Shown here in pieces: positions 1 to 64,000 of a DNA stretch of 64,000 nucleotides; positions within the stretch are counted from its first letter, which is position 1, and each line of letters opens with the position of its first letter. Under the pieces are notes generated by a model. It was not told where the DNA came from and ran no database searches. It saw only the letters and a list, made by a program, of their open reading frames with translations. The position numbers were made by a program, and so were the translations under genes. Source of the DNA: Candidatus Sericytochromatia bacterium (lineage in GTDB: Bacteria; Cyanobacteriota; Sericytochromatia; S15B-MN24; JAQBPE01); the NCBI GenBank assembly GCA_035285325.1, contig JAYKJB010000032.1:1-64000 (forward strand), given 5' to 3'.

Positions 1-49
1 AGAATACTGCCGGGGAGACCCGGTGGGAAGGTAGCCCGCCGCCAGGACC
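1..49 (+). rRNA. rrf: 5S ribosomal RNA, 3' end (5' part lies before the window)
   Basis: The first 49 bases read like the 3' half of a bacterial 5S rRNA: a GAATACTGCC loop-E/helix-IV segment, a GAGA-capped CCGGG hairpin, and the closing GCCGCCAGG strand of helix I. A rho-independent terminator follows directly, as expected at the end of an rRNA operon. 16S and 23S genes would lie upstream, outside the window. The recognition is by pattern, without a covariance model. The identical 3' sequence of the second copy supports it. Confidence 0.8.
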
Positions 50-73
50 TTTAAGATTCCACCGCAAGGTGTG

Positions 74-122
74 AACCTGGCCCCCCGTTCCCCGCAAGGG
101 TTGAGCGGGGGGTTGGTCTTTT
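74..122 (+). terminator. rRNA operon terminator, copy 1
   Basis: The stem CCCCCCG (81-87) pairs with CGGGGGG (106-112) and is followed by TTGGTCTTTT. It sits about 30 bases after the 5S 3' end. The same block recurs at 278-326. Confidence 0.7.
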
Positions 123-164
123 GGGGGGGCGCTGCGCTGTCCATCGCTGGCCGGTTTTTGGCCG

Positions 165-252
165 CAGGCGCTTCCCGAACACGACCGTGAAACGCGTCAG
201 CAGCGAGAATACTGCCGGGGAGACCCGGGGGGGAGTTGCCCGCCGCCAGGAC
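165..252 (+). pseudogene. Second, 5'-damaged 5S rRNA copy
   Basis: From CCCGAACACG (174-183) onward the sequence follows a 5S rRNA through loop B/C, helix III, loop E and helix I 3' strand, and ends in the same GCCGCCAGG as copy 1. The bases before it (about 123-165) do not contain the TCCTGGCGGC-like strand needed to close helix I. Instead there is an unrelated GC-rich segment with a GGCC/GGCC mini-hairpin. The helix-IV region also differs from copy 1 (GGGGGGGAGTTG against GGTGGGAAGGTAG). The best reading is a decayed or rearranged tandem 5S. An assembly error in a repeated rRNA end is the main alternative. Confidence 0.65.
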
Positions 253-277
253 CTTTAAGATTCCACCGCAAGGTGTG

Positions 278-326
278 AACCTGGCCCCCCGTTCCCCGCA
301 AGGGTTGAGCGGGGGGTTGGTCTTTT
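278..326 (+). terminator. rRNA operon terminator, copy 2
   Basis: Exact repeat of the copy 1 terminator block: CCCCCCG (285-291), CGGGGGG (310-316), then TTGGTCTTTT. The identity includes the roughly 35-base leader after the 5S end, so 5S 3' half and terminator were duplicated as one unit about 204 bases long. Confidence 0.7.
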
Positions 327-431
327 CGGGGGAAACTTCCCATGGGATGTCGGATGAAATGGTTAGCCACAAGCCCGTTTCGGGCATGCTGCAGCTAGCT
401 TGGGCCATCCTACCGGAATGGGGAGTTTCAC

Positions 432-929
432 ATGGCGACCGTCACGCTCAAGGGAACCGTGATTCAACTCAGTGGCGAATTGCCGGCGGTGGGATCCGAA
501 GCACCAGATGCCGTGCTGACCGGCGTGAACCTGGCGGATGGTCCCCTCAGCCAATTGCGTGGCAAATGGGTCCTGCTCAACATTTTCCCCAGCATCGACA
601 CGCCGACCTGTGCCGCCTCTGTGCGCCGCTTCAACGAAGAGGCCGGCAGCTACCTGGGCGTGGCCGTCGTTTGTGTCTCCGCTGACCTTCCCTTCGCTCA
701 CAAACGCTTTTGTGGCGCAGAGGGGATCGAACGGGTGGCGTCGATGTCCAGCTTCCGCCATGCGGAATTTGGTGAACGCTATGGCGTGACGATGCTGGAT
801 GGTCCCTTGAAAGGGCTGCTGGCGCGCGCAGTGGTGGTGGTGGATGCCAGCGGAATTGTTCGTCACGCTGAACTCGTGCCAGAAGTGAGTGAAGAGCCGG
901 ATTACGCAGCGGCCATGGCTGCCCTTTGA
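432..929 (+). CDS. tpx: Thiol peroxidase, Tpx-type peroxiredoxin
   Basis: This cytoplasmic atypical 2-Cys peroxiredoxin reduces hydroperoxides with thioredoxin as electron donor. The 165-residue length is typical of Tpx. The peroxidatic cysteine is Cys60 in FPSIDTPTCAASVRRFN. The resolving cysteine is Cys94 in DLPFAHKRFCGAEG. Both motifs match the E. coli Tpx pattern closely. An extra Cys81 lies in the strand between them. The ATG is preceded by GGGGAG. The gene stands alone between the 5S terminator and glnA. Confidence 0.95.
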   Translation: MATVTLKGTVIQLSGELPAVGSEAPDAVLTGVNLADGPLSQLRGKWVLLNIFPSIDTPTCAASVRRFNEEAGSYLGVAVVCVSADLPFAHKRFCGAEGIERVASMSSFRHAEFGERYGVTMLDGPLKGLLARAVVVVDASGIVRHAELVPEVSEEPDYAAAMAAL

Positions 930-1087
930 CGCGTTCAGCGGGGCATCCATGCATCTCGGAAAGCCGTTTCCCTCGCGGGATGACGAGGAGCGTTCTTCGC
1001 TGGCCGCCTGCGCCATCGTTCTGTCGCCTGTTTTTTGGGGGTGGACGCGCCGCTTGAAGGGGCTCGACGGCGCTTGGTCCTGATGGC

Positions 1088-1115
1088 CAAAAACCCCTTC
1101 GATTCAAGGGTTTTC
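1088..1115 (+). terminator. Possible tpx terminator
   Basis: AAAACCCCTT (with one bulged C) pairs with AAGGGTTTT across a short CGATTC loop. The U-run is formed by the 3' side of the stem itself. It lies about 160 bases after the tpx stop codon. Confidence 0.35.
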
Positions 1116-1121
1116 AGACCT

Positions 1122-1137
1122 GACACCGACCGGTGTC
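1122..1137. promoter_or_regulatory. Inverted repeat upstream of glnA
   Basis: GACACCG and CGGTGTC form a perfect 7-bp dyad around AC, with no T-run after it. It could be a regulator site for glnA or part of a terminator. Its role is unknown. Confidence 0.3.
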
Positions 1138-1307
1138 GGGTCTAATCTACATCATCGGGATAAACTTTTAAGCCGGCTGTTGAGTAAAACATTCGCCCGT
1201 CTTCAGCCCATCTTCAGGCATTCCCCTCTATCATTCGGAGCGTTGAAGCGGCAGGGGGAGCCAATGGCCTTGCGGCGACAGCGTGATTCAGAAAGGAGCA
1301 ACCGCTC

Positions 1308-2654
1308 GTGACCACGACTTCAGAACGTTTGGAAGCCTCGATTCGTGAGGTGATCGCGAAAGAGAATGTTCGTTTTATCGACCTCCAATTCATTGACATC
1401 CTCGGCATTGTGAAGAGCGTCACGATTCCGACCTCTCAGCTGTCCGACACGCTGGAAAACGGCAAGTGGTTTGATGGAAGCTCCGTGGAGGGGTTTGCCC
1501 GCATCGCGGAGTCCGACATGTTTCTGAAGCCGGACCTGAGCACGTTCCAGGTGATCCCGTGGACGCGCGGCAACAACACCACTGCGCGCATCATTTGCTG
1601 GGTCTACACCCCTGACGGCGAGCCTTTCGTCGGCGATCCCCGCGGACTGCTCAAGCGCCAGTTGGAAGCGGCGCGCGCGCTCGGATACGACTTCAACACC
1701 GGTCCCGAACTGGAGTTTTTCCTGTTCCGCTCCAACGACCCGACGGCGCCGACGCCCTTGCCGCACGACCGGGGTGGCTATTTCGATCTCTCGACCGACC
1801 TGGCCAGTCACGTGCGCCAGGACATGGTCAACGCGCTGGAAGCCCTGGGCATCGAGGTGGAAACCAGTCACCACGAAGTCGCGGTCGGACAGCACGAGAT
1901 CGACTTCAAGTACTCCAACGCGCTGACGTCGGCTGACAGTTGCGTCACCTTCAAGTATGCCCTCAAGGCCATCGCGCAGAAGTACGACCTGTACTGCACC
2001 TTCATGGCCAAGCCCATCTTCGGGGTGAACGGGTCGGGCATGCACACCCACATGAGCCTGTTCAAGGACGGCGACACGGCCATGTATGATCCGACGGATG
2101 TCTATGGCCTGTCCAAGACGGCCAAGCACTTCATCGCCGGCATTCTTCATCACGCCCGGGCGATGAGCGCGATCCTGAGCCCGACCGTCAACTCCTACAA
2201 GCGCTTGGTGCCGGGTTACGAGGCGCCCGTTTACGTGTCCTGGGCGCGGAACAATCGCTCGGCGCTGATTCGCGTGCCACGCATCAATCCCAAGGCCATC
2301 AAGGCGACGCGGGTCGAACTGCGCTGTCCCGATCCGACCTGCAATCCCTACCTGGCGTTTGCCGTGATGTTGGCTTGCGGCTTGGACGGCGTGAAGCGTG
2401 AATTGACGCCTCCGGAGCCCGTTGAGGAAAACCTCTACCACATGGGCCAGGACGAGCGCTCCAACCGCAACATTGAAAACCTGCCGGGCTCGCTGGGAGA
2501 GGCGCTGGCCGAACTGAAGAAGGATGCCGTGATCCGCGAGGCTTTGGGCGACCACGTGTTCGAACGCTTCCTGGAGGCCAAGACTCAGGAGTGGGACGAC
2601 TACCGGAAGTCCGTCAGCCAGTGGGAACTTGACCGGTATCTCTCCCTGTATTGA
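1308..2654 (+). CDS. glnA: Glutamine synthetase, type I (alpha-like)
   Basis: This enzyme makes glutamine from glutamate, ammonia and ATP, the main ammonia-assimilation step. At 448 residues it matches the shorter GSI-alpha class of Bacillus and Thermotoga. Signatures are WFDGSSVEGF (54-63), EVAVGQHEIDFKY, FGVNGSGMHTHMSLF with His246 in the active site, and NPTVNSYKRLVPGYEAP-like loops. The C-terminal ENLYHMGQDERSN segment lacks the KNLYDLPPEE adenylylation context of the beta class, so GlnE control is unlikely. The GTG start follows AAAGGAGCAACCGCTC. A strong terminator follows the stop, so the gene is monocistronic. Confidence 0.97.
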   Translation: MTTTSERLEASIREVIAKENVRFIDLQFIDILGIVKSVTIPTSQLSDTLENGKWFDGSSVEGFARIAESDMFLKPDLSTFQVIPWTRGNNTTARIICWVYTPDGEPFVGDPRGLLKRQLEAARALGYDFNTGPELEFFLFRSNDPTAPTPLPHDRGGYFDLSTDLASHVRQDMVNALEALGIEVETSHHEVAVGQHEIDFKYSNALTSADSCVTFKYALKAIAQKYDLYCTFMAKPIFGVNGSGMHTHMSLFKDGDTAMYDPTDVYGLSKTAKHFIAGILHHARAMSAILSPTVNSYKRLVPGYEAPVYVSWARNNRSALIRVPRINPKAIKATRVELRCPDPTCNPYLAFAVMLACGLDGVKRELTPPEPVEENLYHMGQDERSNRNIENLPGSLGEALAELKKDAVIREALGDHVFERFLEAKTQEWDDYRKSVSQWELDRYLSLY

Positions 2655-2677
2655 ATCGAGCGATTCCGGGAGTGACA

Positions 2678-2704
2678 GCGGGGGCCTGACGGCCCCCGCT
2701 TTTG
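2678..2704 (+). terminator. Rho-independent terminator after glnA
   Basis: Perfect 9-bp stem GCGGGGGCC / GGCCCCCGC with a TGAC loop, followed by TTTT. It lies 24 bases after the glnA stop. Confidence 0.95.
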
Positions 2705-2793
2705 CGTGGGGACGTCGGGAATGTCTCGTTTCTTTACATGTCCTTAATAAGGTATTAAACTATTGGGGTCCACCTTGATGAAGGAGATCCCCT

Positions 2794-4074
2794 GTGATCC
2801 GTTGCGCTCGAGTCCTCCCTGCGGTCGTGGCCGCTTCGACCTTGCTGGTGGGTTGCGGCCAGTCTGGCGCGACGGTCAGTGCCGGCAATTTGCGTCAAGG
2901 AGTGGAGAGCCGGAGCCAATCGACACGTTTGGATGATGCGGATCTGTCCGCCGGCGCAATTCGCCAACAGGTCTCTCCTGACGTCTTGCGGCGCGAAGCG
3001 CAGGCCGATGGAGCCGGGAACCTCCTGTTCCCGACCCGGCCCTTGCCGCGTCGTGCTGCTGCGCCGGCTCCGCGCCTGGCCGCAGGGCCTGTCCTGAGCG
3101 GTGGCTTGCGGTATCCGGACTTCACGGGGGCCTTGATTCCCGCGGCCAATGTGACGGTCCACGTCATGGCCAAGGGTGGTGGACTCTCGTCCCCGCGTGA
3201 AGTGGCGACGGCTCTGACCGACGCGAACGGGCGCTGGACTGCGGTGCTGCCCGCCGAGTTGTTGGGCAAGGCCGTGACCACCTCTTACGAGCTGGGCAAC
3301 CGTCGCTGGACCTTGGAGCGCATGCGCTGGGAAGGCCCGAGCGTCGCTTCCTTGGCCGCATCCCAAGATACGGGCGATCGCACCCTGGAAGCGTCCAGCC
3401 AGAATGGCAAGGCGGCGCTGATCCACCAAGTTTGGAATCGCGCCCTGGCCGCCTTCGAGCGGGAGTCAATCTCGTTGGACGGCTGGTGGACACGCCCCAT
3501 TGGCACCCGCTGGCCCGCGGATGCGAATTACTACTCCATGGGGACCGTCAACCTGACGGATGCAGAGTGGTGGGACGTGAATGGTCACGAAATTGGCCAC
3601 GCGATCTTCTTTGCAGGTTTCAATTCTTCTTCCGGCGGCGGCCAGCACAAGATTGACGAGTGCTATGGCGCTGATCTGGCCTGGTCAGAAGGCTTTGCCA
3701 GTTTCTTCTCCGGCGTGATCAGCATTTCGCGCCAGGATCCAGACGCCAAGTTCGAATTCATGGTGCCGCGTCGCAAGCCGATTCGCCTGGAGAATGTGCC
3801 TGAGGATGTGTGCCAGGGCCACACCAATGAGTGGCGTGTCAGTGCCGCTCTGTGGGATCTTTATGACACGCATGCGGATGGTCAGGACCAGGTGGCGCTC
3901 GAATTCAAGCAGATTTGGGGGTCGTTGGTGAAGACTGGAACGGGTGGTCGGATGGCTGACGTGCGGGATGCGTTCCGCCGGGTGGCGCTTCAAACCGAAC
4001 CGTCGCTGCGCCCGGGGCTGGCGGCAGCCTTTGCCCAGAGTGGGGTGCCTGTGACGCTCCAGATGGCTCGCTAG
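2794..4074 (+). CDS. Lipoprotein with HEXXH zinc-metallopeptidase domain
   Basis: The 426-residue precursor has an N-terminal lipoprotein signal ending LLVGC (Cys21), so it is probably anchored to a membrane and faces outward. Residues about 105-165 look like a carboxypeptidase-regulatory-type beta-sandwich (VTVHVMAKGGG...TDANGRWTAVLP). The catalytic region contains HEIGHA (His265, Glu266, His269). Glu299 in WSEGFASFFSG is well placed as the third zinc ligand of a gluzincin. The start is a GTG with AAGGAG seven bases upstream. Substrate and exact family are not known. The glnA terminator separates it from the gene before. Confidence 0.75.
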   Translation: MIRCARVLPAVVAASTLLVGCGQSGATVSAGNLRQGVESRSQSTRLDDADLSAGAIRQQVSPDVLRREAQADGAGNLLFPTRPLPRRAAAPAPRLAAGPVLSGGLRYPDFTGALIPAANVTVHVMAKGGGLSSPREVATALTDANGRWTAVLPAELLGKAVTTSYELGNRRWTLERMRWEGPSVASLAASQDTGDRTLEASSQNGKAALIHQVWNRALAAFERESISLDGWWTRPIGTRWPADANYYSMGTVNLTDAEWWDVNGHEIGHAIFFAGFNSSSGGGQHKIDECYGADLAWSEGFASFFSGVISISRQDPDAKFEFMVPRRKPIRLENVPEDVCQGHTNEWRVSAALWDLYDTHADGQDQVALEFKQIWGSLVKTGTGGRMADVRDAFRRVALQTEPSLRPGLAAAFAQSGVPVTLQMAR

Positions 4075-4136
4075 ACCAGGAACGTCACGCTGACATCACC
4101 AGGAAGCCCGAGGCCGCGGGTGAGGCGGCGAACAAG

Positions 4137-4415
4137 GTGAGTAACGAGACCTTACTTTTGAACGCACTGGCGCAGGCCTCCTGCAGCGGGGAGGAACTGC
4201 GCCAGTCGCTCGGGTTGGTCGAGGCAGACTTTCGCCCGGCTGCGCGCAACTTGTGGCTGGATGGGCTGATCCAGGGACAGCTGGCGGATGGTTGCTGCAG
4301 CGCCCCTTGCGGCACGATGTGTGTCAGTGCGATGAAGCTTGATCGGGTCTGGCAGCTGTCCAAAAAAGGCCGACTGCGCTTGAAGGTGCTGTCTGCCCGG
4401 TCAGACGCCTCCTGA
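4137..4415 (+). CDS. Small winged-helix-like protein, function unknown
   Basis: A 92-residue protein with the profile of a winged helix-turn-helix: a helical LLLNALAQASCSGEELRQSL, then VEADFRPAARNLWLDGLIQ as a likely recognition helix, then a wing ending in LSKKGRLRL. It contains four cysteines in the middle, in CCSAPCGTMC, an unusual cluster that might bind metal. The GTG start has only a weak ribosome-binding site. It lies between the metallopeptidase lipoprotein and the HTH/coiled-coil gene on the same strand. No specific family was recognised. Confidence 0.6.
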   Translation: MSNETLLLNALAQASCSGEELRQSLGLVEADFRPAARNLWLDGLIQGQLADGCCSAPCGTMCVSAMKLDRVWQLSKKGRLRLKVLSARSDAS

Positions 4416-4484
4416 CGCGCCGGTCACCGCTTGTGGTATGCTTGGTGTCGGGTTCTCGCGACCTGATACCGGCTGGAGGCAAAA

Positions 4485-5099
4485 GTGTCTGAAACCGCGA
4501 GTTTGAGCCTCGAAGAGGTCAGTGTCAAGCTGGGTGTCAGCCCGTCGGCCGTCAAGAAACGCATCGCCCACCTCAATATTCCCGTGATGCGGGGGGCTCG
4601 CGGGAAGTTGATCTTCGACCCACGTGCGTTCTCTCTGCTGGCAGAGGCGGATGGCCTGCTCAAGGCCGGGCATGGGTTCGATGAATGCCGAAAACGGCTC
4701 GGTCTCCAGCAGCCGGCTGCGATCGATGTCGAGGTGGAGGACCTTGATGCCGAGGATGAGGGCGACGACGACACGGAGCGTCCTCGCCGGCTTCCTACGC
4801 CTGTGTTCATCCAGCTGCGCCGGCGCAAGGTGCAGCCGCTGACGAGCGAAACCCCACTGCCCGATCTGCTGTCCCGTCTCGACGGCCTTTTGAAGATGCT
4901 GGATGAGAAAGAGCGGCACAACCAAGTGCTGCAGGCCAAGTTAATGGTGGCCTACGACGAGATCACCAAATTGTCCGCCACGTCTGCCGCGCATCAGGAG
5001 CGCACCTTAGCGCTGCAGGTGGAAGTGCAACGCCTCAATGGGGAATTGAAAATGCTGGCGGCGCCGGAGCCGGAAAAGCCGTGGTGGCGATTCTGGTGA
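4485..5099 (+). CDS. HTH / coiled-coil protein with C-terminal aromatic tail (RacA-like layout)
   Basis: A 204-residue protein. Residues 5-55 form a MerR/excisionase-type HTH (LSLEEVSVKLGVSPSAVKKR). A helical segment follows (55-80), then a very acidic linker (EVEDLDAEDEGDDD) and a basic patch (RRRK). Residues about 128-190 form a long coiled coil. The protein ends in EKPWWRFW. This order of DNA-binding head, coiled coil and membrane-seeking aromatic or basic tail resembles RacA and plasmid DUF536 proteins. That suggests DNA tethering rather than classical regulation, but it is inference. The GTG start has GGAGG seven bases upstream. Confidence 0.65.
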   Translation: MSETASLSLEEVSVKLGVSPSAVKKRIAHLNIPVMRGARGKLIFDPRAFSLLAEADGLLKAGHGFDECRKRLGLQQPAAIDVEVEDLDAEDEGDDDTERPRRLPTPVFIQLRRRKVQPLTSETPLPDLLSRLDGLLKMLDEKERHNQVLQAKLMVAYDEITKLSATSAAHQERTLALQVEVQRLNGELKMLAAPEPEKPWWRFW

Positions 5100-5100
5100 C

Positions 5101-5127
5101 TTCGGACTGGCGCTGGATTAGTCCGAA
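5101..5127 (+). terminator. Stem-loop just after the HTH/coiled-coil gene
   Basis: TTCGGACT (5101-5108) pairs with AGTCCGAA (5120-5127), a perfect 8-bp stem starting two bases after the stop codon. No T-run follows, so it may protect the 3' end or be a weak terminator. Confidence 0.45.
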
Positions 5128-5194
5128 AAGTGTAGACACTGGGCAAATAGGCTTTTAGCCGCCAGGGGCGTTCGCGGGTCGTTCTCTCTGGCTC

Positions 5195-5234
5195 AAAAGG
5201 TGGAGCGCGCGTCTGGGCAACCAGGCGCGCGCTC
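5195..5234 (-). terminator. Terminator of qmcA (minus strand)
   Basis: A 14-bp stem, GAGCGCGCG-T-CTGG / CCAG-G-CGCGCGCTC (one T-G pair), is capped on the plus strand by a GCAA tetraloop (5217-5220). Read on the minus strand it is followed by CACCTTTTGAG. It lies about 100 bases beyond the qmcA stop codon. Confidence 0.6.
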
Positions 5235-5329
5235 TGACGATAAAACTGGGCCAGGTGCCGAACTGGCTGGTTCGCCCGGCCTTCACTCGCAGCCTGGTGG
5301 GGGCACAGCGCCTTCTGGGCGCCCTTGCC

Positions 5330-6337
5330 TCAGGCGTTGGCCTGCGGGGCGGACGACGAAGCCTGGCCGACCACCCTGCCGGTCGGGGTGGCCACGCTCG
5401 GGCGCGGTTGGCCGGCACGGAAGGCTTCGCCTGCCAGGGCCGCCACTCCGGCGAGGCCATTCATCCCGTTCGGCATGAAGATCGTGGACGAAGGGCCTTT
5501 GGCCATTTCGGGGAGCGATTCCAGATAGCGCAGTTGCAGGAATTTTTCGTCTCCGCCGTTTCCGAAGGCGGCCACCACTTCCTTGATGGATTCCTGCTGG
5601 GCCTTGGCCGCGATCAGGGTGGCGTCGGCCTGGGCCTTGGCTCTGATCACGGCTGCCTCGGCCTCCGCTTGGGCTTTGATGCGTAACACCTCCCGTTCGC
5701 CCTCGGCCCTGAGCACGGCACTTTCCTTGGCCCCTTCGGCCTGCAGGATGGCGGCGCGCTTGGAGCCCTCCGCCTCCAGGATCTGGGCCCGGCGTGTGCG
5801 TTCGGCCACCATCTGCTTGTCCATGGCATCGGCGATGTCGCCCAGCGGTTTGATCTCCTTCAATTCCACCCGGGACACCTTGAGCCCCCACGCTGCCGTG
5901 GCTTCATCCAGAATTTCCTGGAGTTTCGTGTTGATGGTGTTTCGGCCGTTCAGACATTCGTCCAGTTCCAGCTCGCCGATCAGATTGCGCAAGCTGGTGA
6001 TGATCAGCTGTTCCATGGCGCGCTCGAAATTCTGCACCTTGTAGGCCGCATCCTTGAAGTTGGTGATCTTGAAGTAGGTCACGGCGTTGATGCGAACGGT
6101 GGCATTGTCTGCCGTGATCACCGCCGTGGGTTCGAAGTCATGCAGGGTTTCCCGGTTATCGAACTTGTAAGCTACTTTTTCGAGCACGGGCGTGATCCAG
6201 TGCCAGCCGGCTCCGAGGGTTTTCAGATAGCCTCCTTGGCGTTCGATGATGATGGCCTGATTCTGGCTCACGGGAACGAAACCCAGAATCAGATAGGCAA
6301 AAACGACGGTGGCGATGAGACTCAATAAGACAAGCAT
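5330..6337 (-). CDS. qmcA: SPFH / band-7 membrane protein (stomatin-prohibitin family, QmcA-like)
   Basis: SPFH proteins oligomerise in membrane microdomains and act with NfeD partners in membrane quality control. One N-terminal membrane helix (about 2-20) is followed by the SPFH core (SQNQAIIIERQGGY, HDFEPTAVITADN, VELKEIKPLGDI). Residues about 185-270 are an Ala/Glu/Lys-rich coiled coil with AEGSKRAAILQAEGAKESA-type repeats. A Gly/Ala/Pro tail ends the protein. The ATG at 6337 has AAAGGA seven bases upstream; a TTG one codon earlier is possible. The gene lies 40 bases after nfeD, the usual partner, so the two probably form an operon. Confidence 0.92.
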   Translation of the reverse strand: MLVLLSLIATVVFAYLILGFVPVSQNQAIIIERQGGYLKTLGAGWHWITPVLEKVAYKFDNRETLHDFEPTAVITADNATVRINAVTYFKITNFKDAAYKVQNFERAMEQLIITSLRNLIGELELDECLNGRNTINTKLQEILDEATAAWGLKVSRVELKEIKPLGDIADAMDKQMVAERTRRAQILEAEGSKRAAILQAEGAKESAVLRAEGEREVLRIKAQAEAEAAVIRAKAQADATLIAAKAQQESIKEVVAAFGNGGDEKFLQLRYLESLPEMAKGPSSTIFMPNGMNGLAGVAALAGEAFRAGQPRPSVATPTGRVVGQASSSAPQANA

Positions 6338-6377
6338 CAATTCATCCTTTTAGGTTGGGAGCAGATGGGGACGAGAC

Positions 6378-6911
6378 TCAGGTGGGTTGGGTCGGCTCTT
6401 GCATGGATGGGGAACCTTCCGGGGGCGCTACGGGCGGCGACGCGTGCGTCGTGCCCCCTGACAACCACGATGGGGGCGCCGAGACAGGCTCCTCAGGGAG
6501 CACGCGCAGGGTGGTCCCGCTGACCTCCATGACCAGCACCCGACGGCCAGTTTCAAGCGGTAGGTCGGATTCAGCGCGCCAGACCACCCCGTCCAGCTTG
6601 ACCTTGCCGGCGCGACCATCGGCGATGGGGCTGATGACCTCAGCGGGTTGACCAATCATCGATTGGACCGGGGTGGGGGTGGCTGGAGGCGCCAGGCGGC
6701 GCCTGACCCACGGCAAAATCAGTGCGGTCACGCCACCTGCCAGCGCCACCGCGGCGGCCACCTGTGCGGTCAAACTGAAGCCAGCCAGGGCCACGGCGGC
6801 GGCCGCCCAGCAGGCAAGGCCCATCGTGAGCAAGGTGAACTCGCCGGTTGTCAGTTCCAGCAGAACCAGAAGGGTCCCGATCAGCGCCCAAGCGATGGCA
6901 GGGTTCAGCAC
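6378..6911 (-). CDS. nfeD: NfeD family membrane protein
   Basis: A 177-residue short-type NfeD (without the protease domain). It has three predicted membrane helices (about 5-25, 29-47, 49-68) and then an OB-fold-like domain (MIGQPAEVISPIADGRAGKV...LPLETGRRVLVMEVSGTTLRV). A proline-rich tail (about 145-177) is extra. NfeD proteins pair with SPFH proteins, and the downstream neighbour is one. Its start at 6911 is about 190 bases from the divergent gene beginning near 7105. Confidence 0.88.
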   Translation of the reverse strand: MLNPAIAWALIGTLLVLLELTTGEFTLLTMGLACWAAAAVALAGFSLTAQVAAAVALAGGVTALILPWVRRRLAPPATPTPVQSMIGQPAEVISPIADGRAGKVKLDGVVWRAESDLPLETGRRVLVMEVSGTTLRVLPEEPVSAPPSWLSGGTTHASPPVAPPEGSPSMQEPTQPT

Positions 6912-7104
6912 ATTCGACTCCCACAGTATTCCGCAACGGCAACCGGTGCCCGAACTGCAACGGACCTGGTCCCGGGCCCTACATACCCTGTTTGCCTGGG
7001 GCGTCTGACTGGAAGAAACCTTGGCTGAAGCTTAAACCGAGCTTGGGAAAGTCAGCCGGTTTGCGAGCGATAGATGTCTCGGCCCCTGAGATGGAGTGTT
7101 TCGT

Positions 7105-8529
7105 GTGTCTTCCCAGGACCACACCATCGCGATGAGTCGTCTGAGGACGTCCGCTGAGCGTACCTACCGCGTGAGTCGAGCCGCCGCCGAGCTCGCCGTC
7201 ACCGCTGGTTCCGCGCATCAACGGGGGGGCGTTGGCGCCCTGCAGGGCAGTGCCCAGGTGGCTTTGAAGTACAAGGCCCTCAAGTCGGAAGTCGGGCTGG
7301 CGCATAGCAGCCTGGAAGAGCGATTGTTCGGTCTGGCGGGTGATGTGGCGACCGTTTCCGGGGGAATTTTGGCCGCGATCGCCCTGCCGACGATGTCGCG
7401 CAAGGCTGCCACCAGTTTTCAGGAATTGACGGCTCTGGTGCGCGATCCGAGCGCCACGGCCGAGGTGCGATTGAATAAACTCGAGGAGATGGTGAGAGCC
7501 GGAGCCGGCTCCATTTTCAGTGCCCAGGGCGTGGTGGTCGGGGCCAGGGGCACGATGGGTATTCTGACCCGCAGTGAAGGCATCGCGCGGGTCACCGCTC
7601 GGGTCGGGGAAAGCCCGCTGTTCCGCTTCCTGGGGACCCCGCTGGGCAAGTTCTTGCAGGTGCTGTTGCCCGTCGCAGACGTGGCGGTGCTGGTCGGTGA
7701 GAGCATTGCCACGCGCCGCACCTTTCTCGACCCGCAGACCACCAGCGGGCAGAGGGCCAGAAAGGTGCTGGATCTCAGCCTGTCCTGCCTGAAGGCGGCT
7801 TTCTGGCTGTTGCCGGCCGCGCGCCCCCTGAAGGCGGCGTATGCTGCAGCCAGCTTTGCCCAGCTCGGGCTGACCCTGAGGGACTTCTGGCCGCTCGTCC
7901 GTCCAGCCCTCACCCGAGCAAGCCAGACCACGCTCTGGGCCTTGCAGCACCCTGGAGAGGCCCTCGGGGCCGCTCGTACCTCCCTGGGGAACGGGCTGCG
8001 CGTGACGGGGCAGGCCCTGGTCAGCGTGGCGCAGGGCAGCTGGTTCGTACTGACCCATCCAGGCTATGCCTGGTCGGCTGTTCATAACGAAGTGTCGGCC
8101 TGGTTGCGTTTGCTGCAGGGCAAGGCGGCGGCCGCGATTCCGTTCCGCCACGTTCCGGTCTTCCTCGCGCCTTCGGGGCCGGCTGCGGCTGCGCCGGAGG
8201 CGCTTTCGCCAGGCGGCCTCGCCGCCCCGACGGTCCCTGCACCCACGCTGGCTCACCCTGCCTCAGCGCCGGTGCCATCGCTTCCCGCGCCGACGCTGGC
8301 GCCGCCCGTCACCACCCCCGTGCCTCCGCCTCCCGCGCCGACGTTGGCGCCGCCCGTCACCAGCCCCGTGGGTCCGCCTCCCGCGCCGTCGCTGGCGCCG
8401 CCCATCATCACCCCCACGCCTCCGTCTCCCGCACCGACGCCGGTCGTGGTGGCTGGCACGCCGGCGGCGCCGGTGGTTCCGAGCCTGCCGCTGGCCGCTG
8501 ATCCGCTCAGTTCGATTCCTGCCCAGTAG
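7105..8529 (+). CDS. Hypothetical membrane-associated protein with proline-rich repeat tail
   Basis: About 474 residues. The N-terminal half is Ala/Arg-rich and helical. Hydrophobic stretches, for example VSGGILAAIALPT, FLQVLLPVADVAVLVGE and AAFWLLPAARPLKAAYA, could be membrane segments. The last 110 residues are a Pro/Ala/Thr/Val-rich tail with four 16-residue repeats of the type PAPTLAPPVTTPVPPP. No known family was recognised. The GTG at 7105 is preferred because GGAG lies eight bases upstream; a GTG at 7096 is in frame. It heads a three-gene plus-strand run. Its general build (membrane helices plus low-complexity tail) recalls the gene at 15483, but no clear sequence match is seen. Confidence 0.6.
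   Translation: MSSQDHTIAMSRLRTSAERTYRVSRAAAELAVTAGSAHQRGGVGALQGSAQVALKYKALKSEVGLAHSSLEERLFGLAGDVATVSGGILAAIALPTMSRKAATSFQELTALVRDPSATAEVRLNKLEEMVRAGAGSIFSAQGVVVGARGTMGILTRSEGIARVTARVGESPLFRFLGTPLGKFLQVLLPVADVAVLVGESIATRRTFLDPQTTSGQRARKVLDLSLSCLKAAFWLLPAARPLKAAYAAASFAQLGLTLRDFWPLVRPALTRASQTTLWALQHPGEALGAARTSLGNGLRVTGQALVSVAQGSWFVLTHPGYAWSAVHNEVSAWLRLLQGKAAAAIPFRHVPVFLAPSGPAAAAPEALSPGGLAAPTVPAPTLAHPASAPVPSLPAPTLAPPVTTPVPPPPAPTLAPPVTSPVGPPPAPSLAPPIITPTPPSPAPTPVVVAGTPAAPVVPSLPLAADPLSSIPAQ
8236..8442 (+). repeat. 48-bp coding tandem repeat (about four copies)
   Basis: Units begin at 8236, 8284, 8332 and 8380, with a partial fifth at 8428. Each encodes 16 residues starting PAP(T/S)LA. The copies differ by several substitutions, the middle two being most alike. 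Length variation between strains would be expected. Confidence 0.8.
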
Positions 8530-8638
8530 CCGCTTGCGCTCTGCGCCGACGGGAACGGGGTGGCCCTCACGAGAACCTTCAGCCCGGGCGGCCGGGACGG
8601 CGTGTTATGCTACGCTCGGGGGGATATCTGGAGGATTC

Positions 8639-9370
8639 GTGGCGCGATCAGCCAAACCCTTGCCTTGGATGCGGGGCGCGATGTTGAGCAGTTTCCTCCT
8701 GCTGCCTTCGCCGGGAGCACTGGCTGCCCCGGCGACAGGCCTGCTGACCCATCTGGGTCCTGGCAATCCCGTTCGTGTCCTGAGGAGCGAGGGGGTTACG
8801 GCAGATCGGCCCCAGGTGGGCTCCTTTCCGATGCTCAGGGCGCAGGGAAGGCCGGTTTTGCCCGTCTCCGAGCGAATCTCGGGAAAATGGCGAGGCGCAT
8901 TCACCACCATCGGAGTGCCCCGAGTCGTTGCAGATGGTTTGCTGGTGCCCTTTTCGGGGCCGGCTCCGCGTTATGTGATTCATCTCGCGCCGGAGTCACC
9001 ACGCTGGTTGTGCGTGGACATGCAGGCGAGCCGGCTGGCGGACGGCCAGCCACGTCGGGGCGGCACCGCCAGCCCGCGCTTGCTGGCCTGGATGCTGGTG
9101 CCGCGTCCGCCTGAGCGCGTGCGCCTTTATGCGCGGCTGGCTCGCCGGGTGCAACTCGAGGCGTCCCTGGAGCCGGCAGCCCAACAGCTTCACCTCAGGC
9201 TGCACGGCGCCGAGGCCCGACCGGCCTCGCCCGCCCCGAAGCCTCTCACACCCAGCCGTGATCAGCCCTCCCTCGATTTTCCCGGCCCTTTCCTGCGGGA
9301 GCCAGAGCCACCCCAGGAGCCCCAGGAACCCACGCCGGCCGAACAGCCGGTGATCGAGGAAGTCCTCTGA
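8639..9370 (+). CDS. Secreted hypothetical protein with proline-rich C terminus
   Basis: A 243-residue protein with a signal peptide (MLSSFLLLPSPGALAAPA within the first 32 residues). A beta-rich middle part includes YVIHLAPESPRWLCVDM, which faintly resembles an AMIN-type fold. The Pro/Glu-rich tail reads EPEPPQEPQEPTPAEQP. The start is GTG at 8639 because GGAGGA lies four bases before it; reading frame open upstream of this is not coding. It follows the proline-rich membrane protein by 109 bases and precedes the glutaredoxin-like gene by 45. Function unknown. Confidence 0.6.
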   Translation: MARSAKPLPWMRGAMLSSFLLLPSPGALAAPATGLLTHLGPGNPVRVLRSEGVTADRPQVGSFPMLRAQGRPVLPVSERISGKWRGAFTTIGVPRVVADGLLVPFSGPAPRYVIHLAPESPRWLCVDMQASRLADGQPRRGGTASPRLLAWMLVPRPPERVRLYARLARRVQLEASLEPAAQQLHLRLHGAEARPASPAPKPLTPSRDQPSLDFPGPFLREPEPPQEPQEPTPAEQPVIEEVL

Positions 9371-9415
9371 AAGAAGGCCGCCAAACCCGGGGTGGCATGA
9401 AAGGAGAAGCGAAGA

Positions 9416-9676
9416 ATGATCCCTCAGCTGGTGCTGTACACCAAGCCCGAATGCTGCCTTTGTGACAAGGCGGAGGCCCTGATTCAAAAGGTTCGCTGCG
9501 ACCTGAACTTCGCTTTCGAGGCCGTGAACATCCTGGAGCATCCGGAGGCTTATGCGGCCTATGCGCAGCGCATTCCAGTGGTCACCCTGGATGGTGAGGT
9601 AGTGCTGGCGGGCAAGGTCAGCGAGTTCTGGCTCCGGCGCGTGCTGGAGGGGGAACGCAATCCCCGGCTGGTCTGA
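9416..9676 (+). CDS. Glutaredoxin-like protein (DUF836 family)
   Basis: An 86-residue thioredoxin-fold protein. It opens LVLYTKPECCLCDKAEALI, with the active-site motif Cys-Cys-Leu-Cys in the CxxC position, followed by the cis-proline strand RIPVVTLDG. These are the marks of the DUF836 glutaredoxin-like family. The likely role is thiol-disulfide exchange with unknown partners. ATG with AAGGAG about ten bases upstream. Last gene of a plus-strand run, and it converges with the lipoprotein gene at 9702. Confidence 0.85.
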   Translation: MIPQLVLYTKPECCLCDKAEALIQKVRCDLNFAFEAVNILEHPEAYAAYAQRIPVVTLDGEVVLAGKVSEFWLRRVLEGERNPRLV

Positions 9677-9701
9677 CCGGCCGGGGGACCGGTGAGGTCT
9701 C

Positions 9702-10670
9702 TCAGGGCGTCGAACGGGTCTTGGCTGAACTGGAGGCCAGGACAGTATGCACGGTGGCCTCGGCGTCCTCGGCGGAGACCGTCGACATCACGCTGAGTTC
9801 CAAGGTCTTGCCTGGGGCCAAGCCTTCCACGGGGGCCGTTTGGGTTTCCACCACGGTGTTGGTCTTGTTCAGCAAGCCCTTGAGTTTGCGAAATTCGATT
9901 TTCACCTCACCCCGCAACGTTTCGGTCGGGTTTTCGTTCTTCACTCGCACCGTCACCTGGAGGCGCTTGAGCAGCAGCATCTTCCGGATCACCTGCTTGT
10001 CGGTGATTTCCAGGCTCAAGGCCTTGCTCAGGGGAGCGGCCGAGCGGACACTCGAGCCCGGCGCCTGGCCCGCCGGCGCCGTGGTCGCCGGGCCACTGCC
10101 GTTCGGCGTCGCGCCCGCAGCCTTGCTGGGCGCCCCCTGACGCTCCAGGGCCTCCGGCGAGACAAATTTGAATTCCAGGGCTTTCTGAGCGCTTCCGGGC
10201 AGGGCCGCACTCAACTGGAGCGCCACTTTCGCTTCTTGATTGGCCAGCACCGCGACTGCTCCACTGGCTTCATTGACAACCTTGTCCTGGGCATCGACGG
10301 CCACCACGCGCGCCTGGAACTGCCCCACGGGCATCTGGTCGAAGACCAGCGTGTTGGAGGTTTTCAGTTCGCCTGGGGACAGCTTTCGACCGAGAGGCGC
10401 AGCCAGGCCCGGTCCATTCAATTCGACCAGCAAGCCTGCCACGCCAGGCGCATCCACCGCATTCAACTGGAGCGACACCTTGCCCGTCGCGGGCAAGGGA
10501 GCGGGCACGCCCTGAGCCACCACGGTCTGCGGCGCGGCAGCCACCGGGGCGCTGCGGCGGACCGTCCGGGTCGGCATGGGGCTGTTGGGGCTGGTGCCGC
10601 AAGCCGACAGGCTGATCGCCGCGAGCAGCAGCATCGCCACGAGGGTGTTCTTTTGCGTTGCGTGCGCCAT
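9702..10670 (-). CDS. Lipoprotein, function unknown
   Basis: A 322-residue precursor with signal peptide and lipobox LSAC (Cys24). The mature part has two beta-rich segments: about 60-150 (LNAVDAPGVAGLLVELNGPG) and about 220-322 (QVTVRVKNENPTETLRGEVKIEF). They are joined by an Ala/Pro/Gly-rich linker. The second segment resembles Ig-like folds that carry additive charges or bind partners. The start at 10670 is preferred to an ATG four codons earlier because GGAG lies eight bases upstream. No enzymatic motif is visible. Confidence 0.65.
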   Translation of the reverse strand: MAHATQKNTLVAMLLLAAISLSACGTSPNSPMPTRTVRRSAPVAAAPQTVVAQGVPAPLPATGKVSLQLNAVDAPGVAGLLVELNGPGLAAPLGRKLSPGELKTSNTLVFDQMPVGQFQARVVAVDAQDKVVNEASGAVAVLANQEAKVALQLSAALPGSAQKALEFKFVSPEALERQGAPSKAAGATPNGSGPATTAPAGQAPGSSVRSAAPLSKALSLEITDKQVIRKMLLLKRLQVTVRVKNENPTETLRGEVKIEFRKLKGLLNKTNTVVETQTAPVEGLAPGKTLELSVMSTVSAEDAEATVHTVLASSSAKTRSTP

Positions 10671-10889
10671 GTGCGACTCCATCCTGCCAGTTCCATTCGG
10701 GGGATGGGGTCTCTATCGTCCGAGAGGTGGGCTCACGTTCTTATGGCCGCATTAAGCCTCGTTGAAACTTCAGCAATCCTCTCGCTATCGCACTGCCTGA
10801 GCGCCCCGGGGGCCAGCTTCACAGCCGTTGAACCCGTTGGTCCGCCTGGGGAGGGGCCCCGGAGCGAGCGAGGGTTGAGCGCGGGGTCG

Positions 10890-12425
10890 TCAGCGCGTGG
10901 TCAGGTTCGCCCAGAGCGTTTGCACATCCGCTCGGCTGGCCGTCGGGGCGGGGTCGCGGCGGGGAAGTACGAGCAGGGCCGTGCTGACGGGGCGCTCGCC
11001 TCCATCGGAGGGATGGCCCATGGTGCGTCCGCGCAGCCACATGGTCGTGGAGCCTCCGCCATCCAGGTTCAAGGCCTCCACGCTGCCCAGTTCCTTCAAG
11101 GTGCTGGCCAGCTCATGCAGGGTCGCCCCGACGCTATAGCCGGGCAAGCGGCCATCGATGGTCACCAGCAAGATCTGCCGGTCGGCTGTCACACCGATCG
11201 CCGTACGAGGCGCCCGTCCGCGCGCCACATCCGCGCGGAAGTGCTGCTGCTTGGCCAGCACCCTCACCTTGCCGTCCTGCAGCAGGGTCGGGCCGCCGCC
11301 GAGGGCGTGTTGCGTCTCAGGGGGGAGATTGTGGTCGAGTCGCAGGTTCTGTCCTTCGCCGATCTGGCGCTTGAGCAGATGGGCGGCGCTGCCCTGACCG
11401 CTGAGCACGAAGCCACCAGAGGGAATTTCCATGTTGCCGTTGCCAATCGCCACCACCCGTCCGCCTGCGTTGATCGCCAGTTCGTGGCGACTGCCATCGG
11501 GAACCGTGCGGGAGCGCAGGCCGAAATGGCTGGTGAAGAGGGTGACGCGGTTTCGCCGGGCCGTTTCATTGACGCCCTGACAGCGGATCAGGGAGCCATC
11601 CTCAAGCACGACCTGCGAATGCGGTTTGGCGGTGCGGATGTCGATGCCGCCGTCCTTGTTGAACCAGACGGCTGGGCGGTTCATCATCGTGCGGCTGACC
11701 AGCTGCCGATCCAGCACCACCGTGCCCTGGGGCTGCCCGTTGGCGGGCGAGAAAAAGCTACCGTTCACGGCGGCGATCGCCCCGTGCCAGCGCCCAAACT
11801 GGCTGACCCGCGAGAGCCCCATGCGCTTGGAGCCGGCCGAGGCGATCGCGGGTTCCAGACGGACTTCGCGCGGATCCAGGGCCAAGGCGCGGATGCGCAT
11901 GGGACCTTGACTGGTCCAGCGCTGCCCTTCCCACACCTGCACCCCGCGCGTCACGGTTCGGAACACGGGCGTGGCTTTCTGATGGTAGAAGGTCACGGCG
12001 ATCCCGTTGGGCAGCGTTTCCACTTCCACGGGGGCTGCGAAGCGCCACTCGGCCTGCACGAAGGTTCGGTTTTCAAAGGTATGCACGCGCAAGTGGTGCA
12101 GGGCGCCGCGGTGCATGTCGCGGTCCAGGGCAAAGGCCGTGCTGATGTCGCCTTGGGCTTCCATGCTCCAGTTCGACACCCGACTGACGCGTTTGGTGAC
12201 TTTCGGGTGACGCATGGGGAGGAACAGGCGGGTCTTGTGGCCGTCGACGGTGACGGCCGGCCCCGGTTTGGCAGCGGCTTGTGCGGGGGCGGCAGCCAGC
12301 AAGCACATACCGGCCAGCAACAGGCCCAGCGTGATCCGGCTCAGCGCTCGCACGCGTCGGTCCATCGACGGGAGGCAAGGGGCCTGGCTTTCGGCGCGAA
12401 GTCCGGTGAGGCACATCGTAGCCAT
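10890..12425 (-). CDS. Secreted phosphodiester glycosidase domain protein (NAGPA/DUF2233 family)
   Basis: A 511-residue protein with a long basic N-terminus and signal peptide (LGLLLAGMCLLAAAPAQAAA). It carries the markers of the phosphodiester glycosidase (uncovering-enzyme-like) family: AAVNGSFFSPANG, APRTAIGVTADRQILLVTIDGR-type strand, VEALNLDGGGSTTMW and ERPVSTALLV. Bacterial members act in the envelope on sugar phosphodiesters; the substrate here is unknown. Residues about 60-190 form an additional N-terminal region of beta character. ATG preceded by GGAGGA at six bases. A perfect palindrome lies upstream at 12501-12520. Confidence 0.85.
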   Translation of the reverse strand: MATMCLTGLRAESQAPCLPSMDRRVRALSRITLGLLLAGMCLLAAAPAQAAAKPGPAVTVDGHKTRLFLPMRHPKVTKRVSRVSNWSMEAQGDISTAFALDRDMHRGALHHLRVHTFENRTFVQAEWRFAAPVEVETLPNGIAVTFYHQKATPVFRTVTRGVQVWEGQRWTSQGPMRIRALALDPREVRLEPAIASAGSKRMGLSRVSQFGRWHGAIAAVNGSFFSPANGQPQGTVVLDRQLVSRTMMNRPAVWFNKDGGIDIRTAKPHSQVVLEDGSLIRCQGVNETARRNRVTLFTSHFGLRSRTVPDGSRHELAINAGGRVVAIGNGNMEIPSGGFVLSGQGSAAHLLKRQIGEGQNLRLDHNLPPETQHALGGGPTLLQDGKVRVLAKQQHFRADVARGRAPRTAIGVTADRQILLVTIDGRLPGYSVGATLHELASTLKELGSVEALNLDGGGSTTMWLRGRTMGHPSDGGERPVSTALLVLPRRDPAPTASRADVQTLWANLTTR

Positions 12426-12500
12426 GGAAGATCCTCCGGGCGGGAAGTGCAGATCCGGTCTACTTCATTCATACCCGCTGGAGAAGCCCCTAAACGTGAT

Positions 12501-12520
12501 ATGGCGCACATTTGCGCCAT
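12501..12520. promoter_or_regulatory. Perfect palindrome, possible operator or hairpin
   Basis: ATGGCGCA-CATT-TGCGCCAT, 8-bp arms with a 4-base centre, 76 bases upstream of the glycosidase start. No T-run follows on the minus strand, so it is a poor terminator for the preceding protease gene. Its core GCGCA-N4-TGCGC recurs at 30871-30890. Confidence 0.45.
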
Positions 12521-12690
12521 TTAGAGAGACGACTTCCAGCGGAGCAGAGGCGGTGACCGTGGTCGGGCCACTATGCCACGCGCGCGCGACGGGGCCACGC
12601 GCCGCGTGGACGAGGATGTCCGGGCCAAATACCCTAGCGCCGCCCCGGAATGAGGCGGCGCAGAGGCGATAGGTAGAGCCAGGCTTCGAC

Positions 12691-14082
12691 CTATCGCTTC
12701 GGGGGCTTCGTGGGGTTGATCTCGAAGGCGAGCGGAGGCGCCCACTGTGGCGGTTCGTCGGGTGGTGGGTCCATGGGACCGCGAGGCTTCGTTTCGAAGA
12801 CGAAGGCCGGACTCAATACCTTGCTCACGAACTTGTCTCCCTCGTACAGGTAGATTGCGATGTACGCGGAGATTTTGGTGGCGGGTGGCAACCACGTGTA
12901 ATCGTGGACGTGGCGATGGTTCGAGGTCCAGAGTTCCTCCGCCACCGGGATTTCGTTGGGATCGTCCGTGACCTTGGTGTAAATTCGGGCGCTGACGGCA
13001 TGGTTGGCCTGAAACGTCATGCGCGCGGAACTCGAGGTCAGGTTGGAGATCGTGGTCTCAAGGACTCTCAGGGCCGGGGTCATGTCAGAGATAATGCCGG
13101 TCGGATATTTCTGTTCTTGCATATCGAACGCTTCGATCACGTAGTGGTAAGTGGTTCCGGGCACCAGGTCCGGAACCCGGATCTGATGGCCGGTGGCCCA
13201 GCGGTCGGTGCGCGGCGTGATCTGAGTCAGGTTGGCCTTGTCCGTTCCGTAGCGAACCTGGACCTGGGACGGGAAGGTCGTGGTGCAGAAGACGTTGGCG
13301 TCCGTCACGGAGGAGAACACGCCCGTCTTCAAGAAGGCGAAGCGCTTGGTGCGGAAGGTCCCCGTCCGCTTCGGCAGGGTCCCCCCGTCCTCGGCGGTGC
13401 CCCCGATCTCATAAAAATAAGTCGAATCAGGTTGCAGGTCCGTCAGGTAGTGCAGGTGGCTTTGCAACAGCTCCGTGCGCGAGGCCGGGAGGTCGCTCAG
13501 TGCCGTGGCACTGCGTCCAATCTTGATCACGCCCTGGGTCGCGGGCGTGGTGGTCCAGCTCAGCTTGACGGAATAGGTGCCTGGTTCCGCGACAAAAGTC
13601 CCAAACACCGGTCCGCTGGTGGTGAAGGACGCGACCGGACTGTTGGTGACCTTGCCACCTGCGTCGCGGGCTGTGATGCGGTAATGGTAGCGCGTGTTGG
13701 GGGTCAGGTTGTTTGCGTAAAACAGCAGTTTGCTACCCAGGGCCCCCACCGTGAGCGGGGCGCTCAAGTCGGGCTTGAGGCTGATGGTGCAAGAAGCCGC
13801 CACCGGCTCGTTGCTTTCTGCCACCACCTCGACAAACCTGCTGCTGGGTGAGGCCTTGATGCGCGAGAGCGCAGGCGGCGCGTCCACCGGGGTCGCCTTC
13901 AAGGCCTTCAGGACATCCAGGCGCTTGATAGCGGTGTTTCCCGTGAAGTTCTTGACCGCCGCGCCGGTGGTCTTCAGTGCCTTTTCCACTTGCTCTGCGC
14001 TCCACTGGGGCTGGGCCGAAAACAACAGAGCCGCCGCGCCCGCCACCAGGGGGGCTGCCATGCTGGTCCCCGAATTCAGCAC
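12691..14082 (-). pseudogene. Subtilisin-like lipoprotease, C-terminal part (frameshifted)
   Basis: This 463-residue frame carries the catalytic serine in LNSGTSMAAPLVAGAAALL and the end of the S8 peptidase domain. About four fibronectin-III-like beta-sandwich repeats follow, recognised by motifs such as TRYHYRITARD, STYFYEIGG and TTYHYVIEAFD. It ends in a Pro-rich tail. It continues the frame at 14076-15134: restoring one base near 14157 joins TVE to AAPGLGILSTFPSLPAP and then to this segment without a break. Either the gene is a recent pseudogene or the base was lost in sequencing. FnIII repeats suggest surface adhesion or polymer binding. Confidence 0.85.
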
Positions 14083-15134
14083 ATAACCATCCGAGGGCCC
14101 CCCGCCCGGCGCCGGTAAACTCGGGAAGGTGCTGAGGATGCCAAGGCCCGGGGCGGCTCGACGGTGCGGCCGTAGTTCGAGAAGGTGGCCCTGGCATCGT
14201 CACTCGCGGTGGCACCGACGGAAAGGCAGTTGCCGAACGAGGCAGGATAGAAAGGGGACGTGCTTCCGAGATTACCCGCTGCGGCCACGACCAAAGCCCC
14301 CTTGAGGTGGGCATAGTCGCAAGCCTGTTCGATCTCGTAGGAGGGGAAGGGGCTGCCGAGGCTCAGGTTGATCACCTTGGCCCCCGCATCGGCGGCATAG
14401 CGGATGCCATCCGCCACGTCGGCGTTGAACATGGAATGGTCGCCCACCCGCACGGGCAGGACCTTGCAGCCAGGTGCCGCCCCACTGATGCCGATGGCGT
14501 TGTTGGCCACGGCGGCAGCGATGCCCGCCACGTGCGTGCCGTGCCCCACCGCATCACGAGGGTCGTTGTCCCCGTCCACGATGTCGATGCCCCCTGCGCG
14601 GATGTTGGCGGCCAGGTCCGGGTGCGTGGTGTCGACGCCGGAATCGACGATGGCAATCACCACACTGGCCGCCCCAAAGCGCTGCGGCAAGTCCCAGGCA
14701 GCCGGCAGGCCCACCTTGGCGACGCCCCACTGCTCCGACAACCGCGGGTCGCTCGGGTTCACGGTCGGCTTGCAGGCCACATTGGGCTCGGCCTGTTCGA
14801 CGTCCGGGTCCACCCAGAGTTCCTCCAGCACCGCGCGCAGGTCTGCCTCCGAATCCAACTGGTAGACCTGGGCGCCACTGCGGAGCCGCTTCTTGAAGGT
14901 CCCCCGTGAGGGCTTCTTGTGGACGGCTCCGGCCACGAAGCGGACAATCAGTTCACGCGCTCCCAGGGTGGCCAGGCCATAGCCCCGGACGCGACTCGCC
15001 GGCTCATCGGCCCCCGGGGCCTGCAGCCCTGTGGCTTCAGGCTCCAGAAAAAAACCAGGCGCCAGGATAGGCACGGGGAGCACCGCGCATCCGGTCAACG
15101 CAATCGCGGCGGCGAGCAAGGCCTTACGAAGCAA
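14076..15134 (-). pseudogene. Subtilisin-like lipoprotease, N-terminal part (frameshifted)
   Basis: The first half of an S8 serine peptidase. It has a lipoprotein signal ending ALTGC (Cys16 from the chosen start), an inhibitor-I9-like propeptide with ARELIVRFVAG and DPDVEQAEPNV, then Asp164 in AIVDSGVDTTHPDL and His201 in GHGTHVAG. After ATFSNYGRTVE the frame runs into 24 unrelated residues and a stop, so the catalytic serine is lost unless the shift is corrected. A TTG start at 15134 is favoured by GGAGGAAG six bases upstream; an in-frame ATG at 15257 lacks such a site. The intact protein would be about 815 residues. Confidence 0.85.
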
Positions 15135-15482
15135 GGGCAGCTTCCTCCGCAGGGCAGGGTTCCGGGTAACCGCTGCGTGGTGGAGCGAGTCTTGTGATCC
15201 GTGTACCCTGCTTGTTGGCTTTCGACGCAAAGGCGATGGCGGAAGGCGAGCAGCCATCGTGGGGCGGAAGGGAGCGCCCGGCGCTGCTCAAAGATTAAGT
15301 CGCAGCCTGTACGCGATCGGCCGCCTTGTCGGTCAGACTCCTGCAGATGACGGCGTTTTCAGCGATCAGGGCGGGCGTAACTTTAAATTCTCGTTTCATT
15401 GCGCATAAACCAGCCTGAAACGGCTATAACATGGTTGTAGGCTTGTCGCGTCTGGGGACGCGTGGGGGAGGGCAATCAGGCT
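15135..15482. other. Divergent intergenic region, protease to glycine-zipper gene
   Basis: It holds the ribosome-binding site of the protease, the in-frame upstream extension to 15257 that I judge non-coding, and the 5' region of the rightward gene. TATAAC (15425-15430) is a fair -10 element, but the only -35 candidate, TTGCGC, is 20 bases away. No RNA gene is visible. Confidence 0.4.
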
Positions 15483-16760
15483 ATGACGATGTCGCAAATG
15501 GGAGGCGATTCCCAGAACACGATGCCGGTCGCGATCAACGCGGGCCTGACAGCCCGGCAAATCGCGTCACTGACGCCCGCCGATCCCAACGCAGCCAAAT
15601 TCTCGATGGATGCTTTCAAGCGCACCCTGGGCAATCCGGGGGGGCTGCTCGACGGGAGCGTGAAAAATTTGCCCCTGTCCGAGGCGCTCGCCCAGCAGAG
15701 CGTGGTGACCCGGTTTGCGGCCAAGATTCCCTTCGTTCGTCGCTTTTTGGGCCCCGACTTCATCCTCAATGAGGCGATCGGCCGGCTTGGCAAGGATGCG
15801 CTGGGCGGCCTGAGCAAGCCTCAGGTGACCCAGATCGCCCTGGAAGGTGGCGATGTGGCCGGCAAGCTGGCCAAGGCGGGCCTCTCCCGCGAGGTGGCCG
15901 AGGAGATCGGCAAGAAGAGTGCGGAGCGCCTGTCCGCGCTGGGTGGGCAAGCCGCTGGCGCCGTCGGGCGCCAGATGGTCAACCAGCTCGATGAGATCGC
16001 CAAGGAAGCGGTCGGCATGACCATGAAGAAGGGGTTTCAGGGGGCCTCTCAGGAGGCGGTCAAGAAGGCCCTGGCGAGTCCTGACGCCTACGAGGCCCTG
16101 AAAGCACTGGGATTCTATGCCAAGGATGCCAAGGTGCTGGTGACCAAGGCGGCAGGTCGCTCGGCGGAGGTGGCCACCCGCGCGGCGACCGGTGAGGCGG
16201 CGCGTGTGGCAGGCCAAACGGCCGCCTCTGAGGCTGCTGAGGGTGGAATCAAGGGCTTCTTCGGCAAGCTGCTCAGCGGCGCCAAGGGGAACTTTGTCGT
16301 GGCTGGTGCCTTTTCGCTGGCCAGCAATGCCATTCAACTGGCGCAGGGCAAGATGTCAGTGCCTCAGTTCATCGGCCTGACGGCGCTGGACACGGCAGCC
16401 TACGGGGCGATCGGTTGGGGCTCGGCGGCGGCCGGCGCGGCGATTGGCACGGCGCTGTTCCCCGGCGTCGGGTCGCTGGCTGGCTTTGTGATCGGCTTGG
16501 GCATCGGCTTCGTGGGGGGCGCGCTATACGAAAAAGTGCTCCGGGACCCGGTCAAGGGCCTGTTGGGAGGGGGAAACCCTCAGCCAGCTTACGACCCCAG
16601 CCGTTCCTCCGATACGGCTCGATCGGCCAGCGAGCCGAACCGCGGCCCTCAGACTCCGGCGACCCCTCGCGGCAACGCGGGGCTGGTGCAGCCTTCCGGC
16701 TCGGACCTGACCTACGATGAAGCGTTGCGGCAAATCGAACAGTTCAAGACCAGCCAGTGA
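15483..16760 (+). CDS. Glycine-zipper protein, function unknown
   Basis: About 425 residues. The N-terminal 80 are polar. Residues about 90-260 are a helical, Lys/Glu/Ala-rich region without a signal peptide. Near residues 290-365 is a hydrophobic block with strong glycine-zipper spacing (GWGSAAAGAAIGTALFPGVG then GFVIGLGIGFVGGALYE). Such blocks are known from pore-forming and translocation segments of bacterial toxins and from membrane-inserting proteins. The tail is Ser/Pro/Arg-rich and disordered. The ATG at 15483 lies about 11 bases after GGGGGAGGG; a GTG at 15462 is in frame. No catalytic domain is seen. Confidence 0.65.
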   Translation: MTMSQMGGDSQNTMPVAINAGLTARQIASLTPADPNAAKFSMDAFKRTLGNPGGLLDGSVKNLPLSEALAQQSVVTRFAAKIPFVRRFLGPDFILNEAIGRLGKDALGGLSKPQVTQIALEGGDVAGKLAKAGLSREVAEEIGKKSAERLSALGGQAAGAVGRQMVNQLDEIAKEAVGMTMKKGFQGASQEAVKKALASPDAYEALKALGFYAKDAKVLVTKAAGRSAEVATRAATGEAARVAGQTAASEAAEGGIKGFFGKLLSGAKGNFVVAGAFSLASNAIQLAQGKMSVPQFIGLTALDTAAYGAIGWGSAAAGAAIGTALFPGVGSLAGFVIGLGIGFVGGALYEKVLRDPVKGLLGGGNPQPAYDPSRSSDTARSASEPNRGPQTPATPRGNAGLVQPSGSDLTYDEALRQIEQFKTSQ

Positions 16761-16779
16761 GTAAGCTGCACCTGGGATC

Positions 16780-17874
16780 TTAGGGACGGGTGGCAGAGGC
16801 GGCCGTGGCCAGCAAGCGTTCCTGCACGGCGCGTGCCAGCTGGTGAAATGCGACTGCTTGAGGACTGGTGGGAGCGGCCACCACCACCGGGCAGCCTGCG
16901 TCGCCACTTGCCCGGATCACGGGGTCGAGCGGGATCTCGCCCAGCAGGGCGACGCCGGCGTGTTCTGCCACCGTCCGCCCGCCCCCACGGGTGAAGATGT
17001 CGGTCTCTGAGCCACAGTGCTCGCAGACGAAGTGACTCATGTTCTCCACCACGCCCAGAATCGGGGTGTGCGCGGCTTCGAGCATTCGCAGCGTTTTCGT
17101 TCCGATCGCGGCCGCGATCGGTTGCGGCGTCAGCACAATCACGGCACCATTGACCGGCACCAACTGGACCAGCGAGAGCGGCACATCCCCCGTGCCGGGG
17201 GGAAGATCCACCACCAGGTGGTCCAGTTCGCCCCAGTCCACGTCCTGGAAAAATTGCCGCATGGCGCCCGCCAGCATCGGTCCGCGCCAGACCACCGGCT
17301 CGTCCGGGTCCGGCAGCAGGAAGCCCATCGACATGACCTTGAGGCCAAACGCTTCGATCGGCACGAGCTTGTCGTTGCGCACCGTTGGTTTCTGTTCCGG
17401 GACCCCCAGCAGGTAGGGCACGCTCGGTCCGTAGATGTCTGCGTCGAGCACTCCGACCCGGGCACCGGTGGCCGCCAGGGCCAACGCCAGGTTGACCGTC
17501 ACCGTGGATTTTCCGACGCCCCCTTTGCCGGAGCCCACCGCAATCACGGTCTTGACGCCGGGTGGCAGAGCGGCCGGCCCGCCCGGAGGCGCGCCCTTGC
17601 CGGCAGGGCGCGCGCTGGTTGCCGGCTTTTCCGGGGTGACGAGCCAGTGGATCGCCACGTCGTTGACCCCCTCAATGGCGCGAACCGCCTGTTTCAGGGG
17701 CGCGTCGAGGCGACCTTGGAGGGCCGTGGCGCCGGGCTTGATCGTCACCGTGAAGGTCACGATTCCGTGCATGATTTTCAGGTCTTGCACCATGCCGAGG
17801 GACACCAAGTCGTGTCCAAGGTCGGGCACTTCGATGTCTCGCAAAAGGGCCAGAATGTCTTCAACGGTCGGCAT
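16780..17874 (-). CDS. mrp: Mrp/NBP35 family Fe-S cluster carrier ATPase
   Basis: A 364-residue P-loop protein that binds and transfers Fe-S clusters to apo-enzymes in the cytoplasm. The N-terminal 85 residues are a MIP18/DUF59 domain (VEDILALLRDIEVPDLG, VKPGATALQG-like). Then come the deviant Walker A GSGKGGVGKST, the DADIYGPSVPYLLG switch, DLPPGTGDVPLSLVQ and the cluster-binding CEHC motif. The ATG at 17874 directly follows an in-frame GTG at 17877; the ribosome-binding site is weak in both cases. It stands alone between the glycine-zipper gene (convergent) and a divergent lipoprotein. Confidence 0.95.
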   Translation of the reverse strand: MPTVEDILALLRDIEVPDLGHDLVSLGMVQDLKIMHGIVTFTVTIKPGATALQGRLDAPLKQAVRAIEGVNDVAIHWLVTPEKPATSARPAGKGAPPGGPAALPPGVKTVIAVGSGKGGVGKSTVTVNLALALAATGARVGVLDADIYGPSVPYLLGVPEQKPTVRNDKLVPIEAFGLKVMSMGFLLPDPDEPVVWRGPMLAGAMRQFFQDVDWGELDHLVVDLPPGTGDVPLSLVQLVPVNGAVIVLTPQPIAAAIGTKTLRMLEAAHTPILGVVENMSHFVCEHCGSETDIFTRGGGRTVAEHAGVALLGEIPLDPVIRASGDAGCPVVVAAPTSPQAVAFHQLARAVQERLLATAASATRP

Positions 17875-18120
17875 CACAACGTCTCGAAAGGTGGGGGGAA
17901 TCGCCGATTATCCCCTTTGTCGTCGGGAGCTGTCCATCGGCCGCTCTCAATAGGTTCTGGCTGCGCTCGGATGGCCTGCCCCTGGCGCAGGGCGATCGGA
18001 CACGGCGACCAATGAACCTTGGTGGCCTTGGTGTGGGGGGAGGCCCCCTTGGCGTGGTTCGATCGCCCCTCGAACGCGCCAGATCGTTTCTCCTGACAAG
18101 GCGCGATGGAAGGAGGCGTC

Positions 18121-19314
18121 GTGAGATACCTGCGCTGGTCAGCGGGCGTGATGTTAGGGGGGCTGCTCGCCTGTGGAACCGCATTCCAGGAACCCCCTGC
18201 TCCGGGACAAGGGGGCACGGCCCTGCCGCCGCCACCGCGCAACGCGGGGGCAGCGGCCGAGGCGGACTGGCCTTTGCGGGGCGCCTTCTCGGAGAGCGGG
18301 GGGGACCTTTCGGTCGATGCGAACAGTGCCTCGTCCACGCTGGAAAACGGGAGCTCAGCAGGGGGCTCTGCCGACCCTCTGCCGGCTGCTCTGCCGTCGG
18401 ATGAGGCGGCCAGCGCGGGGGGAGGGAGTTCCTCTGGCGGCGGAGTTGTGGGCGCCTCCCAGGAAGCGTCAGCTGGGGCCGGGAGCCTGGCCACTCCCAC
18501 GCCTCGCCCGAGTGTTACCGGCACGCCCTCGTCCAGCGCCACCTCCACGCCAGGCGCCAGTTCTCCCTCTCCGTCTCCTTCCAGTCCCACACCCACGCCG
18601 TCTGCCAGCCCCTCTCCCACCCCGCGTCCCAGCGCCTCCGCAACCATCACGCCCAGTCCTTCGCCCACCCCCTCCCCTTCACCCACCCCAACGGCCAGTG
18701 CCACCGCAACGCCCACGCCGGCCGTGACCGTCTCGCCGCTGGCCGTACGGGGACGGATTCTGCTCGGTGGGCGCGCACCTGGGAACCCGGTCTTGCTGAC
18801 CTTGATTCGCACTCCGGAATGGCTCGAGCGCCGCATCCAAACCGATGCACAGGGTTACTTCGGGGTCGACAATCTGGAACCAGGCAGCTACGCGGCTTAC
18901 TACTACAACGATTCGCAACGGGATCGGATCGGGTACTGGCGCAGTCGCGCCTTGCCCGTTGATGCGTCCCGCGGTGCGGTGTTCCCGACCATCGATCTGG
19001 CCCAGGTTGGCCTGCAGAACACCCCCGCCATGGACGCTCGGATGACCCTGCCGGTGAACTTCAGCTGGCAACTGCCCACGCAGCCCGTCGAAAGCCTGCG
19101 CTTCCGCGTCCATTCCAACGGGGGACGCAGCTTTCGCCTGATCTTCCAGAGCGCAGAGTTGCCTGCTGGAACCACGGGCTACACCTGGGACGGCGCGGGA
19201 GCGCTGGAGTCACTGCAGCCCGGTCAGCGCTATTTCTGGGGACACGTCTGGGACGCTGGGGCTGCCGGTGAGGGTGGCAACCTGTTCCAGGCCATTTACC
19301 TGGGTCGCCCCTGA
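18121..19314 (+). CDS. Lipoprotein with Ser/Pro/Thr linker and carboxypeptidase-regulatory-like domain
   Basis: A 397-residue precursor with lipobox LLAC (Cys18). A Gly/Ser-rich stretch (about 20-115) and a striking Ser/Pro/Thr linker (about 115-195, runs of SPTP and PSPSP) lead to a folded part. This begins AVRGRILLGGRAPGNPVLL with TDAQGYFGVDNLEPGSYAAYY, a carboxypeptidase-regulatory-type fold. A second beta domain follows (VNFSWQLPTQPVESLRFRV), probably FnIII-like. The GTG at 18121 is chosen because AAGGAGG lies five bases upstream. It is probably a surface-displayed binding protein. The following gene has the same style of linker. Confidence 0.7.
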   Translation: MRYLRWSAGVMLGGLLACGTAFQEPPAPGQGGTALPPPPRNAGAAAEADWPLRGAFSESGGDLSVDANSASSTLENGSSAGGSADPLPAALPSDEAASAGGGSSSGGGVVGASQEASAGAGSLATPTPRPSVTGTPSSSATSTPGASSPSPSPSSPTPTPSASPSPTPRPSASATITPSPSPTPSPSPTPTASATATPTPAVTVSPLAVRGRILLGGRAPGNPVLLTLIRTPEWLERRIQTDAQGYFGVDNLEPGSYAAYYYNDSQRDRIGYWRSRALPVDASRGAVFPTIDLAQVGLQNTPAMDARMTLPVNFSWQLPTQPVESLRFRVHSNGGRSFRLIFQSAELPAGTTGYTWDGAGALESLQPGQRYFWGHVWDAGAAGEGGNLFQAIYLGRP

Positions 19315-19415
19315 TGGCGGCATCCCGACCGGGCCGGCCCAGGGAAGCGCCTCGCCTTGCGCGAGCCCCTGAGCAACGTTTCACGGTTTGCTGCGCGAGC
19401 TGAAATGAGGAGCCT

Positions 19416-21074
19416 ATGCATCGATTCTTTGCAGGATGTCTGACGGGTGTGCTGGTCTTGGTGGCCGGCTGTCGGAGCGCCGCGGTGCTGCCCACGCCGC
19501 CCGCGGCCCGTCTGGCGATCGCCCCGGAGGCCAGCGCTTCGGAAACGCGCTGGGAAACTCGCTTCGAGGTGGACCCGCTGCACGGGGCGGCGTTCGAGCA
19601 GGGCCAGCCCCTGGTGGGCGCGCCTCCTGGCGCCCCGCCCCTGATCGCGCCGCTCGACGTCAGCCACGATCTCCCATCGGGGAAAACCAGGGTCACCTGG
19701 CAACTGACCCATGCGGCCAGCAGGCCGGGCCACTTGCAAGTCTCGCTGAGCGCCGAGGGACTGCCTGGGGGCGGGCAGGTGGCCTGGCGGCTGCTACCTG
19801 GTGAATCGCGCGAGCTCGTCGGGGAGTTCGAGAACCCCGGCGCGGGTGGCTTTCAGGTTCGCATGAAGCTCACGGTCGGCTGGCCCGCTACAGCGCCCCA
19901 AGCGCGGTATGCGGTGCGCCAGACCTCCGCCTGGCGGGCCAGCGCCAGCGGAAGCTATGGCGCCCTGGTGCCCGCTCGAAGCATCGATGGGGATGCGGCC
20001 ACGCAGTGGGCGCACGATGGCTACCGGGCCCCCTCAGCCTGGCTGGCGATCGACCTCGGCCAGCGCATCGCATTGCCTGGCCTGCGGCTCAAGATACCTC
20101 CCTTCACGGGGGCTGCAACGTATCGCATCGAGACGTCCGATGATGCCCAGAGCTGGCAAACGGTCGTTTCCGGCTTGCGCAACCTGACTTGGCAATCGGA
20201 AAGCCGGGCATTTCCGTCCGGGACGTGGGCACGCCACGTGCGGTTGGTCTTCACCAACGATGTCGCGGCCCCTGAAAACCGCTTCAGCGTCTTCGAGGTG
20301 GGCCTGTTGTCGGCCCCCGTGGCTGGCCCCACGGCTTCTCCGACGGCGACGCCCCTTCCCTCACCAGCCCCCAGCGTCACACCGGTAGCAAGCCCGAGCC
20401 CGACCGCCTCGGTCCAGCCATCGCCCACGCCGACCTTGGCAGGGACGTGGCGCCGGGATTTCGAAACGGACCCGCTCGGGAGTGACCCGGTCGACTTCAT
20501 CGATCCTCGGCAGGAGGGTTATCGCTACGACTGGATGCCCGAGGTGCCCTGGCGCGTGACCGCCGTCGGAAACAGCAAGCAGTACCTGCACGATGGCCTA
20601 GCCAACAAGGCCTTTCTGAGCTTCCGTCGCTGGCGCGGGAATGCCCTGGGGCAGGCGGACGGTCGGCTGCCCGACCGCTACTTCACCGAGCTGGATGTCA
20701 CGCCCCTGCGCAGTTACACCTACAGTCCGACGGGGGACCAGGGCACCCAGGTCTATTATCTCGACCCCCTTCGCTACGCCGAGGTGCTGATCAAACCTTC
20801 CCTGTTCGAGGTCTGGATTGCGGATGGAGCCGCCCCGTTTCAATCGCGCGGCTGGTCTCGTCTCTTCTATGCACCCTTGGTCACCGCCGCCGGGCAACGC
20901 CGCAAGTTGGGCGCCCTGGTGGATGCGACGGCCGGTCGCCTGCAGGTGTTCGTCGACGGGAATCCGCTGGCCACCGTCAGCCACCCCCTGATCAGCACGC
21001 AGCCTCATTATTTTGCGCTGCGTGGGGCGGGCAACCAGGTGGTTCATGACAACATCCTGATCCAGCCGCGCTGA
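19416..21074 (+). CDS. Lipoprotein with F5/8-type C (discoidin) domain
   Basis: A 552-residue precursor with lipobox LVAGC (Cys19). Residues about 175-290 resemble a discoidin/F5-8C carbohydrate-binding domain: SIDGDAATQWAHDGYRAPSAW, AIDLGQRIALPGLRLK and ARHVRLVFTND. A Ser/Pro/Thr linker (about 300-345) follows. The C-terminal 200 residues look like a concanavalin-type beta-sandwich (KLGALVDATAGRLQVFVDGNP, PHYFALRGAGNQVVHDN). This suggests glycan binding at the cell surface. GAGGAG lies just before the ATG. It follows the similarly built gene at 18121 by 101 bases and may be co-transcribed. Confidence 0.75.
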   Translation: MHRFFAGCLTGVLVLVAGCRSAAVLPTPPAARLAIAPEASASETRWETRFEVDPLHGAAFEQGQPLVGAPPGAPPLIAPLDVSHDLPSGKTRVTWQLTHAASRPGHLQVSLSAEGLPGGGQVAWRLLPGESRELVGEFENPGAGGFQVRMKLTVGWPATAPQARYAVRQTSAWRASASGSYGALVPARSIDGDAATQWAHDGYRAPSAWLAIDLGQRIALPGLRLKIPPFTGAATYRIETSDDAQSWQTVVSGLRNLTWQSESRAFPSGTWARHVRLVFTNDVAAPENRFSVFEVGLLSAPVAGPTASPTATPLPSPAPSVTPVASPSPTASVQPSPTPTLAGTWRRDFETDPLGSDPVDFIDPRQEGYRYDWMPEVPWRVTAVGNSKQYLHDGLANKAFLSFRRWRGNALGQADGRLPDRYFTELDVTPLRSYTYSPTGDQGTQVYYLDPLRYAEVLIKPSLFEVWIADGAAPFQSRGWSRLFYAPLVTAAGQRRKLGALVDATAGRLQVFVDGNPLATVSHPLISTQPHYFALRGAGNQVVHDNILIQPR

Positions 21075-21087
21075 GAGGCCTCCGTGA

Positions 21088-21675
21088 TCAGGCGTTGGCC
21101 TGCCGGATGAAGGTTCGGTTGCCCCCCTCGCTGCGGGCGTGGAAGGCCGCTGCATCGGCACACGCGAGCAACTGTTCAGCGTCTTCCACCCCGGGGCCCG
21201 GGTAGGTTGTCAGGCCGACCGAGATGGTCAGTCCGGAGAGGGTTGAGGGCCCCTCGAAGTGGGACGCGACCCGCAGACGAAAGCGTTCGGCGAAGGTCTG
21301 GGCCCCGTCCAGGTCCGTCTCGGGCAACAGCATGACCAGTTCGTGGCGACCCCAACGGGCGGGGACATCGTACTGACGACAAGCGTCCTTGAGTTGCTGG
21401 GCGACCTCCGCGAGGCCGCTCGGCTCGGGTTGGTCCAGCGCGATCATCAGGCAACTCAACTCGGTGCCGAAGCGATCCGCACGCGCCACCTCCTCGGACA
21501 GGCGCCCGAGAAAGTAGCGATAGCTGAACAGATCGCTATCAGGGTCGCGCATCCCAACCTCGCGAAGGCGTGTCTCGGCTGTTTCGAGCTGGCGGGTGAG
21601 TCGCTGCACCGTCTCGAGCAGTTCAGGCAGCGAGGCGGGGGCATTCAGTTCGGCGGCGGAGACGGGTTCGTTCAT
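21088..21675 (-). CDS. Degenerate GGDEF-domain protein
   Basis: A 195-residue protein with a short N-terminal coiled coil (ETVQRLTRQLETAETRLREV) and a GGDEF-type fold (DPDSDLFSYRYFLGRLSEEVARADR, then LTISVGLTTYPG). The signature loop reads RWGRHELVMLLPET where active diguanylate cyclases have RYGGEEF. The second glycine and the acidic pair are lost, so catalysis is unlikely. It may be a c-di-GMP-independent or GTP-sensing regulator. It is the last gene of the lysA-cdaA-uppS-holA run, 41 bases after holA. Confidence 0.8.
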   Translation of the reverse strand: MNEPVSAAELNAPASLPELLETVQRLTRQLETAETRLREVGMRDPDSDLFSYRYFLGRLSEEVARADRFGTELSCLMIALDQPEPSGLAEVAQQLKDACRQYDVPARWGRHELVMLLPETDLDGAQTFAERFRLRVASHFEGPSTLSGLTISVGLTTYPGPGVEDAEQLLACADAAAFHARSEGGNRTFIRQANA

Positions 21676-21716
21676 CGGGGACGAAGGCCTTCAAGGGGGG
21701 AGGGGACGTCCCCATT

Positions 21717-22724
21717 TTACCCCTCGGAACGCAGCATCTGAACGAAGAGCAGTTCAAGGCGGAGGCCGTGAGCATCGGTTGGCCAGGCCCCGCGCTTGAT
21801 CTCGAGGTCCACCTGGTGCAGGCGTTCCAGCGCCTCTCGCAACTGGTGGCTGCGCCAGCCACGCAGGGCCTCGAGGTCCTTGCGCAATTTGAATTCCGAA
21901 CGGGCACCGGTCGCACGGGCGATCGCCGCCAGGGCCTGGCCCTGCTCCTGGAGCGCTTTCGGGCGCACCCAACCGCGCACGATGGTGGTGACGGCGGCCA
22001 GTACCTTCAAGGGGTGGTCGCTCTCCAGAAGCCTCTGCAGGGCGAGCAGGGTGCCGGGCAGATCGCGCCGCGCCAGCGCATCCGTCAGGGCAAACACCTG
22101 TAGATCGCCGTGGGGAACCAGTCGTCGTACGGTGTCGAGGGTGATCGTGGCACCCTCGTCGACGGCGACCACCAGCTTGTCCAGTTCGTGACCCAGGCGA
22201 CGGCGGTCGCCGCCCGTGGCCTCCAGCAGGGCTGCCTGGGCATCCGGCGTCATCTTTCGGCGCTGGGCGCGCAGCTGTTCCTGAACCCAAGGTCCCAAGC
22301 GCTCCGCCACCTGCCAGGGTTTGATCTCAGCAAATTCCCGAACGTCGCCAGCCGCCAGGAGGCCCTTCACGAGTTTCAGGCGCGCATCCACCCGGAGGCT
22401 GTTGAAGACCAGGTGATTGCCCGCAGGAACCGCCAGCGGTCGGGTCAGCAGCAGGGCTTCGAGGGCTTCAACGCCAGGGTCTTCGACCTTGCCGACCAGG
22501 TACTCGGCATCCTGCACCAGGACCACGCGACCGCCCAAACCGAACGGCGGCGTTTGCAGGGCCGACAAGGCCTGCGCCGCCGAGGCGTCAGGGCCGAGTT
22601 GCGTCAGGTTGAAGGTTCGCCAGTCGGCGGAAAGCACGGCCTGCTCCAGTTGTTTGCAGGCGGTCACGCGCGCGAATTCGTCGGCCCCGTGGTACAGGTG
22701 AACTTGCGCGGTGGGAGCGGCCAT
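21717..22724 (-). CDS. holA: DNA polymerase III subunit delta
   Basis: This clamp-loader subunit opens the beta clamp during replication. The 335-residue length is typical. It begins with the HolA pattern VHLYHGADEFARVTACKQLEQAV and continues with LVFNSLRVDARLKLVK, PWQVAERLGPWVQEQL and TGGDRRRLGHELDKLV, all characteristic of the delta subunit. The last third is the helical collar domain. It starts eight bases after the uppS stop, suggesting translational coupling. Confidence 0.93.
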   Translation of the reverse strand: MAAPTAQVHLYHGADEFARVTACKQLEQAVLSADWRTFNLTQLGPDASAAQALSALQTPPFGLGGRVVLVQDAEYLVGKVEDPGVEALEALLLTRPLAVPAGNHLVFNSLRVDARLKLVKGLLAAGDVREFAEIKPWQVAERLGPWVQEQLRAQRRKMTPDAQAALLEATGGDRRRLGHELDKLVVAVDEGATITLDTVRRLVPHGDLQVFALTDALARRDLPGTLLALQRLLESDHPLKVLAAVTTIVRGWVRPKALQEQGQALAAIARATGARSEFKLRKDLEALRGWRSHQLREALERLHQVDLEIKRGAWPTDAHGLRLELLFVQMLRSEG

Positions 22725-22732
22725 CGGCCGGA

Positions 22733-23503
22733 TCAGTGCGCGGCGGCCACTGGGGCCGTTTGGGTGCCCCCGAAGCGCCGTTCGCGCGCCTGGAAACTCA
22801 GCAGGGCGTCCAAAAACTGCGGTTGCCGGAATTCAGGCCACAACACGTCCGTCAGGTACAGTTCCGTGTAGGCCAGTTGCCAGAGCAGGAAATTGCTCAG
22901 GCGCGCTTCGCCGCTGGTGCGAATCAGCAGGTCCGGGTCGGGCTGTCCGTCGGTGCACAGACAAGCCGACAGCAAGGACTCATCAATTGCCTCCGGCGCC
23001 AGCGTGCCGGCTTGCACCCTGGTCGCCAGCTGGCGCGCCGCCTCGACGATCTCCCAGCGACCGCCGTAGTTGGCCGCAATGTTGAGGTTGACGTGGCTGT
23101 TGCCGGCCGTCTTGGCTTCGGCCATGCGAATCAGCGATTGCAGCGAGGCGGGCAAGCCCGGGACGTCCCCGATGAAGCGCAGACGTACGCCATTCCGGTC
23201 CAGGTCCGCCAGTTCCCGTTGAATCACCTCTTCGAACAGTGACATCAAAAAGGTCACCTCTTCATCGGAGCGGCGCCAGTTCTCGGTCGAGAAGGCGTAC
23301 AGCGTCAGATGCTGGATGCCCAGTTCGCGACACAGGCGTACCAGGATACGGACCGTCTCGACCCCGGCGCGGTGTCCCTGGAAACCACCCAGGAGTTTGC
23401 GCTTGGCCCAGCGGCGATTGCCGTCCATGATCACCGCGACGTGTCGCGGGAGACGGTCGCGATCCAGGCCAGGCCAGGCATGCTTGGTTGAGGGTGTGGA
23501 CAT
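22733..23503 (-). CDS. uppS: Isoprenyl transferase (undecaprenyl diphosphate synthase)
   Basis: It condenses isopentenyl diphosphate units in cis to make the C55 lipid carrier for peptidoglycan and surface polysaccharides. Motifs are HVAVIMDGNRRWAKR with catalytic Asp27, GHRAGVE, LTLYAFSTENWRR and DLLIRTSGEARLSNFLLWQL. From the ATG at 23503 the protein has 256 residues, the usual length. A GTG 16 codons upstream is in frame but has no better ribosome-binding site. It sits in a run with cdaA and ybbR, so envelope synthesis and c-di-AMP signalling are linked. Confidence 0.96.
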   Translation of the reverse strand: MSTPSTKHAWPGLDRDRLPRHVAVIMDGNRRWAKRKLLGGFQGHRAGVETVRILVRLCRELGIQHLTLYAFSTENWRRSDEEVTFLMSLFEEVIQRELADLDRNGVRLRFIGDVPGLPASLQSLIRMAEAKTAGNSHVNLNIAANYGGRWEIVEAARQLATRVQAGTLAPEAIDESLLSACLCTDGQPDPDLLIRTSGEARLSNFLLWQLAYTELYLTDVLWPEFRQPQFLDALLSFQARERRFGGTQTAPVAAAH

Positions 23504-23585
23504 GGCGGGACTGAGACCTTTAAACGGCCTGGCGAAGCGGCGGGCCGACACGCGAGGGGGCCAGCGAGGCGGACTCGCCTCGGAT

Positions 23586-23984
23586 TCAGGGGGGACCTGA
23601 AGCCTGTCGCACGACTCTGACCTGGCTGACGCTGGTGCCCAGAACCTTGAGACCTTGCGGCGGAACGACAGATAACGGTATCAGGTCACCCTCTGTATGT
23701 CCAGTCAAATCGGCCGTGACGGACAGTTCATTGGGGACCATTTGATGGACCAGATTGCCGGGCCCCTCGAGGCGAACTTCCACCCGCGAGGGCGACACAT
23801 GGAGGCCCTGGTCGGCATTGGCCATTTCAATCGGGGCAAACAGGGTGCGCTGCGCCAGGGCGTGGTTGCCGGTCCGGACGAACAGCCAGAGCACGACGGC
23901 CATCAGGATGGCAATGAGCAGGAAAGGCCAGTTGCTCTGCGGCGATGTGCCGTCAGTTGGTGGGGGAGAGTTCGTCTGTGGCAT
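23586..23984 (-). CDS. YbbR-domain protein (CdaR-like), single repeat
   Basis: A 132-residue membrane-anchored protein. One N-terminal helix (FLLIAILMAVVLWLFVRTG) is followed by a single YbbR repeat (LFAPIEMANADQGLHVSPSRVEVRLEGP). In Bacillus the CdaR protein next to cdaA has several YbbR repeats and controls diadenylate cyclase activity. Here the partner is much shorter. Its ATG overlaps the end of cdaA by 32 bases, which points to tight coupling. Confidence 0.85.
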   Translation of the reverse strand: MPQTNSPPPTDGTSPQSNWPFLLIAILMAVVLWLFVRTGNHALAQRTLFAPIEMANADQGLHVSPSRVEVRLEGPGNLVHQMVPNELSVTADLTGHTEGDLIPLSVVPPQGLKVLGTSVSQVRVVRQASGPP

Positions 23985-24834
23985 GCGGTTTGCGCGCGAA
24001 GAACAGGGTCGTCAGCGGTTGGGTGTGGTTCGGACGGCGGGTCAGCGCAAAGGCGGAGGTCAACAGGTCCTTCAGGGCCTCTTCCGTCAGATGGCGCTTC
24101 AGCTGGCCTCCCGTGGCCACCGAGACGGTGCCGGTTTCTTCCGAGACCACGATGGCGATCGCATCCGAAGTCTCCGTCAAACCAATGGCCGCGCGGTGGC
24201 GCGTCCCTACCTGGCGTTTGCCGGCAGGGCCCGAACGGCGCAGGCCCTCCGACAGGGGCAGGACGGCCCCGGCCGCCGCGATGCGATCGCCCTGGATGAT
24301 CACGGCGCCGTCGTGCAAGGGGGTATTGGGAACGAAAATCGTGCTGAGCAGGTCGGTCGTCACCATCGCATCCAGCGGCGTACCCGTCTCGATGAATTCG
24401 GTCAGGCCCGTCGTCCGTTCGAGGATGATCAGGGCCCCGATCTTCTGGCGGGACAGATACCGCACCGCGCCCTGAATCTCGTCGAGCACCTTGGGGGCGC
24501 TGGCGCTGCGCCGCTGAAACAGATCCCCTCCCCGGAAGATTTCACCCTGTCCGATGTGGGCCAGCGCCCGCCGCAGTTCGGGTTGAAACACGACGGGAAT
24601 GGCGACGATGATCATGGTCGCCATGCTCTGCACCAGCCAGGTGATCGTGTTCAGTTCCAGCGCGTGGCTGACCAGATAGGCCAGCAGCAGCAGCAGCATC
24701 CCTCTCAGCAACTGGACGGCGCGCGTGCCTTTGATGAGCAGGAAGAAACGGTACAGGACGAAACTGACCAGCAGGATATCGAGCAAATCCTGCCAGCGGA
24801 TGCCGGTCAAAAATCGGGTGAGCTCCGGCGTCAC
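23953..24834 (-). CDS. cdaA: Diadenylate cyclase CdaA
   Basis: It makes the second messenger c-di-AMP from two ATP. Three N-terminal membrane helices (about 17-34, 40-58, 66-83) precede the DisA_N/DAC domain. The catalytic motifs DGA (175-177, in TPLHDGAVII) and RHR (212-214, in GTRHRAAIGL) are intact. The 293-residue length fits CdaA. Its start overlaps the lysA stop by four bases (ATGA), and its end overlaps the ybbR gene. No c-di-AMP phosphodiesterase lies in the window. Confidence 0.96.
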   Translation of the reverse strand: MTPELTRFLTGIRWQDLLDILLVSFVLYRFFLLIKGTRAVQLLRGMLLLLLAYLVSHALELNTITWLVQSMATMIIVAIPVVFQPELRRALAHIGQGEIFRGGDLFQRRSASAPKVLDEIQGAVRYLSRQKIGALIILERTTGLTEFIETGTPLDAMVTTDLLSTIFVPNTPLHDGAVIIQGDRIAAAGAVLPLSEGLRRSGPAGKRQVGTRHRAAIGLTETSDAIAIVVSEETGTVSVATGGQLKRHLTEEALKDLLTSAFALTRRPNHTQPLTTLFFARKPHATDELSPTN

Positions 24835-26189
24835 GCGGATGTCCCCCTGAGGCGGGCCGGGAGCCGATCCAGGCGCACCAGGTCATCCAGGCTTTCCCGC
24901 GCGGCAATCAGGTCCGCGCGGCCGTCCGATACGAGCAGCACAGCGGGACGCCCGACCCGATTGTACTGGCTGGCCATGGCGTAGGTGTATGCCCCGGTCC
25001 CATACACGGCCAGCAGGTCGCCTGCCACCAGGGGCGGCAGGTCCACGTCGCTCAGCAAGATGTCGCCACTTTCACAATAGCGTCCCGCAATCGTCACCCG
25101 CTCGCCTCCCGGTCGAGCTGTGCCGGCCGGCTCGGCTGTATAGCGGGCGCCATAGGTGATCGGTCGAGGGTTGTCTCCCATGCCCCCGTCGACGGCCACG
25201 TAGGTCCGGATCCCCGGCACTTCCTTGCGCGCACCCACCCGATAGAGCGTGACGCCCGCGCTGCCTACGATCGACCGGCCGGGCTCCAGCACCAGCCGGG
25301 GAGGGGGATAGTCTGCCCGCGCACAAGCGTCCAGGACCGCCCGACAGAGTCGCTCCACCACCGCCGCGATTGCGGGGGGGCCATCCGCGTCGGTGTAGAC
25401 GATCCCGAGCCCGCCCCCCAGGTCCAGTTCGGTGGCGGTCAGCCCGTGGCGTTCACGAATCTCCACCAGCAACCCGACCATCACCTCTGCGGTGGTGTCG
25501 AAGGCCTGAGCATCAAAAATTTGGGAACCGATGTGGGCTTGCAGCCCAAGCCACGCCACGTGCGTTTGACCCTTGAGCCATTCGAGGGCGGTGTCGAGCT
25601 GACCGCTCTTGAGGTCGAGTCCGAATTTGGAATCCTCCTGGCCCGTCCGGATGAATTCGTGCGTATGGGCCTCGATGCCTGGCGCCACCCGCAGCAACAC
25701 CCGGGTGGTGCAGTCGGTTTCGTGGGCCAGCGCGATCAGCGTCTGGAGTTCGTCCAGATTGTCGACATTGATGCGTCCCACCTGACCCTGCAGCGCACTC
25801 CGCAACTCCTCGCGGGTCTTGTTGTTGCCCTGCAGCACGCACGCGGCGGCCGGCACCCCGGCCGTCAGGGCGGTATGGAGCTCGCCCGCCGACACCACAT
25901 CCAGGCCCAGTCCCTCCTGGTGGACCAGGGCGTGAATCGCTTGCAAGGCCAGGGCCTTGCTGGCATAAAGGACGCGTCCGCCCGGGGGGTAATGGGCGGC
26001 CAGGGCCGTCGTGTAGGCCCGGCACGCCTCGCGCAGGGTTTGCTCATCCAGGACCAGCAGAGGCGTGCCGTGAGCGGCCGCCAGGTCTTCCGCCCGGCAA
26101 CCGCCCAGCAGCAACTCACCGGCCGCGGAGCGCTGGGCGGAGAGCGGGCGAAGTTGCGTGTTGGGGGCGGTGCACGGGGAGGCCATCAT
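24831..26189 (-). CDS. lysA: Diaminopimelate decarboxylase
   Basis: This PLP enzyme performs the last step of lysine synthesis and drains meso-diaminopimelate, the peptidoglycan precursor. The PLP lysine is in VLYASKALALQAI. Further motifs are ELDLGGGLGIVYTDAD, LVLEPGRSIVGSAG and GRYCESGDILLSD. The conserved start of the family (LRPLSAQRSAAGELLLGGC) begins near residue 13 from the ATG at 26189, so the 35 further in-frame codons upstream are probably not translated. It heads a six-gene minus-strand run. Confidence 0.94.
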   Translation of the reverse strand: MMASPCTAPNTQLRPLSAQRSAAGELLLGGCRAEDLAAAHGTPLLVLDEQTLREACRAYTTALAAHYPPGGRVLYASKALALQAIHALVHQEGLGLDVVSAGELHTALTAGVPAAACVLQGNNKTREELRSALQGQVGRINVDNLDELQTLIALAHETDCTTRVLLRVAPGIEAHTHEFIRTGQEDSKFGLDLKSGQLDTALEWLKGQTHVAWLGLQAHIGSQIFDAQAFDTTAEVMVGLLVEIRERHGLTATELDLGGGLGIVYTDADGPPAIAAVVERLCRAVLDACARADYPPPRLVLEPGRSIVGSAGVTLYRVGARKEVPGIRTYVAVDGGMGDNPRPITYGARYTAEPAGTARPGGERVTIAGRYCESGDILLSDVDLPPLVAGDLLAVYGTGAYTYAMASQYNRVGRPAVLLVSDGRADLIAARESLDDLVRLDRLPARLRGTSA

Positions 26190-26374
26190 GTCGCGATTCC
26201 GGCTGGACCAGCTACGTCGAGGGTGAGCCTGCGTCGCGATGTTCGTCATGGGGCGGTGGCCACGCGCGCGCGTATCGTGAGCGAGGGAAGGCAAGGCTGA
26301 GCGACGTTTTTCCGCGGTCGCCGTCGGCCCCCATTGGCCTGCACGACCCCGGCAGAGAAACGCTTCCCGCGTGA

Positions 26375-26383
26375 ATTATATCA
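26375..26383 (-). promoter_or_regulatory. Extended -10 promoter for the lysA run
   Basis: On the minus strand TGATATAAT is a perfect extended -10 (TG-N-TATAAT). No good -35 is needed for that class and none is seen at 17 bases. It would give a leader of about 180 bases before lysA. I see no lysine riboswitch in that leader. Confidence 0.55.
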
Positions 26384-26434
26384 CAATGTGGGCGCAATGA
26401 ATGCACGCCCGGCGCTGCTCAGGGCGAGTTGCTT

Positions 26435-26463
26435 TTGACATTTCCGCCTTGCCCCGCTAAAAC
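26435..26463 (+). promoter_or_regulatory. Sigma-70-type promoter of ribH
   Basis: A perfect -35 TTGACA (26435-26440), a 17-base spacer and -10 TAAAAC (26458-26463), about 60 bases before ribH. Confidence 0.75.
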
Positions 26464-26483
26464 GGAAGACGCCGATCCCGTGC

Positions 26484-26505
26484 CGGCCGTCCCAGGAGAC
26501 GGCCA
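26484..26505 (+). promoter_or_regulatory. Leader hairpin before ribH
   Basis: GGCCGTC (26485-26491) pairs with GACGGCC (26498-26504). It lies between the promoter and the GGAG ribosome-binding site (about 26515), with no T-run. It does not look like an FMN riboswitch. Confidence 0.4.
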
Positions 26506-26523
26506 GATTCGCCAGGAGTTCCG

Positions 26524-27024
26524 ATGAATCACATCCATGGACATCTCGTCGTCGAGCCCGGCACGCGCTTCGCGGTCGTGATGGCGAGATTCAACGAACT
26601 GATCGGCAATCGCTTGTTGTCGGGCTTTGAGGACGCCATCGTGCGCCACGGCGGGGAGGCGGCCAGCATTGACGTTTACTGGGTGCCAGGTGCCTTCGAG
26701 ATCCCCTTGATGGCCCAGACCGCGGCAGAGTCCGGTCGCTATGGGGCGGTGGCCGCGCTGGGTGCCGTCATCCGGGGCGCCACCCCGCACTTCGATTACG
26801 TGGCTGGCGAGGCTGCGAAAGGCATCCAGGCGGCGGCCCTGAGTACCGGAACGCCGGTCGTGTTCGGGGTCCTGACCACGGACACCATCGAACAGGCGAT
26901 CGAGCGGGCGGGGACCAAGGGGGGCAACAAGGGCTGGGAGGCCGGCATGACCGCCATCGAAATGGCCAACATGATGCGGGCCGTGCGCGCCGCGAGCCCC
27001 TCGGCGGTTCGCAGCAACGCCTGA
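26524..27024 (+). CDS. ribH: 6,7-dimethyl-8-ribityllumazine synthase
   Basis: This is the penultimate enzyme of riboflavin synthesis. It condenses the ribityl pyrimidine with 3,4-dihydroxy-2-butanone 4-phosphate and usually forms a 60-mer or pentamer. Motifs are [53 protein letters not shown]-type segment and [19 protein letters not shown]. The 166-residue length is typical. No other rib genes are adjacent. It has its own promoter and GGAG five bases before the ATG. Confidence 0.96.
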
Positions 27025-27100
27025 TTCTTGTGGTAGATGTACCTGGTGAGCCAGTCGGAGGCCGGTCCGTCGGTTTGCCCAAGCAGGGGAGATGTGGGCC

Positions 27101-27970
27101 ATGATCCGGGACCATCTCGTGAAAGCCACCGCCGCCGGCGGACGCATCCGCGCCGTCGCGATCCGGACCACCGACCTTGCCGAAGAGGCGCGGGAACGGC
27201 ATGACCTCTCCCCGACCGCCGCTGCGGCGATGGGCAAGGTGATGACCGGGGCGCTGTTGCTGGCCTCCACCCTGCGCAAATCGGGCCGTCTGAACGTGCG
27301 GTTGGTGGGGGGCGGTCCGATCGGCGGCATCTTCGTCGATGCCGGCACCGACGGCACGGTACGTGGCTACGTCGGCAATGCCGGGGTTGACCTGCCTGCC
27401 CGGGCGGACGGTCACCTTGACGTCGGGGGGGCGGTCGGACGCGACGGCCATCTCAGCGTGACCTACGACCTCGGTCGCCGCCCCTACACCGGGACGGTGG
27501 CCCTGGTGAGTGGCGAGATTGCCGACGACATCACCGCCTACCTGGCACACTCCGAGCAGATCCCCTCAGCCGTCTCCTTGGGCATCTTCGTGGAGCGCGG
27601 GCGGGTGGTCAGTGCGGGGGGATTGCTGGTTCAGTTGCTGCCGGATGCGGGCGATGAAATTGCTGAACGCCTGGAGGCCGCCATCCGAGCCTTGCCCCCC
27701 TATTCCGCGATGGACAAGGAGCACATGTCGCTGGTCCAGGTGCTGGAGACTGCCCTGGACGGCTTCAAGGTCGATATTCTGCAGGAGGACCATCTGGTCC
27801 GCTTTGCCTGCCCGTGTGACTTGGAACGTGTGCTGACGGCCATCCGACTGCTGGGAGAGGCTGAAATCCGCGACATGATCGACGTGGATGGGAAAGCGGA
27901 GGTTCGCTGCCATTTTTGCGGCAGCAAATATCAGCTGAGCCGGGAAGACCTCGAACGTCTTGTCTCGTGA
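27101..27970 (+). CDS. hslO: Hsp33 redox-regulated chaperone
   Basis: This holdase chaperone is switched on by oxidation and unfolding of a zinc centre. The zinc cysteines are present as CPC in FACPCDLERV and CHFC in RCHFCGSKYQL near the C terminus. The core has GALLLASTLRKSGRLNVRLVGGG-like and VSGEIADDITAYLAHSEQIPSA segments typical of the family. The ATG at 27101 follows CAGGGGAG at about nine bases; an ATG three codons earlier is too close to that site. About 290 residues. It adds to the oxidative-stress theme with tpx and ovoA. Confidence 0.95.
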   Translation: MIRDHLVKATAAGGRIRAVAIRTTDLAEEARERHDLSPTAAAAMGKVMTGALLLASTLRKSGRLNVRLVGGGPIGGIFVDAGTDGTVRGYVGNAGVDLPARADGHLDVGGAVGRDGHLSVTYDLGRRPYTGTVALVSGEIADDITAYLAHSEQIPSAVSLGIFVERGRVVSAGGLLVQLLPDAGDEIAERLEAAIRALPPYSAMDKEHMSLVQVLETALDGFKVDILQEDHLVRFACPCDLERVLTAIRLLGEAEIRDMIDVDGKAEVRCHFCGSKYQLSREDLERLVS

Positions 27971-28018
27971 GCGGAGCTCATCCGCGAAGGGGGAGCCACC
28001 CGCGCGCTCCCAAAGGAA

Positions 28019-28045
28019 AACGCCCGAGTGAAGCACTCGGGCGTT
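28019..28045 (+). terminator. Shared bidirectional terminator, hslO / rpmB
   Basis: A 12-bp stem AACGCCCGAGTG / CACTCGGGCGTT with an AAG loop lies between the convergent hslO and rpmB genes. On the minus strand it is followed by TTCC after GTTTT, on the plus strand by a short TT, so it should work best for rpmB. Confidence 0.8.
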
Positions 28046-28065
28046 CTGGATGCAAGGGTCTGAGT

Positions 28066-28260
28066 TCAGACGGCGCGGGTGATCTTGCCGGCCTTCAGGC
28101 AGGACGTGCACACCTTGACGCGCCGAACGAGACCGGGCTTGATTTGAGCCCGCACGGTCTGCAGGTTGGGCATAAAGCGACGCTTGGTATGCACCATGGA
28201 GTGACTCACGTTGTGGCCGGTCGTAGGACCCTTTGCGCAGACATCACAGCGCTGGGACAT
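28066..28260 (-). CDS. rpmB: 50S ribosomal protein L28
   Basis: A 64-residue L28 with [20 protein letters not shown] at the start and [23 protein letters not shown] later. The two cysteine pairs (CxxC, CxxC) mark the zinc-binding form. A GGAGG ribosome-binding site, its own promoter and a terminator make it a single-gene unit. Confidence 0.97.
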
Positions 28261-28321
28261 GGGGATGGACCTCCGGAGAATTCATAGACAGACGGGTTGG
28301 CGCGCAATGGCACGAACTTCG

Positions 28322-28350
28322 AATATACCACGCAGGCGGGCTTCTGGCAA
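28322..28350 (-). promoter_or_regulatory. Sigma-70-type promoter of rpmB
   Basis: On the minus strand TTGCCA (28350-28345), a 17-base spacer and TATATT (28327-28322). It lies about 60 bases before rpmB, within the 5' region shared with the divergent coaX. Confidence 0.7.
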
Positions 28351-28387
28351 CCAATTGGGGGCTGATGGCCTCGCCGAGGACACGCCC

Positions 28388-29098
28388 GTGATCGCGGTGA
28401 ACATTGGCAACACCCACGTTCGCTGGATCTGCTACGCGGGCGATCGCCCCCTTCAGTCCGGACGTCTGACCCAGGCCGAAGCGCTGGCCGGGTGCCCGAG
28501 CTTGCCCCCGGGCCGAATCGCCCTCGTCTCGGTGGTTCCGCAACTGGCGGCAACTTGGGTGGCTGCATGGGAGGCGCAGGGAAGAGACCTGTTCGTCTTG
28601 CACGGGGGCCTGTCGCTCGGCCTGACGATTGCCTATGACCCTCCGCAATCGCTGGGCGCCGACCGACTGGCCAATGCCGTGGCGCTGCGGCATCACTTCG
28701 GCGCCGGCATCGTGATCGATGCCGGTACGGCCGCCACCTTGACCGTGGTCGACGCCGCAGGCGGGTTGCTCGGAGGGGCCATCCTGCCGGGGCTACAAAC
28801 CGCTCGGGACGCCCTGGCCAGCCGAACCGCTCAATTGCCGAGGGTGGAGCTGGCTGCCCCGGTTCGTCTGATTGGCGCCAGTACGGAGGCTGCCATTCAG
28901 GCGGGGATCGTGGCGGGCCACGTCGGGGCCCTGCGTCATCTGGTGAGGGGCATGCAAGCAGAGGCCCCCTCCGCCCGTGCGCTGGTGCTGACGGGTGGGG
29001 GGGCCGCCCTGCTGGCGCCTCTGATGCCGGAAGCGCGCTGGGAACCGGACTGGACCCTGGAGGGGGCCCGTCTGGCCCTGCTCAACGCAGGTAGTTGA
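28388..29098 (+). CDS. coaX: Type III pantothenate kinase
   Basis: It phosphorylates pantothenate in the first step of coenzyme A synthesis. The ASKHA-type fold is shown by VIAVNIGNTHVRW (phosphate 1), LGADRLANAVAL, IVIDAGTAATLTVVD and LGGAILPGLQTARDAL. The start is GTG at 28388, directly before the first strand, with GAGGA about nine bases upstream, giving 236 residues, slightly short for CoaX. An ATG at 28307 is an alternative without a ribosome-binding site. Its 3' end overlaps the convergent pucR-like gene by 17 bases. Confidence 0.93.
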   Translation: MIAVNIGNTHVRWICYAGDRPLQSGRLTQAEALAGCPSLPPGRIALVSVVPQLAATWVAAWEAQGRDLFVLHGGLSLGLTIAYDPPQSLGADRLANAVALRHHFGAGIVIDAGTAATLTVVDAAGGLLGGAILPGLQTARDALASRTAQLPRVELAAPVRLIGASTEAAIQAGIVAGHVGALRHLVRGMQAEAPSARALVLTGGGAALLAPLMPEARWEPDWTLEGARLALLNAGS

Positions 29099-30839
29099 TC
29101 ACCTGATTCATCTTCAAGCCCAGATGCAGCATGAGCCGATTTTCGGCGTCGTCGAGGTCGATCTCGGTGATGTCTCGAATGCGTTCAAGCCTGTATTTCA
29201 GGGTGTTGCGATGGATGAACAGCTTGGTGGACGTTTCGGTCAGGTTGCCATTGCATTCCAGAAAGGCGGCGATGGTCTTGACCAGTTCCTTGTCAGTTTG
29301 CTGGTTGTAATCGATCAGGCGTTGTAGCGGCTCGCAGAAGAAATCGTGGGGGTTCTGACTCTGGGCGAACTGTAACAGCATCCGGTAAATGCCGAGCTCC
29401 GAGAAGAACGTGACCTGTCCAGGGCCGTGGGTATGCCGGCCGATTTTGAGGGCGTGCTGCGCCTCCTTGAAGCTCTGGGGGATGTCCAGCAGGCTCTCGT
29501 TCTGCCGCCCCACGCCGATCGACACGCTCCAGCCGTTGCCCGAGCCGGCAATCTTCTTGTGGATCGCATCGGTCAGTTGCTGAAGTTTCTCCGCGCTGGG
29601 CTGACCATCTTTCAGGGGATACAGGATGGTGGCGCCTTGCGGTTGATTGACGACCACCGCCTGGCGAAAACTCAGCAGGGCGTGAAGCATCGCGATCAGG
29701 CGCTGGACCTCCTCGGCTTGCACCTCCTGCAAGGGCTGGCCGTCGAATTCGAGGCTGACCACCCAGTAGGCGGCGTTCAGCGGATAGCCCAGGTAGGTGG
29801 CGCGTCGCCTCAGCGTCTCCATGGTGGCTGGGCTGTTGGCGAGGAGCAGGTCGCGAAAAAAGTCGCGCTTCAGCTTCTGCTCGGATTCGCTGGCCCCCCT
29901 CTGCTTGAGCAGCTCAAGCGCCACCGCGAGGGCCCCTTCGGCCACCTGGGCGAGGCTGCTGGCATCGAGGCTGTGGCCATCCAGGACCGACAGATAGCCG
30001 CAGACCTCGCCGTGAATCAGCAAGGGGTGAATCACGCGGCTTGCCTCGCCCGCCGCGCGCCCCGTGGTGGTCACCACCTGCCGCTGCTTGCGCAGGGCCT
30101 GCAGGGTTCCGTCGGCCTCCCAGGCTTGAATGACCTGGACCGGGGTGCCCTTGTTGGCGACCAGTTCGTCAATGGTCGGCTCGTGGCCTGTCCCTGCCTG
30201 AGCCACCGCCAGCAGGTTGAACTGCTTGTCCTCCACCACCACGCTGCGGTTGACTTGCCTGGCCAGGGTTCGCGCCAGGGCATCACAGCCGGACCCATCG
30301 AGCACCTGTTCCAGCAGACGGCGCTGAAGCCCGTTCTGACGTGAGGGCGCCGCCGGACCATCCAGCGCCGTTTGCAGGGCGAGCATCACCTCGAGCAAGG
30401 CCCCGGGATTGGACAGCACCAGCAGGGGAAATTCCAGCGATTCCGCCAGCGTCAGCGCTTCCTGAGGCACCAGCTTGATGCTCGCGCCGGCGAGCAGCAC
30501 CAGGCCGGCCGCCCCCGCCTGCGCCAGTCCTCGGATGAAGTCGAGCCAGTGCCCCGGCGAATCGCTCCAGTTGGCGCCGGTGCTGAGGACCAGTTCGCCG
30601 CCTCGGAGCCAGGGGCTCACCTCGCTGGCCTCCAAGCTGACGATGCCCTGCACCGCGCGCCCGAGACCATTTTCTCCCGCGAGCAGGGAAGCCGCCTGAA
30701 GCGGCGGTCGTTGACGCAGTCCAGCCAGACTCGTGACGGCGCCAATGGCCAGCGAGATGGACGCTTCGGGAGGCTGGGCCAAGGCCGCGTCGGCCGGTTG
30801 GACGCAAGGAGCCTCAGCAGGCAAGAGACTGTGGTTCAT
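29082..30839 (-). CDS. PucR family transcriptional regulator
   Basis: A 585-residue regulator. The N-terminal PucR ligand domain (about 35-165) has RGGELVLSTGANW and GAAGLVLLAGASI. A middle GAF-like or GGDEF-like segment includes VSIGVGRQNESLLDI. The C-terminal HTH is of the PucR type: LVKTIAAFLECNGNLTETST, LFIHRNTLKYRLERI. PucR proteins control purine, amino-acid or other catabolic genes; no such target lies nearby. AAGGAGGG is eight bases before the ATG. An 8-bp hairpin at 30871-30890 lies in its 5' region. Confidence 0.9.
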   Translation of the reverse strand: MNHSLLPAEAPCVQPADAALAQPPEASISLAIGAVTSLAGLRQRPPLQAASLLAGENGLGRAVQGIVSLEASEVSPWLRGGELVLSTGANWSDSPGHWLDFIRGLAQAGAAGLVLLAGASIKLVPQEALTLAESLEFPLLVLSNPGALLEVMLALQTALDGPAAPSRQNGLQRRLLEQVLDGSGCDALARTLARQVNRSVVVEDKQFNLLAVAQAGTGHEPTIDELVANKGTPVQVIQAWEADGTLQALRKQRQVVTTTGRAAGEASRVIHPLLIHGEVCGYLSVLDGHSLDASSLAQVAEGALAVALELLKQRGASESEQKLKRDFFRDLLLANSPATMETLRRRATYLGYPLNAAYWVVSLEFDGQPLQEVQAEEVQRLIAMLHALLSFRQAVVVNQPQGATILYPLKDGQPSAEKLQQLTDAIHKKIAGSGNGWSVSIGVGRQNESLLDIPQSFKEAQHALKIGRHTHGPGQVTFFSELGIYRMLLQFAQSQNPHDFFCEPLQRLIDYNQQTDKELVKTIAAFLECNGNLTETSTKLFIHRNTLKYRLERIRDITEIDLDDAENRLMLHLGLKMNQVINYLR

Positions 30840-30870
30840 GGGGCGTGCCCTCCTTGGACAAACGGAAAGG

Positions 30871-30890
30871 GAAGCGCAAAAATGCGCTTC
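30871..30890. promoter_or_regulatory. Perfect palindrome before the PucR gene
   Basis: GAAGCGCA-AAAA-TGCGCTTC, 8-bp arms with a 4-base centre, 32 bases upstream of the start codon. It could be an autoregulatory operator or an RNA hairpin. It shares the core GCGCA-N4-TGCGC with 12501-12520. Confidence 0.45.
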
Positions 30891-31081
30891 TCCGCTTGAT
30901 CTGAGCGAATTGGGGGTGGCAACTGGGGCTAGCTTAATATAACTTTACAAACAAGGCAAGCCTTTGTCGTAAAGAGGGCTAAAAGCCTTTTGCTGTGTCC
31001 GTTTTACGGGTTATCAGGTGGGCGGCGCGCTCGCACCTGCCGGGCCAACCCGGGGCCAGTACTCGGCGGCGCGAGGGGGCC

Positions 31082-31753
31082 TCAATCGCGCCGAACGAGC
31101 AGGATGATCAGGGTGCTTGTAATGCTCAACGCCGCTGCCAGGGGCGGCAACAGGCGATACAGGTCCGGCGTCTCGACTTCGTTGACGCGAATCGTATCAC
31201 CATCCCCGATCCAGACGTTCTCCTCCAGCCGCCCGGCGAGCACTTGGGTCAGGTCCACCTGGCGCAAGGCCCCATTCGGGCGGACGATCAGGACGTCTTT
31301 CAGGTTCGCCCGCTGGGGATCATAGCCGCCACCCAGGGCGAGTGCCTGCAGCAAGCGAACGGGTTCCTTGATGGCATAGGTGCCCGGTTGCTTCACCAGG
31401 CCGACGACACTGAAGTGCAAGGGGCGGAATTGTTCCACGTTGATGACCACGTGAGGGTCGACGAAGAAGCGTCCGTAGGCTTTGGTCACCCGGTCGGTGA
31501 GCTGAGGCAGGGTCAGCCCGCCCGCCTGGACCTCGCCGATCAACGGAAAGCTGACGCGGCCATCGGGCCGGATCGGCTGGTCCTGCAGGGTGAGCTTCTC
31601 GTTCTCTACCACCTTGAGGTTGACCGAGTCGCCGTAACGCAACACATATTGCGGCTCCGCGGGACCATTGCCTTCCGCGTGGACCGGCGTGCCGCTCACG
31701 AGCAGACAAACCGCCAGCAGCAAACTCCACAGATGGGGGAAAGCACGGAACAT
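31082..31753 (-). CDS. Polysaccharide export protein (Wza/GumB-type), SLBB domain
   Basis: A 223-residue exported protein with a signal peptide (LWSLLLAVCLLVSGTPVHA). It has the Poly_export domain (YVLRYGDSVNLKVVENEKLT, RPDGRVSFPLIGEVQAGGLT) and an SLBB-like segment (FSVVGLVKQPGTYAIKEP). One C-terminal membrane helix (LAAALSITSTLIILLV) is unusual for outer-membrane Wza and suggests inner-membrane or periplasm-spanning placement. It is the last gene of the wzc-cpsB run, seven bases after the phosphatase. Confidence 0.9.
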   Translation of the reverse strand: MFRAFPHLWSLLLAVCLLVSGTPVHAEGNGPAEPQYVLRYGDSVNLKVVENEKLTLQDQPIRPDGRVSFPLIGEVQAGGLTLPQLTDRVTKAYGRFFVDPHVVINVEQFRPLHFSVVGLVKQPGTYAIKEPVRLLQALALGGGYDPQRANLKDVLIVRPNGALRQVDLTQVLAGRLEENVWIGDGDTIRVNEVETPDLYRLLPPLAAALSITSTLIILLVRRD

Positions 31754-31760
31754 GGGGATT

Positions 31761-32591
31761 TCAACTCCGTCTCAGGGGGCCGATCAGGCGTGCCAGCAGC
31801 GAGGGTGGTTTATCCGGCTCGACGGGTCGCGGACGCTGGATGGGATGTCCACGCAGCAGCGCGTCGGGGTTATGAAAGCGAATCGTCATGGCATTGTCGT
31901 CTCCCACCAGGGCGTGAAGGCGGGTGATGCCGTGCTCCAGCCCCTGGATGCGACGATCGAGATGGTGCGCGTCGGTGCCGAGAAAATGCACCAACCCGCG
32001 CTGCAGCAAGCCTTCCAGAAAGCCGACGGTGCGGTCCGCAGCAGCCCCAGCCAGCGTACACAGCGTGCCCTGGGTCAGGATGCCGCGTTCCAGCACCCAG
32101 CGCTCCAGCAGCTCCGGGTGACGCTGAAACAAGCCCTGGCGTTCCGGATGGGCGATGATCGGCGTGATGCCGGCTGCTTGCAGCTGGTCGAGTTGTTGTT
32201 CGAGCTGGGCGACCAGGGGCAGGCCAGGCGGCAATTCCACCAGCATGTGACGTCCTGCGTCGGCCAGGGTCAGCCAGGTCTCCGGGCGACAGCTGTCGGG
32301 GTCGAGCCTTACCTCGGCGCCAGGAATCAGCCTCAGTGAAATCCCCTGTTCGGCGAGCCAGGCCTGGGTCTCCGCGCAGGCTTGCACGATCGTCTCCCGG
32401 CGGTTGGGATACAGGTCCGCGTGGATATGGGGCGTCACGCAGACCTGCGTCAGGCCATAGGCGGCCAGGGCGCGTGCCAGGTCCAGGCACTCCTGACGCT
32501 CCTTGACGCCGTCGTCGAGAGCGGGCAGCAGGTGACAGTGCAAGTCGAGAGCGAGCAGCGGGAGAATGTCCCCGGCAGTCACGTCATCCAT
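31761..32591 (-). CDS. PHP-domain tyrosine-protein phosphatase (CpsB/CapC/YwqE type)
   Basis: It removes phosphate from the tyrosine cluster of the autokinase and so sets capsule assembly. It has the PHP metal motifs ALDLHCHLLPALDDGVK, CVTPHIHADLYPN, IPGAEVRL, IIAHPERQG and FLGTDAHHLDRR, all intact. The 276-residue length is typical. Its start overlaps the kinase gene by eight bases, and the export-protein gene follows by seven, so all three are one operon. Confidence 0.94.
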   Translation of the reverse strand: MDDVTAGDILPLLALDLHCHLLPALDDGVKERQECLDLARALAAYGLTQVCVTPHIHADLYPNRRETIVQACAETQAWLAEQGISLRLIPGAEVRLDPDSCRPETWLTLADAGRHMLVELPPGLPLVAQLEQQLDQLQAAGITPIIAHPERQGLFQRHPELLERWVLERGILTQGTLCTLAGAAADRTVGFLEGLLQRGLVHFLGTDAHHLDRRIQGLEHGITRLHALVGDDNAMTIRFHNPDALLRGHPIQRPRPVEPDKPPSLLARLIGPLRRS

Positions 32592-34767
32592 CGCTGCGGT
32601 CGCGGCTCAGACGGAGGTGGGCCACACTGGCCGGTGTGGGCAGGGTCTTGTCGTGCTGGTTCTCCAGCGACCCGTAATACTTGTGGTAGTAGCTGTAATA
32701 GTAGCCATCGTTGTCCGGGCGCACGCCGCGCACCACCATGCCCCAGACCTTGACCTTGGCGCGCGCGAGCAGCTGCAGCGAGTGCCGGGCTGCCTTGCGA
32801 CTGACCTTGTTGATGCCCATCAGGAGCAGCATGCCGTCAAGCTTGGCGCCCAGCACGCTGGCATCCGTCACCGCGATGATCGGGGGCGCGTCGAACAGGA
32901 GCAGATCATAGCGTTGCTTGAGCTCTTCGATCAGCTGGCTCATCCGTTGGGACTCGAGCAGTTCCGAAGGGTTGGGCGGGGTCGGGCCGCAGGTGAGCAC
33001 CGACAGGCCCGGTTGCGCGGTCTGGCGGATGCAGTCGTCAAGCAGGCAATCTCCGGCGATCACGGTCGAGATGCCGTCCTGATTGGGCAGGCTGAACAGG
33101 TGATGCATGGTCGGCTTGCGCATGTCGGTATCGACAATCAGCACGCGCTTGCCGGCCTGGGCGAAGCAGACCCCCATGTTGGCCAGCGTGGTCGATTTGC
33201 CCTCTTCCGGGCCTGCCGAGGTGACCGTCAGGGTTCGGATCGGGTTGTCGGTCGAGAGAAATTTGATGTTGGTGCGCAGCGTTCGGTAGGACTCTGCCGC
33301 CGGCGAGCGCGGTTCCCGCAAGGAGACGAGCTGCGCGGTCTCGGCGTCGGCCAGCCACGGAATGATGCCGAGCGTCGTGAGCTGGACCGCTTCTTCGGCG
33401 TCCTCGGTCGTCTGAATCGAATCGTCCAGATACTCCAGGAAAAGCGCCAACCCCATGCCCGTCAGCGCCCCCACCACCAGCGCGAGCAGCATGTTTTGAG
33501 CTTTCTTGGGGCGGATCGGGCGTTCCGGCAGGACCGCCTCTTCAACAATGCGCACATTGCCCACGTTCATGGCTTCCTGGATGCGGGCTTCTTCGTGGCG
33601 TTGCAACAGCATCTTGTAGAGCTCGGCCGTGACGGACGCATTGCGCATCAAGCGCGTGAGGTTCAACTCCTTGTTGGGCAGGTTGGCCAGGCGTCCATTG
33701 AAGCCTCCCACCACGCGCGACAGCGAATCGACCCGGGTCTGAAAACCCAGGGCGTCAATTTCAGCCGCCACCAGCTCCTTGGTGAGGTTCTGGCGGATCG
33801 GGTCCAGGTTGGAGCGAACACCGTCGCCGCCGTAACGTTTGCCAACGACATCGGCGGCTTCCTGCGCGAGGGCTCGCCGGATCACGCTGATCTGCGCCTG
33901 GATAGCCTTCACCTCAGGGTGGTTGGGCGTGAGCGAGGCATTGGACAGCACCGGACTGGTTTCCAGCTCCAGCAATTGCTGACGCAGCTTCTGGATGGTC
34001 TGGTCCTGGCTGATGGCGGTCGAGGTCATGGCCTGCTGGGCCGACATGCCCAGCTGCTGTCTGAGCGCCCTGACCCGGCTCTTCGATTCGCTGGCGGCCG
34101 CTGCGGCCTGGCGCAGCTCAGCCTCCATGTTGGCCATCGTCTGGACCGAGGTGCGGGCTTCCTCGGTCAGGTCCACCGCGCCGTGCGTGGTTTTGTAGTC
34201 GCGCAGGGCTTGCTCCGCCTGGGCCAGGTCCCGCTTGGTTTTTTCCAGTTGCACCTGGATGAAACGCGCGGCACTGGAGGCCTCTGTCCGGTTGGACTGA
34301 CGGTTTTGCTCCAGGAAGACCTGGGCCCACACGTCGCTGACCTGGGTCGCCACGATCGGGTCGGTGTGGATGTAGGAGATCTGCAGAATGTCGGTGCCCT
34401 TGATTTGCGTGACCTTGGCCGCGGCCAGAAAGTCCTCCGTGCTGATCAGGTCGCCCGTGTTCGGGTTGGTCAGGTTCACCCGTTTGATGACCCGCGCGAT
34501 CACCGGCACGCTCCGCAGCAACTCGGCCTGGGTGTCGAGGGGGCTGCCGGTGCGCGACAGGCTGGACAGTTCCGTCAGGTTGGCCATCTCCGGGCCGAGG
34601 GCGGAGAGCGTGCGGTCGCGCGACTCGATCAACAACTTGGTGCCGGCCTGGTAAGCCGGCGGGGTCGTGAAGGTGATGGCACCGGTGGTCACGACGATCG
34701 CCAGAAAGGCCAGGGCGACCCACCAGCGACGCTTCCACAAAATTTGCCAGGTTTGCTTCAGTTCCAT
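32584..34767 (-). CDS. wzc: Polysaccharide co-polymerase / BY-kinase (Wzc-type tyrosine autokinase)
   Basis: A 727-residue inner-membrane protein that controls chain length and export of a surface polysaccharide. The Wzz domain with first membrane helix (RWWVALAFLAIVVTTGAI) is followed by a periplasmic coiled coil (about 150-400). A second membrane helix (NMLLALVVGALTGMGLALF) leads to the kinase domain with Walker A SAGPEEGKSTTLANMG, Walker A' RVLIVDTDMRKPTMHHLF and Walker B LLLFDAPPI. The C-terminal cluster GYYYSYYHKYYGS offers seven tyrosines for autophosphorylation. The glycan-building genes are not in the window. Confidence 0.95.
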   Translation of the reverse strand: MELKQTWQILWKRRWWVALAFLAIVVTTGAITFTTPPAYQAGTKLLIESRDRTLSALGPEMANLTELSSLSRTGSPLDTQAELLRSVPVIARVIKRVNLTNPNTGDLISTEDFLAAAKVTQIKGTDILQISYIHTDPIVATQVSDVWAQVFLEQNRQSNRTEASSAARFIQVQLEKTKRDLAQAEQALRDYKTTHGAVDLTEEARTSVQTMANMEAELRQAAAAASESKSRVRALRQQLGMSAQQAMTSTAISQDQTIQKLRQQLLELETSPVLSNASLTPNHPEVKAIQAQISVIRRALAQEAADVVGKRYGGDGVRSNLDPIRQNLTKELVAAEIDALGFQTRVDSLSRVVGGFNGRLANLPNKELNLTRLMRNASVTAELYKMLLQRHEEARIQEAMNVGNVRIVEEAVLPERPIRPKKAQNMLLALVVGALTGMGLALFLEYLDDSIQTTEDAEEAVQLTTLGIIPWLADAETAQLVSLREPRSPAAESYRTLRTNIKFLSTDNPIRTLTVTSAGPEEGKSTTLANMGVCFAQAGKRVLIVDTDMRKPTMHHLFSLPNQDGISTVIAGDCLLDDCIRQTAQPGLSVLTCGPTPPNPSELLESQRMSQLIEELKQRYDLLLFDAPPIIAVTDASVLGAKLDGMLLLMGINKVSRKAARHSLQLLARAKVKVWGMVVRGVRPDNDGYYYSYYHKYYGSLENQHDKTLPTPASVAHLRLSRDRSDG

Positions 34768-34906
34768 GGGGGGGTGTGCCTCGACAGGGCGATCGCCGAC
34801 TTCGCGACAGGCCGTGCGCCCGCGCGGCGTTCGAGTCGACAGACCACGTTATGATACCGCGCCAGCGCGCGCTTCGGGATGGGGGTAAAGCCGGAAAGTC
34901 GCCAAT

Positions 34907-36772
34907 TCACCGTTTTTCGCTCCCGCAGGCGAGACTCGCGACGGTGGGGCAGACCGGAATCCGAAAGGCAGGCCCCAGCCACGTCAGAGGCGCCACCCGG
35001 AAGTTTTCGATGCCCACCGCGATCGCGAAGGCGGCCTGGGCCTGGAATCCACCATCGTGGAGCAGGCGCTCTTCGGCCGGGTTCGAGATGAAACCGGCCT
35101 CGAGCAACAGGGAGGGCACCACGGCATGCCGTAACACGAACAGGCCATCCTGTTTGGTGCCGCGGTCGGGTCGCCGCAACAGCGTCGCCACGGTGCGGTG
35201 AACCGTCTCGGCAAAGCCGCGGGAGCCACTCTCCCGCCAGTAGGTCTCCAGGCCGTTGGCCTCACGGCTCACGTGGGAATTGGTGTGCAGGCTGATGAAA
35301 AGGTCAGCCTGATGGCGGTCGATCGCTTGTAAGCGCGGTGCCAGCAACACGTCCGCATCGGTGCTGCGGGTCAGGATGACGTTGTAACCGCGGCGTTTCA
35401 GCGCCTCTCCCAGGGCTTTGCCCATCTCAAGGCAGACGGTCTTCTCAGCCAGCCCCGTCGGTCCGATCGCGCCTGGGTCGGCGCCCCCGTGTCCCGGGTC
35501 GATCACGACCAGCGGCATATCCGGTCGGCTGCGGGGATTCAAGCGTTCCCAGACCAAGGTGATGCCGCCCTGCTCATCGCGGCGTTCCGCGAGTTCATAG
35601 TGCCCCTCCGCCAGACTGACATCCAGCGTCCAGACGCCTCCCTGCCGACTGGCTTCAATTTGTTTGAGCAGGCGACCTGGCGGGGGCAGCTTGTCCTCGA
35701 ACGCCCCCCCGGGGACGCGCAAGCGCAGGCGGTCGGGAGCGGGTTGCGAGACCTGGTAGCGAAGCTTTTCGCCGTTGCGCAGGCCGACGTGGAGGGTCAA
35801 CTGGGTGTCGCTCTCGCGGCTCCAGATGCCTTGAAGCTCCTGGCCTTCCTCGCCCTCGTTCCCGCCGCTCGCCTGGGCGAAGCGGGCCAGCGTCTGGGCC
35901 AGGGCCGGATCCTCTTGACCCGCCTGGGCCACGATCAGGACCGCACGTTCCCGGACCTGCATGACCTGAAAGTTCGGGGCGCTCTCACAGTCGAGCACCA
36001 CCCGCACGCCTTCGCCCTGTTTGGACATGCGCACCTGTTTCACGCCCCCTCGCTGAACGGTCAGGGTGCGTTTCAGGTTGGTGTCCCCAAAGTCGGCCGC
36101 TGGCAGGTCGATCACGAACCGATGAGGGTGGCTCAGCACCGAGATGGCTGGCTCGAAGGGACCTGAGGTCTGCAGCACCAGACCGAAACTCTGCCAGGCC
36201 AGTTCCTCGATCACCACGGGGTCCACCGCGCGCGGACGAGGGGCCAGGCTGCGAATCGGCGCCCGCTTCACGGGAGCGGGATGCTGGACTGGGGGGCGGT
36301 TGGACGTCAGTGCCGGGCTCACCACCCGCCGTGCCGGCGCCTTCAGCGAGGAAGGACGGTCCTTGTGCGCTGCTGCTGCCTGAACCGCTGGTCGGCGCGG
36401 CGCCGGGTGGCGGTCCGGCAACCCCTGGGTTGGGCGCACCTGCCCTGCTGCAGAAGCCTTTGAAGGCTTCGGCCGCCCGGTTTTCCTGGGGGCGGGGCCA
36501 GGGTGCTGGCGCGTTGGGGGAGGGTCGGCCAGCAAGGCCAGCGCATCGGTCTCAGGGGCCGGGCGTCGGGCGGGGGGACGTCGAGTCGACCCGGCCTTTT
36601 GCTTGATGGCGTGCTCGCGTGTCTTTTCGACGGCGGCGGCGGGGGCGGGCAGGGGCAGGCAGAGGGTAAGCCCGAGACACGCAGCCAGCATCCCGCCGAG
36701 CCAGGCACGGGGGGGATGAGGGACGACGGCCTCCCGCGCGACGCGGGGAACGGCCAGAGAGTGAAGGGGCAT
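34907..36772 (-). CDS. N-acetylmuramoyl-L-alanine amidase (AMIN + Amidase_3)
   Basis: A 621-residue exported cell-wall hydrolase that cuts the bond between MurNAc and the stem peptide. It has a signal segment (LGGMLAACLGLTLCLPLPAPAAA), then a long Pro/Arg/Lys-rich region (50-190). One or two AMIN-like domains follow (about 200-400), with FVIDLPAADFGDTNLKR. The C-terminal catalytic domain has VIDPGHGGADPGAIGPTG, GLAEKTVCLEMG, LFISLHTNSHVS and LLLEAGFISNPAEE, with zinc ligands His, Glu, His and the catalytic Glu intact. It lies upstream of the capsule operon on the same strand. Confidence 0.94.
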   Translation of the reverse strand: MPLHSLAVPRVAREAVVPHPPRAWLGGMLAACLGLTLCLPLPAPAAAVEKTREHAIKQKAGSTRRPPARRPAPETDALALLADPPPTRQHPGPAPRKTGRPKPSKASAAGQVRPTQGLPDRHPAPRRPAVQAAAAHKDRPSSLKAPARRVVSPALTSNRPPVQHPAPVKRAPIRSLAPRPRAVDPVVIEELAWQSFGLVLQTSGPFEPAISVLSHPHRFVIDLPAADFGDTNLKRTLTVQRGGVKQVRMSKQGEGVRVVLDCESAPNFQVMQVRERAVLIVAQAGQEDPALAQTLARFAQASGGNEGEEGQELQGIWSRESDTQLTLHVGLRNGEKLRYQVSQPAPDRLRLRVPGGAFEDKLPPPGRLLKQIEASRQGGVWTLDVSLAEGHYELAERRDEQGGITLVWERLNPRSRPDMPLVVIDPGHGGADPGAIGPTGLAEKTVCLEMGKALGEALKRRGYNVILTRSTDADVLLAPRLQAIDRHQADLFISLHTNSHVSREANGLETYWRESGSRGFAETVHRTVATLLRRPDRGTKQDGLFVLRHAVVPSLLLEAGFISNPAEERLLHDGGFQAQAAFAIAVGIENFRVAPLTWLGPAFRIPVCPTVASLACGSEKR

Positions 36773-37059
36773 GGGGAAACCAACGACGGCGTGACGATCC
36801 GGACATCATTTCCGACCTGACATGATCCGGATAATCCAGGTTAGCCCGTCGCGCGCGCGCTTCGATGTGATGCCGACACCCCGTGGCGGGCGCGTCGCGC
36901 TTCCGGCCAGGGCGCGTGCGCGTGGTGTGGGGCTGGCTGGCTGGGGTATACGGCCATCGTTGTCATGACAGCAAGCGGTGCTCCGGACCAGCGATGCGGT
37001 CCGAACTGATGCAAGCGCCGTCATCAGGGAGCGAACAGTGATGACGCGGAGGCTGTGAG

Positions 37060-40000
37060 GTGGAAGGACATTCCTCGCTGGCGCCCTTTGCTGCGGTGCG
37101 TGAACTCGGTCGGGGGCGACAGGGCACGGTCTGGCTGGTGCGAGCGCCGGGGCTGGACGGCCTCTACGCACTGAAGCGTTTCGATGGCGCAGACCCTCTT
37201 CGTGCCGCGCAGGCGCAACAGGAGTTCAATGTCGGGGCCGACATCCCCCATCCGCATCTGGTCGAGGTGCTGGACCACGGACGTTTGCTGGGGGGCCAGC
37301 CTTTCGTGCTCTATGCGGCCTATGAAGGTGCTGTCACCGCTGCCGAGTGGGGCGTGCTGCCGCCAGCGCAGCTGGCCCGCCTCGCCTGGGAGCTGAGCGC
37401 CGCCCTGACCGCGATGCACGCGCGAGGCTGGCTCCATCGGGATGTCAGCCCGGACAATGTGCTGCGGGATGCCACGGGCGCGGCGCGCTTGATGGATCTG
37501 GGCCTGGCGGCTCGCTGGCCCGTTCCGCCCGAGGCGGCCGCCGGCACGCCGCGCTATGCCGCGCCGGAAACCCTGCGAGGCGAGCCAAGCGGGCCAGCGG
37601 CTGACTTCTGGGCCCTGGGCTGTTTGCTGTACCGCCTGGCCGTCGGCGCCGATCTGTTCGCCGCGCAGACGCCGGACGAATTGCTGCGGGCTCAGGCCGC
37701 TCTGTCATCGGCGCAGGTGGCCCGCCAGCTGGCTGAGCTTCCCGAAGCGCTGGCCGCGCTGATTCGTCGGTGGCTGTCCCACGAGCCGGGCCAGCGCCTC
37801 GAAGGGCTGCGGGAGCTTCGTGAACGCCTGCTGCCCCTCTGCCCTGAGCCACCGTGCGTGCTGTCGGACGGCCTGTTCGTCGCGTCGCCGGATTGGCGCC
37901 GCTGGTGGGCGAGGCGCCAGCGGCGAGGGGTGGTCTGCTGGTCGGGTGAGCGGGGTTCCGGACGATCCCGTTGTTTGCGGGAATGCCACGTCAGCCTCCG
38001 TCGCGAGGGCCTGCCCGCGCTACTGCTGCGGGGGGCGGCTCACCAATCTCCCTATTCCCTGCTGGAAACCCTCTGGCGCTGGTCAGTTGCCCACGTGCCT
38101 CACCTGCCCGAGTCCTTTCCCACCCCCCTGGCCCGTCTGGTGGCCTCGCTGTGGCCCTGGGCTTTTCCTGAAATGGTGCCCTTGGAGGATCCCGTCCGGC
38201 TGGCCCGGGCATTGCCCGAGTTGCTCGGGCGAATGCTGTCGGCGGTGGCGGAACAGCGCCTGCTGACCTTGCTGGTGGATGATTGGGAGCTGGTCGACGC
38301 GCGCAGCCGGGAGGTGATCGCGGGGGCCTGGACCAGCTCTCTGGGGCGGATGCAATGGATTGTCGCCGCGTCGCATCCCCTACCGGAGGCGGAAAACCTG
38401 GCCCTCACAGCCTTCGACGAGCGCCAGGCCCGCGCGTGGTTGGGCTCCATGCTGGGGACGAACGAGCCCCCCGAATGGGCCGATGCCCTGCGCGATCTCA
38501 CGGGTGGGCGGCCGGCCTGGCTTCGCCAGGCCGTGTGGCAGATGCTGCGCCCTCAGGCGGGCGTGGCGCCCAGGTTACCCGCGAGCGTCGACGGCTTGTT
38601 CCGAGACGCCTGGCGCGAGCTGAGTCAGGCGCAGCAGGAACTGATGGTGCTGCTGGCCGTGCACGGCGGTCGTTGCCCGCACGAGGAATGGTTGGCGGGC
38701 ACGCGTTTGCTCCCGGCCGCCTGGCCGCTCGACTGGCAGCGGCTGTGGGCCCGCCGGTTGCTGGAGGACCGCGGCAGCGAGGTAGGCTTCGTGGTCGGCT
38801 GGTGGCGCGACTGGATCGAGCACTGGCTCGGGGAGGCCGAGTACGCCCGTCGCTCAGGCGAGCTGGCCAAGGTCCTGTTGGCTGCCGCCGACGGCGAGCG
38901 GCGTGCGTCGCTGGCGTTCGTACATCGTCTGGCTTCCTTGCTCGCGCGGGCGGACGACCCTCAGGCGACGTTGACCTGGTCTGCCCGGGCCGCCGAGGCC
39001 GCAGCGCGGGTCTGGGCTTACGACGCGGTCATTCTGCACGCGGAGCGAGGCTTGTCGGCACTCGCAGGACTGGCCAGCGAGGTCGCAGGGTCCGATCTGG
39101 CCCAGTCATTGCGGATCCGGCTGGGGGATGCGCGGCGGGTTCAGGGGGATTGTCCGCGCGCGATCGCCTCCTATGAGGCCGCCCTGCGTCATCCACTCGA
39201 CGCGCTGACGCGGGGGCGGGTGCTGACCTCGCTGGGCAAGAGTCGTCAGTTACGACAGGAATTAGGGCAAGCCGCCGAGCATTACCAGGCGGCGATCGCG
39301 ATCCTGGGAGAGACGACGGCGCCGGAAGAATATCTACGCGCCCTGTCGGCACTGGCCAGGACGCGTTTTATGGCGGGGCAGCGGCGCATCAGCGAAGGCC
39401 TTTACCGCGACCTGTTGCGCCAGGCCCAGCACCTGGGCCAGCCGTCCTTCGAGGCTGAAGCCCTGTCCTTCCTCGGCTCTCTCGCGGTGGAAGAGCCGGC
39501 CACCGTCTCCGGCGGTTTTCGCGATTTGCAGGCCGCCCTGGTGATCCGGGAGCGCGGCGATGACCCGTTCGCCCGGGTCGATTCTCTGAACTTGCTCGGC
39601 AACGCCTGCCTGGGCCTGGGGCGTTTCAACGAGGCCCGCGACCATTTCGAACGGAATCGCCTGGTCGCCTCCGAGGTGGGCTACCGGTCGGAGGAAGGCC
39701 TGGCCTGGCTCAATCTGGCGCTGTGCGATCTGGCACAGGGGCGTCTTCAGACGGCTGACGGCGCCCTGGAACGGGCTGGGAAAATCGCCCGTGACGACCA
39801 TTATGATTTCCTGGCGGCCTTTGTCAGTCGGGCGGCGAGCTTGCTGGCGGCCCAGGTGGGCGACTGGGGGCGCATGGACCGCTGCCTCGCCCGCGCGCAC
39901 GAGCTGGAAACCAGCTTGAACAGCCCCTACGTGCGTCAGTTTGGCCTGGTCATGGAGGCAGAGCGCCATCTCTGGCTGGGCGACTTCGAGGCGGCCCGAC

Positions 40001-41823
40001 GTGCCGCTGGTCTGGCCCTGGCCCAGATCGAGACGGCGGGGGGACGGGAATGGCAGCGTGAGGCTCGGGTGGTCTGGATCGAGGCGACCCTGCATGCCGG
40101 TGACCTCGCGCGGGCACGGGCTGGCCTGTCAGAGCTTCAGGCCGACCTCGGAGATCCCCTGAACAGCCTCGAAAGGGTTCAGTTTCAGCGTTTGTCCGGC
40201 TGGTTGGCCCTGGCGGAGGGTGACCGTTCCCGGGCTGAGGCCTGCTGGCACGAAGCGCTCGCGGGGGCGGACGAGGCGGGCCTGCTGCGCCTGCAACTGG
40301 AACTGGCGGTGACGCTCGATGCAGGGGCGGGAGAGCCCCGAGGGGGCTTGCGCGTCGTGCCGGACGAGCAGGCCGGCCCGATCTGGCAGGCCCTGGCTGC
40401 TCGGGTTTGGGGGGCTTCTCTCGCGGAGCGGGAAGGCGCTTGGCAGCGCCTGCAGGGGGTGCTGGTCGACCTCACCCCGACGGGCCGTCAGCGCTTCCTG
40501 GCCCACCCCCTGCGCGCGGCGTTGGCGCGGGACCAGGCCAGCGCCACGCCGTCCTGGCGCGCGCGCCACCTGGAAATTCTGTTGGAGCTTGCCACGGCCC
40601 TGGGAACGGCCCGCGACCCGGATGGGGTGCTGGAGCGCGTGCAGCGATACAGCCTGGAATTGACCCGGGCCGAGCGCTGTTTGCTCCTGCTGCTGGATGC
40701 CGGGACAGCGGATTGGCGCGTATGGCGGGGGGCGGCCGACCTCCCCTACAGCCATTCGATCGTGTCCCGGGTGCTGGCGTCGCGCGTGTCGGAATGTCTG
40801 GTCGATACCGGGCAGGTTGGCGTCTGGCAGCCCGGTGCCAGTGTCGAGGCGCTGGCCCTGCGATCGGTGATGTGCGTTCCCATCGTGGTGGGAACGACGC
40901 TGCACGGCGTGATTTACGTCGACAGCCGGGCGGGGCTGAGCGACTTCGATGGCGAGGATGTTCGGATGCTCGAGGCGATCGCCGGACAGGCCGCCGTCGC
41001 GCTCGATACGGCTCGCTTGCTGGCCGCCCTGCGTCGCCAGATGGATCAGCAGACGGCCCACCTGCGCTTGCTGGCTGAGAAGGACACGGCCCTGAGCGCC
41101 TTGCAGGCCTATGACCGGGCTCGTCAGGCCGCCTTCGAGGCTGAGAGCCACGACCTGCGTGCCCCGTTGGGGTCGGTCCTGGCTGGCGTTCAGGGCCTGT
41201 TGCGTGGCCTGGTCGGTCCGCTCAATGACGCGCAGCAGGAGGCGCTCGAGGGGGTCTTGCAAAGCACGCGCACTTTGATGACGCGGATCGACGGCATCCT
41301 CGATGCGGCCTCTCTCGAAGCGGGCAAGTTGTCGCTGCGTTGCGAGCCGGTCCCGCTGGCCGGCTTGCTTCAAGGGTTGCTCAGGGCCATGGCACCGCTG
41401 GCGGAAGCCAAGGGGCTTGGGCTGCACGCCGAGGTGGCGTCCTGGCAGACCTTGCCGCCCGCCTGGGGGGATGCGCGGCGTTTGAACCAGGTGTTTCAAA
41501 ATCTGCTCGACAACGCATTGAAATACACCCTGGAGGGTGAGGTGAAGGTCGATATCTACACGGAGCGTGAAGGCTTGCGTGTGTGTATCCGCGACACCGG
41601 GCCTGGCTTACCGGCAGAGCGACGCAGCGCGCCATTCGAGAAATATGGGCCCCGGGATGCCCATCAACATGGCAGTGGCCTGGGCCTCTGGCGCACCGCC
41701 GCCCTGGTCGCGGAACATTCGGGTCGCATCGAGTTGCTGTCGTGCCCTGAGGGAGGCACGGAGGCCAGGGTCTGGTTGCCCGGGGCCCCGGCCGCCACGG
41801 GCGAGTATGTCTCCTCCGTGTAG
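37060..41823 (+). CDS. Hybrid Ser/Thr kinase - ATPase - TPR - GAF - histidine kinase
   Basis: A 1,587-residue signalling protein. Residues 10-270 are a Ser/Thr kinase: GRGRQGTVWLV glycine loop, Lys39 in YALKRF, HRDVSPDN (126-133), and DLG (146-148) for DFG. Residues about 275-540 are an AAA/STAND-like ATPase. Its P-loop reads GERGSGRSR (296-304), with Arg at the usual Lys, and LLVDDWELVD is a Walker-B-like strand. A long TPR-like helical region (about 610-1150) follows. Then come a GAF domain (about 1165-1325) and a HisKA/HATPase unit with phospho-acceptor His1364 in SHDLRAPLG, N-box Asn1485, DTGPGLP and GSGLGLW. The order matches cyanobacterial Hstk-type kinases. GTG with CGGAGG upstream. 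Confidence 0.93.
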   Translation: MEGHSSLAPFAAVRELGRGRQGTVWLVRAPGLDGLYALKRFDGADPLRAAQAQQEFNVGADIPHPHLVEVLDHGRLLGGQPFVLYAAYEGAVTAAEWGVLPPAQLARLAWELSAALTAMHARGWLHRDVSPDNVLRDATGAARLMDLGLAARWPVPPEAAAGTPRYAAPETLRGEPSGPAADFWALGCLLYRLAVGADLFAAQTPDELLRAQAALSSAQVARQLAELPEALAALIRRWLSHEPGQRLEGLRELRERLLPLCPEPPCVLSDGLFVASPDWRRWWARRQRRGVVCWSGERGSGRSRCLRECHVSLRREGLPALLLRGAAHQSPYSLLETLWRWSVAHVPHLPESFPTPLARLVASLWPWAFPEMVPLEDPVRLARALPELLGRMLSAVAEQRLLTLLVDDWELVDARSREVIAGAWTSSLGRMQWIVAASHPLPEAENLALTAFDERQARAWLGSMLGTNEPPEWADALRDLTGGRPAWLRQAVWQMLRPQAGVAPRLPASVDGLFRDAWRELSQAQQELMVLLAVHGGRCPHEEWLAGTRLLPAAWPLDWQRLWARRLLEDRGSEVGFVVGWWRDWIEHWLGEAEYARRSGELAKVLLAAADGERRASLAFVHRLASLLARADDPQATLTWSARAAEAAARVWAYDAVILHAERGLSALAGLASEVAGSDLAQSLRIRLGDARRVQGDCPRAIASYEAALRHPLDALTRGRVLTSLGKSRQLRQELGQAAEHYQAAIAILGETTAPEEYLRALSALARTRFMAGQRRISEGLYRDLLRQAQHLGQPSFEAEALSFLGSLAVEEPATVSGGFRDLQAALVIRERGDDPFARVDSLNLLGNACLGLGRFNEARDHFERNRLVASEVGYRSEEGLAWLNLALCDLAQGRLQTADGALERAGKIARDDHYDFLAAFVSRAASLLAAQVGDWGRMDRCLARAHELETSLNSPYVRQFGLVMEAERHLWLGDFEAARRAAGLALAQIETAGGREWQREARVVWIEATLHAGDLARARAGLSELQADLGDPLNSLERVQFQRLSGWLALAEGDRSRAEACWHEALAGADEAGLLRLQLELAVTLDAGAGEPRGGLRVVPDEQAGPIWQALAARVWGASLAEREGAWQRLQGVLVDLTPTGRQRFLAHPLRAALARDQASATPSWRARHLEILLELATALGTARDPDGVLERVQRYSLELTRAERCLLLLLDAGTADWRVWRGAADLPYSHSIVSRVLASRVSECLVDTGQVGVWQPGASVEALALRSVMCVPIVVGTTLHGVIYVDSRAGLSDFDGEDVRMLEAIAGQAAVALDTARLLAALRRQMDQQTAHLRLLAEKDTALSALQAYDRARQAAFEAESHDLRAPLGSVLAGVQGLLRGLVGPLNDAQQEALEGVLQSTRTLMTRIDGILDAASLEAGKLSLRCEPVPLAGLLQGLLRAMAPLAEAKGLGLHAEVASWQTLPPAWGDARRLNQVFQNLLDNALKYTLEGEVKVDIYTEREGLRVCIRDTGPGLPAERRSAPFEKYGPRDAHQHGSGLGLWRTAALVAEHSGRIELLSCPEGGTEARVWLPGAPAATGEYVSSV

Positions 41824-41874
41824 AAAGTGGGCCTTGCTGCCCGCGCCGCCCTCTCGGAGCGCGGTGGACGCGCC

Positions 41875-42222
41875 CTAGCCGTCGCGCCAGGCCAGCAGGT
41901 CATTGACCTCTCTCAGGATGTCATCCAGGTCGACCGGTTTGGTCAGACGGCGCACGTTGGCGCGCTCAATGGCGGCCACCCGGTCCAGATCGCGCCCGCT
42001 CACGAACAGGATCGGCAGCTGGGTGCGCTGGGCGATCGCGTCCCCACGCAGCAGGGGCAGCGCCACATCGAGCAGCAGCATGTCGGGTTCAAACGTGCGG
42101 ATGGCCGCCAGCGCACTTTCCCCATCGTGGGCCAGCTGCACCCGGTGGCCAGCCGTCTCAAGCAAGCGCGCCACCATGCGGGCGAAGGGGCGGTCGTCAT
42201 CGGCCATCAAGATGCGTGCCAT
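41875..42222 (-). CDS. Stand-alone response regulator receiver
   Basis: A 115-residue CheY-like receiver with no output domain. The acidic triad is Asp8-Asp9-Asp10, the phospho-acceptor Asp52 is in LLLDVALP, and the switch residues Ser75 and Lys95 (LTKPVD) are present. It ends 52 bases from the convergent hybrid histidine kinase, an attractive but unproven partner. By strand and spacing it is the last gene of the run from mutS. Its output is probably protein-protein contact. Confidence 0.93.
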   Translation of the reverse strand: MARILMADDDRPFARMVARLLETAGHRVQLAHDGESALAAIRTFEPDMLLLDVALPLLRGDAIAQRTQLPILFVSGRDLDRVAAIERANVRRLTKPVDLDDILREVNDLLAWRDG

Positions 42223-42244
42223 GCGGCCTCCTGGGTTGCGGCTG

Positions 42245-43159
42245 TCACGTGGGCTCCGGGGTCGGCCCCGCTGCGTCGGTCGGCAGCGCCAAGGCGGAAT
42301 ACAGGGCGGTGCGGATCGGGCCGGGCTTCAATTTCACCTGACCGTTCAGCAGGGCGAACAGCGTGTCTGCCTCGATGTGCGTCAGGGCGCTCAGCCTCGC
42401 GACGTCGAGGCGTTGCGCGTGTATCGCGCGCAGCACGGCCTGCATCTCGGGCTGATACTGGGCGAAGGGAGGCAGATAGGTCAGCGCGTCATCGAGCTCC
42501 GGATCGGACGCCGGCGCGGGGTTGAAGGTTCGCTGCAGGAAGTGTTGCAGCAAGCGTTCGGCAAACGGGTCTGCCGCTTCCTCGGCGGCTGCCAGGCCAC
42601 CGGCCAGCCGGCTCAGCAACGCGCAGAAGGTGGCGGCGTCCGTTTCCGGGAGCACCCGCCGGGCCGCGGCTTCGAGGCGATCGCGCCAGTGGTCGAGCGG
42701 AAGATACTCGGCGAACATCAGCGGGTCCGCTTCGGCCGCAGCGGCGAAGCGCGCGATCGCCTCCGGGTCTCTCGGGAAGGGCGTGCCACCGCGCAACACC
42801 AGCTGCAGATGCCCCTCGCTGTAATGCGGCACGATGCGGCGAATCCATTCGGCCTGCGTGATCTGTTTCGCCTTCAGGTGGGCGATCAGACGGCGGGTCG
42901 AGGCGGGCAGGACATCGAGCTGATGGCGATACTCGGGAAAGTCGAGCGGATCGAGTCCCAGTGCGGCGGCCAGGGCATGCAACGTGTCGCGGGAGCGAGG
43001 AAACGAGACCTTCCCGAGCAGCACCCGTGACAGGTGGTCCCGGGTCAGCCCTGCGGCGCTGGCCAGTTCGGTCTGGCTGAGGCCTCTGGCTTGCAGGGCG
43101 TGCCGCACCAGCAGGACCGAGGGGCTCGCATCGGCTGAAATCCGGCCCTTTCGCCCCAT
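42245..43159 (-). CDS. XRE-type HTH protein
   Basis: A 304-residue protein with an N-terminal XRE/Cro HTH (VRHALQARGLSQTELASAAG, LTRDHLSRVLLGKVSFP). A second region (about 75-130) may hold another degenerate HTH (AKQITQAEWIRRIVPHYSEG). The rest is helical (about 140-300) with no known domain. The ATG at 43159 begins four bases past the preceding stop and has no strong ribosome-binding site, so it may be translationally coupled. Role unknown; it is placed just before the receiver gene. Confidence 0.75.
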   Translation of the reverse strand: MGRKGRISADASPSVLLVRHALQARGLSQTELASAAGLTRDHLSRVLLGKVSFPRSRDTLHALAAALGLDPLDFPEYRHQLDVLPASTRRLIAHLKAKQITQAEWIRRIVPHYSEGHLQLVLRGGTPFPRDPEAIARFAAAAEADPLMFAEYLPLDHWRDRLEAAARRVLPETDAATFCALLSRLAGGLAAAEEAADPFAERLLQHFLQRTFNPAPASDPELDDALTYLPPFAQYQPEMQAVLRAIHAQRLDVARLSALTHIEADTLFALLNGQVKLKPGPIRTALYSALALPTDAAGPTPEPT

Positions 43160-43163
43160 GGGG

Positions 43164-43721
43164 TCAGAGGTGGAGCGAGAGGCTGGCCAGGCCCACGCGA
43201 TGCAGAAGGTACTGGATGGCCACATCTGCCAGCAGCAGGGCCAGCAGCAACTGGAAACCACGGGGCCCGAGCATGGTGTAAAACGCCACGGGACCCGCCT
43301 GCCAGGCCGTGCGGAAGGTGGCCCGGGGTTGTCCCCAGGCGGCCACCAGGGAGCCCACCAGCAAGCCGGCCACCTGCACGAAGAGACCGCCGCGAAACAA
43401 CAGCGCAAACAGCACCATGCCGAAAAAGGACCCCATCACCACGCGGGGGTTGGGCAAGCCGTACAGCACGCCGAGGCGTGCCGACCAGCGCGGCGCCAGC
43501 CAGGAGAGTGCGGCCAGGGCCAGCACCACGCCCGCCGGCCAGGCCAGGTTCAGTCGACTGACCGGGCTCATGGAGACGGCGTAGGCCACGTAAGCCAGCG
43601 CGCTTCCGGCCGACACCAGGACACCGGGCGAAAATGGACGCAGGACGATCAAGGCGATGCCGGCCAGTAAACCCACGTGGGCCAGCGCGTAAGCGGGCAC
43701 GGCCGTATCGAGCGGGAACAT
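43164..43721 (-). CDS. Multi-pass membrane protein, function unknown
   Basis: A 185-residue protein with about six predicted membrane helices (for example AHVGLLAGIALIVLRPF, AGVVLALAALSWLA, FFGMVLFALLFRGGLFV and FQLLLALLLADVAIQYLL). No signature of a known transporter or enzyme. It lies between the glycosyltransferase and the XRE gene in one run (17 and 4 bases apart), so it might help lipid-linked sugar handling. Confidence 0.75.
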   Translation of the reverse strand: MFPLDTAVPAYALAHVGLLAGIALIVLRPFSPGVLVSAGSALAYVAYAVSMSPVSRLNLAWPAGVVLALAALSWLAPRWSARLGVLYGLPNPRVVMGSFFGMVLFALLFRGGLFVQVAGLLVGSLVAAWGQPRATFRTAWQAGPVAFYTMLGPRGFQLLLALLLADVAIQYLLHRVGLASLSLHL

Positions 43722-43738
43722 CGGGTTCTCTCCGTCGC

Positions 43739-44512
43739 TCAGAAGTTCTTGAGCTTGCCGTGGAGCTTGAAGAGCTCGCCGAAGGCCCGCAGGATGACCT
43801 TCAAATTGGCTCCGGTCGCCTTGCCGCCCACCCGGGCGTAATGCGACACGGGCACTTCGACCCAGGGCGTGCGACGCCGCTTGAGCTTGACCAGCATTTC
43901 GGTGTTGATCATGGCCCCCTGACTCTCGGGCATCGCCATTTGCAGCTTGTCCCGCTTGAAGATCTTGAAGGCGCAGTCGATGTCTCGCACGCCAAGGCCG
44001 AACAACAGATCGACCAGACAGCGCCAGCCGAAAGCGTTGAATTTCCGTCCGAGGTGATCCTGACGGTTTTCGCGGTAGCCGAGCACCACATCCACCTCTC
44101 TCAGGCGCGGGATCAGCTTGTCGAGTTCTCGGATGTCGAACTGGTTGTCCGAGTCCATGAAGAACACGTAGTCCTTCCGAGCGCGGGCGAAGCCGGCCTG
44201 CAAGGCTCCCCCATAGCCCTTGTTGGCTTGGTGAATCGGCACGATGCGAGCATTTTCCGCGTGCAGGGCATCGAGAATCTCACCCGTCCGATCTTTGGAG
44301 CCGTCGTTGACGACCAGCACCTCGTAATCATCCGACACGCTGGCCAGGTAAGCCGCCGCATCCAGGGCCACCTTGCCGATGATGTCTTCCTCGTTGTAGG
44401 CCGGCATCACGCAGGAAATGCTCGACAGGCGCATGGAGGGCTTGTCGGCGGCCAGGGCGGGCCCCGCAGGGGAAAGGGGCAGACCGGCAGGGTCGAGCGA
44501 TTCGGAAGACAT
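43739..44512 (-). CDS. Family 2 glycosyltransferase (dolichyl-phosphate-mannose-synthase-like)
   Basis: A 257-residue GT-A enzyme without membrane helices. It has SCVMPAYNEEDIIGKVA, VLVVNDGSKDRTGEIL, NKGYGGALQAGFARAR and the DxD-type FFMDSDNQFDI. Later come LGYRENRQDHLGRKFNA and DIDCAFKIFKRD. These are typical of DPM1-like transferases that load sugars on polyprenyl phosphate. UppS, encoded elsewhere in the window, makes the precursor of that lipid. The substrate is unknown. Confidence 0.92.
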   Translation of the reverse strand: MSSESLDPAGLPLSPAGPALAADKPSMRLSSISCVMPAYNEEDIIGKVALDAAAYLASVSDDYEVLVVNDGSKDRTGEILDALHAENARIVPIHQANKGYGGALQAGFARARKDYVFFMDSDNQFDIRELDKLIPRLREVDVVLGYRENRQDHLGRKFNAFGWRCLVDLLFGLGVRDIDCAFKIFKRDKLQMAMPESQGAMINTEMLVKLKRRRTPWVEVPVSHYARVGGKATGANLKVILRAFGELFKLHGKLKNF

Positions 44513-44551
44513 GGTCCTATTTTATCAGATCAGGGGGGCGGGCGACGGGGC

Positions 44552-45454
44552 TCAGGTTTGCCGTGCGCTGGCGCGGCCGAACCAGAGCGTCAGCCCCGAG
44601 CACAGGAGGGCAAAGGCCAGCCAGGCCCAGGCGACCACGGTCTGACGGTCGGCCTGTTCGCGCATCGCTTTCAGGACCGAGTCCCAGGGGCGATCCGTCA
44701 GGATACACAGGGCCGGGGGGAGCGGTTCGAGCGTCAGAAACGGTGGTGCCTCCCGCACGATGCCGGTCAGGGACACCTGGCTGTCGCAGGGAATCACCCA
44801 GCGCGTCTCCCGGTCGAGCAGGTTGCGTGAGACGACGGGGCTGTATTCCCCCGAGTCGAGTTGTTGAACGTCGGGTGCGCCAGCCGGCACCACCTGGTAG
44901 CCATCCGGTTCGACCTGGACGTTACTGGCGGCATCGCCCAGTTTGAAGCGATTGGCGTCCTGTTCCACACCGAAATCGACATCACGCACATAGTCGCTTT
45001 CCTCCCCCTCGACCTCCTCCTCTCCCTGGACCTTCACGCGCGACGCCAGGGCGCGCGGTGGGGATTGCAGGGCGGGTGGTATCGGGGTGCCTTGTTGCTG
45101 AATCAGGCGCTTGGCGAGCTCCATCTGGGTGCTCGGGGGGGGATCCAGGCAAACCCCGCGGCCCTGCAGCACGATCGGGGTGTCTTTCCAGTCGGCCGGG
45201 TTGGCGCGCAGGGCCTCGACCGAGACGACCTTGAGGGCCGCCAGAGGTTCCGCCACCTCGTGCATGCCGCGGGCGCGCAAGCTGCTGGAGAGTCCCATTC
45301 CACTCAATATCAAGGCTGACAGGGCAAACACCCAGAACAGGTGGCCGGCGCGGGCCGTCCCGGCCAGGATGGCCAGGGTCTGGTCCAGCAGCAGCACCAG
45401 CGTCGCCAGCAGCATCACCGACGCGAGGACAACCGGGATCGAGGCGAGCAGCAT
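44552..45454 (-). CDS. Membrane protein, function unknown
   Basis: A 300-residue protein with two N-terminal membrane helices (about 4-28, 38-57) and one near the C terminus (about 275-292). Between them is a soluble domain with an acidic patch (GEEEVEGEESDYV) and beta segments such as RETRWVIPCDSQVSLTGIV. The layout is faintly like GIDE-type membrane proteins, but I cannot confirm this. It lies 16 bases after mutS in the same run. Confidence 0.7.
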   Translation of the reverse strand: MLLASIPVVLASVMLLATLVLLLDQTLAILAGTARAGHLFWVFALSALILSGMGLSSSLRARGMHEVAEPLAALKVVSVEALRANPADWKDTPIVLQGRGVCLDPPPSTQMELAKRLIQQQGTPIPPALQSPPRALASRVKVQGEEEVEGEESDYVRDVDFGVEQDANRFKLGDAASNVQVEPDGYQVVPAGAPDVQQLDSGEYSPVVSRNLLDRETRWVIPCDSQVSLTGIVREAPPFLTLEPLPPALCILTDRPWDSVLKAMREQADRQTVVAWAWLAFALLCSGLTLWFGRASARQT

Positions 45455-45470
45455 GTGGAGAGTCTCCCGT

Positions 45471-48029
45471 TCAGGAACGCGATGAGAAGAGCGGCAATTG
45501 GTGCACCTGCAGGGCCTCGGAGGTCAGCGTCCGACGCAGGCTTTCGGCCAGTTTGTTGTTCTTCTCGAGGGCCTGGAGCACCTGACGCGCCCGTCCCACC
45601 ACCTCAGGGGGCAGTCCGGCCAGTCGGGCCACCTCGATGCCATAGGAGCGATCCGCTCCTCCAGGAACGACCCTTCGCAGGAAGATCACCTCGTCCTCAC
45701 TTTCCTCGACCAGCACCCGGTACGAGCGCACGCCGGTTTCGCTGAGCGCGAGGCTGGTGAGTTCGTGGTAGTGGGTCGCGAAGATGGTGCGGGCACGCAC
45801 CTGGTTGGCCAGGTGTTCCGACACGGACCAGGCGATCGACAGGCCATCGAGCGTGCTGGTTCCGCGTCCGATCTCATCCAGCAGGATCAACGAGCGGGGC
45901 GTGGCGTGGTGTAGGATGTTGGCGGTTTCATTCATCTCGACCATGAAGGTGGACTGTCCGGTGGACAGGTCGTCGACGGCTCCGATCCGGGTGAAGATGC
46001 GGTCCACCACGCCAATCTGCGCGGCCTCAGCCGGCACGAAGGCCCCCATCTGGGCCATGATCACGATCAGGGCCAGCTGCCGCATGAAGGTGCTCTTGCC
46101 GGCCATGTTGGGGCCCGTGAGGATCATCAGGGGGGCTTCGGCGGCATCGAGGGCCAGGTCGTTGGGCACGAAGGTGCCCGTCGGCAAGGCGGCCTCGACA
46201 ACCGGATGACGCCCCCCCACGATCGTGACGGCCGTCCCGGCGCTCATCGTCGGTCGAACGTAGTGTCGTTCGCTGGCCAGCTCAGCAAAGGCCAGCAGCA
46301 CATCGACCGTTGCGACGCTGCTCGCGACGGACTGAATTGCCGGCACCAAGGCGTTCGTGGCCTCCCGCAGGGCCACGAAATACTCGTATTCGAGGTGCCA
46401 GAGACTTTCTTCCCCGGATAGAATGGCGGCTTCGCGCGTTTTCAGGGCTGGGGTCACGAAACGTTCACAGTTGACCAGCGTTTGCTTGCGCTGGTAGTCC
46501 TCCGGGACCAGCTGCCGATTGGCGTGCGTCACCTCGATGTAGTAGCCAAAGGCCTTGGTGTAGGCCACCTTCAAGCTCTTGATGCCGGTGCGTGAACGTT
46601 CCTCGGCTTCGAAGGCGGTCAGCCAGGCCTGGTCGCCCTCCAGCACGCTCCGCCCCTCGTCGATCGCCGCGTTGACGCCGGGCCGGATCAGCCCGCCTTC
46701 GGTGATGGAAATGGGCGGGGCGTCGACCAGGGTGGCCTGAATCCGATCAGCCAGCGGAGCCAGCTCTGGGGGTTGACTGGCCAACGTCGACAGCAGCGAG
46801 GCCTGGCAACCCACCGTCAGGTCGGCCAGGGCGGGCAAGGCCGCCAGCGATTCCCCCAGCGCCCGCAGCTCGCGGGCATTGACCGAGCCCGCGGCCACCC
46901 GGGCGGCCAGGCGTTCGAGGTCCCGCACCCGTGCCAGCTGGTCACTCAGCGCCCGCTGGAGACCCGGTTGCTGAACCAGTTCGGCCACGGCCTCGTGTCG
47001 TTCGGCGATCGCCTCTAACTCCGTCAGCGGCGCCAGCAACCAGGCGCGCAGACGCCGTCCGCCCATCGACGTGCGGGTGCGGTCCAGCAGGTGCAGCAAC
47101 GAGCCGCGGCTGCTCTGGTCGCGGGCGGTGGTGGTCAGTTCGAGGTGACGCCGGGTCTGGCTGTCGAGCACCAGGGCGCGCTCTTCCTGCACCGTCCGCA
47201 GGCGCGAGAAGAGGGGCAGCTGGGCCCGTTGCGTGTCTTGCATGTAGGTCACGATCGCACCGGCTGCGGCGATCGCCAGGGGCATCTGAGCACAGCCGAA
47301 GCCTTCCAGGCTCACGGTGCCGAACTGGGTCATCAGGGCCCGCCGAGAGGCCTCCGGGGAGAAGTCGGCAGGGGGGCGCGGCGTCAGCGCCAGTTCGGGC
47401 GGCAGCGCGGCTGCCCACTCGAAGCCGAGCTGACTGACGCTCAGTCGACGTTCCGGGGCGGCGACCCAGCCAATTTTGGCCACCTCCACCGGGACCAGGC
47501 ACTCGACCGCCGCCAGGCGTTCCAGGGCGTGTCGCACCTGCTGGGCATCGGGCCATTCACTGGTGGCGAACTCCCCGGTCGAGGCATCGCACCAGGCCAG
47601 TCCGTAGCCCCGTGGCCCGGCCACCACCGCGGCCAGAAAATTGTTTTGCTTGTCTCGCAGCAGCCCGGCTTCGAGCAGGGTGCCTGGCGTGACCACCCGC
47701 ACGATCTCCCTGCGCACGAGGCCCTTGGCCTTGGCCGGATCCTCCATCTGTTCACAGATGGCGACCCGGTAGCCCTTGGCGATCAGGCGCGGCAGGTAGT
47801 TGTCGAGGGCGTGATGCGGCACGCCGGCCATGGGAATGCGCTGCCCGTCCGGCCCGCCGTCGCGACTCGTGAGCGTCAGTTCCAGTTCCGTCGCGGCGAT
47901 GCGGGCATCGTCGAAGAAGGTCTCGTAAAAATCGCCCATGCGGTAGAGCAGCAGCACGTCGGGCTGCTGCTGTTTCAGCGCCAAAAACTGCGCCATCATG
48001 GGGGTGTAGGTACCGGAGGGTTTCGCCAT
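45471..48029 (-). CDS. mutS: DNA mismatch repair protein MutS
   Basis: It recognises mismatches and small loops and starts methyl-independent or MutL-dependent repair. The N-terminal mismatch-reading motif is LYRMGDFYETFFDDA (Phe-x-Glu intact). The connector, lever and clamp domains follow. The ATPase has Walker A LTGPNMAGKSTFMRQLA, LILLDEIGRGTSTLDGLS (Walker B) and ATHYHELTSL. About 852 residues from the ATG at 48029, a usual length; a GTG three codons earlier is in frame. No mutL is in the window. Confidence 0.97.
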   Translation of the reverse strand: MAKPSGTYTPMMAQFLALKQQQPDVLLLYRMGDFYETFFDDARIAATELELTLTSRDGGPDGQRIPMAGVPHHALDNYLPRLIAKGYRVAICEQMEDPAKAKGLVRREIVRVVTPGTLLEAGLLRDKQNNFLAAVVAGPRGYGLAWCDASTGEFATSEWPDAQQVRHALERLAAVECLVPVEVAKIGWVAAPERRLSVSQLGFEWAAALPPELALTPRPPADFSPEASRRALMTQFGTVSLEGFGCAQMPLAIAAAGAIVTYMQDTQRAQLPLFSRLRTVQEERALVLDSQTRRHLELTTTARDQSSRGSLLHLLDRTRTSMGGRRLRAWLLAPLTELEAIAERHEAVAELVQQPGLQRALSDQLARVRDLERLAARVAAGSVNARELRALGESLAALPALADLTVGCQASLLSTLASQPPELAPLADRIQATLVDAPPISITEGGLIRPGVNAAIDEGRSVLEGDQAWLTAFEAEERSRTGIKSLKVAYTKAFGYYIEVTHANRQLVPEDYQRKQTLVNCERFVTPALKTREAAILSGEESLWHLEYEYFVALREATNALVPAIQSVASSVATVDVLLAFAELASERHYVRPTMSAGTAVTIVGGRHPVVEAALPTGTFVPNDLALDAAEAPLMILTGPNMAGKSTFMRQLALIVIMAQMGAFVPAEAAQIGVVDRIFTRIGAVDDLSTGQSTFMVEMNETANILHHATPRSLILLDEIGRGTSTLDGLSIAWSVSEHLANQVRARTIFATHYHELTSLALSETGVRSYRVLVEESEDEVIFLRRVVPGGADRSYGIEVARLAGLPPEVVGRARQVLQALEKNNKLAESLRRTLTSEALQVHQLPLFSSRS

Positions 48030-48092
48030 CACCGCCACCAGTGTCGGGAGTGAACCCTCGATTATAGCGCCTTTGTCCCGGCCTCCGGGACG

Positions 48093-49055
48093 CTACTTCT
48101 TGACCCGCTTCTGGTAGGCCAGCGCTTCCTGGACCTGGCTCGGGCGCACGTAGTTCATTTCCACCAGGATCTCGCCCAGCCACATGTACCGCCCCTTGCG
48201 CGCCAGTTCTTGCTGACGCTGGAGGGCTGCCTCGAGTTGCACCTGGGTGATGTGCCCCTTGGCGATCATGTACTCGCCGAACTTGAAGTTCCCCGTCAGG
48301 CGCTGGGCGGACTGGTCGTCGATGCTGTCGAAGCTGATCAGCGCCTCGGTCTGAAGTTCCTTGGTGGCCTTCATCAGGCGATCGCCGAGGATGCTCACTT
48401 CCTCACCAATCTGGTAGAGGTTGCTTTCGCCGTTGCACTTCATCAACACGCGCCACTTGTCGCCTTCCACGTTGACGCCGCGGGCGAAGTTGGCCTGTAA
48501 ACTCTTGACGGTGGTGCGCCCCTTGTCCGTGAGGTGGGGAATCTTGGCCAGCGGACCGATCTTGGGCCCCGCGATGGTGGTACGGGTGGATGGGGCGGGC
48601 GCTGCCATCGGGCGCGGGGCCGGGGCGCCTTGTGGCGGGCCACCCGGGCCTGGGCCCGCTTGGGGCATGGGACGCGGTGGCGCACTGGGCGCTTGGGGCG
48701 GAGCGCCCGGCGGCCTTCCCCCTCCCCCCCGCAACGACATCATGGCGCGGAAGATGCTGGCGTTGTCAGGAAAGTTCATGATGTCTGGGCTGCGCACCAT
48801 CGAGCTGGTCTGGGTGCCCGAAATGTCACGCACCGTGAAGGTGCCGGTGTTCCAGCCCACCATCTCCTTGAGCGCCTCCATGCCCTTGTTGGGCGGTTGG
48901 GCGGCTCCCACGACCTTGCCTTGGAGCACCGTGATCTGGCCGGTGGAAGCGCTCTCGAGGGTCACGATCACATCTGCTCGGATCGATTCGAGGATCCGAA
49001 CCAGCATTTCAGGTCTGAATCTACCCAGGTCTCCTGAGAGGATGATCTTCGACAT
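48093..49055 (-). CDS. DUF4388-type protein with C-terminal MshEN-like segment
   Basis: A 320-residue cytoplasmic protein. The N-terminal 90 residues match the DUF4388/PATAN pattern (SKIILSGDLGRFRPEMLVRIL, GQITVLQGKVVGA, WNTGTFTV). A Pro/Ala/Gly-rich linker (about 110-165) leads to a winged-helix-like part (ARGVNVEGDKWRVLMKCNGE). The last 65 residues, KFGEYMIAKGHITQVQLEAAL and LGEILVEMNYVRPSQVQEAL, are paired MshEN-type helices that in other proteins bind c-di-GMP or partners. The ATG at 49055 has GGGAG about seven bases upstream. DUF4388 proteins are typical of predatory, gliding and photosynthetic-lineage bacteria. Confidence 0.8.
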   Translation of the reverse strand: MSKIILSGDLGRFRPEMLVRILESIRADVIVTLESASTGQITVLQGKVVGAAQPPNKGMEALKEMVGWNTGTFTVRDISGTQTSSMVRSPDIMNFPDNASIFRAMMSLRGGGGRPPGAPPQAPSAPPRPMPQAGPGPGGPPQGAPAPRPMAAPAPSTRTTIAGPKIGPLAKIPHLTDKGRTTVKSLQANFARGVNVEGDKWRVLMKCNGESNLYQIGEEVSILGDRLMKATKELQTEALISFDSIDDQSAQRLTGNFKFGEYMIAKGHITQVQLEAALQRQQELARKGRYMWLGEILVEMNYVRPSQVQEALAYQKRVKK

Positions 49056-49232
49056 CAAGAGCTCCCGACACGTCTCAGCGCGGCCGTGACAACTGAGGAC
49101 CGTGTCTTCAACCCAACTATACCCCGCGGGCACCCAAGTGTGACAGGCCAGGATTCCTGGGCAAACGCCGCAACGGTGTCGCACCGCAGCCTAGCAGGCC
49201 CGAGGGTGGCCACGCTGTAACGTGTCGCACGT

Positions 49233-49829
49233 TCAGTGCAGCAACGCGCAGGGAGGGCAGTGCGCAGGAGTGCGCGCATCATCGCCCGCGTGCAGGGCAC
49301 CGCAGCGCTGACAGGGTTTCCAGCCGGCTTGCAGTAGGGCCTGCTGGTGCTGGCGCTGGCGCAGCAGCACGTCCCGCACGCGGCGGGCCACTTGCGGGTC
49401 GGAAATCGGGGCGACCTGGACCTCGACCGCCCGGATCGTGGCCGGTGGGAGCGAGGCCAGGCTCGCAAGGGCCTGGCGCAGGCGCCGCGTGTGCGGCGAG
49501 TGCGGCTCCTGGGAAGGCTCGTCCGCGCCCGTGGTCAAAGCGCCCACGCGCCAGCGCAGGTCCTCGATCACGCCCCGACCCACGCGAGCGGCGAGACTTT
49601 TCAACAACTGCGGCTTCATGAGATTGAGCTGATGGGCCCAGGGGGCGGAGATGACCTTGACGCTCATCACCCCCCGATTCACGTGAAGCGGGCGGGTCTT
49701 GGCGGCCGTCGTGGGGCCCACCACTTCCGGCCAAAGCGCCATGGCCACGCTCTCCCGCTGGCGTTGGGCCAGATCCATTCCTGGCAGCGCTTTTCCCAGC
49801 GCGTCCGCTAGCTTTTCGGGACGGGCCAT
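49233..49829 (-). CDS. dciA: DciA/DUF721 family protein with C-terminal zinc-ribbon-like motif
   Basis: DciA helps load the replicative helicase DnaB in bacteria that lack DnaC or DnaI. The N-terminal DUF721 domain is shown by EKLADALGKALPG, ALWPEVVGPTTAAKTRPLHV and VISAPWAHQLNLMKPQLL. The last 30 residues add CQRCG and a later CPPC (WKPCQRCGALHAGDDARTPA then HCPPCALLH), a likely zinc ribbon. The ATG shares one base with the stop of the transglycosylase gene (TGATG), so the two are coupled. 198 residues. Confidence 0.82.
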   Translation of the reverse strand: MARPEKLADALGKALPGMDLAQRQRESVAMALWPEVVGPTTAAKTRPLHVNRGVMSVKVISAPWAHQLNLMKPQLLKSLAARVGRGVIEDLRWRVGALTTGADEPSQEPHSPHTRRLRQALASLASLPPATIRAVEVQVAPISDPQVARRVRDVLLRQRQHQQALLQAGWKPCQRCGALHAGDDARTPAHCPPCALLH

Positions 49830-50446
49830 CAGGGCTGAGACCGCCCGGGGGCGGACCCGTACAGGTCGTGGTAACGTCGGTAGGCGCGCAGGCACTGGGT
49901 CACGTAGGTCTGGGTCTCCGGGTAGGCCCACGCCAGCGGTTCACCCTTCAAGCTGCCCCAGAAGGTCACGTTGCCTTCGCCGCCGTTGTAGGCGGCCAGC
50001 ACCTTGGCCGGATCCTGAAAGCGTTGGAACAGGTAGTTGAGGTACCAGCAGCCGATGCGGATGTTGGTGGCCGGTCGCTCCAACTGGTCGTCTCGGTAGC
50101 CCTTGATGCCCATCTGGCCGGCAGCCCAGCGGGCGGTCTGTGGCATGAGCTGCATGAGGCCGACGGCGCCGACCCGGGAGCGCGCATCGGCCCGGAAACC
50201 GCTTTCCTGACGGATCACGGCGGCCACGAACAGGGGGTCGATGCCAAAGGCCCGCGCTTGCTTTTCGACCTCGGTCCGGTAATGGAACGGGTAAAACACG
50301 CGTCCCACCAGCGGCAGGTCCGGGAGGTAGATGACCATCAGGCTGGCGATCGACAGTCCCACGCCCAGCACCTGCAAGACCCTCAGCCAGAGGGGGGCGG
50401 CAGGCAGGGGGGGGCCTGAGAGGGAGGGGCGGCCGGATGCGGGCAT
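49829..50446 (-). CDS. Lytic transglycosylase (SLT domain)
   Basis: A 205-residue membrane-anchored enzyme that cleaves peptidoglycan glycan strands. One N-terminal helix (LRVLQVLGVGLSIASLMVIY) precedes the SLT domain. The catalytic Glu is in AAVIRQESGFRADA. Further motifs are GAVGLMQLMPQTARW, ATNIRIGCWYLNYL and VLAAYNGGEGNV. It resembles the catalytic part of Slt70 or YjbJ-type proteins. First gene of the run that leads to dciA. Confidence 0.94.
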   Translation of the reverse strand: MPASGRPSLSGPPLPAAPLWLRVLQVLGVGLSIASLMVIYLPDLPLVGRVFYPFHYRTEVEKQARAFGIDPLFVAAVIRQESGFRADARSRVGAVGLMQLMPQTARWAAGQMGIKGYRDDQLERPATNIRIGCWYLNYLFQRFQDPAKVLAAYNGGEGNVTFWGSLKGEPLAWAYPETQTYVTQCLRAYRRYHDLYGSAPGRSQP

Positions 50447-50591
50447 GACTCCGCTATCGTATCAAACGGCGCCTGTCCGGGGCCAGCGGCCCCAGGGTTG
50501 CCAGTCGCTCGAATGCTTGTCATAATGTGCCGCGCGTGGAAATATGCACGCGCCGTGAAGAGTCGCACCGGTCGAGTCGAAGGTGGGGACC

Positions 50592-51125
50592 GTGATCGAG
50601 TGGAAGCTGGATGCCTGGATGCAGGCTCACAACGTCAAGGGGCGTGACCTGGCTCGACGGATGAACATCGGGGAGAATTATCTCTCTCGGGTTCGTCACG
50701 AGGTGCCGGACCGCCTCAGCTTGTCCCTGCTCGAGTCCCTCTGCCGGGAACTGGGTTGCGGCATCGGCGATCTGCTCGAGTACCGGCCCGCCACGCGCGG
50801 TCGGAAATCTGCCGGCGGCGGGAAGAAAGTGGCGCCGGCCGCGCCGCGGCCCAAAGCCCCCGCGCCCAAGCGGCATCCGGAAGCGGAACCGGAATCGGAC
50901 TTCGTGCAGGACGTGCTGGTGCCCTTGATGGCCGAGATGCCCCCTCCCGCCGCGGTGGCGAAGCTGGTGCTGCCGCGGCGGGAGCGGGCGCCGGTCGAAC
51001 CGGTGGCGCAGCCCGTGGCGGAGCCTGTGCCAGAGACGTCTGCCGGTGGGGCGGCCACCTTGCGCAGGGGATCCGCCTTGCAGGCCCGGCTGGAAGAACT
51101 GAAACGGCGCCGCCAGTCCGAGTGA
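50592..51125 (+). CDS. XRE-like HTH protein with low-complexity tail
   Basis: A 177-residue protein. Residues 1-60 form an XRE-type HTH: WKLDAWMQAHNVKGRDLARR, NIGENYLSRVRHEVPDRLSL, LESLCRELGCGIGDLLEY. This recalls small plasmid or phage repressors of the YozG/HTH_26 kind. The remaining 115 residues are Lys/Arg/Pro/Ala-rich and then Val/Pro-rich, probably disordered, ending in the basic ELKRRRQSE. The GTG at 50592 is chosen from the AAGGTGGGG before it. Target unknown. Confidence 0.75.
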   Translation: MIEWKLDAWMQAHNVKGRDLARRMNIGENYLSRVRHEVPDRLSLSLLESLCRELGCGIGDLLEYRPATRGRKSAGGGKKVAPAAPRPKAPAPKRHPEAEPESDFVQDVLVPLMAEMPPPAAVAKLVLPRRERAPVEPVAQPVAEPVPETSAGGAATLRRGSALQARLEELKRRRQSE

Positions 51126-51165
51126 GGACCCACGGCGCCGTCCTGTTCCGAAGCTTGAATCGCCC

Positions 51166-51438
51166 TCAGGCGTGGGCCCCAGCGGCTTGCACCAGCCCCT
51201 GCTGGAGCAGGTAGGCTTCCACTTCTTCCCCGCTGACATCAGCCAGCATCGTGCCGTTCACTTCCACGCAGGGTTGAAGCGGTTGGCCACTCTTCATCAC
51301 CATTTCCTGGTAGTTGGCCGGGTTGTTGATGATGTCTTTGTCCTCGTAGGCCAGACCATACTTGCTGAACACGGCCCGGACTCCGTTGCTCCAACCGCAG
51401 ACGGGCTTCATGTAGGCCACGATTTTCAGTTCACTCAC
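51166..51438 (-). CDS. Monothiol glutaredoxin-like protein
   Basis: A 90-residue thioredoxin-fold protein with the motif CGWS in YMKPVCGWSNGVRAVF, one active cysteine followed by Gly-Trp-Ser (the classic monothiol motif is CGFS). Later LQPCVEVNGTMLADVSGEEVEAYLL includes the cis-Pro region with a second Cys and the helix that binds glutathione in the family. A role in Fe-S cluster carriage is possible, with Mrp elsewhere in the window. It is convergent with the XRE-like gene at 50592. Confidence 0.82.
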   Translation of the reverse strand: MSELKIVAYMKPVCGWSNGVRAVFSKYGLAYEDKDIINNPANYQEMVMKSGQPLQPCVEVNGTMLADVSGEEVEAYLLQQGLVQAAGAHA

Positions 51439-51662
51439 GGCGTATCTCCTCGGGTGTCGGGGGCGGGAAACGTGCGCCCCGTAGGGTCATTTTAGCATGG
51501 GGCCCGACCGGGCGGCAGCGCCTGCGGTGGCCGTCTGCTCGGGCCTCTTTCGAGCGGTTCCCCGCTGCCGGTCCGGCCCGTCACAGCGGCCGGCAGGCGC
51601 GCGTGGTAGCCTTACGGCGGGCGTCGCTGTCCATCGGCTGGCGCCCTGCCCGGAGCCTGCCC

Positions 51663-53588
51663 GTGAGTTTGCATTTCACCAGTTCCATCCGCGACCCCAT
51701 TCACGGTTTGATTCCCCTGACCGCGTGCGAGCGGGACCTCCTGCGGACCCGCCCCTTGGCCCGCATGCGGGGGGTTCGCCAGATGGGGATGGCCTATGTC
51801 ATCTACCCCGGGGCGCATCACACGCGCTTCGAGCACATGATCGGGGCCATGCACACGGCCTGGCTGATTGCGGGTGACCTGCCCATCTTCGCCCACCAGG
51901 AAAAGCGCCTGCTGCGCTTGGCGGCCCTCTGCCACGACCTCGGCCATCGTCCCTATTCCCATTCTCTGGAAGACGCGGCCCGGCGCTACGCCGGCAAGCC
52001 CGGTCTTCATTTTCTGGACGACTACCTCGACCACGAGGACTACACGCGCGACCTGCTGCTACACGACCCTGAGATTGGTGAGGTTCTCAGCCGGCATCCC
52101 GATTACCGACACATCGACCGGGCCGAACTCGCCGCCCTGGCCACGGGCGAACACCCGCGTCGGGACCTCAATTTGCTGACGCACGGCGAGATCGATGCCG
52201 ACCGCATCGATTACGTGATTCGCGATAACTATTACTGCGGATTCGCGCATGGCATCGATCTCCAGTCCCTGCGCAACCTGTGGGCGTTGGATGCCCAGCA
52301 CGGCCTGGTGCTGAGCGCGACGCACACCTACATTGCCGCCCAGTTGCTGGCCGCGCGTTACCAGCTGATCTCCAACGTCCAGAACAACCCGTTGTCGCGC
52401 CTCGGTGACCTGTTGCTGGCCGAGGCCATCCGGGAGGCGTTGGTGAACGCGGATGAGCTCGTTCAGGCGCGCTTTCGTCAGGTCGCCAACGAGGGCCAGG
52501 ACGTCGACATGGAGCATTTTCTGCGGGAACGGGCGCCCCGGGCCTGGGGCGCGCTGGCGGATCTCGTGGCCGGGCGGCCCCCGTTCGAGTTGGTGGAGGC
52601 CTTCGACTTCCCGCTGCTGTCTCCGGCTGCCCGCTACGCGCTGCAATCGTTGCATCAACGCCAGGGTAGCGTCTCGCGGCCGCTCCAAGAGCGCTTGCAA
52701 GGGGCCCTCGAACGCCCGTTGCTGATCGACATCGCGCGGGTCAGCCCCCCGGTGTCGCCGCTGCGCACCCAGCGGGTCGGCCACGTGCCCTGGCACGGCC
52801 GCCTGACCGATCTGCCGATGGTGAGTGGCATCATCACGGCCTCGCTGGAGGCCACCGCGATCCAGGTCTACACGCCGCCGGACGAACCGTTCCGGATGTC
52901 CGAGGACGATTTTTCGGACTGGGTGACGCGCTATCGTCGCATCGATCCCTCCATGACGCCTCAGAAGGCGGAACACGTGGTGCAGGAATTCTGGCGCGGG
53001 GAGCGCTCCCGATTCGGCCTGCTGCTGGCGCTGGAAAGTCAGGTGATGGACCAGTTGCTGGATCGTCTTCCCCAAGACCCGGCGCGGCTGGACATCCTGT
53101 TTCTGACGCTCTACGCGGCGCTCAATCGTCTGGAAGCGGCGCTGGATGAGGCGCGTCTGTACCTCGATGGACGGGAGGCCGTCTGGACCCTGCTGGGCCA
53201 CCCGGCCGTGCGGGCCATCTGGGCCGAGCGGATACCCGCCAGCTACGGTTCGGATGAACATTCCGGGGCGCTGCGCAACGACCTGCAATACCTGCGGCAA
53301 TCGGGCCTGCTCTACGCGACCACGCGACTGGAGCGCGTCCGCAACGTGTTCGTGGAACGTCACAAGTATGGCGCCACCGGTTGGGGCCGGCGCCTGGCCA
53401 GTCAGCTGCTCGAACCGTTAGAAGGGGTGGAGCTGGCCGAGCGCCTGGCCGTGGCCATGGACGGGGTCTTCGGATCGAGTATCGAGGCTTATCAGGCGTA
53501 CTTCCAGTTGCTGGGTGACGAAGAGCCCGGCAGTTCGGTGAGACGTCGCGAGTTGCGCCGGCAGATGCCGATCGCGGTCACGCGCTGA
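51663..53588 (+). CDS. HD-domain phosphohydrolase (dNTPase/YwfO-like)
   Basis: A 641-residue protein. The N-terminal HD domain (about 1-260) has SIRDPIHGLIPL, TRFEHMIGAMHTAWLI and AALCHDLGHRPYSHSLED, with the metal ligands His and HD intact, and EIDADRIDYVIRDNYYCG as the distal Asp. This architecture is shared with SAMHD1-like and dGTPase-like phosphohydrolases (YwfO, EF1143 type). The C-terminal half (260-641) is helical and unfamiliar. The GTG at 51663 has GGAG seven bases upstream; an ATG-like start 20 codons earlier is less supported. Its 3' end overlaps the convergent regulator by 11 bases. Confidence 0.88.
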   Translation: MSLHFTSSIRDPIHGLIPLTACERDLLRTRPLARMRGVRQMGMAYVIYPGAHHTRFEHMIGAMHTAWLIAGDLPIFAHQEKRLLRLAALCHDLGHRPYSHSLEDAARRYAGKPGLHFLDDYLDHEDYTRDLLLHDPEIGEVLSRHPDYRHIDRAELAALATGEHPRRDLNLLTHGEIDADRIDYVIRDNYYCGFAHGIDLQSLRNLWALDAQHGLVLSATHTYIAAQLLAARYQLISNVQNNPLSRLGDLLLAEAIREALVNADELVQARFRQVANEGQDVDMEHFLRERAPRAWGALADLVAGRPPFELVEAFDFPLLSPAARYALQSLHQRQGSVSRPLQERLQGALERPLLIDIARVSPPVSPLRTQRVGHVPWHGRLTDLPMVSGIITASLEATAIQVYTPPDEPFRMSEDDFSDWVTRYRRIDPSMTPQKAEHVVQEFWRGERSRFGLLLALESQVMDQLLDRLPQDPARLDILFLTLYAALNRLEAALDEARLYLDGREAVWTLLGHPAVRAIWAERIPASYGSDEHSGALRNDLQYLRQSGLLYATTRLERVRNVFVERHKYGATGWGRRLASQLLEPLEGVELAERLAVAMDGVFGSSIEAYQAYFQLLGDEEPGSSVRRRELRRQMPIAVTR

Positions 53589-56500
53589 ACTCTTCGCTCG
53601 TCAGGCGCTCGCCCTCGAAACGCTGGCCGCGCATGAGGCGCTGAAACGTGGTTTTCAAGGCCTCACCGGGTTCCAGCCCGAATTTCTTGGCCAGATGCGT
53701 CTCGGTGCGCTTGAAATGGCGCAGGGCCTCCTCGCGCTTGCCCAGGCGGGCCAGGGCGATCAGTTTGGCCCGGTGCGCGTTCTCGTGCAGCACATCGTGT
53801 TTCAGCGCCTGTTCGGCCACCCGCAGGAGTTCCTTGGCGTCCTGACGGGCCAGGAAGGTTTCGAACAGCGTCTCGTAGCCGTGCTGGGCCATCTGGCGAA
53901 AGCGTTCCCGCTCGATCACGCACCAGTCGTCGTCACAGGACGACAGAAAGGGACCGCGATAGAGCTCGAGCGCCCGACTCAGCGATGCCTGGCGCTCCTC
54001 AGGCTTCAGCTGAGGCTCCAAGGCGTGGCGCGACAGGTACAGGAATTCTTCCGCGTCGAAACTGTAATGCAGACTGAAATTGAACGTGTAGCGGCCGTCC
54101 CGCAGCAGAATGAAGCGGGAGGTCTGATGCTTGTCGAGGTCAGGCTGCAGGGCCTGCCGCAGGCGCGAGACGAGCATCAAAGACGCCGACGAACGTGAAT
54201 CGCCTTGATGGCCAAAGATGGCGGAGAGTTCTTCGCGGGTCAGGCCGCGGCGATGCAGCATCAGGTGGAGCAGCAACTGCTGGGTCTTCTTGGAGGTCAT
54301 CAAGGCTTCAATGGGCTTGCCGTGCTCATCCCGCACCTCGACCTGCCCGAAGGCGCGCACGGTCAGCACCGAGTGCAGGGCTTGATCCGCTTGCGGGACG
54401 ATCCGCACGCGTTCGTGAAAGCTGCGGCTCTCCAGCTGCTTGAGGTGCGCGAAATCATATTCCTCGGCGCGTTTGCAGGCCTGATGAAAGAGCGTGTTGG
54501 CGGCCTGGGTGTCGCCGCGAGCCTGTTGGATGCGGGCCAGGGCGAACTCGACCATGGTCTGAAAATAGTGAAAGCCGTGGCGCTCCGTGTAGCGATGAAT
54601 CGGGTTCAGCAGGTCTTCCGCCAGCTGAACCTCGCCCAGTTCCAGGTGCAGGCGGGCGGTCACCTCGGCCAGGTTGAAGCTGGCCGGGTCACTCAGCGGC
54701 AAGCCGCGCAGCTCTCGGGCCTGCGCGAGCAGGTCGGCGGCCCGCGTCCAGGCGCCTTGATGCATCGCCACTTCGGCCTGGCTGGCCAGGGCATTGGCCT
54801 GGGCCAGCGTGTCCCCGTGTTCACTGGCGGTATGGCGCGATGATTCGAAGTAGAGGGTCGCTTTGGGCCAATCGCCCCGCTGGGCGTTGATTTCTCCCAG
54901 CGTCCACTCGACATGGGCCAGGTCGCGGCCGCTGCCGAGTTGGTTGGCCAGGTGGCCGGCCTGCTCGGCCGCCTCCCAGGCGCCGCGGAGGTTGCCCTCC
55001 AGCAGCAGGATGCGCGCCAGGTTGTTGTAGACCATCGGGATCGGCAGTTTGAGGGAGTCCTCGGCACAGCGGATCGCGCCCAGGTAGGTCTCGCGCGCTT
55101 TGGCGAATTTCCCGACCTTGGAGTGACACAGCCCCAGATTGATCAACACCTTGCCCTGGCCCATGCGGTCGGTGGCCAAGCCGAACAATCGCAGCGATTC
55201 CTCCAAGTACGTCATGGCCAGGGGGAGCTCATTGTTCTGCATGTGATAGATGCCGAGCAAATTGTAGGCATTCGCTCGCCCGGCCAGGTCCTCGGCGGGC
55301 AGGACCTCCTTGGCATCGGTGGCGAGCTTGTAGAAGCGTTCATCGCCCCGGATCCCATAAAGCGCGGCCTGCCCGGCCAGGGCCCGGCCCTGCCAGCTGG
55401 CATCGTGGCGATGGCGCGCCTGCGACTCGGCGGTCTGATAGTGCGTCATCGCGTCATCCAGCGCGCCAGTGACGCGCTTGAGGTCGCCTTGCAGGCAGGA
55501 GAGTCGGGGGGAACCTGCGCGGTGGGCGTCGGGGAACAGCGACAGCAACTCGGCCAGGGCCTGATGGTGGTAGGCCCCGAGCAGGTGTTCGCCGGCCGGG
55601 GCCGCCAGCGCCTCCGCCTGGTGCATATCACCTGCCGAGATGAACGCCCTCACCGCGTGCAGCGGACTGATGGTGGTCATGTAAACGCCCAGGCGACGGG
55701 CGATTTCTCGTGCATCCGTCTCCGACAGGGTCTGCCCGAACCGATCTCGCGCGGCCGGGTGCACCAGCCAGAGGGGGTGCGGCGATTCGAGCGGCATCAG
55801 GATGGGGGGCCAGGTCACGGCGGCCGGCCAGGGGGAGATCGGGTCGGCCACGCTGTGCCAGATGGCGGGCTCGACCCAGGGCAGGTGGGCCGCCGCGGCC
55901 AGCACCCTGTCCCAGGGCGGGGGCAGGGACGCGCCGGGCGCGACCCCCTGCGACTGACACCAGAGTCGCCAGCGCCAGTCGAGCCAATCGGACGGACCGT
56001 CCGAGGGCTCACCCCAACCGAGCCGTCTGCGCTCCTCCGGCGTGAGCGCCAGCTCGTCGGGACCCAGCAGCACGCATTCTCGCGACAGGGCTGGGAGGTG
56101 ATTCAACGTGTCCGGGCGATCGCTGACCAGCACCAGCTGGGCGTGGTCCGGCAGCAGATCCAGCGCCAGTTCGATCACGACCCGCAAGGCGGGAGTCGGG
56201 GCCGCATCCCACCAGTCCAGGACCAGCACGAAGCCTTGTGGGGCCAGTTCCGCCAGGGCTTCGTGCAGGTTACCGGTGACGGCAGACGAGGCCGCCTTGT
56301 AGCCGGCGCTTTCCAGCAGGGGGGCCCAGCTCGGGTCAAACGTGGGGAACACCTGACGGAGGCCAACCAGCAGGTTGGACAGAAACAGGGCGGGGTCCAG
56401 GCTGAAGGGTGTCATGTTGTACCAGAGCCCGGGTCGGCCGCTGCCGCGCAGCCAGTCTGCGGCCAGGCTCGATTTGCCCAGACCCGCCGGGCCCCACAGG

Positions 56501-56643
56501 ACCGTCAGACGCTTATCGGGACGCAAGCCCTCGGCCAGCCGCTGCAGCAAATGGGGGCGTGATACCTGGTCTGCCGGCGCACGTGGCGCCAGGAAGGTGA
56601 AGGGCAGCCATGGGGGGCTGGACTGGGCAGCGGAGGCGCGCAT
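53578..56643 (-). CDS. SARP/MalT-like ATPase regulator (STAND ATPase - TPR - winged helix - BTAD)
   Basis: A 1,021-residue regulator. The N-terminal STAND ATPase has Walker A LWGPAGLGKSSLA (49-61) and a Walker B-like FVLVLDWWDAAPT. A long TPR region (about 330-760) has many helix pairs. The last 250 residues hold an OmpR/SARP-type winged helix (VLTVRAFGQVEVRDEHGKPI, MLHRRGLTREELSAIF) and a bacterial transcriptional-activation domain (BTAD: DDDWCVIERERFRQMAQHGY). The order is that of large SARP-family activators with the DNA-binding module moved to the C terminus. Target genes are unknown. Confidence 0.9.
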   Translation of the reverse strand: MRASAAQSSPPWLPFTFLAPRAPADQVSRPHLLQRLAEGLRPDKRLTVLWGPAGLGKSSLAADWLRGSGRPGLWYNMTPFSLDPALFLSNLLVGLRQVFPTFDPSWAPLLESAGYKAASSAVTGNLHEALAELAPQGFVLVLDWWDAAPTPALRVVIELALDLLPDHAQLVLVSDRPDTLNHLPALSRECVLLGPDELALTPEERRRLGWGEPSDGPSDWLDWRWRLWCQSQGVAPGASLPPPWDRVLAAAAHLPWVEPAIWHSVADPISPWPAAVTWPPILMPLESPHPLWLVHPAARDRFGQTLSETDAREIARRLGVYMTTISPLHAVRAFISAGDMHQAEALAAPAGEHLLGAYHHQALAELLSLFPDAHRAGSPRLSCLQGDLKRVTGALDDAMTHYQTAESQARHRHDASWQGRALAGQAALYGIRGDERFYKLATDAKEVLPAEDLAGRANAYNLLGIYHMQNNELPLAMTYLEESLRLFGLATDRMGQGKVLINLGLCHSKVGKFAKARETYLGAIRCAEDSLKLPIPMVYNNLARILLLEGNLRGAWEAAEQAGHLANQLGSGRDLAHVEWTLGEINAQRGDWPKATLYFESSRHTASEHGDTLAQANALASQAEVAMHQGAWTRAADLLAQARELRGLPLSDPASFNLAEVTARLHLELGEVQLAEDLLNPIHRYTERHGFHYFQTMVEFALARIQQARGDTQAANTLFHQACKRAEEYDFAHLKQLESRSFHERVRIVPQADQALHSVLTVRAFGQVEVRDEHGKPIEALMTSKKTQQLLLHLMLHRRGLTREELSAIFGHQGDSRSSASLMLVSRLRQALQPDLDKHQTSRFILLRDGRYTFNFSLHYSFDAEEFLYLSRHALEPQLKPEERQASLSRALELYRGPFLSSCDDDWCVIERERFRQMAQHGYETLFETFLARQDAKELLRVAEQALKHDVLHENAHRAKLIALARLGKREEALRHFKRTETHLAKKFGLEPGEALKTTFQRLMRGQRFEGERLTSEEFSA

Positions 56644-56655
56644 CAGAGGCCGGAA

Positions 56656-57486
56656 CTATTTCGGTTGTGGACCACCGGGCTCCGGTGCGGAGACGGCCTT
56701 CGGGCGCATCGGTTGGCTGTTGAGGACGTCTTCCCACGCCTCCACCTGGGTTTGTAGTTCGGGGCGCAGGCTGGTGACCGCGTTCAGGGCGCGGCCCAGG
56801 TGAAGGTTGTCGCCATCCAGCTGCACGCGCTGCCATTCCGCAGCAGGAATGCCGGCGCGCAGGTTCGAGATCAGCGCCTGCGTGCTGTCGTTGAGCGTGT
56901 CCAGGTTCAGGGACAGTCCGCGTTGATACGCTTGACCGAGCTTGGCCGTCACCAGGGTGCTGGTCGAGTCAATCGTGATCCGCTGGCCTTCCTCCGGCTT
57001 GACGAGGCTCCGCATGCGGATCAGGTATTCGTCCTGGGCGAACACGGTGGTCGCCATGAACGCCCCTTCTCCGCGTGGCACCAGCAACTCGAAGCGCCCG
57101 TCGGATTGCACACTGGCAGGACGGACGGAGGCAATCTTGGCGCCTCCGAGCTGCTCGGCACTCACGTTGAGGTCTGCCGGGCGTCCCCGGAAATAAGCCG
57201 GCAAGACCACCCGGCCAGGAACGGCGAAGACTGGACCGCCTTCGTTGATCAGCGGCGCGACCGCGCCGGTTGGGGCCGGGACCGGCACCTCGGCGAAGAC
57301 CGGTCCCCCCTCGTTGATCAGCGAGGCTTCGACGCCGCGTCGAGGGGGGCCCGAGAGCGAACCGACGCGTCCCACCCCTTGCTCGGAGAGGCTGGCCGGT
57401 TGGACGCAGGCGAAGAGGGGTCCCCCCAGACACAGCAGGGCCATCAGGCAGAGGCGGCCTTGCAGGGAATTTCGATCGCGCGACAT
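56656..57486 (-). CDS. Lipoprotein with duplicated LINEGGPVFA motif
   Basis: A 276-residue precursor with lipobox PLFAC (Cys27). Residues about 56-65 and 79-88 repeat the decapeptide LINEGGPVFA. A beta-rich segment follows (PADLNVSAEQLGGAKIASVR, FELLVPRGEGAFMATTVFAQ), which resembles a carboxypeptidase-regulatory fold. The last 100 residues are helical. Its start is 12 bases short of the stop of the SARP-like gene only on paper: it lies downstream of no gene on this strand, so it is probably a unit with the regulator gene that follows 12 bases later. Function unknown. Confidence 0.7.
   Translation of the reverse strand: MSRDRNSLQGRLCLMALLCLGGPLFACVQPASLSEQGVGRVGSLSGPPRRGVEASLINEGGPVFAEVPVPAPTGAVAPLINEGGPVFAVPGRVVLPAYFRGRPADLNVSAEQLGGAKIASVRPASVQSDGRFELLVPRGEGAFMATTVFAQDEYLIRMRSLVKPEEGQRITIDSTSTLVTAKLGQAYQRGLSLNLDTLNDSTQALISNLRAGIPAAEWQRVQLDGDNLHLGRALNAVTSLRPELQTQVEAWEDVLNSQPMRPKAVSAPEPGGPQPK
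57223..57321 (-). repeat. Intragenic duplication encoding LINEGGPVFA twice
   Basis: Two 30-base copies at 57223-57252 and 57292-57321. They differ in silent positions (for example GGTCC for GGCCC type changes), so the duplication is not recent or is under protein-level selection. Confidence 0.75.
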
Positions 57487-57682
57487 CTGAGCTATCCTCC
57501 GGGCGTCCCGCCCCTTGGCTTCATACCCGACGAGCGTGTAGGCTTGCTGCTGAGCAGCGAAACTGTTCCATTCTTACCATTCCATGCCGCCCATCATTTT
57601 CCGGGTTAAAGCCCGGTAAATGTTGCTGCTGCTAGCGTCAGGCCAAGCGCCCCTCCGGGGGATTGCCGCCCCCGGCTTCAGG

Positions 57683-57904
57683 ATGCCTTCCGACTTTCGT
57701 CCGCGCAATCCGGCTCACGCCCGCCGTCTGGTCGCTCAAGCCCCGCCGGCCCGTCCGCTGTCGAGCCGGGCCTGGGAGATCGTGCGACTGCTGGCGGCCG
57801 CGGTCGGTTTGCTTAGCGGGATCGTCGGCTACAGCTTGGTGCATCCGCCCTTGGCACCCGTCGTGCTGCCCGCCGAGCAGCCCGGCCGCCTGCCGAGCCC
57901 TTGA
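57683..57904 (+). CDS. Small membrane protein, hypothetical
   Basis: A possible 73-residue protein with one hydrophobic helix (RLLAAAVGLLSGIVGYSLV) between a basic N-terminal half (RPRNPAHARRLVAQ) and a Pro-rich tail. The start codon is uncertain: an ATG at 57620 is in frame, and neither has a strong ribosome-binding site. Codon composition fits the neighbours, but nothing else supports it. Confidence 0.4.
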   Translation: MPSDFRPRNPAHARRLVAQAPPARPLSSRAWEIVRLLAAAVGLLSGIVGYSLVHPPLAPVVLPAEQPGRLPSP

Positions 57905-57970
57905 AAGAGACCAATCCAAAGCCGTCAGCCCGCTTTCACGGGGCACAACGCCAACAGCCGTGTCGGTTGG

Positions 57971-60382
57971 TTACTTTCGCCGCCAGATCGTCGCGTGCGC
58001 GACGCTCCACTGGAATTTGCGGTGATGCTCACGAATCAGGAAGGGCATGTCGTGTTCCGCCACGCGTTCGAAGTGGTCGGCCAGCACCTGAGCGACCCCT
58101 TCCGCACCGGTTCGCGCGACCCCCTCGTGAGACACGCCCCCCAGCCACTCGGCCTTCGGGGTAAATTCCGCCAGCCAGGTGTACGGCGTGGTCAGCATGA
58201 GCAGCCCGCCGGGTCGGACCCAGCGGTGAATCGCGGCCAGGCACTCGGCCGGGCGGGTCAGGCGATCCACCAGGTTGGCCATCAAGACCGCATCGAAGGG
58301 TTCCCAGGCCAGTGGCGGCTGGTGGGCGTCGGCGCGTTCGAAGCGCAGGCGCGTGCCATCGATGCTCGGATCGAGCGTGACGGTGCGCTCCACACCGAGG
58401 TCACCCTCGTCGCGCCGGAAGTAGCTCAGCTGTCCCTGTTGTCGCAAGGCGTCGGCGGCTTCGACGAACGCTTCGCTCCAGTCTGCCCCCAGCACGAAGG
58501 CAAAATCCCGGGCCAGTTCGAAGCTCGCCCCGCCCAGTGCGCAGCCGAGGTCGAGCGCGCGCGTGCGCGAAAGCCCTTCTTCGAGGCACGCCTCGCTGAG
58601 CAGGCGGGCGCAGCGCTGCGGAAACGCCAGGCCGTCCGTGGGGCCATGGGGCCAGGGCATGACGTCTTCCGGGCGGCCGTGGTGCATCAGCACGTACTCG
58701 TCCACCAGGCGCTTGGACTCGTATAGGGAGTGGCCGTCCGGCGGGGCCGGCGTGGTGACTGCCAGCGCGCTGCCCCGCCGGCCGACCCGGATGGGGTCGC
58801 TGGTCGCGCCCTTGACCAGGCGAATGCCGGCGAACTGGTGAAAGTGTGGGCGGAAGTGAAAGCGGGCCCATTCGCTGGCCTGGTCGCCGGTGCTGACGAA
58901 CGAGCCACCCAGAATCATGGTGTGCTCACCATCGTAGCAGGGCGCGCTGAAATCATCGTAGAGCGGATCGAGGCGCGCCTCCGGAAGGGGGTGGAAGTCG
59001 TCGGCCAGCCAGGTCCAGAGGTTACCCAGCGGTGTGCTGGGGAAGCCCTTCCGGGCCCCCGTGTCGACGGGCCAGGGAGAGCCCCAGGCCAGATTGCAAT
59101 TGCGGCCGAGCTGTCCCATGGCCGGGCCATCGCAGTGCATGACCGGGTCCGGCCCGGGCAGCCCGGGTTGGTTGGTGGCTGTGCGACCTCGGATGGCGTG
59201 GTGTTCGGCCTCGGTCGGCAGGCGCAGCAGGCACCCCTCGCGGGCGGCTCGCCAGCTGGCAAAGGCCTGTGCCTCATGGGCGTTCACCTCGACCGGCCAC
59301 GACCAGGGCATGGGCACCTCGGCGAAGGGCAGCCGCAGCCTGAAGCGATGCGTCCCGGCCGGGCCGTCCGGGATCCAGAAGGTCGGCCACTTGATGTTGC
59401 GGAAGGCTCGCCAGGACCAGCCTTGCGGGGTCCACCAGCGCGCCTCGCGATAGCCGCCATCTTCCACGAACGCGTGGAATTCCCCGTGGCTGACAAGGTG
59501 CTGCGACACCTCGAACGCGCCGACCTCGCGGGTGTCCGTTCCGTATTCGTTGTCCCAGCCGAAGGAGGGGAAATCGGCCGGTTTGCCCAGCGTGAGGCTC
59601 GCGGCCGGTATTTTCACAAAAGGGTTCTCGGGGTGGTCGACGCCGGCACGGGGCCGCGCGGACGCTTCGGCTGAGCACGACGGGTGATCCGGCGGCCAGT
59701 GCAGCGGGCGCTGCACCAGGGCGAGCGGGAGTTCGCGGATCAGCACGCAAGAGGTTTCCAGATGGATGCGTTCGTGCTCGAAGGCCATGGCCAGGGCCCA
59801 CAGCAGGCTGCCGTCGGCGAAGCTGGCACCCGGCTGCAGGCGCGGGTCCGTCTGGATCAGCCCGCTGACCACTCCGTAGACTTCCCGCCGATAGGCCATC
59901 ACGGCCTCGACCGCCGGCCAGGATTCGTCGTTCTTGCTCATGTTGTCCCAGGACATCTCATCGACGCCGGTCTCGAACAGCCGCTCGAGCTCGGCATTCA
60001 CCGGGGCGTCGAGGATGCCCGCCACGCGCAGCTTGTTGACGTAAAGGCAGGCCGGATGCCCCAGGTAAAAGACCATGGGGTGGCGCAGGCCATGCGCCGG
60101 CGGCCGGTAAAACGCTTCCTCATCAGCCAGGGCCGAGAACAGCACCTCGGTGAGGGTCCAGGTGTTGTCGAAGTAGGCCTGGACCGCCTCCCGATTGGCC
60201 TTGGCGAGGTCGAGCAGCGGCAGGGCGTGCAGGTGCCCGCTGGGGCGATACCCCGGCGTGTCTTCCGGCGCGCGCCCGGTCCACCAGCCGGTCGGCCTTG
60301 GTCCTTGCAAGTTGTAGGCGGGGGCGCGGCCCAGATTGTGGCGCCAGGCTTCCCCGGGCAAGGTGGGTTGAGCGGTCAGCAA
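57971..60382 (-). CDS. ovoA: Ovothiol synthase OvoA (5-histidylcysteine sulfoxide synthase / N-methyltransferase)
   Basis: OvoA joins cysteine sulfur to C5 of histidine with iron and oxygen. Its methyltransferase domain later methylates the product toward ovothiol A, a small antioxidant thiol. Domains in order are DinB-like (about 55-230) with the iron triad His203-x3-His207-x-Glu209 in EHERIHLETS and a further candidate His109 in FYLGHP; an FGE-sulfatase-type domain (about 260-540) with RLPTEAEHHAIRG and LGGSFVSTGDQASEW; and a SAM methyltransferase (about 560-803) with LDLGCALGGASFELA. At 803 residues it is a little longer than the usual roughly 700. Its 5' end faces the divergent antiporter. 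Confidence 0.93.
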   Translation of the reverse strand: MLTAQPTLPGEAWRHNLGRAPAYNLQGPRPTGWWTGRAPEDTPGYRPSGHLHALPLLDLAKANREAVQAYFDNTWTLTEVLFSALADEEAFYRPPAHGLRHPMVFYLGHPACLYVNKLRVAGILDAPVNAELERLFETGVDEMSWDNMSKNDESWPAVEAVMAYRREVYGVVSGLIQTDPRLQPGASFADGSLLWALAMAFEHERIHLETSCVLIRELPLALVQRPLHWPPDHPSCSAEASARPRAGVDHPENPFVKIPAASLTLGKPADFPSFGWDNEYGTDTREVGAFEVSQHLVSHGEFHAFVEDGGYREARWWTPQGWSWRAFRNIKWPTFWIPDGPAGTHRFRLRLPFAEVPMPWSWPVEVNAHEAQAFASWRAAREGCLLRLPTEAEHHAIRGRTATNQPGLPGPDPVMHCDGPAMGQLGRNCNLAWGSPWPVDTGARKGFPSTPLGNLWTWLADDFHPLPEARLDPLYDDFSAPCYDGEHTMILGGSFVSTGDQASEWARFHFRPHFHQFAGIRLVKGATSDPIRVGRRGSALAVTTPAPPDGHSLYESKRLVDEYVLMHHGRPEDVMPWPHGPTDGLAFPQRCARLLSEACLEEGLSRTRALDLGCALGGASFELARDFAFVLGADWSEAFVEAADALRQQGQLSYFRRDEGDLGVERTVTLDPSIDGTRLRFERADAHQPPLAWEPFDAVLMANLVDRLTRPAECLAAIHRWVRPGGLLMLTTPYTWLAEFTPKAEWLGGVSHEGVARTGAEGVAQVLADHFERVAEHDMPFLIREHHRKFQWSVAHATIWRRK

Positions 60383-60567
60383 GATGAACCTCCGGGGCGC
60401 GGCCCCATGACATCCAAACGTTGCATTGTATCAGGAGACCACGGCACGTCGCTTGGGGCATGCACCTGAGGAGCCACGGCTCGGGAAGCTGCCTGGCGTG
60501 GCGAGCCGGTTCCTGACTCGCCTGCCGCGCGCGGGTATAACGCCCCGGCGAGGGAGGAACTTCCGGA

Positions 60568-62214
60568 ATGCATCGCGAGACGCTCATGGCGCTCGAACTG
60601 CTGGCGGCCGTGACGATCGTGGCCGCCGTGGCGCGGCGTGCCGGTTTGCCCTATGCCACGGCCTTGGTGGTGACCGGGCTGGGGCTCGGCTACAGTGGCC
60701 TGCTGCCGCCGGTCAAGCTCGATGCGGAATGGATGCTGGGGCTGTTCCTGCCGATCCTGCTCTTCGAGGCGGCGATCAACACCAATGCCTCTCACTTGCG
60801 GGATGACCGCGTGCCCGTGGGCCTGCTGGCCTCGGCCGGGGTGTTCGTGTCGGCTGCCTTCACAGCGGCCGGGGTGGCCTGGGCATTGGCCCTGCCCTGG
60901 CAACTCGCGTTGCTGATGGGCGTGATGTTCTCGATCACGGACACCGTCGCGGTGCTGGCGGTGTTTCGCAGCCTCAAGGTGCCCGCGCGCCTGGCCACCA
61001 TCATGGAGGGCGAGAGCCTGTTCAACGACGGGGTCACGCTGGTGCTGTTCAAGCTGGTTCTGGCGGTGGTGCTGACGGGTGCCTTTCACCCAGGCGGCAC
61101 CTTGCTGGAGCTGGGGGTGGTGTCATTTGGCGGCATGACGGTCGGGATGCTGGCGGGCCTGGCGGCAACCTGGGCGCTGCGGGCCGCGCCCGACCACCTG
61201 AGTGAAATCGCCCTCACGGTCTTGTTGGCGCTCAGTACCTATCACGGGGCCGAGTGGCTGCACGTGTCCGGCGTGATCGCCGTGGTGGTCGCGGGCTTGG
61301 TGGTCGGGAACCACGCCTGGAAGCGCGCCCTGGCCCCCAGCAGCCAGATCGCGATGGGGTCGTTCTGGGAATTTGCCGCCTTTGGCGTGAACTCGCTGGT
61401 GTTTTTGCTGGTGGGGCTCAACATCCCGCTGCAGTCCCTCTGGCAGCGGGCCCCCGAGATCGCCTGGTGCACCCTCGCGATCGTCGTGGGGCGTGCCGTG
61501 GCCGTTTACGGCGGGTTTTCGACCTTGCGCCTGCTGCGCACGCGCCCGGTTCCGGCCAGCTGGCAGCACGCCATGGTCTGGGGCAACATGAAGGGGTCAT
61601 TGACCATGGTGCTGGCCCTGTCCTTGCCGTCGAGCGTGCCTCAGCGCGATCTGGTCGTGACCGTCACGGTCGGCGTGGTGCTGGTCTCGCTCCTGCTCCA
61701 GGGCCTGAGCCTGGGCGCCTTCATCCGCTGGCTGCGCATCTCAGGAGTGTCCGCGCTGCAGCGACGCTTCGAGGAGTGCCAGTTGCAGCTGATCAGGGCC
61801 CGGGCGGCCCAGACCGAGGTGGGTGCGCTGGTGGAGGCCGGGATTCTCTCGCGCAGCGCGTATGAACGATTGAAGGCCCGCTACCAGGTGATCGTGGCGC
61901 AGTCGGAGCGCGAGTTGCGGCGCTTGGGCACGGAGAACCAGCTTTACATGGACGAGGCCCTCGCGCATATCCAGCAACGCGTGTTGCAGGTGGAAAAGGC
62001 GGCCGTGCTGAGTGCCATGCGGCAAGGTCTCGTCTCCGAGCAGATCGGGCTGGAGTCGCTGCAGGCGATCAACGCCCGGCTGGTGGCGGCCGAGCAGGCC
62101 CATGCCAGGGCCGATACCGACGGGGGCCTGCTGCCGGATGTGGGGCCATTTTCCGAGGAGGCGGCGCGCCGCGATGCCGAGCTGGCCGCTCAGCGTGGTC
62201 AAGCTGGTAAATAG
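60568..62214 (+). CDS. CPA1-family Na+/H+ antiporter (NhaP-like)
   Basis: A 548-residue inner-membrane protein with about twelve predicted helices in residues 1-395. It has the CPA1 motif GESLFNDGVTLVLFKL with the ion-binding Asp, the preceding FSITDTVAVLAVFRSLKVP, and FLPILLFEAAINTN. The last 150 residues are a soluble helical tail (CQLQLIRARAAQTEVGALVEAG and further), longer than in compact NhaP proteins, and may sense pH or bind partners. It removes cytoplasmic Na+ in exchange for H+. ATG with GAGGGAGGA upstream. Confidence 0.92.
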   Translation: MHRETLMALELLAAVTIVAAVARRAGLPYATALVVTGLGLGYSGLLPPVKLDAEWMLGLFLPILLFEAAINTNASHLRDDRVPVGLLASAGVFVSAAFTAAGVAWALALPWQLALLMGVMFSITDTVAVLAVFRSLKVPARLATIMEGESLFNDGVTLVLFKLVLAVVLTGAFHPGGTLLELGVVSFGGMTVGMLAGLAATWALRAAPDHLSEIALTVLLALSTYHGAEWLHVSGVIAVVVAGLVVGNHAWKRALAPSSQIAMGSFWEFAAFGVNSLVFLLVGLNIPLQSLWQRAPEIAWCTLAIVVGRAVAVYGGFSTLRLLRTRPVPASWQHAMVWGNMKGSLTMVLALSLPSSVPQRDLVVTVTVGVVLVSLLLQGLSLGAFIRWLRISGVSALQRRFEECQLQLIRARAAQTEVGALVEAGILSRSAYERLKARYQVIVAQSERELRRLGTENQLYMDEALAHIQQRVLQVEKAAVLSAMRQGLVSEQIGLESLQAINARLVAAEQAHARADTDGGLLPDVGPFSEEAARRDAELAAQRGQAGK

Positions 62215-62389
62215 CCAGAAATTGGCGCCCTACAGATCGTTCGATCGCCTGCCGAAGTTAGAAAGGTATTTCCCTGAGGTACAAGGGGTCGGGGGATAAC
62301 CTGAGACTCCATCTCACGGGAGTGGGCCGCACGGTGGCGGGCAGCTCTCGCATTTTGCGTTCGACGTGGAGAGGAAGGAGACGCCAAGC

Positions 62390-64000
62390 ATGTTGCGTTC
62401 TTCTCAGTTTCGAGGTTCCAGTCTCCCCCTGATGCTGGCGCTGGCGATCGCCGGGTGCGCGCCCGGCTTCCAGCCGGCCGGCGGCCTGGGCGTGCCGGGT
62501 GCGCCGGCGGGTGACGTGGCCGTCATGCAAGACCTGCTGGCCGCCGGAACCGTCAAGGGCCGCGTCATGGCCTTCGATCCTGCCAAGGGGCGCTTTGAGC
62601 CGGTGGCCGGTGCCAGCGTGGCCGTGCAGGGCGGCCCGCAGGTGGCCACCTCGGACGCCAACGGCTTCTACACCCTGACGGGGGTGGCGCCGGGTGCTCA
62701 CATGCTGCGCGCCACCAAAGATGGCCTGACCCAGGCCGAGGCGCCGATCCACGTCAACAAGGTCATGGGCATCGCGGACGTGCACCTGGCGATGGGCAAG
62801 CCCGCCTACGGGCTGAAGCAGACCCCAGCGACCGAGCTGTTCACCGGGCCGATGACGGTCTTTGGCGTGGTGCGCGACCCCCGCGGCTGCGCCGTGCCCA
62901 ATTCGACGCTTTACGTGACGAGCTCCAGTGGCAACGTGGTCGGCATCCTTGCATCGGACCATGAAGTCGATGTGGTGCCCTCGAGTGCCGGCGCAGCGGC
63001 GGTCGTGACGACCTTGACCGGTTTTTACACCTTCAGGGTGAATGACGCCGACGATTACACGCGCGTCACGATTTCGGCCTCGGGCCGCACCCGCGGCGGC
63101 ATCGCCATGGAACGCAACAAGACCACGGTACAGGAGGGGGGCACCTACGCGGTGGACCGGCTCGAGGTCGAGACGGGCGGCGGACGCACCGTCACGGACG
63201 GCAGCAAGCCTGTCACCTCGGCGTTGTGGACCCAAGGTTTCGACATTCAGTTGAACAAGTTTCTCGGCACCAAGCCGCCCACGTCGGTGGGGTCCTACGT
63301 GACCGGGGCGCAAGCCAAGTTTCGCGTGGCCGAGGGGCTGAGCTCCCGGCCCGACGAGTTCTTCATCCGGCTACGTCAGGGCAAAGAAGATTACGACATC
63401 GTCCCGATCGCCGTCACGGCTGTGGCGGGCTCGGCGATTGCACGGGAGGTCACCTTCCGCGTGCCCTCCACCATCTCCACGCTCAACAACTTCACGGTCA
63501 CGATCATGCAATTGGGGCTGACGCCCTCGGCGGCCTCCCTCAATCTGCGGGCCACCTCCTTCGGGGAGGCCGAGTACCGCAACACGATCGCCTCCACCAC
63601 GGCGGCCACCCTCACCGACGTGACGACCAACTACACCACGGCGGAGGCCCATTTCATCAATGGCGAGGAACTGCAGGTCGATGTGCCGGTGCGGAACGCC
63701 CACACGCGTCTGACGCTCGATATGGCCCTGACCTTCGTTACCCCAGGCGTGGCCTCGATCACCTCGGCGGAGTTGCAAAACCTCACGGCCGGCACCTCGG
63801 CCAACCTGACGGCCAATTATGACGGCGTGAGCAAGCGGGTCAGCGTGCCTTTCGAGTTGCCGCCGCGGAGCAGCACCTCGCATGTTGAGTACAGCGTCAG
63901 GGTGCGCTTCAAGACCGCGGCGCCCACGGGCAGCAGCGCGTACACGCTCAGCAGCATGGCGCTGGAAGAGACGTCGATGGGATACAAGACGGCCGATGCG
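62390..64000 (+). CDS. Large lipoprotein with carboxypeptidase-regulatory-like domains (3' end outside window)
   Basis: Open to the end of the window, 537 codons so far. The lipobox is AIAGC (Cys23). Residues about 55-125 (GTVKGRVMAFDPAKGRF, TSDANGFYTLTGVAPGAHML) form a carboxypeptidase-regulatory-type sandwich. A second, degenerate one follows (MTVFGVVRDPRGCAVPN, LTGFYTFRVNDAD). The later part is Thr/Ser-rich beta structure, as in surface adhesins. The ATG has GAGGAAGGAG nine bases upstream. It follows the antiporter by 175 bases, which contain no other gene. Confidence 0.8.
   Translation, partial: MLRSSQFRGSSLPLMLALAIAGCAPGFQPAGGLGVPGAPAGDVAVMQDLLAAGTVKGRVMAFDPAKGRFEPVAGASVAVQGGPQVATSDANGFYTLTGVAPGAHMLRATKDGLTQAEAPIHVNKVMGIADVHLAMGKPAYGLKQTPATELFTGPMTVFGVVRDPRGCAVPNSTLYVTSSSGNVVGILASDHEVDVVPSSAGAAAVVTTLTGFYTFRVNDADDYTRVTISASGRTRGGIAMERNKTTVQEGGTYAVDRLEVETGGGRTVTDGSKPVTSALWTQGFDIQLNKFLGTKPPTSVGSYVTGAQAKFRVAEGLSSRPDEFFIRLRQGKEDYDIVPIAVTAVAGSAIAREVTFRVPSTISTLNNFTVTIMQLGLTPSAASLNLRATSFGEAEYRNTIASTTAATLTDVTTNYTTAEAHFINGEELQVDVPVRNAHTRLTLDMALTFVTPGVASITSAELQNLTAGTSANLTANYDGVSKRVSVPFELPPRSSTSHVEYSVRVRFKTAAPTGSSAYTLSSMALEETSMGYKTADA

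Follow-up and report, generated by a model that had tools for sequence, protein, structure and literature searches.

Proteins that join a Ser/Thr kinase (STK) and a histidine kinase (HK) in a single chain are a recognised group. HstK-like dual kinases have been known since 2001 (Phalip et al. 2001, as cited by PMC2176072 and PMC1262709), and cyanobacterial proteins with the layout STK-GAF-HK are described as HstK and cbSTKIII (PMC2176072, PMC1262709). The fungal hybrid kinases CHK1, Mak2 and Mak3 follow the order STK, AAA_16, GAF, HK (PMC9069115).

The gene described here (37060-41823, + strand, GTG start) lies in a window of 64,000 nucleotides, the whole stretch of DNA that was analysed. It encodes a protein of 1587 residues, called below the dual kinase, with the module order Ser/Thr kinase - STAND ATPase - TPR - GAF - HisKA/HATPase. 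The earlier note had placed all five modules in one polypeptide, and all five were recovered, by a Pfam profile search and, for STAND, by fold: Pkinase at residues 12-248 (E 7.7e-31), AAA_16 at 285-421 (E 7.7e-7; 30.2 bits, just below the 32.6 cut-off), a STAND NTPase at about 270-640 (fold model and structure matches), a TPR region at about 640-1160 (Pfam TPR), GAF_2 at 1184-1316 (E 1.4e-12), HisKA at 1363-1422 (E 2.6e-7) and HATPase_c at 1470-1574 (E 1.2e-20). Since a full-length ortholog exists in another genus, this open reading frame is not a chance one.

By Pfam, the protein has what defines cbSTKIII architecturally (an N-terminal STK, at least one GAF domain and a C-terminal histidine kinase), and it resembles HstK and cbSTKIII further in carrying an AAA_16/STAND domain between STK and GAF in the same polypeptide. 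The architecture is already known (HstK-like); here it comes with a variant active site that is conserved and with an XRE partner that the earlier note had overlooked. The dual kinase differs from HstK and cbSTKIII by its separate STK, STAND and HK clades, by an Arg where they have the Walker-A Lys, by its HRDV[ST]P catalytic loop, and by a tail-to-tail receiver linked to an XRE gene. It shares with CHK1, Mak2 and Mak3 the order STK, AAA_16, GAF, HK, a likeness of architecture; in CHK1, however, the receiver is within the chain, whereas here the chain ends in HATPase_c and the receiver is a gene of its own.

The receiver, its XRE neighbour and the conserved block

The C-terminal part of the dual kinase has the motifs of a HisKA-type kinase: an H-box (SHDLRAPL; the stretch ESHDLRAPL, at 41143-41169 on the + strand, is the same in the ortholog), an N box (NLLDNALKY), G1 (DTGPGLP) and G2 (GSGLGL). 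The lone receiver that the earlier note had seen 52 bases away on the opposite strand is there (41875-42222, - strand; 115 residues; Pfam Response_reg, E 6.1e-15), tail to tail with the kinase gene at a distance of about 51-52 bases (41824-41874). Its acidic pocket (D8-D10), phospho-acceptor Asp (D52), Ser/Thr (S75) and Lys (K95) are kept in both genera. Judging by these catalytic residues, which are conserved, the phosphotransfer ends of HK and receiver both look intact. A promoter/terminator scan of the kinase-receiver junction found nothing.

Directly upstream of the receiver, 22 bases away on the same strand, is a gene for an XRE-type DNA-binding protein (42245-43159, - strand), which was absent from the earlier note. 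It is preceded by a membrane protein gene (43164-43721, - strand), whose counterpart in the second genome, G001, matches Pfam DUF456, and by a family-2 glycosyltransferase (GT2) gene (43739-44512, - strand; 74% identical in G001), the first of the same-strand run. The gaps within this GT2-DUF456-XRE-receiver run are about 4 to 22 bases, and an AGGAGG site lies 4 bases ahead of the receiver ATG. Because of these short gaps and this site, the receiver is taken to close a probable operon that begins with the GT2, DUF456-type and XRE genes. The circuit that the earlier note had drawn between kinase and receiver is therefore more than a pair: the pair itself is kept, and its description was incomplete. 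Beyond the run and the kinase gene, one side has MutS and the opposite side an AMIN-domain amidase together with a Wzc-type protein; the DUF456-type membrane protein and GT2 in the receiver's run, together with Wzc and the amidase across the kinase, hint at an envelope-related signal.

We considered whether the genes belong to a defence system, and rejected this reading: the PADLOC matches of the dual kinase (PD-T4-6, mad6) are limited to the kinase domain, those of the receiver and XRE are weak and partial, and no recognisable system surrounds them.

Relatives were searched in 39 genomes, including the source genome (G000). G001 is the sole other genome with a full-length match to the dual kinase (39% identity over residues 9-1575); a scan of contigs likewise gave one full-length relative only, the G001 contig, and the search of the 16 remaining genomes of the class yielded no counterpart of full length. 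In G001 the order and orientation are unchanged for the genes of the kinase, the receiver, the XRE protein, the membrane protein and the glycosyltransferase, the receiver being 52-53% and the XRE protein 57% identical. The earlier note had proposed to abandon the pair if it was not conserved; it recurs in this second genus with 39% (kinase) and 52% (receiver) identity and in the same order, that is, in two of the two genera sampled for the family (two genomes), inside a larger Wzc-to-MutS syntenic block. Wzc, amidase, glycosyltransferase and MutS around it are also common to both genera, and none of the block is present at seven MutS loci of other genomes in the class. As the pair sits within this wider conserved block, its adjacency would count as no more than moderate evidence for a functional pairing.

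XRE homologues are found at roughly 28-40% identity across the order. The XRE-receiver unit is wider than the pair formed with the dual kinase, since six loci carry a single receiver beside XRE and no dual kinase (G000:C120, G001:C499, G003:C57, G004:C19, G005:C50 and G006:C9). The source genome thus has, separate from the dual kinase, a second locus with XRE then a single receiver (G000:C120, about 35869-37159; region L086, 3870-5160); the others are in regions L085, L087, L088, L089 and L090, and in G000 and G001 the second locus is flanked by alpha-amylase-like and ruvB-like genes. At G003:C57 (L087, 5183-6762) the receiver linked to XRE lies opposite a convergent, separate gene for a histidine-kinase-like protein of 384 residues with a histidine-kinase ATPase domain, in which Pfam recognised no dimerisation part. 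A kinase opposite the XRE-receiver unit has appeared in two forms, the fused dual kinase and this separate G003 gene. Because the receiver adjoins XRE and XRE-receiver operons recur across the order, the output is likely to be XRE-controlled transcription, and we infer that receiver and XRE form a split response regulator. When the PDB was searched with a model of the XRE protein, mainly short XRE/HTH domains matched, none with E below 0.001.

The same operons allow another explanation, in which receiver and XRE are an independent unit served by a different histidine kinase, and the dual kinase is a mere neighbour that signals elsewhere. The existence of XRE-receiver operons without a dual kinase across the order speaks for this explanation, as do a Wzc-to-MutS block that is syntenic as a whole and kinase and receiver genes that are convergent, not co-transcribed. 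However, seven other genomes of the class lack the block at their MutS locus. The dual kinase, alone in having an HK output among the ~16 family members fetched from its genome, and its HK-bearing ortholog adjoin the same receiver, which neither of the HK-less relatives, C47 and C206, has beside it; moreover, in G003 an unrelated HK faces a paralogous receiver. We therefore consider the independent unit possible, but somewhat unlikely. One of these relatives, G001:C206 (L049, 3353-7953), directly follows a receiver gene of its own on the same strand; that receiver shares only 26% identity with the one at 41875-42222.

Active sites of the STAND core and the Ser/Thr kinase

Because the AAA_16 score is just below the Pfam cut-off, an AlphaFold2 model was built for residues 266-640, based on 13 aligned sequences (pLDDT 87, pTM 0.84). 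The best solved structures for this model are PH0952 (6mfv, E 2.9e-10), CED-4 (2a5y) and Apaf-1 (1z6t), all STAND proteins, so the STAND label given in the earlier note is correct. The likeness is in the predicted fold and, for PH0952, extends to a TPR sensor; the dual kinase differs from all three in having an Arg for the Walker-A Lys and in being fused between two kinases. Among the hallmarks of a STAND NTPase, it has the NTPase fold, the Walker-B Asp (invariant in the 13 sequences) and a repeat superstructure (TPR by Pfam), and lacks the Walker-A Lys.

This substitution, which the earlier note had also read, is encoded by CGA at residue 302, within the degenerate Walker A GERGSGRSR (37945-37971, + strand), and it is a clade trait. 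We compared 44 STAND domains (35 in one comparison and nine more), taken from G000 and G001 paralogues, from a further four genomes of the order and from 13 HstK-type proteins; G000 paralogues were fetched as regions, so their count is a lower bound. Arg occupies the site in three of the 44, namely the dual kinase, its ortholog G001:C476 and G001:C206, and Lys in the other 41. Together with G000:C47 they make up a single clade (support 99/98 and 100/100 in two trees), in which all three STK-bearing members have Arg and C47, without STK and HK, has Lys. C47 (L031, 3612-6773) is the nearest paralogue of the dual kinase; it is devoid of both kinase domains and keeps STAND-TPR-GAF with the Walker-A Lys. 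Arg has either a single origin followed by reversion in C47, or two origins.

STAND proteins normally alternate between ADP and ATP forms (PMC7583971). Since Arg is a conserved trait of the clade, it is reasonable to suppose, with the earlier note, that the dual kinase may have lost its STAND ATPase activity. Walker-A K-to-R mutants, of which RecA K70R is an example (PMC9769622), bind ATP and do not hydrolyse it in many cases, not all (PMC6254361). As binding without hydrolysis is a frequent outcome in these published mutants, we favour a nucleotide-holding scaffold over a dead domain. Alternatively, the core may be a working ATPase switch in spite of the Arg. The invariant Walker-B Asp, a fold that looks intact and the diversity of K-to-R effects among ATPases (PMC6254361) are consistent with this, but Lys is kept in all 41 other relatives, the ortholog has neither a second acid in Walker B (DGW) nor a Pro in its GxP motif (GNM), and a comparison of the orthologs shows the lowest conservation in STAND and TPR (32-36% identity, versus 46-48% for HK and GAF). 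We tend to find a working switch unlikely.

A second substitution, absent from the earlier note, is found in the Ser/Thr kinase, whose catalytic loop HRDVSPDN (37435-37458, + strand) has Ser where Lys is usual. It affects the same three proteins as the Walker-A Arg: their loops read HRDVSPDN, HRDVTPGN and HRDLTPAN, and at this site the remaining 18 non-HstK paralogues carry Lys. The earlier note had instead pointed to DLG in place of DFG. The motif is present (LMDLGLA, 37489-37509, + strand), but as a functional marker we discarded it, the ortholog having DFG and four relatives (C13, C16, C63a and G007:C283) having DLG with an intact Walker-A Lys.

The Ser/Thr kinase domain might also be a decaying pseudokinase, leaving the histidine kinase alone to signal. 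Its branch in the STK tree is long (1.64, versus 0.59 and 0.47 in two relatives), and DLG and the Lys-to-Ser change in the catalytic loop point the same way; K39, E55, D128, N133, D146, G148 and E170 are nevertheless all kept, which makes decay rather improbable.

Relation to HstK and to the order's own kinases

The source genome (3.8 Mb) encodes about 16 STK-STAND-TPR(-GAF) proteins, a lower bound, of 1200-1900 residues, several with a GGDEF end (L032-L045); they make up a large multi-domain signalling family. Among the ~16 family members fetched from it, only the dual kinase has an HK output. The order's STK-STAND-TPR-GAF proteins have its first four modules and its placement in the STK tree in common; the dual kinase differs from them by its HisKA/HATPase output and its Walker-A Arg.

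In the STK tree, the dual kinase clade groups with these proteins of the order, whose outputs are GGDEF, HD or none known, and a 100/100 branch divides this clade from the 13 HstK-type proteins. The STAND tree also sets the dual kinase apart from the 13, with full support. In the HK tree, the HKs of the dual kinase and G001:C476 group by themselves as a clade (99/97), a weak criterion because those of HstK are themselves scattered. The tree evidence is to be read with the long branch of the dual kinase STK, several rows of unusual composition and an incomplete sampling of paralogues in mind. By search, no HstK-type protein was found in G000; G003 and G001 have some. Membership of the canonical cyanobacterial HstK (cbSTKIII) lineage by descent, which STK, AAA_16, GAF and HK in the same order might suggest (PMC2176072), is thus rejected as highly unlikely: full support in the STK and STAND trees sets the dual kinase apart from the 13 HstK-type proteins, and its HK lies in a clade of its own. 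Because its STK groups with the order's own family and not with HstK, the layout of the dual kinase was probably assembled independently of HstK.

A putative circuit and its meaning

We propose that the dual kinase would be a soluble multi-input sensor kinase, in which the STAND-TPR core and the GAF domain may collect the signal and steer two outputs, the N-terminal Ser/Thr kinase and the C-terminal histidine kinase. The histidine kinase would phosphorylate the single-domain receiver of the convergent gene, which would then act, presumably by contact, on the XRE protein encoded just before it, and transcription would change. With its Arg, the STAND core probably keeps nucleotide bound but does not hydrolyse it normally, and would be a scaffold that is slow or fixed and not a cycling ATPase. 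Observed are the parts of this mechanism, the motifs that are intact or altered in them, the conservation of their order, and Arg and Ser/Thr as clade traits. Against it count the following: kinase and receiver are convergent and not co-transcribed, about eleven other histidine kinases in the genome could phosphorylate the receiver, the family is represented by two genomes only, and the adjacency of the pair could be hitch-hiking in a block where Wzc, amidase and MutS are kept too. On balance, we regard the circuit from dual kinase to receiver to XRE, with a slow or fixed STAND scaffold, as an even call.

A bolder reading, which we put forward as speculative and distinctly improbable, is that the Lys-to-Arg change in STAND and the Lys-to-Ser/Thr change in the STK loop occurred together, so that the front half would have become a nucleotide-holding gate for an HK driving a split XRE/receiver switch, in a layout separate from HstK. 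If our overall account is right, the two-kinase layout arose no fewer than two times within a single bacterial phylum, each time from another stock of kinases, which would argue that a STAND module set between the two kinds of kinase is useful in itself. The natural Walker-A contrast between the Arg of the dual kinase and the Lys of its nearest relative, C47, bears on whether STAND proteins may signal without ATP turnover, and the XRE-receiver operon that recurs across the order may represent one type of split response regulator.
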